A DNA stretch of 46,014 bases, taken from positions 1-46,014 of the forward strand of contig JAFZQT010000089.1 of the NCBI GenBank assembly GCA_017620235.1, read 5' to 3'. The notes under the pieces were generated by a model. That model saw only the letters and a list, made by a program, of their open reading frames with translations, had not been told where the DNA came from and did no database searches. Made by a program: the position numbers and the translations under genes. The stretch is from Butyrivibrio sp. (lineage in GTDB: Bacteria > Bacillota > Clostridia > Lachnospirales > Lachnospiraceae). Positions 1 to 46,014 of this stretch are shown in pieces; positions within the stretch are counted from its first letter, which is position 1; every line of letters starts with the position of its first letter.

Positions 1-28
1 CCTGAGCCAGGATCGAACTCTCACGTTT
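1..28 (-). rRNA. 16S rRNA, 5' tip only (partial)
   Basis: Read on the minus strand, the first bases of the window give AGAGTTCGATCCTGGCTCAG, the universal start of 16S rRNA (27F primer site) with one change (C instead of T at the seventh base). The gene continues beyond the left edge, so only about 28 bases are present. The mature 5' end is set by analogy with E. coli, where it lies a few bases before AGAGTT, so the right boundary is approximate. A sigma-A promoter about 150 bases upstream supports this being the start of an rRNA operon. Confidence 0.93.
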
Positions 29-174
29 AAAAGTTTAATCCGGCTAAGAACTTAAGCTTGGCTTTCGTTCTGTCCGTTAATTTACATTTTTCTGAATTAT
101 TCTCTTGGAATCTTTCAGGGTTGCATTACTGTTTAATTTTCAAGGTTCTTGCTGTCCTCAGCGACAGCTTACTT

Positions 175-203
175 AGAATATCACAGGGTTTAAGCCGTGT
201 CAA
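175..203 (-). promoter_or_regulatory. rRNA operon promoter
   Basis: On the minus strand there is a perfect -35 TTGACA (198-203), a 17-base spacer and a -10 TATTCT (175-180), pointing at the 16S gene. The roughly 140-base leader that follows contains a small hairpin (GCTGTC/GACAGC, about 151-168) and the AACCTTGAAAATTAAACAG-like stretch common in Firmicutes rRNA leaders. The promoter lies just after the CvpA-like gene, so upstream transcription may also enter the rRNA operon. Confidence 0.8.
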
Positions 204-215
204 TAACTTTTTTAA

Positions 216-680
216 TTATTTTATAAAACTTTTTTCAAAAAGCTCTTGAATTTTCCCGAAAAGCAGTTCCCATGCGGCTTGGAGGCTTGTCAATAGCTTT
301 ATACCAGTAATATACTCTATCAGGTAAAGAACCGCTATTGCTTCAAGTAATCCAAGAACTGCTCCAAGAATTTTGTCAAAGCTTCCCAAAACCGGAATTT
401 CCTTCATTTTCCTGAGGTTTCCGCCAATCGCATTCATGACTCTGTAAACAACAAATGCCACGATCAGATATCCGATCTTTGGAATTATGTCCCCAAAGCT
501 TTTATCCAGGACGTTTTCCGTTATTCCCATTACAAAATATACAGACGCAAATGTTGCCAAAACAGCAAGTAAGCCTGCCGCTTCCGCAACCAGGCCACTA
601 TTTGATCCGTATGATATTCTCCATAAAATAATACAGACTACCGCAATTGTTATTACGATCTGTGAAATATCCAAACTCAT
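216..680 (-). CDS. CvpA family membrane protein
   Basis: A 154-residue, very hydrophobic protein with four probable membrane segments (about residues 7-24, 32-53, 66-87 and 103-125) and a short charged tail. The size, the topology and the conserved short loop between the third and fourth helices match the CvpA/colicin V production family, whose members affect envelope functions; the exact role in Firmicutes is unknown. It starts at ATG behind AGAGGA. It is the last gene before the rRNA promoter and lies 45 bases after the DUF5711 gene on the same strand, so the two are probably cotranscribed. Family assignment is by overall character rather than by a diagnostic motif. Confidence 0.65.
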   Translation of the reverse strand: MSLDISQIVITIAVVCIILWRISYGSNSGLVAEAAGLLAVLATFASVYFVMGITENVLDKSFGDIIPKIGYLIVAFVVYRVMNAIGGNLRKMKEIPVLGSFDKILGAVLGLLEAIAVLYLIEYITGIKLLTSLQAAWELLFGKIQELFEKSFIK

Positions 681-725
681 AAATATCCTCTGTCTGTGCT
701 CTCATATCAGCACAATGCTGCTAAA

Positions 726-1949
726 TCACTTGAGTACCAATGAATCAATGCTCTTCTTTGTCGCCAAAATAAAGTTACTCTTCGAGCCTGTAGGTATCAT
801 TGTTCTTACAGGTTCTTCAAAAGTCCCCTGATATTTGACTCTTCCCTTCATATCCTTTAGCAAGTAATCATCTTGATTGTAGATAATAATCTGCTTGTTG
901 CTAAAAATTATTTCCGAGTAATCCATGTCAAAAAATGTAGTAAGCACCAGATTTCCTGATAAATTATACACTTGAAGCCTATACGCTCCTTTTTCGGAGC
1001 CTTCCGCAAATACAAGCCCAACATACGAATCACTGTAGAATACAGATCTTATTTCATCCTCGCCAATTTCCGCTTCTGCCTGTTTCTCAGGTTTTTGTGC
1101 TCCGGAATAAAACATTATCTTATCGTTAGAAACCGAAACCGCTTTATCGGGACTGAGAAATTGAACAAAAGGAACAACCGTGTTGGGAAAATTATAAGAA
1201 CTCATCAAATGATCACCGGCGTTTTGTCCAACGTTGCCGAAATTATAAAAAGCAACTTTCGTCATTATCGATCCATTCTCAGGTCCCAGATAGGATACAC
1301 ATAGAAGTTCACCATTTGGAGAGATACTTATTTTCTCGGGATATCCATAGTCTTTCATCGTCGTTTGAGATCTGGTAAGCAATTCTCCCTGAGCGCTGTA
1401 CAGTTTTATCCATGTAACATCTTCTCCGTCAAGAACTGCAGCCACAACACCCTGCGAAGATACGCAAAAATCTCTTATAGGCAGGTCTGTAGGAATTTTC
1501 CCCAAAGGTCCATTAATGTCACTCACATAAATCTCATGCCCGTTATAATCTGCTATAGCCATGGTATTCATGCATGTTCGCGTTATCGGATTCTGCATCT
1601 GATAAGGCTGAGTCCACAACGCTTTGCCCGATGAATCATAACAGCTTACGCCATCCTTACTGCATCGTATCATGTGCCCGCCAAGACTAACTATACGTGT
1701 ATCGTCTTCAATCGATATCGGTACACCTTTTACCGTAATAGCCTCAGAATACTGCTTATCACGCCAGCTTATATAAATAACCGAGATCAAAGTTGTACAA
1801 GATACGATAAGAACCACCGCTCTAATAAAAACTTTAAGCTTGTGGCTCCTAATCTTTTCCTTGTAAGAGGTCTGCCTGTCAGAAGCACCGCTCTTTTTCT
1901 TGCTATTTAATTTACCAGCATATGTACTAAAGTCACGTACTTCTGCCAA
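726..1949 (-). CDS. DUF5711 family membrane-anchored beta-propeller-like protein
   Basis: A 407-residue protein with a basic cytoplasmic N-terminus (residues 1-37), one membrane helix (about 38-60) and a long external domain of repeated beta-strand units such as SLGGHMIRCSKDGVSCYDSS, typical of a WD40/PQQ-like propeller. I recognise the arrangement as the DUF5711 family found in Lachnospiraceae and Ruminococcaceae; no biochemical role is known to me. The start is a TTG six bases after GGAGG. It sits between galM and the CvpA-like gene in the same direction, with 56 and 45 base gaps, so it is probably part of one transcription unit ending before the rRNA operon. Confidence 0.7.
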   Translation of the reverse strand: MAEVRDFSTYAGKLNSKKKSGASDRQTSYKEKIRSHKLKVFIRAVVLIVSCTTLISVIYISWRDKQYSEAITVKGVPISIEDDTRIVSLGGHMIRCSKDGVSCYDSSGKALWTQPYQMQNPITRTCMNTMAIADYNGHEIYVSDINGPLGKIPTDLPIRDFCVSSQGVVAAVLDGEDVTWIKLYSAQGELLTRSQTTMKDYGYPEKISISPNGELLCVSYLGPENGSIMTKVAFYNFGNVGQNAGDHLMSSYNFPNTVVPFVQFLSPDKAVSVSNDKIMFYSGAQKPEKQAEAEIGEDEIRSVFYSDSYVGLVFAEGSEKGAYRLQVYNLSGNLVLTTFFDMDYSEIIFSNKQIIIYNQDDYLLKDMKGRVKYQGTFEEPVRTMIPTGSKSNFILATKKSIDSLVLK

Positions 1950-2005
1950 GACAAACCTCCATAATATCAGCTTCGTGTAAATAAAGCTTTATTTAAAATC
2001 CAAGA

Positions 2006-3043
2006 TCATACGAACTGATAGATTGTTGTTGTGTCATAAACCTTATCAGGTCCAAAAACAGGCTTAGGGAAGCCTTCCTGATTGATTGAGTTAGGATAGA
2101 ACTGTGTCTCAAGACACACGCCTTCTCTATGCTTATAAGATGTTCCTGCCTTTGCATTCTCTGCTTCAAGGAAGTTTCCTGCATAGAGCTGAACTCCGGG
2201 AAGATCTGTAAAGCACTTCATTGTTATGCCTGTATCAGGTGATGAAAGAACAGCTATCTCTTTGATAGATCCGTCTGCATCATCCACAACATAGTTGTGA
2301 TCATATCCGCCAACAGCCTTAAGCTGAGCATTGTCTGCCTCAATCTCTTTTCCGATAGTCTTCTCAGCAAGGAAATCAAAAGGAGTTCCAACAACGCTTG
2401 CAATCTCGCCTGTAGGAATAGCTGCAGAGTCAATTACAGGTGTGTAGTGTGATGCATTGAGCTTAAGTGTATGATCAAGAATAGATCCTTTTCCGCTCAA
2501 GTTAAAATATGCATGATTTGTCATGTTAATAAGTGTATTTGCATCACTTGTCGCATTGTAATGAATAGACAATGAATTGTCATCAGAAAGAGAATATGTA
2601 ACTTCAAAAACTCTGTTTCCTGCAAATCCAAGGTCTCCGTCAGCTGACTTAAGAGTGAACTTAACGCTGTCTTCGCCTTCTACAGCATCCCACACTCTCT
2701 TGTGGAATCCGTTATCCATATCTGTGTGAAGATTGTTAGGTCCGTCATTAACAGGAAGAGAGAATTCTTTTCCGTCAATCTTGTACTTAGCTTCACAGAT
2801 TCTGTTAGCTGTAGGTCCTACAGTTGAACCAAGGAAGCATGAGTTCTTAAGATATCCCCCAAGATCGTCGAATCCAAGAACTACATCCACACGATTACCA
2901 TTCTTGTCAGGTACAAAAATATTTTTGATCGTAACGCCAAAGTTGATAACAACAACCTCAACATTGTTCTTGTTTGAGATGTGATACTCAAACACCTGCT
3001 CCTTATTTGGTGTTTCTCCAAATAACACTTTTTTTACTGCCAT
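2006..3043 (-). CDS. galM: Aldose 1-epimerase (galactose mutarotase)
   Basis: 345 residues, the normal length for the family. It interconverts alpha and beta anomers of galactose or glucose for the Leloir pathway in the cytoplasm. Visible marks are the NRICEAKYKIDGKEF region that carries the substrate-binding arginine, the NMTNHAYFNLSG motif with the catalytic histidine, the GGYDHNYVVDD motif, and the C-terminal CLETQFYPNSIN motif with the catalytic glutamate. It starts at ATG behind GGAGG. No other galactose genes are near; it lies 28 bases after recR and may be read from the same transcript. Confidence 0.95.
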   Translation of the reverse strand: MAVKKVLFGETPNKEQVFEYHISNKNNVEVVVINFGVTIKNIFVPDKNGNRVDVVLGFDDLGGYLKNSCFLGSTVGPTANRICEAKYKIDGKEFSLPVNDGPNNLHTDMDNGFHKRVWDAVEGEDSVKFTLKSADGDLGFAGNRVFEVTYSLSDDNSLSIHYNATSDANTLINMTNHAYFNLSGKGSILDHTLKLNASHYTPVIDSAAIPTGEIASVVGTPFDFLAEKTIGKEIEADNAQLKAVGGYDHNYVVDDADGSIKEIAVLSSPDTGITMKCFTDLPGVQLYAGNFLEAENAKAGTSYKHREGVCLETQFYPNSINQEGFPKPVFGPDKVYDTTTIYQFV

Positions 3044-3071
3044 CTTTTACATTACCTCCATAATTTGAACA

Positions 3072-3671
3072 TTAAAGTTCTGTTCTACCTTCCAAAGCCC
3101 TGAGCAAAGTAACTTCATCAATATACTCCAAGTCTCCGCCGACAGGAACACCACTGGCTATTCTCGTAACCTTTATGCCTGTGGGTTTTATCAGCTTACT
3201 TATATACATTGCTGTTGTTTCACCTTCAAGACTTGAATTGGTCGCCACAATGACTTCTTCCACATCTTCTGTCTGAAGTCTCTGCATCAACTCTGCCAAC
3301 CGTATATCCCCCGGACCAATTCCCAACATTGGAGAGATTGCTCCATGCAAAACATGGTACACTCCTTCGAACTTACCGGTCTTCTCATATGCCGCCAGAT
3401 CTCTGGCATTTTCCACAACCATGATGAGCTTGTGATTTCTGTTTTGATTGCCGCATATAGGACAGATATCTTCATCGGTAAGAGTACAGCACACCTTGCA
3501 ATAATGCACATTTTCTCTCGCACTAGTTATCGTGTCAGCAAGCTTTTTTACCCTGTCCTTAGGGAGATTGATAATATAAAAAGCCAGCCTCTGCGCCGAT
3601 TTACCGCCTATCCCCGGCAATGATGCAAGTTCATCTATCAGCCGATTAATATGTCCGCTGTAAAGATCCAT
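3072..3671 (-). CDS. recR: Recombination mediator protein RecR
   Basis: 199 residues, full length. RecR works with RecO/RecF to load RecA on single-stranded gaps. Visible are the N-terminal helix-hairpin-helix (LASLPGIGGKSAQRLAFYI), a four-cysteine zinc finger (CKVCCTLTDEDICPIC, about residues 57-72) and the Toprim domain with VVENARDLAAYEKTG, ATNSSLEGETTA and the C-terminal ASGVPVGGDLEYIDEVTL stretch. Its start overlaps the ybaB stop by one base (TAATG), giving the classic dnaX-ybaB-recR order and implying translational coupling. Confidence 0.97.
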   Translation of the reverse strand: MDLYSGHINRLIDELASLPGIGGKSAQRLAFYIINLPKDRVKKLADTITSARENVHYCKVCCTLTDEDICPICGNQNRNHKLIMVVENARDLAAYEKTGKFEGVYHVLHGAISPMLGIGPGDIRLAELMQRLQTEDVEEVIVATNSSLEGETTAMYISKLIKPTGIKVTRIASGVPVGGDLEYIDEVTLLRALEGRTEL

Positions 3672-4018
3672 TAGAAAGGAAATCCTCCGCCCAATCCGCC
3701 TGTCATTTTGCCGATCATGGCTCCGCTTGCTTCATCAGCCTGCTTCATAGCCTCGTTAACTGCAGCAACAATCATATCCTGAAGCATCTCAACATCATCA
3801 GGGTCAACTGCGTCAGGTGATATAACAACACTCTTTAAAGTCTTGTTTCCGTATACAGTCGCCTCTACAGCACCGCCGCCTGCTTTTGCAGTGAACTCTT
3901 TGGTCTCAAGTTCTTTCTGACTTTCCTCCATCTGACGCTGCATTCTCTGCGCCTGTTTCATAAGATTGCTCATGTTTCCGGGCATTCCGCCACCTGGGAA
4001 ACCACCTCTTTTAGCCAT
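3671..4018 (-). CDS. YbaB/EbfC family nucleoid-associated protein
   Basis: 115 residues. Family members bind DNA as tweezer-shaped dimers. The sequence has the typical Gly-rich N-terminus (GGFPGGGMPGNMSNLMKQAQ), a central helix rich in Q, R and E, and the VEATVYGNKTLKSVVISPDAV core followed by the DDVEMLQDMIVAAVNEA helix. It lies 2 bases after dnaX and overlaps recR by one base, the conserved arrangement of this operon in Firmicutes. Confidence 0.96.
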   Translation of the reverse strand: MAKRGGFPGGGMPGNMSNLMKQAQRMQRQMEESQKELETKEFTAKAGGGAVEATVYGNKTLKSVVISPDAVDPDDVEMLQDMIVAAVNEAMKQADEASGAMIGKMTGGLGGGFPF

Positions 4019-4020
4019 TT

Positions 4021-5619
4021 CTAGTTCTCCTTTTCATCATCTTCTGTAACTATATCAAAATTTATAGCTTGCAGGTTTACATAATTTTCTTCAAAAGTCT
4101 GCTGTGGCTCAATATAGCGCGTCTCAAACTGCACATGCTTTCCTATCGAGTTATCCAGAATATTTTGAAGATCCTCCGCCGATTGTCCCGAAGAATACTT
4201 ATCGGCAAGTTGCTTGTTGTCAAAGACAATCTGTAAAGCGTCATTATTTCCCAGACTGAGCTTAGCTTTCTGCAAATAAGTCTTCATGGGATTTTCCATT
4301 CTCGCGATTACTCTTGACCAATTTGCGACTATTCTCTTTATATCATCGGGAACAGCCCTGTCCAACACTTTTTTCTCTTTTACAACATTAACATTTTCGG
4401 AACCGGCTGCCGAACTCGTAGCTACCGCTATCTGTCCGCCCTGAATCCCTTTTAACAACTTTGAATTTTCTTCATCATGTCGCTCCAATATCCTGAGCCT
4501 GTCTTCAAGCGAATCTTCGCCCGGCTCCATCTGGGGCTTGCACATTTTGATAAGAGTTATTTCTATAAGAACTCTCTTCTGCGTAGCAAATCTCAACTGA
4601 GAAGAAAGCTCTGAAAAAATTCTGATATATCTAAGAAGGATATCTACATCAACGCCCTCTGCCTGCTCTTTCAAAACTTTCAGGTTGTCTGTTGATATAT
4701 CAACAACATCCTCCATTTGATCCGACGCCTGAATAAGCATAAGATTACGCAGGTACCAGACGAAATCATTTACAAACTGCGAAAGTTCTCTTCCCTGAAC
4801 TACAACTTCTGCCAATATCTTGAGTGCTTCATCCGCGTTTTGACTGTATATTGCGGAAAAGAGCTTGCTAAACACTTCAGTATCCACAGCTCCCAGCACA
4901 TTGAGAACTTTATCGTAGGTAAGTTCTTCGCCGTAATTAAACGCAACGCACTGGTCAAGCAAACTCAGCGAATCTCTCATGGAACCGTCGGCAGTCTTTG
5001 CAATATATCTTAATGCTCTGTCCTCAACCGTAATTCCTTCAGAATTAACAACTTCTCTAAGTCGCTCCTCGATACTATCCACTGTGATCCTATGAAAATC
5101 GTATCTCTGACATCTTGAGAGAATAGTGATAGGAATCTTATGCACTTCTGTTGTCGCCAAAATAAACATTACATATGCCGGAGGTTCCTCCAGTGTCTTA
5201 AGAAGCGCATTAAAAGCGCCGGTAGACAACATATGCACCTCGTCTATGATGTAGACTTTTCGTTTTCCCTTAGTAGGAGAATATGATACTTCATCAATGA
5301 TCTCTCTTACATTGTCAACGCCGTTGTTCGATGCAGCATCAATCTCTATCACATTCATGCTGTTTCCTGCAGCGATCTCCCTGCACATCTCACATTCACC
5401 GCAAGGACTTCCGTCAATCGGATTCTCACAATTAACAGCTTTTGCAAGAATCTTGGCAACAGAAGTCTTACCTGTTCCGCGTGTTCCGCAAAACAGGTAA
5501 GCGTGTCCGACTCTGTCAGATCTGATCTGATTTTTCAGCGTGGTTACTATATGATCCTGTCCCTTTACATCTTCAAAGACAGGCGGTCTGAATTTTCTAT
5601 ATAATGCAACATAGCTCAT
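4021..5619 (-). CDS. dnaX: DNA polymerase III subunits gamma/tau
   Basis: 532 residues. This is the clamp-loader ATPase that assembles the replicative polymerase. Visible are Walker A (GTRGTGKTS, about residues 45-53), the zinc module with cysteines near 64, 73, 76 and 79, Walker B as DEVHML, sensor 1 in FILATTEVHKIP and the SRC arginine-finger motif in TILSRCQRYDF. The C-terminal tau part (about 390-532) is diverged and of moderate length. I see no obvious A-run slippage site suggesting a programmed frameshift to gamma. It heads the dnaX-ybaB-recR cluster. Confidence 0.97.
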   Translation of the reverse strand: MSYVALYRKFRPPVFEDVKGQDHIVTTLKNQIRSDRVGHAYLFCGTRGTGKTSVAKILAKAVNCENPIDGSPCGECEMCREIAAGNSMNVIEIDAASNNGVDNVREIIDEVSYSPTKGKRKVYIIDEVHMLSTGAFNALLKTLEEPPAYVMFILATTEVHKIPITILSRCQRYDFHRITVDSIEERLREVVNSEGITVEDRALRYIAKTADGSMRDSLSLLDQCVAFNYGEELTYDKVLNVLGAVDTEVFSKLFSAIYSQNADEALKILAEVVVQGRELSQFVNDFVWYLRNLMLIQASDQMEDVVDISTDNLKVLKEQAEGVDVDILLRYIRIFSELSSQLRFATQKRVLIEITLIKMCKPQMEPGEDSLEDRLRILERHDEENSKLLKGIQGGQIAVATSSAAGSENVNVVKEKKVLDRAVPDDIKRIVANWSRVIARMENPMKTYLQKAKLSLGNNDALQIVFDNKQLADKYSSGQSAEDLQNILDNSIGKHVQFETRYIEPQQTFEENYVNLQAINFDIVTEDDEKEN

Positions 5620-5654
5620 CTAATAAAATTGCTCCAAACAAAACTTTTTATTAC

Positions 5655-6728
5655 TTAATCACCAAAGCAAACCCCAAGAGCCTTGGCTTCTTTAATTATT
5701 CCGGCATCAGGTGCCACGGATTTAAGCTTGCCCGCTATATCCTTAAGTGGAACCTTAACGATTTCCCTGTTCTTGTAAGCAACCATATATCCGTATTGCT
5801 TCTTAAGCACAAGCCAGCCTGCTTCAGCACCGAGCCTTGATGCAAATACTCTGTCATAAGGATCGGGCGCTCCACCTCTTTGCATGTGTCCGGGAACAGT
5901 TACTCTTACTTCATGTCCTGTTTTTTTCTGAATTGCCTCTGCAATCTCATATGAAACAGAAGGATATTTGCGGTTTGCAACCTTCTCTTTATACTCTTTC
6001 TTGGAAAGCTTTGCATCCTTCTTGGAGATTGCACCCTCTGCAACAGCGATAATAGTGAATCTGCTTCCTCTTTCATCACGTGCCCTTATCGCATTGCACA
6101 CCTTGTCTATGTCATAAGGAATCTCAGGTATGAGGACCACATCCGCTCCACCTGCAAGTCCGGCATTGAGCGTAAGCCATCCTACCTTATGTCCCATTAC
6201 TTCAATAATAAATACTCGACCATGAGAATCTGCCGTAGTGTGAATATTGTCAATTACACCTGTAGCAATATCAACCGCACTCTGGAAACCGAAAGTCATA
6301 TCTGTTCCCCAAAGATCGTTATCGATAGTCTTGGGAAGAGAAACAATGTTAAGTCCTTCCTCGCTCAAAAGATTCGCCGTCTTCTGAGATCCGTTTCCTC
6401 CCAAAATCACGAGACAGTCCAGCTTTAACTTATAATAGTTCTGCTTCATTGCCTCGACTTTATCAAGTCCGTTCTCATCAGGATCCTTGATAGTTTTAAA
6501 AGGAGTTCTCGAACTTCCGAGTATTGTTCCTCCTTTTGTAAGTATGCCCGAAAAATCTCTGGAAGTGAGCATACGAAAATCGCTGTAAATAAGCCCCTTG
6601 TAGCCATTCAAAAAACCGTAGAACTCAACTTCTTCACCGCTGTTGGCGATACATTTTACAACGCCTCTCATAGCAGCATTCAAAGCCTGACAGTCACCAC
6701 CGCTTGTCAACATCCCGATTCTCATCAT
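5655..6728 (-). CDS. 6-phosphofructokinase (plant/trypanosome-like nucleotide-site variant)
   Basis: 357 residues. It phosphorylates fructose 6-phosphate in glycolysis. Visible are the N-terminal loop TSGGDCQALNA, GGNGSQKTA (residues 110-118), PKTIDNDLWGTD with the catalytic Asp136, IEVMGHKVGWL for substrate binding and PGHMQRGGAPDPYDRV. The donor site is mixed: Gly113 is the ATP-type residue, Lys133 is usual for pyrophosphate and for plant/trypanosome ATP enzymes, and the metal-binding Asp of GGDG is Asn112. ATP use is my inference. It starts at ATG after AGGAGG and has its own promoter at 6772-6800. It lies 35 bases before dnaX. Confidence 0.9.
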   Translation of the reverse strand: MMRIGMLTSGGDCQALNAAMRGVVKCIANSGEEVEFYGFLNGYKGLIYSDFRMLTSRDFSGILTKGGTILGSSRTPFKTIKDPDENGLDKVEAMKQNYYKLKLDCLVILGGNGSQKTANLLSEEGLNIVSLPKTIDNDLWGTDMTFGFQSAVDIATGVIDNIHTTADSHGRVFIIEVMGHKVGWLTLNAGLAGGADVVLIPEIPYDIDKVCNAIRARDERGSRFTIIAVAEGAISKKDAKLSKKEYKEKVANRKYPSVSYEIAEAIQKKTGHEVRVTVPGHMQRGGAPDPYDRVFASRLGAEAGWLVLKKQYGYMVAYKNREIVKVPLKDIAGKLKSVAPDAGIIKEAKALGVCFGD

Positions 6729-6771
6729 AATGAATAGGCCTCCTCCTATTTTTTATCGCATACTACCGTTA

Positions 6772-6800
6772 ATTATACAAAATAATATCACCTATGCCAA
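6772..6800 (-). promoter_or_regulatory. Promoter of the 6-phosphofructokinase gene
   Basis: On the minus strand: -35 TTGGCA (6795-6800), a 17-base spacer and a perfect -10 TATAAT (6772-6777), about 45 bases upstream of the start codon. It probably also serves dnaX, ybaB and recR, which follow closely. Confidence 0.7.
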
Positions 6801-6811
6801 GTTAATACCGA

Positions 6812-6840
6812 TTGACGAAGGCTTGCATAATCAGTATAAT
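6812..6840 (+). promoter_or_regulatory. Promoter of tRNA-Ser
   Basis: -35 TTGACG (6812-6817), a 17-base spacer and a perfect -10 TATAAT (6835-6840), ending 12 bases before the tRNA. It is divergent from, and 11 bases away from, the phosphofructokinase promoter. Confidence 0.8.
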
Positions 6841-6852
6841 GTAAAACGTTCT

Positions 6853-6939
6853 GGAGTCGTATCAAAGTGGTCGTAATGAGGCGCACTCGAAATGCGTTTG
6901 TCCTTTTTGGGCACGAGGGTTCGAATCCCTCCGACTCCG
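6853..6939 (+). tRNA. tRNA-Ser (anticodon CGA)
   Basis: An 87-base class II tRNA. The acceptor stem GGAGTCG pairs perfectly with CGACTCC. The D arm is closed by TCA/TGA. The anticodon stem GCGCA/TGCGT encloses the loop CTCGAAA, giving anticodon CGA (reads UCG). The long variable arm TGTCC/GGGCA is typical of serine tRNA, and the T arm is GAGGG-TTCGAAT-CCCTC. The discriminator is G, as expected for serine. CCA is not encoded. It is a single tRNA with its own promoter and terminator. Confidence 0.95.
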
Positions 6940-6956
6940 TTTAAAAATAAGCACAC

Positions 6957-6997
6957 AAAATGAGAGGTCTTGCAAAATCTGCAAGACCTCTCATTTT
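6957..6997. terminator. Bidirectional intrinsic terminator
   Basis: A perfect 14-base inverted repeat (6961-6974 with 6980-6993) around a 5-base loop, extended by an A4/T4 pair and followed by T5 on the plus strand and TTTTGTG on the minus strand. It lies between the plus-strand tRNA-Ser and the minus-strand gene ending at 7040, and can serve both. Confidence 0.9.
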
Positions 6998-7039
6998 TAT
7001 AATGGCAAAAGCACATTTCCCATTATGCATTCATGCGGA

Positions 7040-8182
7040 CTACTTAAGGAACGCATCGGGAATGTACAATTTAACAGAATTTGAATAGATAACAAAAAGA
7101 ATTATCAAGAACATCAATATTACTGCTGAATAGAGATACAGCATAGCATTCTTATTTCTCTTATACTTCTCAAATACAATACCAAATACCATACAGAGCA
7201 CTACTATTCCAAAAATCAAGTAGATGCCGATTCCAAGCATTGCCTTTATCATGGTGAAGAATATTGCAATGATTATGCAAGGAATCATAAATGCTGACTT
7301 GATACCTGCAATTGCAATAGCTTCTTTAAATTCAATATCAATATTCATTGCTCTTCCTGCGGCAAACATAAGAAGCGCAAACACTACAGCAAGCAGTGCC
7401 GAAAACAGCATTGCAAGGATGAATGATCCCCCTGCTGAAAATGTATAACCTGAAAGATCCATGAACGGGAATACCTGCTCCTGCATCTCATTGTTTACCT
7501 TGCAAATAAGAACTGCCATAAAGATTGATGAGAAAAGTATCTGAGCAACCATAAAAATGACTGCGGAAGTAAAATTCTTTCCGGCGGCAAAAGTTGCACC
7601 GTTTGTTACAGGCTTGCTGAACAAGTCAACAAATCTGGCAAATGCTTCCGAAGCATCTTCCTTTATAGCGATAAGGTCTATCTTCTCAGAGGATTTTGCA
7701 GAGCTCTTCTTTTTGCCTGCTGCCTTATCCTGATCAGTATCTTTCTTATCTTCCTTAACCTCAGTATTTGAAACAACTTCAAAAACAGGCTTCGTATCAG
7801 CGGCCTTATCAGCTACAGCCTCTGTCTTATTTTCAGTAATTTCCTCTGCCTTCTCTTCTTTCACTTCTGCTGTTTCTTCTGTTTCAGCTTTTATAGCGGT
7901 CTTTGCCTTTGCTCTTGTCTTTTTTACAGCCTTCTCTTCAAGTTTTTCCTCTGATGCTTCTTCATTAGCCTTTATCTCTTCAGCAAATGTTTCGCTCTTC
8001 TTTGCTCTTGTAGATCTTCTCTTAGGTTTAGCCTTACGCTCCTCCTCGCCGAATTCTCCTTTATCCATCATATCGAAAACTTTTCGTATTTCGTTATTGG
8101 CTTCACGTTTATTCTGTGCTTGCGCGCATGTACAAAGTTCGCCGTCCGCAAGTTCTTTTCCACAATATTCGCATACACCCAT
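7040..8182 (-). CDS. Zinc-ribbon, charged-linker, multi-helix membrane protein of unknown function
   Basis: 380 residues in three parts. The N-terminal zinc ribbon has CEYCGKELADGELCTC (four cysteines, residues 4-19). Residues about 45-165 are a low-complexity Lys/Glu/Ala/Thr-rich linker. From about 195 onward there are five or six hydrophobic segments resembling YIP1-like membrane modules. I do not recognise a specific family. Domain order suggests a membrane protein with a long flexible cytoplasmic arm ending in a metal-binding knuckle. It starts at ATG behind AGGAGG, stands alone on its strand and ends at the terminator at 6957-6997. Confidence 0.8.
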   Translation of the reverse strand: MGVCEYCGKELADGELCTCAQAQNKREANNEIRKVFDMMDKGEFGEEERKAKPKRRSTRAKKSETFAEEIKANEEASEEKLEEKAVKKTRAKAKTAIKAETEETAEVKEEKAEEITENKTEAVADKAADTKPVFEVVSNTEVKEDKKDTDQDKAAGKKKSSAKSSEKIDLIAIKEDASEAFARFVDLFSKPVTNGATFAAGKNFTSAVIFMVAQILFSSIFMAVLICKVNNEMQEQVFPFMDLSGYTFSAGGSFILAMLFSALLAVVFALLMFAAGRAMNIDIEFKEAIAIAGIKSAFMIPCIIIAIFFTMIKAMLGIGIYLIFGIVVLCMVFGIVFEKYKRNKNAMLYLYSAVILMFLIILFVIYSNSVKLYIPDAFLK

Positions 8183-8352
8183 CTGTATTACCTCCTGCTA
8201 TCCAATCCCCCTCTATTGCATGCCTTGAATAAAGTGTCTGGTAGCCTTGTTTCTAAATTGATAAATATATTTTACTTGTAAATTAACATTCCAAGTATAT
8301 TTATGTTACCATTCTTGTTACCATTACGTCAACATGTAATTGTAATAATCTA

Positions 8353-8399
8353 CGAAAAATAATACCGATTATAAGCAAAAAGCGCCTATAATCGGTATT
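8353..8399 (-). terminator. Intrinsic terminator downstream of the Nudix gene
   Basis: A 13-base perfect inverted repeat (8361-8373 with 8387-8399, AATACCGATTATA and its complement). On the minus strand it is followed by ATTATTTTTCG. It lies 40 bases after the stop of the minus-strand Nudix gene. The rest of the gap 8183-8352 is AT-rich and holds a short direct repeat of TGTTACCATT (about 8304-8325), with nothing else that I can identify. Confidence 0.75.
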
Positions 8400-8439
8400 T
8401 TGATAATATTTTTATTCTGTTAAAAAAGTGTTATCTACT

Positions 8440-9096
8440 TTATCTCCACATATCACTCATGAAATACATCAACGCTGACCATGTATATACAGAATAGTAA
8501 TGACCTCTGTCGTCGACTCCATTCTTTAACAACTCTTTTGCCTTAGCCTTATCAACTAGAACAAAACCGTCGAAACACTCCTGTCCTTCAGCCCCTGACT
8601 GCGTAAGATCCGACAGATCATGTCCCTTTAAAACAACTCCGACAAGCGCATTACTCTCATCAGTCATTCCGGGTGTGCTGAACAAAAGAGGATTGATAAC
8701 AAAAACATCGTCCTTTGATTCATCAACAACAATTCCCGTCTCCTCATGAATTTCCCTGATCGCGGTAGTAATTACCGGAGACTTCGTATCCTTATCCTCA
8801 GGATCAACAAGCCCCGCTGGAACACCAAGCAAAAACCTTCCCACAGGATATCTGTACTCATATGAAAGAAGTAGCTTTGATTCATCGCCGTCTTCAATGA
8901 TCACTATGCAACTTACAGCATCGGGAACCATTTCGCTGAATTCCTCATCACTCTTTATAGCCGCAAGTTCATCAAGATTCCTTCTTGTTGCATTAAAATA
9001 GTGTCTTCCCTCATCGTACTGAAGATCAAAAACCCTGATAAATTTCTTATCAAGAACAGTCTCAACTTTTTCTTTTGTAATCTTTGGTCCTTCCAT
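8440..9096 (-). CDS. Nudix hydrolase (ADP-ribose pyrophosphatase-like)
   Basis: 218 residues from the ATG at 9096. Nudix enzymes hydrolyse nucleoside diphosphates linked to another group. The Nudix box is AIREIHEETGI preceded by VPAGLVDPED, with a few extra residues inside the loop compared with the strict GX5EX7REUXEEXGU spacing. The upstream RYPVGRFLLGVPAG is typical of ADP-ribose pyrophosphatase-type members. An in-frame GTG 12 bases further upstream is possible, but it would sit in the ribosome site (AGGAG five bases before the ATG). It is the last gene of the RACo-cupin-DUF6472-Nudix set. Confidence 0.85.
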   Translation of the reverse strand: MEGPKITKEKVETVLDKKFIRVFDLQYDEGRHYFNATRRNLDELAAIKSDEEFSEMVPDAVSCIVIIEDGDESKLLLSYEYRYPVGRFLLGVPAGLVDPEDKDTKSPVITTAIREIHEETGIVVDESKDDVFVINPLLFSTPGMTDESNALVGVVLKGHDLSDLTQSGAEGQECFDGFVLVDKAKAKELLKNGVDDRGHYYSVYTWSALMYFMSDMWR

Positions 9097-9104
9097 ATAT
9101 CTCC

Positions 9105-9275
9105 TCACATCTGATGTCTTACTACTTTATATTCATCATTGTCCTGATAATACGGGCAGTCCATATTGGTACCGGACATAAGCCTGTAATAATCATCTTC
9201 GTCCATATTCACCATGCATGTATAACATTCCCAGTCTTCGTCATATACATAATTCGCACAAGTATCACAGATCAT
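9105..9275 (-). CDS. Small Cys-rich protein, DUF6472-like
   Basis: A 56-residue protein beginning MICDTCANYVYDEDWECYTC and ending EYKVVRHQM, rich in Asp, Glu and Tyr, with cysteines in CDTC and CYTC pairs plus one in DCPYY: a probable single metal-binding knuckle. I recognise the pattern as the DUF6472 family of Clostridia, of unknown function. The ATG overlaps the cupin stop (ATGA), behind GAGAGGA. The stop lies 8 bases before the Nudix ATG. It is therefore tightly coupled with both neighbours. Confidence 0.8.
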   Translation of the reverse strand: MICDTCANYVYDEDWECYTCMVNMDEDDYYRLMSGTNMDCPYYQDNDEYKVVRHQM

Positions 9276-9604
9276 ACAAAATCCTCTCTCATCGGATTGA
9301 AAATATCCAGAAGCACACCTTTTTCAAGACAAACGCAACCGTGCTCGACGCTGTCCGTCTTAAGCATCGTATCTCCTGCTTTGACAACCTTTTTTACACC
9401 ATCTATCTCAAATTCAAATTTACCGCTCACAACATAAGTTATCTGCGTGTGCGGGTGGTGATGAAGCGCACCGACAGCTCCCTTTTCAAAAGTATTTTCA
9501 ACGCACATCAGATCCTTGCTGTACGCAAGCACCCTTCTCACTACGCCGTTTCCCTGATCTTCAGGTTCTACATTATCATAAAAAACCCATCTTTCATCTA
9601 ACAT
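9272..9604 (-). CDS. Cupin-domain protein
   Basis: 110 residues, a single conserved barrel. The metal-site motif is GALHHHPHTQITYVVSGKFE (three candidate His ligands plus Gln), and the second cupin motif is GDTMLKTDSVEHGCV. Such small cupins bind a metal and often a small sugar- or acid-like ligand; substrate unknown. The ATG at 9604 sits eight bases after GGAGG; the in-frame GTG at 9610 is less likely. It overlaps the DUF6472-like gene by four bases. Confidence 0.85.
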   Translation of the reverse strand: MLDERWVFYDNVEPEDQGNGVVRRVLAYSKDLMCVENTFEKGAVGALHHHPHTQITYVVSGKFEFEIDGVKKVVKAGDTMLKTDSVEHGCVCLEKGVLLDIFNPMREDFV

Positions 9605-9640
9605 AATCACATCCTCCGAAAAACTGTCAACGTCATAATA

Positions 9641-11188
9641 TCAAAAATTCATAGCCTCTACAAAAGAATCATCAAAATCTTCCTTATTGGCAAGAACAAT
9701 CTCTGTCGCACATTCCTTTATCTTATTGACCTCCGAAATAGCTTCCTTTCTTCTATCAAAAAGCATCTCGACCAACAGCTTGACCGCACCTTTTAATGCA
9801 CTGTTCCCGATACTCACCGCTTTTCCATCGAAACCGTCCGGAAAAAGCCTGATATATCTTATCCTATCATAATCAAGATTTGTTCCAAAGCCTCCCGCAA
9901 CGTACACCTTATCTGGAACGTCATCCCCGACAAGTTCTCTAAGTCCGGTGTTCACCGCGCCCTTTGCAAGCTGAATGTTCCTTATATCCTGCTGCGAAAC
10001 GCTGACCTTCCCGTCATCCGCAATAGCAAATCCCGTATCAAAAAACAAATCTCCAAGAAGCCCACTCTTATCCACAATTCCATTGCGCACAAGTTCCGAT
10101 ACCGCTTCCATCACTCCCGTTCCGCACAATCCAATAGGTGCCTTATCCCCAATAGTCTTAACCTTGGCAAAAAAACCGTTTCCCGAATCTCCTTCTATAT
10201 CAACATGACAGATTGCTCCCGGCACGGATGCAACTCCGCAAGAAATCGTTCCGCCCTCAAATACAGGTCCTGCCGCAGTCGATGTAACCTTAAGATCCTT
10301 TCCGTCAAAAAAAGCCATCTCTCCGTTGGTTCCAAGATCCAAAAGAAGCTCTTTCCTGCCTTCTTCATTTATAATATCTGCATAATATATGCCTGCAACA
10401 ATATCCGCTCCGACAAACGCCGATATACCTGGCATTGTCACAAGCTTCGTGCCAAACATCTCTGTTTCATATACATTATTGTCTTTGGGAATATATGGAT
10501 ATTTCCCTAATTCCTCGACATCAAGCCCTCTGAACAAGTGAAGCATAGTGGTATTTCCCGTTACAACAATCTGAGAAATATCCTCCGTGACACTTTTCTT
10601 AAGTTTTTCTATCAGCTCTGAAACATCACCAATCACAAGCTCTTTAAGTTCATCAAGCTTTGACTTATCCGAATCGGAAGCATACGCGATCCTCGATATC
10701 ACATCCGCTCCGACGCGCCTTTGGTGATTCACGCAACTTGCAGTTTCTATGATCTCTTTTTCCCCGTTACCGCAGACACCTACAAGCGCGGCAGCGATTG
10801 TCGTTGTCCCTATGTCGACAGCTATGCCGTACTTATCATATTTTTTTCCGGAAAAAGAGCTCTTTGCAGTCTCCGCGACAATATCCTCTTCCATTAGGTT
10901 CGCGGTATCAATGCACACCTTGCAGTCCTCTTCCAGACTGCATCTGCACAAAAGCCTTATGCCCTGCTCGATTTCTTTTTCACTTAAAAAACTCTTATCA
11001 AGTGTATTCGGCGCCGGCGCCCCCTCTGTGAATTGCACTTTACACTTTCCGCACCGGCCTGCTCCGCCGCACGGATAAGATGCATCAATACCTGCATCCG
11101 CAACAAGTCCTTTGAGCTGTTTTCCTTTAAGAGTCTCGAGAGTAACATTATTATTTTTGTATTCGACAGTGACCTTGATTTTTCTCAC
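9641..11188 (-). CDS. 2Fe-2S ferredoxin plus ASKHA-domain protein (RACo/DUF4445-like corrinoid activator)
   Basis: 515 residues from the GTG at 11188, which has GGAG six bases upstream; another GTG at 11200 overlaps that site. The N-terminal ferredoxin (residues about 1-90) has the cluster motif YPCGGAGRCGKCKVQF and a fourth Cys in RLLCRC. The C-terminal two-thirds is the DUF4445/ASKHA ATPase-like domain with GIAVDIGTTTIAAALV, LLLDLGTNGEMAFF and VYVAGGFGTNLD. Proteins of this plan (RACo, RamA-like) reactivate corrinoid proteins by ATP-dependent reduction. No corrinoid protein or methyltransferase is in the window, so the partner is unknown. Confidence 0.88.
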   Translation of the reverse strand: MRKIKVTVEYKNNNVTLETLKGKQLKGLVADAGIDASYPCGGAGRCGKCKVQFTEGAPAPNTLDKSFLSEKEIEQGIRLLCRCSLEEDCKVCIDTANLMEEDIVAETAKSSFSGKKYDKYGIAVDIGTTTIAAALVGVCGNGEKEIIETASCVNHQRRVGADVISRIAYASDSDKSKLDELKELVIGDVSELIEKLKKSVTEDISQIVVTGNTTMLHLFRGLDVEELGKYPYIPKDNNVYETEMFGTKLVTMPGISAFVGADIVAGIYYADIINEEGRKELLLDLGTNGEMAFFDGKDLKVTSTAAGPVFEGGTISCGVASVPGAICHVDIEGDSGNGFFAKVKTIGDKAPIGLCGTGVMEAVSELVRNGIVDKSGLLGDLFFDTGFAIADDGKVSVSQQDIRNIQLAKGAVNTGLRELVGDDVPDKVYVAGGFGTNLDYDRIRYIRLFPDGFDGKAVSIGNSALKGAVKLLVEMLFDRRKEAISEVNKIKECATEIVLANKEDFDDSFVEAMNF

Positions 11189-11356
11189 TCTTATCTCCAC
11201 AAAAAACCGTTTTTCCTACTTAATGTATCATACCATTATTTTTTCGATGTTATAGTTTTTTGAGATTAAATGTGCGAAAATAATACTTATAAAAATTAGA
11301 AAACGGAGCTTTTTTACCATATTAACTCTGTTACTAAGTTATGAAAGGAGACAATT

Positions 11357-12547
11357 ATGGGTCTTATTCAAGCAGCAATGGCAGCCGGCGGCAGCGTACT
11401 CGCAGATCAGTGGAGAGAATACTTCTACTGCCCGGCATTATCTAATGACACATTACTTACAAAAGGTGAGAAAAAAGCCGGTAGAGGCTCAAATAAAAAA
11501 GGATCCGACAACGTTATTTCTGACGGATCTATTATCGCGATCAACGAAGGTCAATGCATGATCCTTGTAGATCAGGGACAGATTACCGAGATCTGCGCTG
11601 AAGCGGGCGAATTTGTATACGACGTTTCAAGCGAATCTTCTATCTTCTATGGAAACTTAAGCGAATCGATCGTAAACAGTTTCAAAGAATTTGGAAAAAG
11701 AGTCGGATTCGGCGGAACTGCTCCAAAGGATCAGCGCGTATACTTCATAAATACAAAAGAAATCCTCGGAAACAAATACGGCACGGTTAACCCCGTTCCT
11801 TTCCGCGTAGTTGATACAAATATCGGCCTGGACATGGATGTAAGCATCAAATGTCACGGCGAATACAGCTACAGAGTTGTAGATCCCGTTCTGTTCTACA
11901 AGAACATCTGCGGCAATGTAGAAGGTTCATTCAGCAAAGACAAGATTGATTCACAGCTCAAGAGCGAACTCCTCACCGCTCTTCAGCCTGCGTTCGCAAA
12001 AATTTCCGAGATGGGCATCAGATACAGTGCTCTTCCGGGACATACAACAGAGATTGCCAATGCTTTGAACGAAGTTCTCTCAGACAAATGGGCTGGCTTC
12101 TACGGAATCACTATCACAAGCTTTGGTGTAAGCTCTGTTACCGCAAACGAAGAAGATGAAAAGACAATCAAAGAGCTTCAGCGCGCAGGCGCACTCAGAA
12201 ATCCCAATATGGCTGCTGCCACTATCGCAAGTGCTCAGGCACAAGCAATGCAGGACGCTGCAAAGAACACAGCTGCTGGTCCCATGATGGCATTCGCAGG
12301 AATGAACATGGCTCAGCAGGCAGGCGGAATGAATGCAAACCAGCTCTTTGCAATGGGCGCACAGCAGCAGGCTCAGCCCGCTCAGGCACCCGCAGGATCA
12401 TGGACATGCTCATGCGGATCTGTAAACACAGGCAACTTCTGCCCCAGTTGCGGAGCTAAGAAACCCACAACTTCATGGACTTGTTCTTGCGGAACAGTAA
12501 ACGAAGGAAACTTCTGTACAAGTTGCGGTTCACCCAGAACAAATTGA
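11357..12547 (+). CDS. SPFH-domain protein with C-terminal zinc ribbons (YdjI-like)
   Basis: 396 residues. The N-terminal 300 residues form the YdjI-type SPFH (virion core-like) domain, with WREYFYCPALSNDTLLTKGE, INEGQCMILVDQGQI and DMDVSIKCHGEYSYRVVDPV. An Ala/Gln/Met-rich stretch (about 275-345) follows, then two near-identical zinc knuckles (WTCSCGSVNTGNFCPSCG and WTCSCGTVNEGNFCTSCG). B. subtilis YdjI is a membrane-associated scaffold in the ydjFGHI operon that responds to envelope stress. It starts at ATG behind AAAGGAG and is 15 bases upstream of the zinc-ribbon gene. Confidence 0.9.
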   Translation: MGLIQAAMAAGGSVLADQWREYFYCPALSNDTLLTKGEKKAGRGSNKKGSDNVISDGSIIAINEGQCMILVDQGQITEICAEAGEFVYDVSSESSIFYGNLSESIVNSFKEFGKRVGFGGTAPKDQRVYFINTKEILGNKYGTVNPVPFRVVDTNIGLDMDVSIKCHGEYSYRVVDPVLFYKNICGNVEGSFSKDKIDSQLKSELLTALQPAFAKISEMGIRYSALPGHTTEIANALNEVLSDKWAGFYGITITSFGVSSVTANEEDEKTIKELQRAGALRNPNMAAATIASAQAQAMQDAAKNTAAGPMMAFAGMNMAQQAGGMNANQLFAMGAQQQAQPAQAPAGSWTCSCGSVNTGNFCPSCGAKKPTTSWTCSCGTVNEGNFCTSCGSPRTN

Positions 12548-12562
12548 TTTATTGAGGATAAT

Positions 12563-13618
12563 ATGGCTTTACAAGAATATGAATGCCCCGCCTGTGGCGG
12601 GGCTATGGAATTTAATCCCACAACTCAAAAGCTGAAATGTCCCTATTGTGATTCTGAATTTGATGTAAAAGACTATGTGGCAAACCACAACTCAAGCAGT
12701 ACCGGCACACCCACAGAAGGCACTCCCGACGAAAACGGTGAAAGTGAACCTCTATTTATCTATTCATGCGGATCATGCGGTGGAGAGATCATCACTACAG
12801 AATCTCTGGGATCGACTAAATGTCCGTTTTGTAGCAACAACATCGTAGTAAAAGAGAAATTTACCGGCGAATTCAAACCCGACTATATAATTCCCTTTAG
12901 CAAGACAAAGGAAGATGCCGTCAGCACCTACAAAAGCTATGTAGCTGCTCGAAAGCTGATCCCTCCTGTTTTTGCGGAGCAGAATCATATTGATGAGATC
13001 AGGGGAATCTACGTTCCTTTCTGGCTCTACGATGCTACCGAACATTTTAGCGGCGAATATAAGGCAACCAAGCACAGGTCTTGGTCCGATTCAAGATACT
13101 ATTACACAGAGACCAAGTACTACAGCGTTTTACGTGAAGGTACCGAGAGCTTCAATCAGGTTCCTGTAGATGCTTCCAAGGAAATGCCCGATGACCTCAT
13201 GGATTCTTTGGAACCATTTGACCGAAGCAAGATGATCTCATTTAATATGGGCTATCTTGCAGGCTTTCTGGCGAACAAATATAACGTAAGCTCCGAGGAC
13301 TCGATATCCAGAGCTTTGTCGCGAATGGAACACACTACAACCATCGACTTCCAGCAAACAGTTTCTGGATACGACTCTGTAACTCTGGTAAACGTTGAAT
13401 GTAAGACAGTTAAATCCTCCCATAAGTATGCTCTTTACCCCGTGTATATACTTAACACGAGTTGGAATGACAAAAACTATCTCTTTGCCATGAACGGGCA
13501 GACCGGGAAATTTGTAGGAAAACTGCCTTTTAGTTTAAAGCAGGCTATAAAGTACTATATACCGTTTGCATTGGGATTTAGTGCACTTGCTTATCTAATC
13601 TTGTACTTCACCCTATGA
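12563..13618 (+). CDS. Double zinc-ribbon protein with C-terminal membrane helix (YdjG-like)
   Basis: 351 residues. Two zinc ribbons lie at the N-terminus (CPACGGAMEFNPTTQKLKCP with YC following, and YSCGSCGGE with KCPFC). A beta-rich region with LIPPVFAEQNHIDEIRGIYV and PFWLYDATEHFSGEY follows, and there is one hydrophobic C-terminal helix (about 330-350). This is the domain plan of B. subtilis YdjG, the partner of YdjI. It follows the SPFH gene by 15 bases with its own GAGGA site, so the two are surely one operon. Confidence 0.88.
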   Translation: MALQEYECPACGGAMEFNPTTQKLKCPYCDSEFDVKDYVANHNSSSTGTPTEGTPDENGESEPLFIYSCGSCGGEIITTESLGSTKCPFCSNNIVVKEKFTGEFKPDYIIPFSKTKEDAVSTYKSYVAARKLIPPVFAEQNHIDEIRGIYVPFWLYDATEHFSGEYKATKHRSWSDSRYYYTETKYYSVLREGTESFNQVPVDASKEMPDDLMDSLEPFDRSKMISFNMGYLAGFLANKYNVSSEDSISRALSRMEHTTTIDFQQTVSGYDSVTLVNVECKTVKSSHKYALYPVYILNTSWNDKNYLFAMNGQTGKFVGKLPFSLKQAIKYYIPFALGFSALAYLILYFTL

Positions 13619-13654
13619 TCACGGTACGCCAAAAGGTTATTACAATAAAACAAT

Positions 13655-14527
13655 ATGAAAAAAATAATTTCGATAAATAAATACATAAAAACATTGTGGC
13701 TCATCGCCGCAGTTATTATGTGCTTTTGCACATGCCTCTCAGCTTATGCCGGTGGTACTCCTCTTTGGGACGATTACACAATTCCGGCAACAAGGCAAAA
13801 AGAAAGGCTCGTAGATCAAGCCGATCTCTTAAGTTCAACGGAAGAAACCGCTATACTGAGCAAGCTAAACGACCTTAGCGAGAAACAACGCTGCAACGTA
13901 GCTATCCTTACTGTTGATTCTCACTCAGGAAGCATCGAAGCTTTTGCAGATGATTACTTTGATTACAACGGTTTTGGTGCCGACTACAACGATACCGGCA
14001 TCCTGTTTGTTCTATCCATGGAAACAAGAGAATGGGCGATAAGCACATCGGGTGATGGAATCCCCGCATTCACTGACTTTGGCCAGGAAAAAATGACAGA
14101 TGCGATGCTTCCTTACCTTAAAAACGGTGATTATTACGGCGCATTCGAAGTCTATATCGAGAAATCCGACCGTTATCTCGATCTGTACCATGCCGGAACT
14201 CCGTATGATGTCGGAAGCGACTATGATCCAATGAAAACCCTGCTTCTTAGCATTTTGATCGGACTGGCAACAGCCTTCATTCCCATAATCGCTATGGCTG
14301 CTAAGTTAAATACGGTTCACATTAACAAAAGTGCCTCAGAATACCGCACACACGACGGGCTCCATATGAACGTTCACACCGACACCTTCCTCACCAGTCA
14401 TGTTTCAAGGGTAAGAAAATCCGAGAACAACAGCTCAGGCAGTCGTTCCGGGCACTCCGGAGGCGGTAGTTCTTTCCACACCTCGAGCTCCGGACATTCT
14501 CACGGTGGAAGCCACGGTCACTTCTAA
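13655..14527 (+). CDS. TPM-domain protein with Ser/His/Gly-rich tail (YdjH-like)
   Basis: 290 residues. A signal peptide (residues 1-32) is followed by a TPM domain (about 48-170) with LVDQADLLSSTEETAILSKL, GTGILFV-type DTGILFVLSMETREW and STSGDGIPAFTD. One membrane helix (about 193-215) precedes a basic region and a tail made of Ser, Gly and His (SGGGSSFHTSSSGHSHGGSH), which could bind metal or simply be flexible. With the two preceding genes it makes a YdjI-YdjG-YdjH set; the PspA-like member (YdjF) is absent. Its ribosome site is weak. Confidence 0.87.
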   Translation: MKKIISINKYIKTLWLIAAVIMCFCTCLSAYAGGTPLWDDYTIPATRQKERLVDQADLLSSTEETAILSKLNDLSEKQRCNVAILTVDSHSGSIEAFADDYFDYNGFGADYNDTGILFVLSMETREWAISTSGDGIPAFTDFGQEKMTDAMLPYLKNGDYYGAFEVYIEKSDRYLDLYHAGTPYDVGSDYDPMKTLLLSILIGLATAFIPIIAMAAKLNTVHINKSASEYRTHDGLHMNVHTDTFLTSHVSRVRKSENNSSGSRSGHSGGGSSFHTSSSGHSHGGSHGHF

Positions 14528-14619
14528 AACATTTATTTTTTATCATTTCTTTATTAACTATTTTGTGTCAAATAAGCCTTCTTTGAGCTATACTATTTAT
14601 AGGTCAAAGGAGGCTTGTT

Positions 14620-16389
14620 TTGAAAACAGTTGCACGGATGCAGGCCGCCATTTTAGGCATAGCAGCTATTGCCATAATGACTGCTGCTATCTTATTTCTT
14701 GGGTCTTCCAAACTAAATACTCCGCCAACCCACACTATGGTTCAGCTGGACTCCGGCTGGACTGTTTCGCATGAAGATATCACTTTCAAAGCCGATTCAC
14801 TGAAAGAAGCATCTATAGGAATGGTAAATTACAAGGAACGTGTCATTTTGGAAAATACACTTCCCGATTCATATATTTATCCCGCATCAATCCATTTTCG
14901 TTCAATTCTTTCTTCAGTTGATGTGTATGTTGACAATGACCTCATCTACACATACGGTCATCTGATCGCAGATGATAAAAAAATGGTTCCCAAGATGCAA
15001 AACTTTATTTCGCTTCCCGAGGGATACTCAGGAAGAAAGCTAAAGATTGTTATGGTCTCATGCGAAGATGAGGCATTCTCAGGATTCTCAGACATATACT
15101 TCGGAACATTCGCTGACATATCAAATTATCTTCTTCAGAAAAACAGATTATCACTCATAATAGGTGCCTTTTTGTGTATTTTTGGCTTTTTGCTGGCAAT
15201 ACTGGCCCCAATCCTAATATTCTCAGACTTCCACGATTACAGTATCATATTCAGTGCCCTGATCTCTCTGGCAATGGGCATTTATATTCTATGCTATAAC
15301 GACATATTCTGGTTTTTCACAGATCACGCAAGCATATGCAACTTTTTGGAATATTTTTCTCTTTTCAGCGTGCCGGCACTGACCATTGGATTTGTCATGT
15401 CCTCCAAACAGACCAGGCAGCTTATTCTCAGCAAAATATTTATGATCATTGATATAGTCTTCATTGTAGCGGTTTCCACTTTACACATTTTAAATGTCAT
15501 CCACATATGCAGATTTATTCTTGTTCTCCACATACTTACCATAGTAGAGGGACTTTTTATAATCATTTCCGTGGTAATGTCGGTAATATACAGGAACAAA
15601 CACAGAAATGAACTTGATACAAGGATATATTCAACCAACCTGCTCATTATCGGACTTTTTATCCTGCTTGGTTGTTCGCTGATCGACATAATCAAATTTA
15701 ATATACTTAAATACTTTAAGATGGGAGAGATCAACGCCACTATCAACTTCATGACAATAGGATCTTTCTTCTTCATGCTCTGTCTTCTGGTCAACTACTT
15801 CTATCACTGTATTGAATATATTAGCCAAGCCACAGTCCAGAACCAGCTTGAAGGTCTCGCATATACCGATTCCCTGACGAGGCTGTCAAACAGGGCAAAA
15901 TGTGAACTCTCTTTGGCTAATACAAGAGGACGCTACACAATAATAAGTATCGACCTTGATTACCTCAAATATACAAACGACAATTACGGTCATTCCGCCG
16001 GTGACACCTTGCTCAGCGGCTTTGCAACCATGCTGAAAAGTAGTTTTATCGACGCTTCTCTCGTCGGTAGAATGGGCGGCGACGAATTCATTGTTGTTCT
16101 TCCGTATATCGATGCACCAAGAAGAGACACCGATCTATCGATCCTGTCCGATCTGATGGATTACAGGAACAGCAAAAACAGCAAGATACACTATTCTGCT
16201 TCCTGGGGATATGCAGAAAGCACCGATTCCTCACTTGATAATCCATCCGCCCAGACTGTGTATCTTCTTGCCGATAAGAGAATGTATTTCATGAAAAAGA
16301 AACATCACAACGAATCGCTTGGAAGATTATACAACGATCTGATGAACACCAAACCTGATAACAAGGAGGTGAGCACCGCTAATGAATAA
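14620..16389 (+). CDS. Membrane diguanylate cyclase (GGDEF), first of a pair
   Basis: 589 residues. One N-terminal helix leads to an extracellular beta-rich domain (about 30-165), six or seven helices follow (about 175-395; 7TMR-DISM-like layout), then a cytoplasmic GGDEF domain. GGDEF itself is intact (GRMGGDEFIVVL), as are DLDYLKYTNDNYGH and GDTLL, so it should make c-di-GMP. The usual RxxD inhibitory site five residues before GGDEF is absent (IDAS instead). The start is TTG, six bases after AAAGGAGG. It overlaps the next gene by 8 bases. Confidence 0.9.
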   Translation: MKTVARMQAAILGIAAIAIMTAAILFLGSSKLNTPPTHTMVQLDSGWTVSHEDITFKADSLKEASIGMVNYKERVILENTLPDSYIYPASIHFRSILSSVDVYVDNDLIYTYGHLIADDKKMVPKMQNFISLPEGYSGRKLKIVMVSCEDEAFSGFSDIYFGTFADISNYLLQKNRLSLIIGAFLCIFGFLLAILAPILIFSDFHDYSIIFSALISLAMGIYILCYNDIFWFFTDHASICNFLEYFSLFSVPALTIGFVMSSKQTRQLILSKIFMIIDIVFIVAVSTLHILNVIHICRFILVLHILTIVEGLFIIISVVMSVIYRNKHRNELDTRIYSTNLLIIGLFILLGCSLIDIIKFNILKYFKMGEINATINFMTIGSFFFMLCLLVNYFYHCIEYISQATVQNQLEGLAYTDSLTRLSNRAKCELSLANTRGRYTIISIDLDYLKYTNDNYGHSAGDTLLSGFATMLKSSFIDASLVGRMGGDEFIVVLPYIDAPRRDTDLSILSDLMDYRNSKNSKIHYSASWGYAESTDSSLDNPSAQTVYLLADKRMYFMKKKHHNESLGRLYNDLMNTKPDNKEVSTANE

Positions 16390-18073
16390 ACGTATTTTCC
16401 CAATTATTGCGCTCAGCGCCTCAACCGCCGCTGTAATACTCCTTGTATGCTTTTGGTTTCTTGATATGACTCATGACTATCCTTCTGTTCAATTCAACTC
16501 AAACTGGACAGTAAGAGTAGGAAATGTTGAATATCCTCACGTAAAACTCACAGAGATTCATTCTCTTTTTTCAACCACTCCTAAGCGCGGCGACACCCTC
16601 ATCATGACGCTTGAAATGCCATTCATAGGTGATATTCCGCTTCCTGCAATTGTTTTCAGGAGCAATTATTCTGCGATCAAATGCTACCTTGACGGTAAAC
16701 TAATATACGAATACGGAATAGAAAAATACGACAATAATAAATTCGTCGGAAAGAAATACCACTTCATAACCCTTCCGCGAAACTATAGGCGAAGTTACTT
16801 AACATTCAAGATCACTGCATGTGAAAAGGATTCGTTTTCATTTTTTGATCCGGTATATTTTGGAAATTATCCCGACCTTTTGACATTCATCATAAGCAAT
16901 AACCAATTTGTTATTCTTATTGGAATGTTCCTGTTTATTTTTGGTCTGTTTATGCTGACGCTGAGTCTCTTGTTTATAACATACGTACCGGAATTAAAAA
17001 TTCAGCTCTTCGGTTCACTCCTATGTATAACCATAGGTCTATATCTCGTGTGTTATTCAAATATGCTGTCTCTGTTTGTAAACACCGACATAGAAACCGA
17101 GATAGAGTATTTTACACTATGCCTTTTTGTTCCGCTGTGCTACATAATTCTCTATTTTATGAAAGAGCTGAAGCTAAAAAAGACAATGCTTGTCTTATTT
17201 GTAGCAAGCATAATTATACCTATTTTCCAGCAGATTTTATATTATACACTTTCCATTCATCTGAAGCGCACTCTTGTATTGTTTGACATAAATGCACTTA
17301 TAATCTACGGTCTGATAACTTATTGCTTTATCAGGACCATTAGAAAAAAGAAAGCTCTTTTTGTAAAAAACCTTCAGATGATCGGCATGTTTGGACTTGC
17401 AACTTCAGGTTTTATCCACCTTGTAGGATATACTCTGACAACTTATCGTATCTTGCCCGCACAAACAGCAACATTCCCCGTAATAGGACTTGGCGCGATC
17501 TTCTATGCAATGACACAGCTTGCATATTACCTGCTGTACATAACCAGAACATTCGCTCAGAGAAAAGAACGTGAATCACTTGTCCACCTGGCATATGCCG
17601 ACGGACTTACCGATCTTCCCAACAGAGCAAGCGCAGACAGATCCATGAACGAGCTGGATAAATCCTCAAATGACTACTGCATCATAAGCATAGATCTGAA
17701 TGGACTTAAACCTGTAAACGACAAATTGGGACACCCTGAAGGTGACAAATACATTTTGGATTTCTCGAAAGTCCTGACCAGCACTTTTGGTCAACATGGA
17801 ATGTGCGCCAGAATCGGCGGAGACGAATTTCTTGTAATTATAAAAGACGCTATTTCACTCGATATCGATGACCTGATAAGCAGAATGAACAGCGCCCTTG
17901 ATGTTATGAATGCACTCTACCCGACATACGTCAGAAGTGTTGCTGCCGGTTATGCATACAGCCACGAATGTCCCGGAAAAAACTCTCACGAAGTATATCT
18001 GCTGGCTGACCGGCGTATGTATGAAAACAAGAAAATAATGCATGAAAAACTCGGAATAGATGCCAGACTATGA
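16382..18073 (+). CDS. Membrane diguanylate cyclase (GGDEF), second of a pair
   Basis: 563 residues and a clear paralogue of the gene before it: the same helix, external beta domain (FNSNWTVRVGN compares with LDSGWTVSHED upstream), multi-helix core and GGDEF domain. The catalytic part has SIDLNGLKPVNDKLGHPEGD and ARIGGDEFLVII, intact. The inhibitory RxxD is again missing (GQHG at that position). It starts at ATG behind AAGGAGGTG inside the upstream gene. Its stop codon lies inside a hairpin shared with the convergent lipoprotein gene. Confidence 0.9.
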   Translation: MNKRIFPIIALSASTAAVILLVCFWFLDMTHDYPSVQFNSNWTVRVGNVEYPHVKLTEIHSLFSTTPKRGDTLIMTLEMPFIGDIPLPAIVFRSNYSAIKCYLDGKLIYEYGIEKYDNNKFVGKKYHFITLPRNYRRSYLTFKITACEKDSFSFFDPVYFGNYPDLLTFIISNNQFVILIGMFLFIFGLFMLTLSLLFITYVPELKIQLFGSLLCITIGLYLVCYSNMLSLFVNTDIETEIEYFTLCLFVPLCYIILYFMKELKLKKTMLVLFVASIIIPIFQQILYYTLSIHLKRTLVLFDINALIIYGLITYCFIRTIRKKKALFVKNLQMIGMFGLATSGFIHLVGYTLTTYRILPAQTATFPVIGLGAIFYAMTQLAYYLLYITRTFAQRKERESLVHLAYADGLTDLPNRASADRSMNELDKSSNDYCIISIDLNGLKPVNDKLGHPEGDKYILDFSKVLTSTFGQHGMCARIGGDEFLVIIKDAISLDIDDLISRMNSALDVMNALYPTYVRSVAAGYAYSHECPGKNSHEVYLLADRRMYENKKIMHEKLGIDARL

Positions 18074-18090
18074 TTCACATAGTTTGGCAT
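18060..18090. terminator. Hairpin across two convergent stop codons
   Basis: A 13-base inverted repeat (18060-18072 with 18078-18090, one G-T pair) with a 5-base loop. It contains the last codons and stops of both convergent genes, which overlap by 6 bases (TGA at 18071-18073, TAG at 18068-18070 on the minus strand). There is no good T-run on either side, so it is a weak or factor-assisted terminator, or an mRNA 3' end stabiliser. Confidence 0.6.
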
Positions 18091-18691
18091 TTCTGAGTGT
18101 ACAATACTGATACTCTCCTTCTTTATACAATTCAAAGACTCCTTCGACTGTTACAGGATCCTCTTCTTTGGGATAGTTGTCAGGATATTTGTAATCGGCA
18201 GTAAGCTCAAACTCAACTCCCTGAGAACAACATGCCGTAGCATCTTTTATAATACAAGCATGGTAACGCTTACCTGTTGCCTCATCGACATATTCGGAAT
18301 AATTTCCATTCATCTTGATTGTCTTTCCAACAAATTTTTCAGGATAATACATCATGTTATAAACAGTTGTGTATATCATAGTCGCAGAGAGCTTTGTCAG
18401 ATCGACATAATCTCCGTCTACATCAATCTCTTCTGCAGAAGGAACACTTGAAGAACTGTCAGAAGCTCCCAATATATCATCGTAAGAAGCATCTTCATCC
18501 TCTTCTTCATATTCTCCATACTCTGCAATTAAAGAAGACATATCACTAGCTGCCATCTGCTCTGCAATCACATCATCAACAGTTTTGGGACCGCCTCCGG
18601 ACCTGGATTTTACCCCGTTTGAATCATCTGCACATCCCGAAGTAATAAGCACAATCGCTGTCAACATTGCTATATATCTCATTTTTTTCAT
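18068..18691 (-). CDS. Zinc-operon lipoprotein of unknown function
   Basis: 207 residues. A lipoprotein signal (ITSGCADDS, Cys20) is followed by an acidic, Ser-rich linker (about 50-100) and a compact C-terminal domain (about 103-207) containing MYYPEKFVGKTIKMNGNY and a Cys-Cys pair in DATACCSQGVEFEL. This domain resembles the OB-like end of YcgQ/DUF1980 proteins, which occur with metal-transport genes; that likeness is from memory and unproven. Its ATG overlaps the znuB stop (TAATG), so it is translated as the last gene of the zinc ABC operon and is probably an extracytoplasmic metal-handling protein. Confidence 0.72.
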   Translation of the reverse strand: MKKMRYIAMLTAIVLITSGCADDSNGVKSRSGGGPKTVDDVIAEQMAASDMSSLIAEYGEYEEEDEDASYDDILGASDSSSSVPSAEEIDVDGDYVDLTKLSATMIYTTVYNMMYYPEKFVGKTIKMNGNYSEYVDEATGKRYHACIIKDATACCSQGVEFELTADYKYPDNYPKEEDPVTVEGVFELYKEGEYQYCTLRNAKLCES

Positions 18692-19533
18692 TATGCTTTA
18701 CCTCCTGTTCCTTTTCCGATAAAAAATGCCACCACAAACACAAAAACATCAACCGCAACAATAGTAGATCCAACAGGTGTCCCGGCAAGTATAGATATGA
18801 GCATTCCGGCTAAGGCACATATAACGGACGAGACAGCTGAAAATATCGTCACACTTCTAAAGTTCTTTAATATACTCATTGCTGAAAGCGCAGGGAATAT
18901 CACAAGTGCCGATATGAGCAACGATCCTACAAGATTCATGGAAAGAACAATTATAACCGCGATCATTATCGCAATGATGAAATTATAAGTATCTGCTTTT
19001 ACACCTGTAGCCTTCGCAAAATCCTCATCAAAAGTAACCGCAAATATCTTGTTGTACATGAAAATAAATAAAGCCACAACAATGACAGACAAAATCACAC
19101 ATATCACAACTTCTGTCATTGTAAGCGTAAGTATCGACATCGAACCAAACAATGTACTGCATACATCTCCCGAAAGATTGGCAGAAGTTGAAAACTTGTT
19201 CATGATAAGGTAGCCAAATGCAAGCGCTCCCACAGAGATCATTGCTATTGCGGCGTCGCCCTTTATCTTAGCGTTATTACCACTCCTTAAAAGGAAAACG
19301 GCACAAATAATCGTCACCGGCAAAACAAGAACTGTCTGGTTTGTAAACTTAAGTACACTTGCGACAGCCATCGCACCAAAAGCCACGTGTGAAAGTCCAT
19401 CACCTATAAACGAATACCTCTTAAGAACAAGTGTCACTCCCAAAAGAGACGATGACAACGCAATAAGCGTTCCTACTATAAATGCATAAACAACAAACGG
19501 ATATTGGAAGTACTCAATAAGCTTTTCTATCAT
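18691..19533 (-). CDS. Zinc/manganese-type ABC transporter permease (ZnuB-like)
   Basis: 280 residues with eight or nine hydrophobic segments, the ABC-3 permease family. SSSLLGVTLVLKRYSFIGDG and HVAFGAMAV near residues 27-54 are the conserved N-terminal signature, and SMNLVGSLLISALVIFPALS marks the region that contacts the ATPase. It overlaps the ATPase gene by 4 bases (ATGA), and its GGAGG site lies inside the end of that gene. Zinc rather than manganese is inferred from the His-rich binding protein two genes upstream. Confidence 0.9.
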   Translation of the reverse strand: MIEKLIEYFQYPFVVYAFIVGTLIALSSSLLGVTLVLKRYSFIGDGLSHVAFGAMAVASVLKFTNQTVLVLPVTIICAVFLLRSGNNAKIKGDAAIAMISVGALAFGYLIMNKFSTSANLSGDVCSTLFGSMSILTLTMTEVVICVILSVIVVALFIFMYNKIFAVTFDEDFAKATGVKADTYNFIIAIMIAVIIVLSMNLVGSLLISALVIFPALSAMSILKNFRSVTIFSAVSSVICALAGMLISILAGTPVGSTIVAVDVFVFVVAFFIGKGTGGKA

Positions 19534-20240
19534 ACGAGCTCGCCTCCTTCCATATTCAAAAAGAATTTTCCTACTTTACTCGCCACATACTCCTCTTTCG
19601 TACCAAAAAACAGAGCTTTTCCGATATGAAGTATGTGACTGGCATACTTAACGGCAGCCGATATATCGTGAGATACCATGATTATAGTTACACCACTGTC
19701 ATTGAGATCCTTTATAAGCTCATACATCTCATGCGTAACTTTAGGATCAAGTCCCGAAACCGGCTCATCCAGGAGAAGAACTTTAGTAGTGGCACAGAGA
19801 GCTCTTGCCAGAAGAACTCTCTGCTGCTGCCCACCTGACAGCTCTCTGTAGCATTTATTCTTTAGATCGTATATATCCATCCTCTCCATGTTCTTACTCG
19901 CAAGTGCTCTTTCTTTTTCTGTGTAAAAAGGTCTGAGCCCCATGTGAGACTGACATCCCGAAAGCACGATCTCATATACGGATGCCGGAAAATCTCTTTG
20001 AACAATTGTCTGCTGAGGCAGATAGCCTATCTCATTCTTCATAAGCCCGTCGCCGAACAGAATCTGCCCGTCAATAGCTGTCTGTAACCCAAGCATTGTT
20101 TTCATAAGCGTTGACTTACCGGATCCATTCTCCCCAACAATACAGAGATAGTCTCCCTTTTCCACTTTGAAATTCAAGTTCTCGGTAACCACAGTCTTAT
20201 CGTATCCAAGCGTAAGATTCTGTGCGGAAATAAATGACAT
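19530..20240 (-). CDS. Zinc-type ABC transporter ATP-binding protein (ZnuC-like)
   Basis: 236 residues from the ATG at 20240 (GGAG upstream); the reading frame is open for 15 more codons but without a good ribosome site. Walker A is GENGSGKST, the Q-loop LPQQT, the signature LSGGQQQR, Walker B VLLLDEP and the switch histidine lies in MVSHD. It powers uptake with the permease that overlaps it and the binding protein 16 bases upstream. Confidence 0.92.
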   Translation of the reverse strand: MSFISAQNLTLGYDKTVVTENLNFKVEKGDYLCIVGENGSGKSTLMKTMLGLQTAIDGQILFGDGLMKNEIGYLPQQTIVQRDFPASVYEIVLSGCQSHMGLRPFYTEKERALASKNMERMDIYDLKNKCYRELSGGQQQRVLLARALCATTKVLLLDEPVSGLDPKVTHEMYELIKDLNDSGVTIIMVSHDISAAVKYASHILHIGKALFFGTKEEYVASKVGKFFLNMEGGELV

Positions 20241-20256
20241 AATAGAGCCTCCAGTC

Positions 20257-21348
20257 TTATTTAAGCGCTTCCTTAAGTACTTCAAGATTTCCTTCCATTA
20301 CAGAAAGGTAAGTAACACCACCTTCAACATCTTTAGATGTTGTAGACTGCATAGAATCCATAGTGAGGATATTCTGATCCTTCTTTGATGTACTCTTTTT
20401 TACAGTCTCTGCAATCTTATGGTCGTTATTTTCAATTGTCATGATAGAGCTAAGTCCAAGCTCATCAACCTTCTTTGAAAGGAATGTAATTGTTTCAAAA
20501 CTTGCTTCCGTTTCAGCTGAGCAGCCTACAAATGCTGCGAAATATTCAATACCGTAGTCATCAACAAGGTAACGGAACGGGAAACGGTCTGCGAAAAGAA
20601 GTGTCTTTTTGCTTCCTGCCTTAACTGCCTTATCATATTCTCCGTCAAGGGCTTCAAGCTTTGAAATGTAATCTGCCTCGTTTTTCTCATAAACATCTTT
20701 GTTGGCTTCGTCAACAGAAACCATGCCGTCTTTTATAGCACCGCAAAGCTTCTCTGCGTTCTTAAGTGAAAGCCAAACATGCTCATCATACTCTACTTCG
20801 CCTTCTTCATGCTCATGCTCGTGCTCTTCACCCTCTTCGTGTTCTTCGCCTTCCTCATGTTCATGCTCTTCGCCCTCTTCGTGCTCATGTTCCATGCCTT
20901 CAACGACCTCTTCTTCCTTAATATCCTCACCGAGAACGTCAAGAAGATTAATAACTACCATGTTCTTGTTGGTTGCTTCTTTGAGAGCATCATCTACCCA
21001 CTCATCTGACTCGCCGCCTACATATACGAACATGTCACAAGTTGCGATCTTTGAAATATCCTCTGCTGTAGGCTGATAGCTGTGAAGATCCACTCCGTTA
21101 TCAAGAAGCATTGTAATCTCTGCATTTGCAGGATTCTCGCCAACAATATTTTTTACCCAGTCATATTCAGGGAAAATAGTTGTTACGATACTGATATTAC
21201 CGTCACCTGATGTATCTGATACTGCCTCTGCTGCATTTGCTGCTGAAGTTCCTGATGCAGATGCATTCTGAGGAGCCTGATTTCCGCATGCACAAATAAT
21301 GCTGCTTGCCATTACGGCAGCAACCATAACTGAAATATATTTTTTCAT
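20257..21348 (-). CDS. Zinc-binding lipoprotein of ABC transporter (ZnuA-like) with His/Glu loop
   Basis: 363 residues from the ATG at 21348 (GAGGAA upstream). The lipobox is SIICACG. The cluster A-I metal-binding fold is seen in IVTTIFPEYDWVKNIVG, NGVDLHSYQPTAEDI (His ligand) and DEHVWLSLKNA (second His ligand). Between them, about residues 153-188, is a run of His and Glu (EHEHEEGEEHEHEEGEEHEE and beyond), the charged flexible loop found in zinc-specific members. The third ligand region is LLFADRFPFRYLVDDYG. This makes zinc the most likely substrate. Confidence 0.93.
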   Translation of the reverse strand: MKKYISVMVAAVMASSIICACGNQAPQNASASGTSAANAAEAVSDTSGDGNISIVTTIFPEYDWVKNIVGENPANAEITMLLDNGVDLHSYQPTAEDISKIATCDMFVYVGGESDEWVDDALKEATNKNMVVINLLDVLGEDIKEEEVVEGMEHEHEEGEEHEHEEGEEHEEGEEHEHEHEEGEVEYDEHVWLSLKNAEKLCGAIKDGMVSVDEANKDVYEKNEADYISKLEALDGEYDKAVKAGSKKTLLFADRFPFRYLVDDYGIEYFAAFVGCSAETEASFETITFLSKKVDELGLSSIMTIENNDHKIAETVKKSTSKKDQNILTMDSMQSTTSKDVEGGVTYLSVMEGNLEVLKEALK

Positions 21349-21410
21349 AATTATTCCTCTTTCGTATTCTTTTTTATTTATGACTTTATAATTGGGAAAA
21401 AGAGGACACC

Positions 21411-21734
21411 TCAATTATCAAGACGCACCTTGAAGCTTACAAGTGTAGGATGAGAAAAATTCTCATTTTCTCTAAGCATAATAACCGCAACGATCATTAC
21501 TGCGACTACACTTATAGCAAGATGTATAAGACCTGTAGAAATCTGATTTAAGAACTGCTCGCATACAGAAATGTTATGACAGATCGGACACTCCACGCCA
21601 TGACACTCATGATGCTGTTCTCTTATTACATAATACTTGGAAAAGAGCATGGTTAAAATGAGTACTACCGCTACAAAAACCGCTACCACTCTGCGCGCGT
21701 TATTCTCTTTTACATCTGCGCACTTAATTTTCAT
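21411..21734 (-). CDS. Small Cys/His membrane protein heading the zinc operon
   Basis: 107 residues from the ATG at 21734, behind GAGGAG; an in-frame ATG at 21761 lies too close to the promoter. It has two membrane helices (about residues 18-36 and 68-88). The segment between them, EQHHECHGVECPICHN, is rich in Cys and His and would face outside. I do not recognise the family. Its place as first gene before znuA, 62 bases away, and the Cys/His loop suggest metal sensing or delivery; this is inference. Confidence 0.7.
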   Translation of the reverse strand: MKIKCADVKENNARRVVAVFVAVVLILTMLFSKYYVIREQHHECHGVECPICHNISVCEQFLNQISTGLIHLAISVVAVMIVAVIMLRENENFSHPTLVSFKVRLDN

Positions 21735-21762
21735 GCTTACATCTCCTCGTAAAACTTCCACA

Positions 21763-21792
21763 ATTTTAGTTCATCGTCTGCGAAAATGTCAA
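21763..21792 (-). promoter_or_regulatory. Promoter of the zinc uptake operon
   Basis: On the minus strand: perfect -35 TTGACA (21787-21792), an 18-base spacer and -10 TAAAAT (21763-21768), about 30 bases before the start codon at 21734. I looked for a Zur-type palindrome here and did not find a convincing one. Confidence 0.65.
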
Positions 21793-21878
21793 GTTATGCA
21801 ATTTTCTATTGCTCCGGCCAAACTGCTGCATGTATACTTGATATCGTTAGAATCAAACAAAATAATGAGGTTACATAT

Positions 21879-23402
21879 ATGGCAAACAAAATATATAAAG
21901 CTGCAATTGATATTATTCTAATATTCTCCTCCATAATACTCCTATTTCTAACAATCAATTCTATTGTGCATTATGTTTACCTTGATGTGGAGGATGGAAA
22001 TCTTGGACTACATTTTCATGATCTGCTCTCTATTATAATGTTAGCCGCTTTACTTATAATTATCTTTTTATTCTCCAAATATATCCTGATAAAAATATCT
22101 GATAAAACCTTGTTCGCTGCACTTGCTACAGTCATGACTTTGGCAGGTATATATTTGATCGTAAATTGTGTTCCTGCCGTTCGTGCAGATGCAATGATGG
22201 TCTACAACTATATAGAAAGATTCAATGCAGGAAATTATGTAGGTATAGAAGACGGATACTATTTCAGTTGGAATCCCGCACTATTGGGTTTACTGACATA
22301 CGAACGAATTATTGGTGCATTCACCATGAATCTGCGTGTTTTTTACGCATTTGAATTAGTATGGTATCTCCTTATACATTTTTTAATATGGATGATAGCC
22401 CGTAAAATCACCAAAGATACTATGGTTGTAAAGTTGGTGGTTCTTATATCATTCATGTTCTTTCCAGTGCTGTTTTATATTCTTCAGGTTTATGGAATGC
22501 TTCTTGGATTTGCACTAGCCCTGTCATCTTTGTATATGCTTATACTGGCCATGCAATCATCCGGAAAAAAACAATATATATATTTTGTTCTTTCAGCATT
22601 ATTTATTGGACTGGCGTGCCTTATCAAACAACAGTATCAGATCATGATGATAGCAATGATCATTATATGTTTCCTTGAATTTATACGGTCCAAAAAACCT
22701 GTATTATTAATGGCAGCTATAATCATGCCTATTGTTACTATATGTTTTTCATCTATTCTGTTTGAAGCATATAGAAAGGCATCCGGATACGATATGGGAA
22801 CAGGTGAACCTATCAGCCTGTATATTGCCATGGGACTTCAGGATAGTGAAAATCCCCTAAATAATGGCACATACAACGGCTATAACTATGATACATACTC
22901 AGATTTAAACTTTGATGAGAAACTTTCCTCACAAATAGCTAAGCAAGACATAAAGAAACGCTTAAACTATTTTGCTAAGAATCCGGCTAAAATGTGCTCT
23001 TTCTTTTACAACAAATTTACCGGAACCTGGAACGAGCCTACATTTGCATCAATAGCCAATGGCTGTTCAGTTATGTGGGGAGAAACTCCCAATGACTTGT
23101 TACTTGGTAGCTTATACGATGGAGATCACCTCTACCACATATATGTAAAATACATGTCAGCATTATTGTTTTTCTTATATTTGACGGCTCTTGCCACTAT
23201 CATTATCAGAACATCCCGGAAATATGAGTGGAACGTGTTAGACATTTTCCCATATTTATATCTAACCGGAGGATTCCTTTATCACTTAATGTCAGAATCC
23301 TCAGCCAGATACGTTTACATATACGTATTTATGCTCATACCTGCATTAGCCGGCGAGTTACCGGGCATATTAAATAAAATAAATAAGCCAAAAGAAAGCT
23401 AA
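21879..23402 (+). CDS. GT-C type membrane glycosyltransferase (PMT/ArnT-like)
   Basis: 507 residues from the ATG at 21879 (GAGG upstream); an earlier in-frame ATG at 21786 has no ribosome site. About eleven membrane helices. The first long outer loop has VRADAMMVYNYIERFNAGNY, an acidic motif of the kind that forms the active site in polyprenyl-phosphate sugar-dependent GT-C enzymes. A large loop (about 285-400) lies before the last helices. It probably moves a lipid-linked sugar to a surface polymer or protein. It is divergent from the zinc operon and ends at a shared terminator. Confidence 0.75.
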   Translation: MANKIYKAAIDIILIFSSIILLFLTINSIVHYVYLDVEDGNLGLHFHDLLSIIMLAALLIIIFLFSKYILIKISDKTLFAALATVMTLAGIYLIVNCVPAVRADAMMVYNYIERFNAGNYVGIEDGYYFSWNPALLGLLTYERIIGAFTMNLRVFYAFELVWYLLIHFLIWMIARKITKDTMVVKLVVLISFMFFPVLFYILQVYGMLLGFALALSSLYMLILAMQSSGKKQYIYFVLSALFIGLACLIKQQYQIMMIAMIIICFLEFIRSKKPVLLMAAIIMPIVTICFSSILFEAYRKASGYDMGTGEPISLYIAMGLQDSENPLNNGTYNGYNYDTYSDLNFDEKLSSQIAKQDIKKRLNYFAKNPAKMCSFFYNKFTGTWNEPTFASIANGCSVMWGETPNDLLLGSLYDGDHLYHIYVKYMSALLFFLYLTALATIIIRTSRKYEWNVLDIFPYLYLTGGFLYHLMSESSARYVYIYVFMLIPALAGELPGILNKINKPKES

Positions 23403-23411
23403 CAATAACAG

Positions 23412-23449
23412 AAAAGATTTATCCATGATCGCAAATGGATAAATCTTTT
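23412..23449. terminator. Bidirectional intrinsic terminator
   Basis: A perfect 15-base inverted repeat (23412-23426 with 23435-23449) and 8-base loop, followed by ATTTTTAATA on the plus strand. It lies between the convergent glycosyltransferase and COG0523 genes. Confidence 0.85.
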
Positions 23450-23463
23450 ATTTTTAATATTTA

Positions 23464-24441
23464 TCACCTTGGCCTCATCTTTATGTTTCCACCCGCAGTT
23501 TCTTTTCCGACCGCTTTCTTAGATATATTCTTAGGAAGTGTATATCTTCCATATTTACCTGATAACTTTTCTCTATCGATACTTTTTCCGATAAACACAG
23601 ATTGGAAGGGCTCTTCACCACCGGTGATCACATATGTTTCATCGGCGATATCAAATCGCATTGCCTCGGTACCAACTTTAACTACACCTTTTGCACGGGC
23701 TATATTTCCATATTGTCCGGAAAGAAGGCTCTCGCAAAATCCGGCAACCGCGCCCACTCTGTCAAATTCTATAAGATCAAGCGTCATCTGCTCAAAGTCA
23801 GGCTGCCCGTCATCTCCATTGTCAGCGCCGACAACTTTCGCCGGTGCCTCATCTGACATAACCTCTGTCCACCACTCATCACTTTTTCCGTCCTGATAAG
23901 ACTCGGTTATTTTCACATCGGGATTTATCTCTTTGATCTTACTCTTGACTTCTTCAAGTTCATCAACGCTCATTCCCTCTGTCTTTGAAAAGATAACGTG
24001 ACCGGCATTAAGAATGTGATCTTTCACAAGGTCATTATATTCCTGAAGATTTGTAAAAAAGGTCTTCGCCGATACTATTACTATCGGACTTACGGGAATT
24101 ATCTTTTCATATTTCACCTTCTCAAGTCCCGCAAGAATGTTGCTAAGTTTAGCGACACCCGAAGGCTCTACTATCAGATATTCAGGTGCTATACCCGTAG
24201 ATACGGTCAAGATTGAATATAAAAAGGAATCTTTTTTGCTGCAGCAAACGCATCCTTCCATAAACTCCAGAACCTGCATATCTTTGTTGTCTGTAGAACC
24301 GGATATTTCACGGCTGTCCAGACTTATATCGCCAAACTCATTTTCCAAAACCGCTGTGTAGCGCTTGGTATGTTTCAGTAACTCTTTTATAAAGGTTGTT
24401 TTCCCGGCTCCCAAAAAGCCTGACACTAACAGTACTTTCAT
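23464..24441 (-). CDS. COG0523 (CobW/ZNG1-like) metallochaperone GTPase
   Basis: 325 residues. Walker A is GFLGAGKTTF (residues 8-17), ENEFGD follows at 33-38, and the hallmark metal-binding motif GCVCC is at residues 63-67. VEPSG is the G3-like element. The guanine-specificity motif NKxD is replaced by SKTE (about residues 152-155). The C-terminal part ends in a basic tail. Family members deliver zinc or other metals at the cost of GTP. It stands alone on its strand, two kilobases from the zinc operon. Confidence 0.88.
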   Translation of the reverse strand: MKVLLVSGFLGAGKTTFIKELLKHTKRYTAVLENEFGDISLDSREISGSTDNKDMQVLEFMEGCVCCSKKDSFLYSILTVSTGIAPEYLIVEPSGVAKLSNILAGLEKVKYEKIIPVSPIVIVSAKTFFTNLQEYNDLVKDHILNAGHVIFSKTEGMSVDELEEVKSKIKEINPDVKITESYQDGKSDEWWTEVMSDEAPAKVVGADNGDDGQPDFEQMTLDLIEFDRVGAVAGFCESLLSGQYGNIARAKGVVKVGTEAMRFDIADETYVITGGEEPFQSVFIGKSIDREKLSGKYGRYTLPKNISKKAVGKETAGGNIKMRPR

Positions 24442-24486
24442 ATTTTTATCGCCAAAACTTCAGCGTTATCTCCCTCTTTAATGTTG

Positions 24487-24522
24487 AAAAGCAGCCGCAA
24501 ATTCATATAAATCTGCGGCTGC
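24487..24522 (-). terminator. Intrinsic terminator of the alcohol dehydrogenase gene
   Basis: A GC-rich 9-base stem (GCAGCCGCA at 24491-24499 with 24514-24522), followed by TTTTCAAC on the minus strand, 18 bases after the stop codon at 24540. Confidence 0.75.
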
Positions 24523-24539
24523 CTCAATATATACAATTA

Positions 24540-25619
24540 TTACTCTTTAACAAGCTTTACAACCGGTTTAATAAGATCTGCCGGCTTATCTTTCATAAGC
24601 TGCAATGCTTCAGGAAGATGCTCCCATCCCTCGAATATGTGTGTTGCCAACGGACTTACATCAAGTCTTCCGGATGATACCAATGCTCCGAGTTTCTCCA
24701 TACGAAGTCTTCCACCGGGCATCAAGCCGCCACGGATCTGTTTGTGTCCCATACCAACACCCCAGTCTGTTCTGGGAATACTGATATAATCACCACTTCC
24801 AAGATAGTTAACGTTACCGATAAGTCCGCCCGGCTTAACTGATTTAACTGCTGATTCAAAAGTATCAACATTACCGCCGGCGATAACTACTCTGTCTACA
24901 CCTTTTCCTGATGTCATCTCCATAACCTGATCTTCGATGGATCCGTTTTTATAATTTATAAAGTCGGTTGCGCCATATTTCTTTGCTGCCTCGACACATT
25001 TAGGGCGAGTACCTACAGCAATGATTCTTGAAGCGCCTCTGAGAGATGCTCCTGCTACGCTCATAAGTCCTACAGGGCCGATACCGATTACAAGAACCGT
25101 ATCACCAAACTGAACGTCAGCAAGCTCAACACCATGGAATCCTGTAGGAACCATGTCTGAAAGCATACATGCATCTACAATATTGATGTTCTCCGGCATA
25201 TGTGCAAGGTTTCCGTCTGCATCATTTACATGGAAATATTCTGAATCCAAACCATCTTTGAAGTTTGAGAATTTCCATCCTGCAAGCATTCCGCCTGAGT
25301 GCATTGAATATCCTGCCTGAGCTTCAAGTGAACTCCAGTCGGGTGTGATAGCTGGTACCAATACTCTGTCGCCCGGCTTAAAGTCTTTAACAAGTTCGCC
25401 AACTTCAACAACTTCCGCACAACCTTCATGTCCAAGGATCATGTTATGACGATCTCCAACAGCGCCTTCCCATACCGTATGAACGTCTGATGTGCATATT
25501 GCAATTGCAAGTGGTTTACAAATTGCATCGAGTGGTCCACACTTCGGAACATCTTTAGTGATCCAGCCGACCTCTCCAATTTTAAGCATTGCAAACCCCT
25601 TCATTGTTTTTTGCTCCAT
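24540..25619 (-). CDS. NADP-dependent secondary alcohol dehydrogenase (zinc type)
   Basis: 359 residues, closely like the Thermoanaerobacter brockii/Clostridium beijerinckii tetrameric enzyme along its whole length. Catalytic zinc ligands are Cys42, His64 and Asp155 (family 37, 59 and 150 with a five-residue offset). The nucleotide site is VLVIGIGPVGLMSVAG, and GTRPKCVEAAKKYGATD keeps the Arg and Tyr that favour NADP over NAD. It would interconvert small ketones or aldehydes and alcohols. ATG with AGGAGG ten bases upstream; the ATG at 25604 is an alternative. It is a single gene with its own terminator. Confidence 0.93.
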   Translation of the reverse strand: MEQKTMKGFAMLKIGEVGWITKDVPKCGPLDAICKPLAIAICTSDVHTVWEGAVGDRHNMILGHEGCAEVVEVGELVKDFKPGDRVLVPAITPDWSSLEAQAGYSMHSGGMLAGWKFSNFKDGLDSEYFHVNDADGNLAHMPENINIVDACMLSDMVPTGFHGVELADVQFGDTVLVIGIGPVGLMSVAGASLRGASRIIAVGTRPKCVEAAKKYGATDFINYKNGSIEDQVMEMTSGKGVDRVVIAGGNVDTFESAVKSVKPGGLIGNVNYLGSGDYISIPRTDWGVGMGHKQIRGGLMPGGRLRMEKLGALVSSGRLDVSPLATHIFEGWEHLPEALQLMKDKPADLIKPVVKLVKE

Positions 25620-25784
25620 AAACTGCTCGCCTCCTATTTCTATTATGTTGTCTAGTAAAGTCGAAATATATAAAATCCAACTCCTCTAGCATATAGACAA
25701 TATGATATATGAAAAGTGCACATCTAGTCAAACACTTTAATCAAATTCTTGAGCATTTTTCACATATTTTTACAAGAGAGCGTT

Positions 25785-25815
25785 AAAAAAGGAGGTCTTT
25801 TTCAACAAGACCTCC
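25785..25815 (-). terminator. Intrinsic terminator of the 25.8-26.4 kb lipoprotein gene
   Basis: A perfect 9-base stem (GGAGGTCTT at 25791-25799 with 25807-25815), followed by TTTTTT on the minus strand, about 33 bases after the stop. Confidence 0.85.
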
Positions 25816-25847
25816 TAAATATTTATCACAAATTTATGCAATTACCA

Positions 25848-26372
25848 TTATTTATTCAATACATTATTAAGCGCATCAACGACACTCTTATATTTCTTAT
25901 TCGCCTTATCGCTGCCGGAGCCTGCATTATGACCGCCTGCGAGATGCTTTATCATATCTGTCTTAATCTCAACATAGCTGCTGCCTGAATCCGACGTCTG
26001 GTCTGAATCTGAAATCTCACTTGGTAAATATATGAACTCTGTCTGATTTACTATATCTTCAAGTGTCTTCCAGCTATCCTTAGATATCTCCAAACTCTCG
26101 CTTGTATATCCTTCTTCAGGGAGTTTTCCTTCAAACAGATCGCGGATTTCCAGATCTCCGCCCGCCTTTATAATATAATGAACCACAGAACAATCCGAGG
26201 ATACGACATACATATCGATGCTCTGGTCATCAACCGGGCAGACCACGTAACTAATCTTACTGAGATAAAGATCTTCCGATCCACCATTCTGGCAGCCTGC
26301 AAATAAAAACATGCATGCTAACGATATGAGAAGCATTGTAATGATATACTTCTTTTTTACTGTCCTATACAT
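25848..26372 (-). CDS. Putative lipoprotein, unknown function
   Basis: 174 residues from the ATG at 26372; an open TTG further upstream has no ribosome site. A basic N-terminus and hydrophobic segment end in a lipobox (LFAGCQN, Cys about 27). The rest has a beta-strand-rich segment (YVVCPVDDQSIDMYVVSSDC) and an acidic, Ser-rich stretch before the C-terminal helix. I do not recognise the family. It lies after the acyltransferase-side gap and has its own terminator. Confidence 0.7.
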   Translation of the reverse strand: MYRTVKKKYIITMLLISLACMFLFAGCQNGGSEDLYLSKISYVVCPVDDQSIDMYVVSSDCSVVHYIIKAGGDLEIRDLFEGKLPEEGYTSESLEISKDSWKTLEDIVNQTEFIYLPSEISDSDQTSDSGSSYVEIKTDMIKHLAGGHNAGSGSDKANKKYKSVVDALNNVLNK

Positions 26373-26394
26373 ACTTTCACCCTTTCCATTAACC

Positions 26395-26428
26395 AATAAG
26401 CCGGTTCCCCTACCGTTTTTCGCTTATT
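26395..26428. terminator. Nested inverted repeat between lipoprotein and acyltransferase genes
   Basis: AATAAGC (26395-26401) pairs with GCTTATT (26422-26428), and CGGT (26402-26405) pairs with ACCG (26412-26415), with an asymmetric 6-base bulge. It sits 34 bases after the acyltransferase stop. There is no good T-run on the minus strand, so termination is uncertain. Confidence 0.35.
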
Positions 26429-26461
26429 TTACTATTCTGAACACCCCATATACTTCGGCGT

Positions 26462-27484
26462 TTATGTGATAATTCTGTATAGTTTTATTTTTCTAAGTAT
26501 ATATTTTGCCAATAAATATAACGGCACACTGATAAAGAAAAACGCAACAATAAACGACAATACAAATACAAGATCCTGTGGCATAGGTATCTTTTTTATT
26601 ACAAATATCAGAAGCATGTGACCCACATATATATCTAAGGTATAGCTTCCCATCCGATACAGTATATCAAAAAATCTGAATCTGGCAACAAACAAACTTA
26701 TCAGATAAATAGTCGCCATTCCCATAAGTCCGCACGCCCAGACAGAAAGCTCGATCACAATTGTATTCGCTGAAAAAGGCATATCATCAAAACCATAAAT
26801 TAGTTTTTCCGAATACGCTCCCGAAGACATCAGCGTAACCGCTATCCATCCGACCAGGCAAAAGACAAATGCTATGCCAAGTACTATCGGCTTACAGGTT
26901 TTGATCTTCGAAAGCATATCATACTCACTGCAAATATAACCCAGAAGCAAGAACCCGTATAGCCATTTTATTTTCCACATGCTGAACAATTCCGTGTTGC
27001 AAAAAATAATCAGCAGTGCCCAAATTACAATATTTAAAACCGCTCGCGGCACCCTTTTATCCACAACTTTGTGGATAACTAAAAAGAGCATCTGTGCACA
27101 AAATAGCTGAATAAAGAACCAAACGCTTCTTGCATATATAAAGATCTGTATAGCATCGTCCGTAATAGTTCCAATATCCACGCCCTTTTCAACCACAACA
27201 AGCGCAGAACCGGCAAGAAAAGCGACACCCGACCACGCAATATACGGGATGAGGAAACGCCTGCACTTCTTTTTCATAAGCTCAGTTTCTGAGGATTTCT
27301 TCATTTCCTTATAAAGGAAAAAGCCGCTTACAAAATAAAATATCGGCATGTGAACAAAACTTATAAAGCCTGTGTATACTCCAACTGTATTTGCCGCAAC
27401 ATGGCCATAGACAACCATAATAACAGCTATGGCCTTATATATGTCCATTTCTTTTAATCTGTTTTTTTCAATCTGTTCTTTCAT
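26462..27484 (-). CDS. Acyltransferase 3 family membrane protein (fucose 4-O-acetylase-like)
   Basis: 340 residues from the ATG at 27484 (the TTG two codons earlier and an ATG at 27448 are also possible; no clear ribosome site decides). About ten membrane helices. The N-terminal IYKAIAVIMVVYGHV with the conserved His, followed by FVHMPIFYFVSGFFLY with the second His, marks the acyltransferase 3/COG3594 group that acetylates surface sugars. The donor and acceptor are unknown. It may act on the glycan built by the GT-C enzyme at 21.9 kb, but that is only proximity. Confidence 0.82.
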   Translation of the reverse strand: MKEQIEKNRLKEMDIYKAIAVIMVVYGHVAANTVGVYTGFISFVHMPIFYFVSGFFLYKEMKKSSETELMKKKCRRFLIPYIAWSGVAFLAGSALVVVEKGVDIGTITDDAIQIFIYARSVWFFIQLFCAQMLFLVIHKVVDKRVPRAVLNIVIWALLIIFCNTELFSMWKIKWLYGFLLLGYICSEYDMLSKIKTCKPIVLGIAFVFCLVGWIAVTLMSSGAYSEKLIYGFDDMPFSANTIVIELSVWACGLMGMATIYLISLFVARFRFFDILYRMGSYTLDIYVGHMLLIFVIKKIPMPQDLVFVLSFIVAFFFISVPLYLLAKYILRKIKLYRIIT

Positions 27485-27592
27485 ATCCAATTAACTTCTT
27501 GTTCAATTATTTCCAGATTATTCTATCACCCCCGCTCATCCTATTCATATAAAAAAAACATGAACATTCTATCAAATATTATGCAAATCTCG

Positions 27593-29989
27593 TTATTTCA
27601 TAATGCGAATATCCGTAAGAGCGACTTCATCTCCTGTAAGCGCAACGTAAACCTCCTTATGCTCATCACGGAAAATAGTCGTATTGTCTATAGCGATTCC
27701 AAGGTTTTCTGTTTTTGTCGTGATCCTGTTTCCGTGTCTTTCAAATAATACAAAACAGTCTATACCTTCTTTTGTCGCATCCTTCCATTTTTCCCAGCCG
27801 CTGAAATTTTCATTTTTCTTCATATAAACCTTGTTCTCAGCAATACTATCATCACCCGACACTTCGCCGTTTATCTTTATCATTGCGTATTCATGATATC
27901 CTTCACCGTTAACTTGCCCGTCATCTGAATAGAAGATCACAATATACGGGCAATGCCATACAAGGTTGGCTGAAGGAAGACTCATGGAATGGAAATACAG
28001 TCTTACCTCATCCTCAAGCGCTATTCCCTCCGTATAAGCAGACCTCGTTCTATCGATCTGGATATTGGGAAGATCTGACTCGATACGATCGGTATAACTG
28101 ATAACATCAGAAATACGCTCTATGTCGCCTTCTCCAATCTTAACTTCTGTCTCGGCAACAGTAATATTTTTTATATGACAATTCTCACCTGTAAGCGCAA
28201 TATATGCTTCTTTTGTATTGTCCGGAAGAGATATTGTTGCTTTGACCTTTTGATTATCATGCTTCATCTCAAGCGTGATATGATCGTCATACTTTGCCGC
28301 ACATATCTCGTACTCTCCCTTTTTCTTACGCTTTAATGCACCCTTCTTTTTCTTATTTGTTTTCTTATTTACAATCTCATGGACTTCAACCTTCATATTT
28401 CTTGAAGCTGTGGAAACGTAGTGTCCGTCAGGCCATATTTCTCCGTACTCAAGGTATCTGTAAGCCGAGATCGATTTCTGGCTTCTGTGAAATCTTCTGT
28501 CATACGAATCAAACAAAAGAATTGTCGGCGATGAATATTCTCCCTCTTTTATCGGAAGTTCATCGCAATCAAAATATATCTTGGTAAAGGTGTCTGTTAT
28601 ATGAACGCCAAGCGAAACATGCTCTTTATACTCTCTACAGGTAATCTCAGATTCCAGAACTCTTTTATCTTTTTTGCTCGTATTCTCTTTGTCCATTATC
28701 TGGAGCATGATCTTCGAATATTCAGGATCGAACTGCGTTCCCGCCATTTCTACAAATTCCTGTCTTATCATGATGTACGGGAGCGATTCGCGATATCTCT
28801 TATTTGATTTCATCGAGATATAAGCATCCGCAACCGAAATGATCCTCGCTACATCGGGAATCTCCTCACCCTTTAGTCCTTCCGGATAACCGCTTCCGTC
28901 ATATTTCTCATTGCTGTAAAGAACTCCCGCTCTCAAATACGGATATTCTGTAATGTCAGCCAATATCTCGCTGCTTATTATCGGTTTTTTCTTTAGTATT
29001 TTCTGCTCTTCTTCTGTAAGATCTTCCTGCTTTTCAATAATATAATCAGGAATACCAACCATTCCTATATCATGAAGAAGTGCAGCATAATACACTTCTT
29101 CACACTTATCTTCTTCCATGCCGGAGCGCAAAGCGATCTCTTTTGCAAGATCGGCAACTCTCTGCGAATGTCCCTGTGCATATTCATCTTTATTCTCTAT
29201 TGCTCTTACGAGAGCTGACGTAGTCTGATCAAACAAGCGCTTCATGCGCTGTTCTCCTTCCTTCAGCTCACCCACTTCAATCTTATGCGCCCTTAAAACC
29301 GCTCTGTTTACATCGATATAAGTAAACACATACAGGAACAATGCAACCATGACCATAAAAATATCTACGATTGATATCCCATATGCATAAATCTGAATAA
29401 TTCCGGCCAAAATAGGTGCAAAAATGCATACAACAATGGCAACGCTTGCCAGTCTGCTGATAGCTTTCCGGTATTGTCTTATAACCGAAAACTGGATAAG
29501 CGGGCAAACCACAGGCATGACATAGCACAGAAGGAAAAGAGGCCCTCTTTGGTATACATTATTTTCATCAAAGTAATAAAACATCCCCGAAAACTGCGAG
29601 ATTATTACAAGTACTATCTCTACAACCGCCGCTATGTTGACAAATTTAAGGCGCTTGAGTACCTTCTTTTCATTTGCCTCAACTCTGAGCAAGTCAATAA
29701 TGTACAGATTCAGTCCCCAGACGATTGCCGGAGTCATTGCAAAAACAAAGAAATTGCTGACTCTGACCATAATATATCCGGTACGACTTAAGTCACCCGA
29801 ATAAAGGTACGCCATACGATCGAAGAAAATTAGGATTCCCGCAACAACTTCCACCATGAAAATTATCCATTTTCTTCTTTTCTCCAGGAACCTCGTGAAG
29901 AACAGCAGAAATGCAAATGCCATACACGCCGCGAAAAGTCCCAGCATAATATCCAGTTGGTAAGTCTTTATAATCTCAAACATTTCCAC
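27593..29989 (-). CDS. Degenerate HD-GYP protein with 7TM N-terminus and tandem C-terminal beta domains
   Basis: 798 residues. Residues 1-232 hold seven hydrophobic helices (histidine-kinase 7TM-like). Residues about 255-435 are an HD-GYP domain: GHSQRV with His274, LHDIGM with His306-Asp307 and DGSGYPEG (364-371) are present. However, the downstream metal-ligand histidines are changed: KTH becomes KKK (Lys335) and HHE becomes SNE (Ser359, Asn360). Residues about 455-798 form two similar beta-rich units, each ending in a matching strand (EAYIALTGENCHI and EVYVALTGDEVAL). It is probably a c-di-GMP sensor or adaptor rather than a hydrolase. Last gene of a four-gene operon. Confidence 0.85.
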   Translation of the reverse strand: MEMFEIIKTYQLDIMLGLFAACMAFAFLLFFTRFLEKRRKWIIFMVEVVAGILIFFDRMAYLYSGDLSRTGYIMVRVSNFFVFAMTPAIVWGLNLYIIDLLRVEANEKKVLKRLKFVNIAAVVEIVLVIISQFSGMFYYFDENNVYQRGPLFLLCYVMPVVCPLIQFSVIRQYRKAISRLASVAIVVCIFAPILAGIIQIYAYGISIVDIFMVMVALFLYVFTYIDVNRAVLRAHKIEVGELKEGEQRMKRLFDQTTSALVRAIENKDEYAQGHSQRVADLAKEIALRSGMEEDKCEEVYYAALLHDIGMVGIPDYIIEKQEDLTEEEQKILKKKPIISSEILADITEYPYLRAGVLYSNEKYDGSGYPEGLKGEEIPDVARIISVADAYISMKSNKRYRESLPYIMIRQEFVEMAGTQFDPEYSKIMLQIMDKENTSKKDKRVLESEITCREYKEHVSLGVHITDTFTKIYFDCDELPIKEGEYSSPTILLFDSYDRRFHRSQKSISAYRYLEYGEIWPDGHYVSTASRNMKVEVHEIVNKKTNKKKKGALKRKKKGEYEICAAKYDDHITLEMKHDNQKVKATISLPDNTKEAYIALTGENCHIKNITVAETEVKIGEGDIERISDVISYTDRIESDLPNIQIDRTRSAYTEGIALEDEVRLYFHSMSLPSANLVWHCPYIVIFYSDDGQVNGEGYHEYAMIKINGEVSGDDSIAENKVYMKKNENFSGWEKWKDATKEGIDCFVLFERHGNRITTKTENLGIAIDNTTIFRDEHKEVYVALTGDEVALTDIRIMK

Positions 29990-30001
29990 GTGCTCCTTGC
30001 G

Positions 30002-30775
30002 TTATACACCATGCAGAACGAAAAACTCTTTCAGCTTTTCCAAAAGCTCCTCTTTCTTTATGTTCTTCAAAAAATACCCCTCCGGCCTGAGCTCTACAAC
30101 AGCCATGACACTTTCTTTGTCACTTTTACCCGTAAGAAAAATAACCGGTATGGATGATGTCTCGGGATCGCTTCTGAGCATTTCAAGAACCTGCGGTCCG
30201 CTTGTGACCGGCATCTCATGGTCAAGTAAGATCAGGTCCACTTTGCTCTTACCAAGATACTTGATTGCCTGAAGTCCCGAATTAGCCATAAAAACTCTGT
30301 ATGAATCTTTAAGCCACTGCCTGACAAGCGAAAGATACTGCGGATCGTCATCAACGATCAATATGCTCTTTCTGTATTCTCCTGATTCGGACTTATCAAA
30401 AAATTCCTTGATTGCCTTAATAAACTCATCGTTATTGATAGGTCTAGAAAAAGTCATATATAACAGGTCTTCACTGATATGCTTACACAGATTGTTTAGA
30501 TCTATCTGCTCGCCTATCAGTATCAGCTTACTGCCCTTTTCTTCCATTGTATCGATCAGGAAGTGAAGCGCATCTTCTCTTGGATTTACCTCTTCATCCA
30601 TATAGAGAATGTATAGAGATATGTCCTCGCTCGGAAGATTAAGGGCATCTACCGTAAACGGAACAAAAGCGCACTCAATCCCAACTGCCTGCACCTTCTC
30701 GATTATCGCCCTCAGAATGAATGTCTCTTTTTCACCGGTGAATATGATTTTTTTCCCTGATACGATTTTTCCCAT
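30002..30775 (-). CDS. Response regulator with two receiver-like domains, no output domain
   Basis: 257 residues. The C-terminal half (about 135-255) is a standard receiver: acidic pocket VDDDP (141-145), phospho-acceptor Asp185 in LILLDHEMP, Thr in FLTGKSD and a Lys near YFLKN. The N-terminal half (about 8-127) has the same alternating strand/helix rhythm, with YILYMDEE where the acceptor would be, and looks like a diverged receiver. No DNA-binding or enzymatic domain follows, so it acts by protein contact. It lies 9 bases after the hybrid kinase and 12 before the degenerate HD-GYP gene. Confidence 0.85.
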   Translation of the reverse strand: MGKIVSGKKIIFTGEKETFILRAIIEKVQAVGIECAFVPFTVDALNLPSEDISLYILYMDEEVNPREDALHFLIDTMEEKGSKLILIGEQIDLNNLCKHISEDLLYMTFSRPINNDEFIKAIKEFFDKSESGEYRKSILIVDDDPQYLSLVRQWLKDSYRVFMANSGLQAIKYLGKSKVDLILLDHEMPVTSGPQVLEMLRSDPETSSIPVIFLTGKSDKESVMAVVELRPEGYFLKNIKKEELLEKLKEFFVLHGV

Positions 30776-30784
30776 TTTGCTCCT

Positions 30785-33700
30785 TTACTTTGAATCGGAG
30801 ATCAATGCTTCCATTCCGTCCCAATCAAACAGTTTTAACATCTTACCAAGCTCTTTAAAGAACTCTGCATCCTTATCAGGAAGCGAATACTTAGAAATAC
30901 TTTCAACTATCATTTCAACAGAATCATAATCCATCTGCGGTATCAGATCAGCCAGAGCATCATATGCGTCTTTCAGTTCATCCTCAGGTATCATCTCCTT
31001 AGAAGCATCGGATACATTTGTCTTTTTCAATCTTTCAAGTTTTTCCTTATAGGAAGCATACTCGTTCATAAGCTTATCTTTATTTTTTTCTATATAGACC
31101 AAATCGTTTCTGTTTCCGGCATCTTCCATTTCTGCGGCAAATTCAGCAAGTCCAAGTGCACCTATAATCCTTGCCGAGCTCTTGAGCGCATGAACTTTGA
31201 TCGTAAACAGCCTTATATTTCCCTCATTATATGCATCATTTAATACCCTTGAATTCTCATCGATCGTATCAAGGAAAAGATCCAATCCGAAAAGATAACT
31301 TGAAATTCCTCCCGAATTCTTTATTCCATCGGGAACCGAAATATCATCTACGTCATATATCCAGAGCATATCTTCGGGAAGTTCCGTAAGCTCTTCAGTC
31401 ATATCTACATTTTCAGCCTTCTCCATCTTATTCTCGGAAATATGCTTCATAAGGGTATTTTCCAAAGTCTCGATGTCCACAGGTTTTGAAAGATATCCGT
31501 TAAATCCTTTTGACTTATAATATTCCTCACCGGAAACAGAATTCGCCGTAAGCGCATATACCGGCAGATCAGGCTTTATCTCCCTAATCTGCGCAAGTGT
31601 CTCTATTCCGTCAAGGCCGGGCATCATATGATCCAAAAGAACTACGTCGTAGTCGTTGTCTTTTATCTTATCTATAGCGTCCGCGCCACTCTCAGACGTA
31701 GTTACAAATACCTTTGTCGCTTTAAGAAGTCCCTTTATTACGCTCAGATTCATCGGGTTATCATCGACAACGAGTATATCTGCATCGGGAGCGATAAACT
31801 TAGGAACATACGGTCCGCTTGCCTTGCCTTCATCATGCTCTATAAATACACCTAGCGGTGTTTCATCCACAATCTTCTGACTAAGGACAAATATAAACTC
31901 GGATCCTTCTCCGTAAACACTCTCGCACCATAGCTTTCCTCCCATAAGTTCTGCGAACTTTCTAGAGATATCAAGCCCCAGTCCTGTTCCCTGAATACCG
32001 CTGTTCTGCTCTTCATCAAGTCTTTCATATGCGGTAAAGAGCTTTTCCATATCTTCCTGCTTTATGCCCATTCCCGTATCTTTTACGGAAATTCTGAGAA
32101 CAGCCTCTTTATCCCTGCGCTCATCCATTGAAACGCAGAGTGAAAATCCACCTACCGCTGTATACTTAACAGCATTTGTAAGAAGATTAAGTACGACCTG
32201 TTTTAATTTTTCAGCATCACCGAACAACCTCTTCGGAAGAATCTCGTCAACGACCACATCGAAGCTGAGCGCCTTTTCTGTGCTCCTGATCCTGATCATC
32301 GAAACAATCGAGCGCAAAAGCTCCTGCGTATCGTATTCGCGCTCCACAAGATGCATCTTTCCCGATTCAATCTTGGAAATATCGAGGAGGTCATTTATGA
32401 GACCAAGCAGTGATTCCGAAGCATTGCGGATATCAAACGCATAGTTCATTACCGACATAAAGTATCCCTTGGGCACACTTGTCGGATCTTCTCTCATGAT
32501 CATCTCATTCATTCCCATGATAGTGTTGATAGGTGTTCTGATCTCATGGGAAATATTTGCGAGGAACCTGGATTTTGCGGTGTTTGCGTTCTCCGCCTCT
32601 TCCTTTGATTTCTTTATCTGTTCATACTGATTCTTTATAACAGTAAGTCGCATTACCTGCCATACCACAAAACCGGCTATTGATGCCACGAGAATAATTA
32701 GCATAAGTCGTACAACAATCAGTTCCATGAGTCTTGGAGCTTTCCTTACGCTAAACACCTCATCCTGAAGTACCTCATGTCCTCCTCCGTTCATGATCTG
32801 AATATGTAACTTATAATTTCCGTACGGAAGTCCGGTATATTCAAGAGCAGACAGCTTATTTCTTTGCGTTAGTATTCCTTCATCCGGTCCATCTTCCAAA
32901 TACAGGCGCACATTGGGATTCATCATGGAATAATCCATCACAGATGCCGTTATCTGTATACGACCGTTCGATGCCGGTATCTGATAAACTCCGTTTTCAT
33001 CCTGTTCTACTTTTTCATTGTCACAATAGATAGACTTTACATCCATCAAAACCTCAGTGGTCTCATCGTAATATTTATTGATGTTTACTTTGATAGCACC
33101 GTTTCTGCCCGCCATATAAAGATTGCCTCTTGAATCAATACAGCCGTATGAATTACTTGTTATGGCATAAGGAAGACCGTTTGCTATCGTGTATATCCTA
33201 AAATCAGATATGGCATCTTTTTGCATCTCATCGGCATTAACCACATAAACGCCGTAAGATGACAATATCCACGCATTGTCACTGTCATCAAAATATATGT
33301 CATAGTTATTGTTATAAGGGAAAGATGTAATCTGCGTTACCAATCCATTTTTCATATATTCAATAGAATTTGATGTGACAATCCAATAAATATCCCTTTT
33401 GTCATCTTTTACTATCCTCATGACAACGTCACTTGTAAGACCGTTATCCCTACCGATCTTCCTGATACGGTCTTCTTCTATCGCATATATTCCATCACCG
33501 TCAGTTCCTGCAAGAATAGCACCTTCTTCTGTCTCTATCAGTGTCAAAAAAACTGTATTCTTAATTCCATCGGCAGCACCAACCGTACGCACTATTTCGC
33601 CATCCTTTATGACAACAAGTCCGCCGTTTGTACCAACAAGCACACTACCATCCTTTCCGATAGTGATACACCTTATCTGATTGCTGGGCATTCCGTTATC

Positions 33701-35020
33701 GGTATTATACGAGACTATCTCTCCAGTGGTTTTATAGCACACAAGCCCGAGGTCATGCGTATATGTAGATACCCAGATATTTCCTTCATTATCTTCTGCA
33801 ATACTTCTTACTCTTGCGTCACTGACATATACAGTCAGCTCGTTTTCTATGACATCACCATTTTTTCCGATAACTATAACGCCGGTCTCTGTGCCAATAT
33901 AGACCTCCCCATCGTGCAGAGCTACAGCGTTGGTAACTCCTGCGTTTACTCCCGCTGCATCAGTAATATCAATAAAATTATTGGCAACAACCTTCATAAC
34001 TCCGAGAGTCGATGAAGCCACCCACAGATTTCCCTGATAATCAGCTGTGACCATCTCAATTCCGCTGTCAAAAGCTACATTCCTAAGCTCGTTAAATGAT
34101 CCGTCGGTATCAATATATCCGATCATACTTGTTGATGATACCCAGACTCTGTTGCAGTCATAGTTAAGCCAATGCACATTACTAAGAGGATCTACCGGTA
34201 TTCTTTCCATTTTTTCAATAGAATCGCCAAACTTCCCGTAATATATTACGCTTCCTTCTGTTCCAAGATATACCATCCCTGCCTCGTACGGATCCGCCAG
34301 AATCGTAGTGATCTTATCTATTCCCAGATCGGAACTTTGGTACAATTCAGATACTTCACAATTATCTATTGCGAAAACTATTCCGTTTGTTGTCTGTCCG
34401 TATATTCTTCCGGAAGAATCCTTATCCAGCTTAAGTACACGCTCTCCGTCAATCCTTTCATCATTAAGAACACGCAATGTATTTGTCTGGTCAACATAAC
34501 ATACGCCGTCAGTCGTCCCTATAAAAACATTGCCTTCGTTATCTTCTTCAAAAATTCGAATAGAAGATGATGTAAGCCCTTCTTTGTACGAATAATGTAT
34601 GCTCTCTGAGCCATCAAGCATTACCACACCATTATCGTTTGTTCCAACCCAGATTCTTCCCTTACTGTCTTCATAAAAGCCTCTTGCGCTGGTAAGGCAA
34701 GAAGGATCCTCAATCCTGTCAAAAGTAGAGCCATCATAACAAATGACTCCACTATAACCACCAATCCAAATATGCCCATCTCTTGCGCCCATAAGAAACA
34801 TTGCATCGGAAGTCGGAAGACCATTCGACGCATCATATATTTCGTAAGAATATGAGATTCCCGGAATCTGTCCGGTTACTGCATAGCCTCCGCCATAGTA
34901 CGACTGAGTACCACCTGTCGAATCATACTTAGCATATACATTTATATGCATCAGTATCATCATGCAGCCTGCTACTATAGCCATGAATGCTATTTTTTTG
35001 TACCCCTTCTTCACAGGCAA
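30785..35020 (-). CDS. Hybrid sensor kinase: two-component propeller, kinase, receiver, HPt
   Basis: 1411 residues. Signal/anchor 1-30, then a sensor of about 700 residues built of repeated propeller blades (units such as EDNEGNVFIGTTDGV and EDNEGNIWVSTYTHD), a Y_Y_Y-like domain (about 670-760) and a membrane helix (about 765-790). The kinase core has FLANISHEIRTP with His825, an N-box VVLNLLTNAVKYT, and DTGMGI and GTGLGL. A receiver follows with acceptor Asp1130 (VLLDHMMPG), then an HPt domain with His1277 (KVHALKSSARIIG). A complete phosphorelay therefore lies in one chain. The propeller suggests a polysaccharide-derived or surface signal. Confidence 0.92.
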   Translation of the reverse strand: MPVKKGYKKIAFMAIVAGCMMILMHINVYAKYDSTGGTQSYYGGGYAVTGQIPGISYSYEIYDASNGLPTSDAMFLMGARDGHIWIGGYSGVICYDGSTFDRIEDPSCLTSARGFYEDSKGRIWVGTNDNGVVMLDGSESIHYSYKEGLTSSSIRIFEEDNEGNVFIGTTDGVCYVDQTNTLRVLNDERIDGERVLKLDKDSSGRIYGQTTNGIVFAIDNCEVSELYQSSDLGIDKITTILADPYEAGMVYLGTEGSVIYYGKFGDSIEKMERIPVDPLSNVHWLNYDCNRVWVSSTSMIGYIDTDGSFNELRNVAFDSGIEMVTADYQGNLWVASSTLGVMKVVANNFIDITDAAGVNAGVTNAVALHDGEVYIGTETGVIVIGKNGDVIENELTVYVSDARVRSIAEDNEGNIWVSTYTHDLGLVCYKTTGEIVSYNTDNGMPSNQIRCITIGKDGSVLVGTNGGLVVIKDGEIVRTVGAADGIKNTVFLTLIETEEGAILAGTDGDGIYAIEEDRIRKIGRDNGLTSDVVMRIVKDDKRDIYWIVTSNSIEYMKNGLVTQITSFPYNNNYDIYFDDSDNAWILSSYGVYVVNADEMQKDAISDFRIYTIANGLPYAITSNSYGCIDSRGNLYMAGRNGAIKVNINKYYDETTEVLMDVKSIYCDNEKVEQDENGVYQIPASNGRIQITASVMDYSMMNPNVRLYLEDGPDEGILTQRNKLSALEYTGLPYGNYKLHIQIMNGGGHEVLQDEVFSVRKAPRLMELIVVRLMLIILVASIAGFVVWQVMRLTVIKNQYEQIKKSKEEAENANTAKSRFLANISHEIRTPINTIMGMNEMIMREDPTSVPKGYFMSVMNYAFDIRNASESLLGLINDLLDISKIESGKMHLVEREYDTQELLRSIVSMIRIRSTEKALSFDVVVDEILPKRLFGDAEKLKQVVLNLLTNAVKYTAVGGFSLCVSMDERRDKEAVLRISVKDTGMGIKQEDMEKLFTAYERLDEEQNSGIQGTGLGLDISRKFAELMGGKLWCESVYGEGSEFIFVLSQKIVDETPLGVFIEHDEGKASGPYVPKFIAPDADILVVDDNPMNLSVIKGLLKATKVFVTTSESGADAIDKIKDNDYDVVLLDHMMPGLDGIETLAQIREIKPDLPVYALTANSVSGEEYYKSKGFNGYLSKPVDIETLENTLMKHISENKMEKAENVDMTEELTELPEDMLWIYDVDDISVPDGIKNSGGISSYLFGLDLFLDTIDENSRVLNDAYNEGNIRLFTIKVHALKSSARIIGALGLAEFAAEMEDAGNRNDLVYIEKNKDKLMNEYASYKEKLERLKKTNVSDASKEMIPEDELKDAYDALADLIPQMDYDSVEMIVESISKYSLPDKDAEFFKELGKMLKLFDWDGMEALISDSK

Positions 35021-35026
35021 CCTCCA

Positions 35027-37162
35027 TTAAACCTTCTGGTTATATTTATTAAGAATTACCTTTATCTCAGGTATTGAATCCATAAACGCTTCCACACACT
35101 TAGGGTCAAACTGTGTTCCCGCGCCTTCATTTATGATGGCAAGAGCTTCATCCAAAGGAAATGCGGGCTTATAAACACGCGACGATGAGAGCGCATCAAA
35201 TACATCTGCAACAGCCATGATCCTTGCAGACAGCGGTATAACTTCTCCATGTAGCCCCTCGGGATAGCCTTTACCATCCCAGCGCTCATGGTGATATGCA
35301 GCCATATTTCTGGCCTCTTTAAGATAAACCTCACCTTTTACGGTATTGATTGCCTTCTCGATAATCTCACGCCCTGCTGTGGTGTGAGTCTTCATAATCT
35401 CAAACTCTTCTTCCGTCAACTTACCGGGCTTGTTAAGAATCTTATCGGATATGTTGATCTTACCGACATCGTGAAGAGGCGCACTTCTGACAACATCAGA
35501 CTTAAACTTGGCACTGATCTTTTCGGGATAATATCCTTTCCTCTCAAGCCCTTCCACGATGATCTTCACATATTCGGATGTCTTCTGGACATGCGCACCC
35601 GTATCGGAATCTCTGTTCTCGACAAGATCCGCCATTGTGATGATAAGTCCGTCCTGCATTTTGAGCGTTGCTTCCGAAAATCTCCTGACGCTGCGGATCT
35701 TCTCAGTCTGATTAAGCGCCATATCGCAGATAATCCTGTACATTTTCTCAATCTCATCGCCGGTCTGAATATCGATCGCCCTCATATTTCTAACGGATTC
35801 ATCCAGTTCTACCTGGTCATCTCCCGCTTTAATGAAATCTTCAACACTCTTCTCTATGCTGTTTATCGGATATACCATACCCGTTCCGGAACTCCACAGA
35901 CCATAAGCAATGATAAGGATAAAGAAAGACGTCATTATAAAGAACACGCGCAGCAAAAAATCCCTCATATAATCAGACACAAACTGAAGTGACGACTCAG
36001 CTACCGCATATCCCATACAGATCCCACTTTTATCTATGATCGGATAAAACGCAGTCATCACCCAACCGGCAGAAGATATTTCCTCAACTCCTTCTATTAC
36101 TTCACCTTTAAACAAGGAACCAACATATGGTTCCATATCTTCCTCAAAAGTAACCTTTTCTCCGGGGATATGTCTTTTCGTATCAGGCGGAGCAATATCA
36201 AATACAATGTACCAGCCATCGCTGCTTAACTGATTTATATAAATATTGTCGACTCCCGTGACACCATCTCTTATCCTGTAAAGTGCTTCTTCCGTTTCTC
36301 CATAGGCATCTGCATATATACCCTTGGCAATACATTCATCTATGATGTCAGGATTGATAATTTCAGAAGCAAAACGAGCTGCATTCAGCGCCACTTCCGC
36401 TTTCTCTGCTTTTGCATTTTTGAAGTACAGCGTTATGCCAACGATTCCCATTATCAAGGTAAGTGCAGTCGAACACCCAAGCAACATCACAGTTATTCTT
36501 ATTCTCAAAGAATGAACAGACGACATGCTCAGGGAACCGATTCTTTTAATTTCGCCGACAGTAAGCGGTCTTTGTCTCCATCCGCTGTTTCGGATCTTTA
36601 TGCATGTACTTTTGGGCATGAAATGCCACAAAAGCAACGCCAGAAAGATAGATATACCTTTATCCAGAATATTCAGCAATATATCGATGATAAAGAAAGA
36701 TATAAATTCACCCAGTCCATACTGGATCGTAAAAGCTTCAACCAAAGCACTGACCGACGGGTTCTGCGGCCTTCCCATTGCTCCCCACTGGATAATCGAG
36801 CTAACTACACCGCACGCAATTCCAAGCGTAAAGAGAAATATAAATATATTTTTTATATGATCAAACTTTTTTTCCCTGATATACCACGATGTATAAATCG
36901 CCACAACTGCGTTTACAAAGCCAAAATAGATTACCTCGCTGCTAAATAACGTGCCAAACACATTTGACAATACCGCAGTCACTATTGCCGGGAAAAGACC
37001 TCCGACCAGCGCTACAAGCATAGTTCCTATAGTGTCGAGATAGATCGGCAGCCCATACTTGTGTGAAATAAATGACATCACAACATTGAACAGGATTCCG
37101 CCGAAGATAAGTCCCACACGTAGCAATCTATTATGCCCTGTTTTTTGCAAAGCAATTTTCAA
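35027..37162 (-). CDS. Membrane HD-GYP c-di-GMP phosphodiesterase
   Basis: 711 residues. N-terminal six-helix region (about 15-180) resembling ECF S-component-like sensors, another helix (about 222-246), an external sensor domain (250-395), a helix (402-424), a HAMP-like linker, and the HD-GYP domain (about 505-700). All expected ligands are present: GAHVQ, LHDVGK with His564-Asp565, KTHTTAG with His593, HHERWDGKGYP with His624-His625. It should hydrolyse c-di-GMP. The start is TTG eight bases after GGAGG (37171-37175). First gene of the signalling operon; a terminator-like hairpin lies just before its ribosome site. Confidence 0.9.
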   Translation of the reverse strand: MKIALQKTGHNRLLRVGLIFGGILFNVVMSFISHKYGLPIYLDTIGTMLVALVGGLFPAIVTAVLSNVFGTLFSSEVIYFGFVNAVVAIYTSWYIREKKFDHIKNIFIFLFTLGIACGVVSSIIQWGAMGRPQNPSVSALVEAFTIQYGLGEFISFFIIDILLNILDKGISIFLALLLWHFMPKSTCIKIRNSGWRQRPLTVGEIKRIGSLSMSSVHSLRIRITVMLLGCSTALTLIMGIVGITLYFKNAKAEKAEVALNAARFASEIINPDIIDECIAKGIYADAYGETEEALYRIRDGVTGVDNIYINQLSSDGWYIVFDIAPPDTKRHIPGEKVTFEEDMEPYVGSLFKGEVIEGVEEISSAGWVMTAFYPIIDKSGICMGYAVAESSLQFVSDYMRDFLLRVFFIMTSFFILIIAYGLWSSGTGMVYPINSIEKSVEDFIKAGDDQVELDESVRNMRAIDIQTGDEIEKMYRIICDMALNQTEKIRSVRRFSEATLKMQDGLIITMADLVENRDSDTGAHVQKTSEYVKIIVEGLERKGYYPEKISAKFKSDVVRSAPLHDVGKINISDKILNKPGKLTEEEFEIMKTHTTAGREIIEKAINTVKGEVYLKEARNMAAYHHERWDGKGYPEGLHGEVIPLSARIMAVADVFDALSSSRVYKPAFPLDEALAIINEGAGTQFDPKCVEAFMDSIPEIKVILNKYNQKV

Positions 37163-37173
37163 CCCCTATACCT

Positions 37174-37233
37174 CCAAAAAACGCAAAATGCCAAAAGACG
37201 GTACAAATGTCCTACATTCTCCATCTCTTGGCA
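37174..37233 (-). promoter_or_regulatory. Terminator-like leader hairpin abutting the HD-GYP ribosome site
   Basis: On the minus strand a 13-base stem with two G-T pairs (37221-37233 with 37189-37201) encloses a smaller AATGT/ACATT hairpin. It is followed by TTTTGCGTTTTTT (37176-37188), and the ribosome site GGAGG begins on the very next base (37175). Because no promoter fits between hairpin and start codon, transcripts for this gene must pass through it. That points to attenuation or a riboswitch; it could also end transcripts from the hydrolase gene upstream. The remaining upstream gap to 37427 is AT-rich, with no known aptamer that I can recognise. Confidence 0.65.
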
Positions 37234-37427
37234 TATCATAATCATATATAACAGATCTAAAGATTCTATTATGAATAAACAGTATCATTTCGTCACCCTG
37301 AAAAAAACGCATCATAAATAAACCGAAAACAATCAACTTTTCGTAAATATTTTAGCACGTTTTGGGCTGTAACACGAATATTTGCAATATACTTTATCGA
37401 TATTTTATATTTCTCAGCTTGTTTTCA

Positions 37428-37958
37428 TCAGCTTTTCCGAATACTATCTCTCGCATCTTCCATAGTAATGCACTTTGCATACCTTCCCTCCCACATAAAC
37501 TCGTTATAATAGCGGTAGCAAGTTGCTCTGTCCATAAAATCATTATCATAGGTTGAATTGGTATATTCGGGGACAAGAACTTCAAATCCGTTGTCAAAAC
37601 CTGTTCTGACAGTCGCATCTATGCAGAAGTTTGTCATAATACCAACCACCATTACAGTCTTTTCACCTTTTTCTTTCAGATAGTCCAAAAGACCTGTTGA
37701 AGGGTGAAGCGCACTGTTTACTTCTTTGAAAAATATCTTTTCACCGTCATTGGGTGCAAACTCATCAAATATCTCAAAATCACGGTCACCTTTTGTAAAT
37801 CCGGATCCCGGGCCATCATCATGCTGAACATATATTACTTCTTTGCCATTCTCTCTTGCGAGCGCGATAAGCTCTTTGATATTGGCTCTCATCTTATCAA
37901 ACTCGTAGAGTCTGTCGTCAGTAATTCCCTTTTGTGTGTCAATTACAAGTAATACCAT
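37428..37958 (-). CDS. Isochorismatase-like cysteine hydrolase
   Basis: 176 residues, the standard length. The Asp-Lys-Cys triad is visible: Asp7 (LLVIDTQKG), Lys78 (FFKEVNSAL) and Cys112 (GIMTNFCIDATVRTG). The family includes nicotinamidases and other amide or imide hydrolases; the substrate cannot be read from sequence. ATG behind GGGAGGG. It is divergent from the GNAT gene. Confidence 0.88.
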   Translation of the reverse strand: MVLLVIDTQKGITDDRLYEFDKMRANIKELIALARENGKEVIYVQHDDGPGSGFTKGDRDFEIFDEFAPNDGEKIFFKEVNSALHPSTGLLDYLKEKGEKTVMVVGIMTNFCIDATVRTGFDNGFEVLVPEYTNSTYDNDFMDRATCYRYYNEFMWEGRYAKCITMEDARDSIRKS

Positions 37959-38009
37959 GTTGCCCTCCCTTATGCGTTTATTGGATGATATCTATTATTA
38001 TACGTGGTA

Positions 38010-38038
38010 TTGTCACATATGATATGATGTTTTTATAT
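38010..38038 (+). promoter_or_regulatory. Possible promoter of the GNAT gene
   Basis: -35 TTGTCA (38010-38015), a 17-base spacer and -10 TTATAT (38033-38038), 25 bases before the start codon. The -10 is a weak match. Confidence 0.4.
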
Positions 38039-38062
38039 TTTTTTACCGGAAAGGATGATTTT

Positions 38063-38518
38063 ATGGAATATAAGATTGCCACTTTAAAAGATATTGATCT
38101 ATTGACCGTCTCAAGAATTGAGGTGCTACGCGCAGCCAACAAGCTTGATGACTCTGTAGATATGTCGGAAGTTGAAGCAGCTTCAAGAGAATATTACAAA
38201 AAAGCTCTGGCAGACGGAACTCACACCGCTGTACTTGTCATGGACGGAGATTCATTTGTCGGTGCAGGCGGAGTAAGCTACTATGAGATCATGCCGACAT
38301 ACCATAATCCAAGCGGCAAAAAAGCTTACATCATGAACATGTACACAAATCCCGCATACCGCAGGCAGGGCATCGCTTTCAAGACTTTAGATACTCTTGT
38401 AAAAAATGCAAAGAGCCGCGGAATTACCCACATCACGCTTGAAGCAACGGATATGGGTAGACCATTATATGAAAAATATGGCTTTACTTCTATGGATGCT
38501 GAGATGGAGTTGTTATAA
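38063..38518 (+). CDS. GNAT family N-acetyltransferase
   Basis: 151 residues from the ATG at 38063, behind AAAGGA; the frame is open further upstream but that part overlaps the divergent hydrolase gene and promoter. The acetyl-CoA-binding core is seen as AYIMNMYTNPAYRRQGIAFK, followed by the helix LDTLVKNAKSRGITHITLEA and the terminal MGRPLYEKYGF motif. Substrate unknown. It converges on the histidine kinase gene. Confidence 0.88.
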   Translation: MEYKIATLKDIDLLTVSRIEVLRAANKLDDSVDMSEVEAASREYYKKALADGTHTAVLVMDGDSFVGAGGVSYYEIMPTYHNPSGKKAYIMNMYTNPAYRRQGIAFKTLDTLVKNAKSRGITHITLEATDMGRPLYEKYGFTSMDAEMELL

Positions 38519-38524
38519 CTCCAT
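38504..38524. terminator. Small hairpin across the GNAT stop
   Basis: ATGGAGTT (38504-38511) pairs with AACTCCAT (38517-38524) around GTTAT. It spans the GNAT stop and reaches the last base of the convergent kinase gene. A larger alternative pairing GAGATGGA with TCCATCTC (38501-38538) is possible. There is no T-run. Confidence 0.4.
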
Positions 38525-39675
38525 CACAATTCCATCTCGCACTTAAAGTATTTATCTTCTTCTGACGAAAAACGCACCGAATACTTATATTTTTTTGCCA
38601 CCTGCTTTACAACGCGGATTCCAAGACCATGTTCGGGAAGATATGTATTTTTTACCCTCTCATTCAATGCCTTGATCTTATGCTCATTGGCCCCCTGTCC
38701 GTTATCGCATACAGTAAGCTTTGCTCGTCCTTTGCCGTTGTCAGAGAGCGTTACCTTTATCTCACACCCTTTTTCGTTATGAACTATAGAGTTTGTAATA
38801 ACATTCTCAATCATGCGCTTTATAAGTGTGGCATCCGCCTGAATACTGTAGTTTTCAAACTTCTCATCCACTTCAATATCAAAGGAATATCCCTCATAGG
38901 TATTTATATAATCACACAACACTTCCCTCAGAAGCGATGTGAGATTGATCTTCTCGTTATTCCATTTCCCCGTTCCTGCTTCGAGTTTGTTCTCCGTGTT
39001 CAGATTTCCTATCAGGTCTCTGATCTTGAAACACTGTTTTTCCTCCACACTCCCTTTTTCCACGGAGCCCATGACTATGCTAAGCGGAGTCCTTATGTCA
39101 TGCGAAACACCGGCAATCCACTCTGTCCTTGCCTTCTCGCGTGCCAACATCCACTTCCTCGTTATAAAAAAAGGCAACAGCAACAGTATCAGCATATTGG
39201 CAATAAACATATACGGACCAACTTTGAGCATATTCTCCATGGTTTCCATGTTTATTTCCACAATATACTTCCATATGCTGCCTTTTGGAGAACCGATCAC
39301 CAAAATTCCATCATCCCTTGCCCAGGTATATACCGGATAGCCGTTCAAATACCACCTTGTAAAAGAAGCCACTTCTTTTATCCCATATGAATCCGGAACA
39401 TCCGAAGGCTTATTATAATTCCAGGTAACACTACCCGATTCATCTATTATCATCGCAAAAGCCGACGTATCATCCAAAAGATCAAGTATAGACTGATCAG
39501 CTTTATATTCTCCGTTTTCGTTAACAATCCGGTCCGATGCCTTTTCTATGTTGAATGTATCAAGATACTGCTTCTGCTTTTGAACGCATATAAAGAATAG
39601 GATCACAACATCGATCACGATAAGTGACACCAAAACCAGCATCATGGAAAGGAAGTAGCCCGATATTTTTTTCAT
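38524..39675 (-). CDS. Sensor histidine kinase of the ABC-exporter two-component system
   Basis: 383 residues. Two membrane helices (about 9-31 and 154-172) flank an external domain of about 120 residues. The H-box is WIAGVSHDIRTPLSI with His192; the N-box is RMIENVITNSIVHNE; G-boxes are DNGQGAN and PEHGLGIRVV. The start overlaps the response regulator stop by one base. With the regulator and the divergent ABC exporter, it makes a peptide-antibiotic sensing and resistance unit of the kind common in Firmicutes. Confidence 0.92.
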   Translation of the reverse strand: MKKISGYFLSMMLVLVSLIVIDVVILFFICVQKQKQYLDTFNIEKASDRIVNENGEYKADQSILDLLDDTSAFAMIIDESGSVTWNYNKPSDVPDSYGIKEVASFTRWYLNGYPVYTWARDDGILVIGSPKGSIWKYIVEINMETMENMLKVGPYMFIANMLILLLLPFFITRKWMLAREKARTEWIAGVSHDIRTPLSIVMGSVEKGSVEEKQCFKIRDLIGNLNTENKLEAGTGKWNNEKINLTSLLREVLCDYINTYEGYSFDIEVDEKFENYSIQADATLIKRMIENVITNSIVHNEKGCEIKVTLSDNGKGRAKLTVCDNGQGANEHKIKALNERVKNTYLPEHGLGIRVVKQVAKKYKYSVRFSSEEDKYFKCEMEL

Positions 39676-40379
39676 TACTTTCTACCTCTTATGTTAAGCC
39701 TGTATCCCAATCCTCGAACCGTCTGTAGATACTCGGGTTTTGACGGATCTTCTTCTATCTTTTCCCTAAGCCTTCTGACATGGACGATAAGCGAGTTTTC
39801 AAGTCCATAGCTTCCGTCAGGCCAGAGTGTATCCATAAGGGAATTCAGAGAAACAATTTTTCCCTGATTATCATATAATTTGGAAAAAAGCTGAAACTCT
39901 TTTGCAGTCAATTCAGTCTCTCCGTCAGGTCTTATCACTATTCCCGAGGAAAGATCGACTCTTACAGCGCCCAGATCGACAATCTTATTCTCCGTAAGAT
40001 GATACGTACGGCGCAAAATAGCCTTTATTCTCAAAAGCAACTCTTCCGGCGTATAGGGCTTTGTCACATAATCATCGGCTCCGAGCCCCAGTCCTTTTAG
40101 CCTGCTTGTCTCTTCATCTCTCGCAGAAAGAAAAATAACAGGAATATTTATCCCACGCTTCGTCCAGTGTTCGTAAAGTGAAAGCCCGTTGATATCAGGC
40201 ATCATTATGTCTAACACAACAAGATCCACTTGGTCTTTTTCCATTATCTCATCTGCTTCTTTTCCGTTTAGAGCGCACAATATATTATTAAATCCATTCT
40301 CAGATAAGAGCTTTTCATTGATCTCCAATATTTGCTTCTCATCATCTACAAGAAGGATCCTGCAATCCGATAACACCAT
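39675..40379 (-). CDS. OmpR/PhoB-type response regulator
   Basis: 234 residues from the ATG at 40379 (GAGGAA upstream); an open extension upstream is unlikely. The receiver has VDDE (11-14), acceptor Asp57 (VVLDIMMPD), Ser in IFLSARDEE and Lys in VTKPYTPEE. The winged-helix DNA-binding domain (about 135-232) ends in the typical VRRLREKIEEDPSKPEYLQT and GLGYRL. It probably binds the three 11-base repeats upstream of the divergent ABC genes. Confidence 0.94.
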   Translation of the reverse strand: MVLSDCRILLVDDEKQILEINEKLLSENGFNNILCALNGKEADEIMEKDQVDLVVLDIMMPDINGLSLYEHWTKRGINIPVIFLSARDEETSRLKGLGLGADDYVTKPYTPEELLLRIKAILRRTYHLTENKIVDLGAVRVDLSSGIVIRPDGETELTAKEFQLFSKLYDNQGKIVSLNSLMDTLWPDGSYGLENSLIVHVRRLREKIEEDPSKPEYLQTVRGLGYRLNIRGRK

Positions 40380-40449
40380 AGTTTTTTCCTCTTTTCCAAT
40401 AATTAGTATACACATGATATAAGGGTAAATGAAATAACCTTCGGCGATG

Positions 40450-40482
40450 CGTAATGTAATCGTAATGTAAATGTCATGTTCA
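40450..40482 (+). promoter_or_regulatory. Probable response-regulator operator: three 11-base direct repeats
   Basis: CGTAATGTAAT (40450-40460) and CGTAATGTAAA (40461-40471) are adjacent, followed by a poorer copy TGTCATGTTCA (40472-40482). An 11-base tandem step is how OmpR-family dimers dock on DNA. The third copy overlaps where the -35 would be for a -10 TATACT at 40499-40504, and there is no good -35, as expected of an activator-dependent promoter for the ABC genes. Confidence 0.65.
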
Positions 40483-40535
40483 GGTAATATCACTTTTTTA
40501 TACTGTTCTCATAAACAATATGCGGAGGAAAAAAC

Positions 40536-41255
40536 ATGAAGAACTATATAATTGAAACATATGATCTTTGCAAAAAAGGCGGGCGCAAATACCGCGTTAA
40601 GAATGTCAATCTGGCTGTTCCCAAAAGATGTATATACGGATTCCTCGGTCCAAACGGTGCCGGAAAAACAACAACAATGAAACTCCTTCTCGGACTTATA
40701 CAGCCTGATGGCGGAGCTGTCGAGATTCTCGGCCAAAAGATGTCACCCAAAAACAGGTTTGATATAAATATGAGAACCGGAAGTCTCATAGAAAGTCCCG
40801 GATTCTACGGGCATCTCACCGGTCAGGAGAATCTTGAGATAATCGCACGATACAAAAATCTCGGTACAAGTGATATCAAAGAAGCTCTGGACACAGTTCA
40901 ACTGTATGACAGAAAAGATGACAAAGTAAAAAACTATTCTCTCGGAATGAAACAAAGACTTGGTATAGCAATGGCTCTTATGGGTAAGCCCGAGCTGATC
41001 ATTTTGGACGAACCGACAAACGGTCTCGATCCTGCAGGAATAAACGAGATCCGGAATCTGATAAAAAGTATCCCTGAAAAATATGATTCAACAGTTATTA
41101 TTTCAAGCCATCTTCTCTCTGAAGTAGAGCAAATCGCGGACTATGTGGGAATTATAAATAAAGGACAAATGATCTACCAAGGACTCTTATCAGAACTTGA
41201 AATCGGTGACGCTTCTCTTGAAGAAGTTTTCCTCGAAATGACAAAAGGAGCTTAA
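40536..41255 (+). CDS. ABC transporter ATP-binding protein (bacitracin/lantibiotic-immunity type)
   Basis: 239 residues. Walker A is GPNGAGKTTTMKLLLG, the signature YSLGMKQRLGIAMALMG, Walker B LIILDEPTNGLDP and the switch His lies in ISSHLLSEVEQIAD. Overall it is like BcrA/MutF/SpaF-type ATPases that expel peptide antibiotics. ATG behind GGAGGA, 4 bases before the permease gene; divergent from the two-component system. Confidence 0.9.
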   Translation: MKNYIIETYDLCKKGGRKYRVKNVNLAVPKRCIYGFLGPNGAGKTTTMKLLLGLIQPDGGAVEILGQKMSPKNRFDINMRTGSLIESPGFYGHLTGQENLEIIARYKNLGTSDIKEALDTVQLYDRKDDKVKNYSLGMKQRLGIAMALMGKPELIILDEPTNGLDPAGINEIRNLIKSIPEKYDSTVIISSHLLSEVEQIADYVGIINKGQMIYQGLLSELEIGDASLEEVFLEMTKGA

Positions 41256-41259
41256 TGAA

Positions 41260-42780
41260 ATGGGTATCATTGAAAATCTTTTTATAGAACTGAAAAAACA
41301 AAAACGCCGCCACAATCTACTGATCTTTGTAGCGGTAATTATTGCTGAGATAGCGTTCTTATACGGAAATTATCACAACAAAGAAGCTGTTTCAGACGGG
41401 TGGATGATTCTTTTTTATAATATCCCCATCATAAACTGTGTGTTTTTTCCGGTAACTATTGCCGGCTTTGCTTCGCGGTTGATGGATCTGGAACACAAAG
41501 GTGATATGCTCAAGTGCTTATACACTTTTTCCACACCGCAAAAGATCTTTTTCACAAAATATCTTTATGGTGCACTAGCCACAGTTGTACTTGTTGCGAT
41601 GCAATGCGGATCTTTCATACTCTCATGCAGGATTCTTGGCTTTGACAGCAATTTTCCTGCCAAGTACCTTCTTATCCACGGAATCAGCACTTTCATGACC
41701 TGCATGACTCTGCTTAGCATCCATCTGTTATTGGCGTTTTTATACAGAAATCAGGCTGTTAGCATTTCCGTAGGAATATTGGGCGGATTCATGGGATTCT
41801 TCTCCATAGTCCTTCCAAAATCGATTATTCAGAAGCTCATCCCGTGGGCAACTTTTGTAACTTCCGGATTTGTCAGTATGGACTGGAATCGTGAGACGCG
41901 AGAAATAAAGTACTATCTTGATAAGCCTGACTATACATCAGTAATTTTCTGTCTTGGGTGGATTGTTCTTTTGACATGTCTTACCCTTATGTTGCTCAAA
42001 AAATCAGGTGTAGAAGAATCTGAAAAGGCAAATAGCGGCATAAAAACAGAGAATGTCCTTATGCACAAACGTCCGATTGAAATCTTGAAATTAAAGGGTT
42101 CACCTGCATGGATCGCGTTTTTCATAGTCCCTGCTATATCAGCAGCAATCGGAACAGTAAACTATATGGGTAATCTGAGCATATTGAAAGAAGGCTGGTA
42201 CTCATTGTGGACTCAACACACTTTGTTTTTATCCTACTTCTTTATGCCCGTGATCATCGCAATTTTTACAGGATGCATCTGGCGAGTTGAACACAGCGGA
42301 ACAAATATGAATCTTCTGATCACTCACCAAAAACCTTCTATGATAGTACTCGGCAAATACGTAGCAACATGCTTTATTACATCTGTTTCGCTGATCTGGG
42401 TGATTATCCTGTACCTGATTGCCGGATTTGTTATACACATTGACGGCGAGCTGCCTTCGGGACTCATGCACTGGTTAGTTATGGGAATCCTCAGCTCCTG
42501 GGTTATATGTGCATTTCAGGTTCTTGTTTCACTTATTATCAGGAACTTCGTCCTTCCGATCATACTCGCATTTCTCTGTGGTATCTCCGGAGTAGCATGT
42601 ATTGCTTACGACACTCCGTATAGTACGCCGTTCTCTTTATTCGATCTTGCAATGAACCAAAGAGAACTGGGCGCTATAAATATGGGCTCATTCGCACTAT
42701 CATCGATAACATTTATCGTGGCATCTATCATGATTGCCATCATGTATCTGAGTCGTACAGACGTCAGATCTAATGAATAG
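41260..42780 (+). CDS. ABC exporter permease, probable fusion of two MutE/MutG-type subunits
   Basis: 506 residues, about twice the usual 240-250 of lantibiotic-immunity permeases. Two sets of about six helices (about residues 18-250 and 285-500) are joined by a polar linker (about 248-280). In both halves a cytosolic start leads to WMILFYNIPIINCVFFPVTI or, in the second, SLWTQHTLFLSYFFMPVIIA, which look like the same position of a duplicated unit. Thus one gene can supply the permease pair. It overlaps the convergent nitroreductase gene by 11 bases. Confidence 0.8.
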   Translation: MGIIENLFIELKKQKRRHNLLIFVAVIIAEIAFLYGNYHNKEAVSDGWMILFYNIPIINCVFFPVTIAGFASRLMDLEHKGDMLKCLYTFSTPQKIFFTKYLYGALATVVLVAMQCGSFILSCRILGFDSNFPAKYLLIHGISTFMTCMTLLSIHLLLAFLYRNQAVSISVGILGGFMGFFSIVLPKSIIQKLIPWATFVTSGFVSMDWNRETREIKYYLDKPDYTSVIFCLGWIVLLTCLTLMLLKKSGVEESEKANSGIKTENVLMHKRPIEILKLKGSPAWIAFFIVPAISAAIGTVNYMGNLSILKEGWYSLWTQHTLFLSYFFMPVIIAIFTGCIWRVEHSGTNMNLLITHQKPSMIVLGKYVATCFITSVSLIWVIILYLIAGFVIHIDGELPSGLMHWLVMGILSSWVICAFQVLVSLIIRNFVLPIILAFLCGISGVACIAYDTPYSTPFSLFDLAMNQRELGAINMGSFALSSITFIVASIMIAIMYLSRTDVRSNE

Positions 42781-43366
42781 AGCGGAATTCGACCACTTCT
42801 TCAAACTTCTTTCTGGGTCTCGGAGCTGGTGTTTCATCCGGAACTCCCAATGCAACAGCACTGATAAGCTGTCCGTTTATGCCAAGGAATTTTGCCAATT
42901 CCTGATATGCATAAAATGTATTGGCAATCCAAAGTGTTCCATAGCCAAGCTCCGTCGCAGCAAGAAGCATATTCTGAATAGCTGCACCTATCGAAAGAGA
43001 ATCGCAGATCTCCGTAATTCTTTCATTAACATTGATATCCATAAACGGCGCTCCGCCATTGGTATTCTCCACAAATATTATTACCGGTGCTTCCCTCATT
43101 ATTCTCAATGTGTTAAAAGCATCTGATATCAGTGCTTCTATCCCAGGCACACCCTTGAGTTCTTCGCGCGACCTTGTAAGTCCCTTCTCCATGACATCAA
43201 GCGCTTCTTCTTTTGCTTCTCCCTCTACTACAAAAAACTTCCACGGTTGCCTGTTCTTTGCAGAAGGCGCAAGTATTCCCGCTTCAATTATCTTTTTTAT
43301 ATCATCCTTATTTACCGCATCTGCCTTATATTTTCTGATGCTATGTCTTTCTGCAATTTCTTTCAT
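42770..43366 (-). CDS. Nitroreductase family flavoprotein
   Basis: 198 residues. The N-terminal ERHSIRKYKADAV and APSAKNRQPWKFFVVEGE carry FMN-phosphate-binding residues, and the C-terminal GTLWIANTFY and ALGVPDETPAPRPRKKFEEV are typical. It reduces nitro compounds or other electron acceptors using NAD(P)H; natural substrate unknown. ATG behind GGGGGAG. It lies 33 bases after the Nudix gene, probably cotranscribed. Confidence 0.9.
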   Translation of the reverse strand: MKEIAERHSIRKYKADAVNKDDIKKIIEAGILAPSAKNRQPWKFFVVEGEAKEEALDVMEKGLTRSREELKGVPGIEALISDAFNTLRIMREAPVIIFVENTNGGAPFMDINVNERITEICDSLSIGAAIQNMLLAATELGYGTLWIANTFYAYQELAKFLGINGQLISAVALGVPDETPAPRPRKKFEEVVEFRSIH

Positions 43367-43399
43367 TTTTTCTCCCCCTTCAAAGATAATAATGACTGT

Positions 43400-43951
43400 T
43401 TATTTTTTATGATCATAAAACTGAAGTGCAAAAAGAATCGCAAGAATGGATACTCCGTCCTTAGTCTCATTATTCTTAAGAAGCTCTTTTACTTTATCAA
43501 TCGGCATCCAGACTTTGGAATCAACCTCATCGACATCCTGAATGTTACTCTCTGTATCTACTTTTGCGGCAAACACGTGGCAAGTACAGTCAGACATTCC
43601 ATTAGCAGGATTCTGGGAGCACAGAAATGTCAGATCTTTTAAAGTGCATCCGGTCTCTTCCATAGCTTCTCTTCCTGCCGCCTCTTCTTTGGTCTCTCCA
43701 TCTTCAATTCTTCCCGCAGGGATTTCCCATTCAAGTCTGTGGACAGTATATCTCTTTTCCCTGATCATAAGAATCTCATCCTTCTCATTGAAGATAACTA
43801 TACTGACAGCCTCGTGTGGGTAATGAATCTGGTGGTATTTCTCAATAATGTATCCGCTTGGAAGCTTTACCTTATCTGCATATAAGCAAACGTAGTCACT
43901 TTCATAAATAGCGTTTCTTTCAAGTCTTTCAGGTAGTACGCCATTCCCCAT
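43400..43951 (-). CDS. Nudix hydrolase (ADP-ribose/NUDT5-like)
   Basis: 183 residues. The Nudix box is exact: GRIEDGETKEEAAG then REAMEETGC, preceded by RLEWEIPAG. The Nudix fold occupies most of the chain. The sequence around the box fits ADP-ribose pyrophosphatases. ATG behind GGAAGG. It is between the nuclease-like gene (46 bases away) and the nitroreductase gene. Confidence 0.92.
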   Translation of the reverse strand: MGNGVLPERLERNAIYESDYVCLYADKVKLPSGYIIEKYHQIHYPHEAVSIVIFNEKDEILMIREKRYTVHRLEWEIPAGRIEDGETKEEAAGREAMEETGCTLKDLTFLCSQNPANGMSDCTCHVFAAKVDTESNIQDVDEVDSKVWMPIDKVKELLKNNETKDGVSILAILFALQFYDHKK

Positions 43952-43997
43952 TGTTATTACCTTCCTTTTCTCCTCCGAGTATTGATATGATGTTTTT

Positions 43998-44798
43998 TTA
44001 GATCAGATAGTTCTCAATCATAGTCTTAATTATATATGAGCTGACAGCATGCTGAGAAGTCTCAAATGTCATGATCATGTTTTTCCCTGGGTAATACCCA
44101 TTCTGTTCATATGCATTTATCTTAGAAATATTCTTGTTTGCATATGCGATATTATCCATCATTCCAAAGTGTTCCCAAATAAACTCTTGCCCTGTTCTCA
44201 CGTTAAGACAAGTAAAATCCGGTCTCACAGTTCCAACGCCATTAAGCATAATTGGATATTCATAATGATATGGAACGGCTTCACGCTCCAACATGTTTGC
44301 TATGATCAGCTCTGATTTAGACCTTACTCTTATACCGGAATGAGAATAAAATTCTCCTTTGCTCTCATCATACTCCATCGGTTCATAGCTTACATTTCTC
44401 CAACGTTCCACAAACATTTCCTTGGGTTCAATAATTGGTGTAACGAGCTTCTTCCTGGCATCTGCAATTCTTAAATATACCTTTTCCACGCCTTCTATAT
44501 CATAGTGCTTAATGAATTCACTTATTTCATTTCGCATGTGCACAAGCTTATTTTTCACCAGCATTTCATAATCGCGTTGTGCCACCTTCTTAAGCTTTTC
44601 TTTCTCATCGTTCTTCGCGTACTTCCTTTTTTTAGTTACTCTATCCACCCAGTAATATTGATCATTACCATTACTCCTGCTTATAGCAATTCCGCAATTA
44701 CTCAAGTCTTTTAGCTTTGAAGCTCTTTTATCTATCTTTAAAATCAAGCCATCAATCTCTTTCAATTGTTCCTCTAGATTGCTTTTGTAATTTTGCAT
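43998..44798 (-). CDS. PD-(D/E)XK nuclease-like protein with N-terminal coiled coil
   Basis: 266 residues. The first 110 or so residues are Lys/Glu-rich helices (probable coiled coil) with an aromatic strand QYYWVDRVTKKRKYAK. The C-terminal half has the order expected for a PD-(D/E)XK fold: RSKSELIIANMLE (Glu), VRPDFTCLN (Asp) and EFIWEHFGMMD (Glu, with His where Lys is usual). I know this as a common but unnamed family in gut Clostridia; its role, defence or mobile-element related, is unproven. ATG behind GGGGAAG. The phased motif array lies directly upstream. Confidence 0.75.
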   Translation of the reverse strand: MQNYKSNLEEQLKEIDGLILKIDKRASKLKDLSNCGIAISRSNGNDQYYWVDRVTKKRKYAKNDEKEKLKKVAQRDYEMLVKNKLVHMRNEISEFIKHYDIEGVEKVYLRIADARKKLVTPIIEPKEMFVERWRNVSYEPMEYDESKGEFYSHSGIRVRSKSELIIANMLEREAVPYHYEYPIMLNGVGTVRPDFTCLNVRTGQEFIWEHFGMMDNIAYANKNISKINAYEQNGYYPGKNMIMTFETSQHAVSSYIIKTMIENYLI

Positions 44799-44888
44799 TA
44801 CTCAACTTCCCCTTTTATATAGTGATTCGCGTTTTTGTGATATATTTTGCTTCTTCTACGCCCCTACGTTATATGACTCTGCTTACGC

Positions 44889-45117
44889 TTACGTGATGCG
44901 ATTTGATACCTCTCCCTCTTTCACGTAAATCTATCTCAACAATTTGTTGTGTTACGTGTATCATCACTTACTTCTACCACCATTCACGTAAATTTTCATG
45001 ATCGGCCAGTTGATTTACGTGTGTTGTCACGTATCTTTTAGTTCCTTCACGTAAAAAATCCTGATTCTCGCCCAAATCTACGTGTAATACTCCAATCAAC
45101 TGCGCAAACTCACGTAA
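44889..45117. repeat. Phased array of alternating TTACGTG/CACGTAA motifs, 63-base period
   Basis: Motif starts are 44889 (TTACGTG), 44922 (CACGTAA), 44952, 44985, 45015, 45048, 45078 (CTACGTG) and 45111: strictly alternating orientation with steps of 33, 30, 33, 30, 33, 30 and 33. The 23 and 26 bases between motifs are not alike. An extra CACGTAT at 45028 is out of phase. The motif in reversed orientation is flanked as TTCACGTAAA, and the other as TTACGTGTR. Read on the minus strand the motifs stay in one frame (Leu-Arg-Glu and His-Val every 21 codons), but stop codons interrupt that frame in the third and fourth units. Confidence 0.9.
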
Positions 45118-45152
45118 AACAGACTTTATCATTTCTACCATCTTGGAATTTG

Positions 45153-45187
45153 TGTGGCGAGTATTAGCCACAGAGCCGAATGGCTCT
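45153..45187. repeat. Two adjacent small hairpins between promoter and array
   Basis: TGTGGC (45153-45158) pairs with GCCACA (45167-45172), and AGAGCC (45172-45177) pairs with GGCTCT (45182-45187) around GAAT. They would form tandem stem-loops in a transcript started at 45202-45230. Confidence 0.6.
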
Positions 45188-45201
45188 AATAGAACAATAG
45201 G

Positions 45202-45230
45202 ACTATACGCTCTCACGTAAAAAAAGTCAA
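45202..45230 (-). promoter_or_regulatory. Promoter with array motif in its spacer
   Basis: On the minus strand: -35 TTGACT (45225-45230), a 17-base spacer and -10 TATAGT (45202-45207). The spacer contains TTACGTGA (45213-45220), the same motif as the array. It points through the hairpins and array toward the nuclease-like gene, 400 bases away. Confidence 0.55.
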
Positions 45231-45283
45231 GCGCCCCTCACAGTACTGCAGCTTGACACATTATACTCATTGTCAAATTCCCC

Positions 45284-45326
45284 AAAACAAAAAGCCCCCA
45301 TGGTCACTACATGTGACCACAGGGGC
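45284..45326 (-). terminator. Intrinsic terminator
   Basis: Stem GCCCC (45294-45298) with GGGGC (45322-45326), a two-base mismatch, then TGGTCAC (45301-45307) with GTGACCA (45313-45319) around TACAT. TTTTTGTTTTG follows on the minus strand. It could end transcription from the DUF3791-like gene and isolate it from the promoter at 45202-45230. Just beyond it, TTGACA (45253-45258) and TGTCAA (45271-45276) form an inverted repeat. Confidence 0.75.
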
Positions 45327-45397
45327 ATATTATTACTCAAGCTCATTTACACGGAAAATTCAAACCGTTTTTTCCTATTCTTTTCGTACTATTTGTG

Positions 45398-45472
45398 CGT
45401 ATCATTTGATACGTTTTTCGATATATTCATACCGTTCAACTGCTACTGTACCCAAAGTGTACCCAAAACGGT
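45398..45472. repeat. Short repeats: CGTATCA palindrome and paired GTACCCAAA
   Basis: CGTATCA-TT-TGATACG (45398-45413) is a palindrome followed by TTTTT on the plus strand. GTACCCAAA occurs at 45448-45456 and 45459-45467, an 11-base step. These are bracketed by ACCGTT (45431-45436) and AACGGT (45467-45472). Such paired short repeats look like recombinase or regulator binding sites, but no recombinase gene is in the window. Confidence 0.5.
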
Positions 45473-45474
45473 TT

Positions 45475-45714
45475 TTATACCTGCAATAATCTGTATGGAT
45501 TTCCGGCCAGTTCCTCCTTTAATATATCTAATACAGCTTCTCTTGATTCCAGATAAAGATCCGTATCTTCATCCATCAAAGCTGCATATACTGTGGTCTT
45601 GATTAAAAACTCGACTGCTTCATCCCTGGAACACCCTTTATCGTTCATAATGTATTCTACAAGGAAAGCCGCTATACTGCGCATAGCCTTTTTCTGATCT
45701 GCACCTGTAATCAT
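45475..45714 (-). CDS. Small acidic protein, DUF3791-like
   Basis: 79 residues, mostly helical, with AAFLVEYIMNDKGCSRDEAV, FLIKTTVYAALMDEDTDLYL and a C-terminal AGNPYRLLQV. The size, layout and LMDEDTDLY-type segment resemble DUF3791 proteins, which sit next to DUF3990 genes in Clostridia; from memory, not tested. Its ATG shares a base with the stop of the upstream DUF3990-like remnant (TAATG), supporting that pairing. It appears intact. Confidence 0.6.
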   Translation of the reverse strand: MITGADQKKAMRSIAAFLVEYIMNDKGCSRDEAVEFLIKTTVYAALMDEDTDLYLESREAVLDILKEELAGNPYRLLQV

Positions 45715-45881
45715 TATCCAATCACCTGCCTTTTCACTTTGTCAAAGTTCAAGGCGTTCACTGCCTCCTTGGTTCTGAAAAAGTATTGTTTAGGTAAATT
45801 TTCCGGCTTTAACTCCGCAATTACCTTATCGCATACTTCATCAGAATAACCTGATTCTTCCAGTTCATCATAGTATTGTTG
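45714..45881 (-). pseudogene. 3' remnant of a DUF3990-like gene
   Basis: An open stretch of 55 codons plus stop without a start: it begins directly after an in-frame TAG (45882-45884) and reads QQYYDELEESGYSDEVCDKV, then ELKPENLPKQYFF and FDKVKRQVIG. The PENLPKQYFF(R/K)T segment and the following DUF3791-like gene match the C-terminus of DUF3990 proteins (ADP-ribosyltransferase-like fold, toxin-like). The rest of the gene is missing, replaced by sequence resembling an insertion-sequence end. Confidence 0.6.
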
Positions 45882-45895
45882 CTAACTCCATAGGC

Positions 45896-46014
45896 TGTCA
45901 CCAGCCCGATCTATCTCGCTGTCACAATCCTGCTCATTTTCTTGTCACGGATCCCTGTCGGTCATCGCTGACCGACAGGCGTTTTGTTCATAAGACAAGT
46001 GACGGAAACGGCAG
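45896..46014. mobile_element. Probable insertion-sequence end (IS21-like), continues past the window
   Basis: TGTCAC occurs at 45896, 45920 and 45943, steps of 24 and 23 bases, a pattern of repeated transposase sites as at IS21-family ends, beginning with TG. It starts right where the DUF3990-like frame breaks off. No transposase gene is inside the window, and the other end and target duplication cannot be seen, so the family is a guess. Confidence 0.4.
45954..45979 (+). terminator. Hairpin with T-run near the element end
   Basis: CCTGTCGGTCA (45954-45964) pairs perfectly with TGACCGACAGG (45969-45979) around TCGC, followed by CGTTTTGTT on the plus strand. It would stop transcription entering the presumed mobile element from the left. 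Confidence 0.65.

Follow-up and report, generated by a model that had tools for sequence, protein, structure and literature searches.

Helically phased arrays of inverted motif pairs accompany a nuclease-like gene family in Butyrivibrio and other gut bacteria

What is the role of an array in which one short motif alternates in orientation eight times at exact steps? Such an array lies near one end of the window, by which we mean the whole stretch of Butyrivibrio sp. DNA that was analyzed (46,014 nucleotides). Its motifs start at positions 44889, 44922, 44952, 44985, 45015, 45048, 45078, and 45111, i.e. in steps of 33-30-33-30-33-30-33, and seven of the eight are exact, the exception being CTACGTG at 45078. 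The geometry computed from these positions is that of four inverted pairs, with arms 33 bp apart and linkers of 30 bp:

44889..44928, no strand: inverted-pair unit 1 (TTACGTG ... CACGTAA), from the sequence
44952..44991, no strand: inverted-pair unit 2, from the sequence
45015..45054, no strand: inverted-pair unit 3, which contains an off-phase CACGTA at 45028-45033, from the sequence
45078..45117, no strand: inverted-pair unit 4, with left arm CTACGTG, from the sequence

An earlier note on this DNA had described eight alternating motifs at these steps. Both positions and spacing are confirmed and are far beyond chance: an alternating chain with exact spacing and a 6-mer core has 8 members in 44801-45250, whereas 2,000 dinucleotide shuffles never gave more than 1. 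The note's description of the spacers as unrelated is nearly right for the window, where the 63-bp autocorrelation (0.36-0.37) barely exceeds that of the next lags (~0.32-0.35), but it does not extend to relatives, whose spacers are drifted copies of tandem units (in array L002, the 126-bp autocorrelation is 0.50). The alternation is likewise real, but what repeats is the inverted pair, not the motif by itself. Whole numbers of pairs make up 61 of the 74 arrays linked to a gene and 43 of the 53 dispersed arrays considered below (three dispersed GCACCG arrays have opposite ends).

The array lies 91 bp upstream of a gene for a nuclease-like protein, encoded on the minus strand from 44798 to 43998. 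The earlier note missed this linked gene, its paralogues with other motifs, and the presence of the same motif elsewhere in the genome. Two features of the gene are needed here:

43998..44798, minus strand: 266-aa nuclease-like gene (ORF), with an N-terminal coiled-coil with beta tip and a C-terminal Vsr/EDxHD-like domain (~residues 160-266)
44655..44690, minus strand: codons of residues 37-48, a predicted beta-hairpin that tracks the array motif, from the protein-motif comparison

Searches with the window protein gave no match in Pfam at 1e-3, in NCBIfam up to E 1, or in the PDB with Foldseek at E ≤ 0.001. Its C-terminal half resembles Vsr/EDxHD/TnsA nucleases in fold, and residues E163, D194, H210, and D215, candidates for the catalytic E, D, H, and D of the EDxHD homing endonucleases, are invariant in 66 sequences. 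Residues 144-264 match the end of PADLOC's PDC-S68, a candidate defence protein (profile ~1088-1250; E 1e-26). The source name shown among 120 listed of 405 homologues, from Butyrivibrio and Lachnospiraceae records, is "hypothetical protein." We read the gene as encoding a predicted DNA-cutting enzyme, which likely binds the array. One relative occurs in the record MT839528.1 (380-1114, minus strand; 92% of the protein covered, 35% identity), an unannotated 4.2-kb sequence from human faeces that is a phage by its label.

The gene is multi-copy, with a match in 56 of 99 relatives' genomes and often several per genome. A collection of species genomes holds 581 stretches that encode a relative, and the best 80 of the 581 include Treponema and Fibrobacter MAGs. 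To describe the arrays, we kept 218 of 225 distinct upstream regions (those shorter than 300 nt or with more than 50 N were dropped), and in 122 of the 218 four or more exact 6-mers follow one another in alternating orientation, mostly with other motifs. A first, narrower run had found at least four motifs in 70 of 137 upstream regions; downstream regions reached this number in 4 of 77 cases, and shuffled sequences in 1 of 411. One array, upstream of the gene at locus L104, has 38 motifs over ~1.2 kb. Orthologues of the window gene share TCACGTA(A/G), while other members of the family have, e.g., GTGGCA, CAACAG, or GCACCG; the window's genome alone carries four gene copies, all of which have an array, and the motif differs from copy to copy. 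The earlier note had named absence of the spacing from every other genome as a contrary outcome; arrays occur in many genomes, and the window's array is one of many.

The spacing of these arrays follows the DNA helix. Periods of the 71 distinct arrays with at least five motifs are 44 (one array), 51-54, 62-65, 73-76, and 84-85 bp, clustering near 53, 63, 74, and 84 bp, or five to eight turns of ~10.6 bp; arrays with four motifs scatter more, from 52 to 96 bp. A fit on 70 arrays, with the turn number assigned by rounding and the single 44-bp array and the four-motif arrays left out, gives period = -0.13 + 10.60 x turns (slope 10.43-10.80). When each protein cluster at <60% identity contributes a single array (n = 50), the fit becomes -1.1 + 10.75 x turns (slope 10.49-11.07), so that an 11-bp repeat is compatible with the thinned set alone. 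We read the whole-turn periods as B-DNA phasing, in agreement with the earlier proposal that the sites lie on one helix face. A coding repeat was also considered and rejected: the frame is broken by stops, and many periods, including the common 52, 53, 64, 65, and 76 bp, are not multiples of three, which sets aside the intact coding repeat that the earlier note had named as a contrary outcome. Across 46 spacing classes, chosen from 58 by leaving out 10 with odd ends and 2 near-duplicates, the two arms of a pair keep a distance of 29.8 ± 2.6 bp, whereas linkers cluster around 2, 3, 4, and 5 turns. Since whole pairs prevail and the arm distance is steady while linkers take several turn numbers, the inverted pair is the module, and modules are set in phase.

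The array also lies in what would be the leader of a transcript. In the direction of the gene, a promoter-like site is followed by a two-hairpin leader with AAAUUCC, the array, and the start codon:

45202..45230, minus strand: promoter-like site, TTGACT (45225-45230), 17 bp, TATAGT (45202-45207), read from the sequence
45214..45220, minus strand: single extra TTACGTG inside the promoter-like spacer, between the -35-like and -10-like boxes, from the sequence
45145..45187, minus strand: leader, with hairpin AGAGCC/GGCTCT (45172-45187), hairpin GTGGC/GCCAC (45154-45171), and AAATTCC (45145-45151), from the sequence

A protein bound at the motif copy at 45214-45220 would be expected to block the promoter. 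The leader has no Rfam match; its pattern (hairpin GGC..GCC, then A/U and UUCC) recurs whatever the array motif. Together with a promoter, the pattern is found in 15 of 217 upstream regions and in none of 20 shuffle rounds; without the promoter, 20 of 217 regions have it, where shuffles average 4.9 and antisense gives 7.

This single-strand order of promoter-like site, leader hairpins, array, and gene, as well as the leader count, would fit an array that acts as RNA, in which co-transcribed hairpins bind and restrain the protein as in type III toxin-antitoxin systems. Transitions that keep a G-U pair also outnumber those that break one (126 vs. 73; by array, 35 vs. 10). However, this asymmetry rests mostly on C>T over G>A (74 vs. 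24), with A>G and T>C nearly equal (52 and 49), and transcription-linked deamination would also yield such an excess. Hairpin pairing inside the arrays shows no covariation, which disfavours an RNA role: none was found within hairpins in 57 arrays, where cognate and non-cognate pairing differ by no more than 0.03, in the core as in the flanks. Compensatory changes in the arms were a first impression on reading the alignments that was lost in the cognate versus non-cognate count. The row of RNA stem-loops proposed in the earlier note is not supported, as core pairing is 0.951 both within and between hairpins. Given also that periods come in whole turns and that arrays occur at many other intergenic places, we consider an RNA function quite improbable. 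The note's other suggestion, a protein site at the DNA level, is supported by the whole-turn periods and motif conservation.

Once overall identity is allowed for, the similarity of two motifs follows residues 37-48 of the linked proteins, the predicted beta-hairpin (992 pairs of proteins). The pairs were limited to 40-85% identity, a range chosen after an unrestricted comparison of all pairs of 117 arrays had given no clear protein-motif peak (windows 161-176 and 9-24 were highest there). The hairpin peak persists at 40-60%, at 45-70%, and without the window's orthologues, although windows 109-120, 49-60, and 55-66 also lie slightly above the permutation limit, and single columns outside the hairpin score as well (N240, 0.29; L118, 0.22). 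SNG in the hairpin goes with CGTA in the motif, a rule that was spotted in the same data before being counted. Such a hairpin-to-motif relation would amount to a directly testable DNA-recognition code.

Arrays are not confined to the gene. The window motif, with its spacing, also occurs away from the gene in the window's genome on contigs C40 and C123 and on seven further G026 contigs. Among 63 genomes of the genus, 22 have window-motif arrays, eight of them through one-mismatch hits only, and a backward-pattern control also gives 0-2 one-mismatch hits per strand and genome. For GCACCG, 7 of 63 genomes have arrays, and the control gave no hits; the 7 are exactly the genomes with a gene 57-100% identical to that of L171 (7 of 7, compared to 0 of the 56 others); the 57% line was set after the gap to 48% was visible. 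Several GCACCG loci each occur in G016, G046, and G024, among the matches listed. CAACAG arrays occur in 16 of 63 genomes, among them 6 of the 7 genomes in which a protein reaches 75% identity or more to that of L086; against this match, G012 has a protein 75% identical but no CAACAG arrays, and G046 has many CAACAG arrays on C2, C3, and C6, although the nearest protein found there shares 67% identity with L086 and goes with a CCTGCC array. Co-occurrence of gene and array is thus strict for GCACCG and looser for CAACAG and the window motif. For the latter, zero-mismatch arrays occur in G060, G027, G012, and G041 without a close orthologue in the list of relatives, and most genomes with an orthologue of the window gene have the gene-linked array only; both speak against a strict match. 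G012, G041, and G052 carry, in unrelated places, copies of a ~280-bp element with terminal inverted repeats and a captured array (L287-L290), and G054 has the orthologous locus (L291) with most of the gene deleted.

The positions of dispersed arrays bear on a regulatory reading, in which the arrays are operators and a nuclease-fold regulator represses its own gene and controls other array-bearing genes. In favour of this reading, the array occupies the 5' region of its gene, and a small number of gene families turn up repeatedly next to arrays whose motifs differ: YbaK-like and aldo-keto reductase genes do so in different genomes (L280, L304, L317; L281, L302, L314, L309). We examined 54 loci, which gave 53 clusters of at least four exact motifs (five loci had none, some had two). 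The neighbouring genes are co-directional at 45 of these clusters, convergent at 4, and divergent at 4; one cluster (L322) proved to be gene-linked. Co-directional gaps are slightly in excess (35 of 41 array gaps vs. 74 of 108 other gaps, p 0.04). However, the median distance from array to next start is 192 bp, compared to 162 bp from the previous stop, and only 18 of 45 are nearer the start. A regulon had seemed likely from the first window-motif arrays, but the gene-start bias was gone with 53 clusters. A plain operator, one of the earlier note's proposals, is therefore disfavoured, and the invariant nuclease residues also argue against regulation. We regard the regulatory reading as unlikely, though it ranks first among the alternatives, ahead of the holding or self-marking described below and then RNA. 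At L301 in G046, CAACAG and GCACCG arrays flank one gene (2251-2653 and 3269-3606).

Comparison of close relatives indicates what is conserved in these arrays. At four orthologous dispersed loci in G046 and G016, motif columns are 98, 94, 95, and 97% identical and spacers 89, 60, 59, and 65%, so that motif columns outlast spacers at three of the four, in line with the note's view that selection acts on motif and spacing. Gene-linked pairs are similar (motif vs. spacer identity: L001/L002, 93 vs. 63%; L003/L004, 98 vs. 77%; L171/L080, 97 vs. 74%), except that one of the four, L171/L180, keeps its motif columns no better (82%) than its spacers (85%). A passive, decayed tandem repeat without function could account for tandemly duplicated units and polymorphic arrays. 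Given that motif columns are kept while spacers drift, that periods are whole turns, and that the motif is tied to the linked protein and, for GCACCG, to gene presence, we give this idea almost no credence.

Arrays come and go among close relatives. At the L315 locus, a stretch of 512 bp corresponds to 59 bp in G035, where the flanks show 97% and 94% identity, and to 8 bp in G033. At the L317 locus, the array is kept in G033 at 99%, while G035 has 12 bp in place of 545 bp, along with what we read, from the sequence, as a decayed half-unit; G035 has no match to the cognate gene of this locus at 1e-70. At the L314 locus, the array is missing in both G033 and G035. Array presence thus differs at near-identical flanks, and gene homing was not seen at these loci. 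Loss of arrays in the gene-less G035 would suit a defence or addiction module, in which arrays either hold back a nuclease directed at other DNA or label the chromosome as the cell's own. The presence of several gene-array pairs in one genome, differing in motif (the window's genome has four), and the C-terminal match to PDC-S68 would suit it too. Some gene-bearing genomes, however, have the gene-linked array only. Holding or self-marking by arrays is improbable in our estimation.

Altogether, the array is probably a double-stranded DNA landing platform for its own predicted nuclease, within a dispersed repeat-plus-nuclease system. Copies of the protein would bind the array as dimers, side by side on one helix face. 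Each protein would read one 7-9 bp arm with its N-terminal beta-hairpin, reached by the coiled-coil, and the two proteins of a dimer would come together in the unconserved DNA that separates the arms, with their Vsr/EDxHD-like domains placed there. Because linkers are whole turns, neighbouring dimers would touch. The same protein may bind matching arrays elsewhere in the genome, and may regulate itself through the array in its gene's own leader. Cutting or nicking inside units, followed by recombination, could turn over and spread units, which would explain the tandem turnover, the constant motifs, and presence or absence among close relatives. The whole would be a selfish repeat-plus-nuclease system, working like REP/RAYT. 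Against the landing platform, a resident nuclease with many intact sites should harm its host unless restrained, and G033 carries the gene yet lacks the array at two of the three compared loci. In a more speculative reading, to which we assign a small chance, the chromosomal arrays are a DNA antitoxin: phased sites would keep the dimeric nuclease silent within a nucleoprotein filament, from which it would escape when host DNA is lost or broken down. If so, the cell would be addicted to arrays of its own paralogue's motif, and several orthogonal gene-array pairs per genome, each read by a changeable beta-hairpin, would form a defence layer that senses DNA integrity, of a kind not yet known.

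The evidence points to a partnership of gene and array, of which we found no description in the literature searched, which included few subscription papers. Three things have not been known together: a large unnamed protein family in Lachnospiraceae and other gut bacteria, whole-turn arrays, and dispersed arrays matched to paralogues. Several known systems share parts of this picture. The EDxHD homing endonuclease I-Bth0305I has a Vsr-like nuclease fold, but here intact target sites lie beside the gene and in arrays, and the N-terminal part is different. PDC-S68, compared by profile match, is alike at its C-terminal end but has ~1,200 aa instead of 266. The type III toxin-antitoxin systems ToxIN and CptIN are likewise described as having a repeat array upstream of a nuclease gene. 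Their repeats are folded RNA, whereas the 57 arrays here lack within-hairpin covariation, have DNA-phased spacing, and are dispersed, and the Pfam search with the window protein gave no ToxN-like family match; we consider this assignment improbable.

The closest parallel in behaviour is REP/BIME with RAYT. These are dispersed, regularly spaced repeats of alternating orientation, with a nuclease gene that bears its own repeats (PMC2817692), and REP repeats are matched to and co-evolve with the resident RAYT gene (PMC2817692; PMC8266576). The arrays described here share the dispersed alternating repeats, the gene with its own repeats, and the match of repeats to the resident gene; gene presence coincides with dispersed repeats for GCACCG (7/7 vs. 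0/56), more loosely for CAACAG and the window motif. RAYT, however, is an HUH enzyme related to IS200/IS605 that acts on folded single strands and has inverted REPs on both sides. Our protein has no Pfam match at 1e-3 to make it an HUH/Y1 transposase and a Vsr/EDxHD/TnsA-like C-terminal fold, and its arrays lie upstream (70/137) rather than on both sides (downstream, 4/77), with non-palindromic arms of 7-9 bp at whole-turn spacing. Since enzyme and DNA form differ, we reject membership in REP/RAYT. The system would offer a second solution, of separate origin, to the question of how bacterial chromosomes keep repeats along with a partner nuclease, for which REP/RAYT has so far stood alone.
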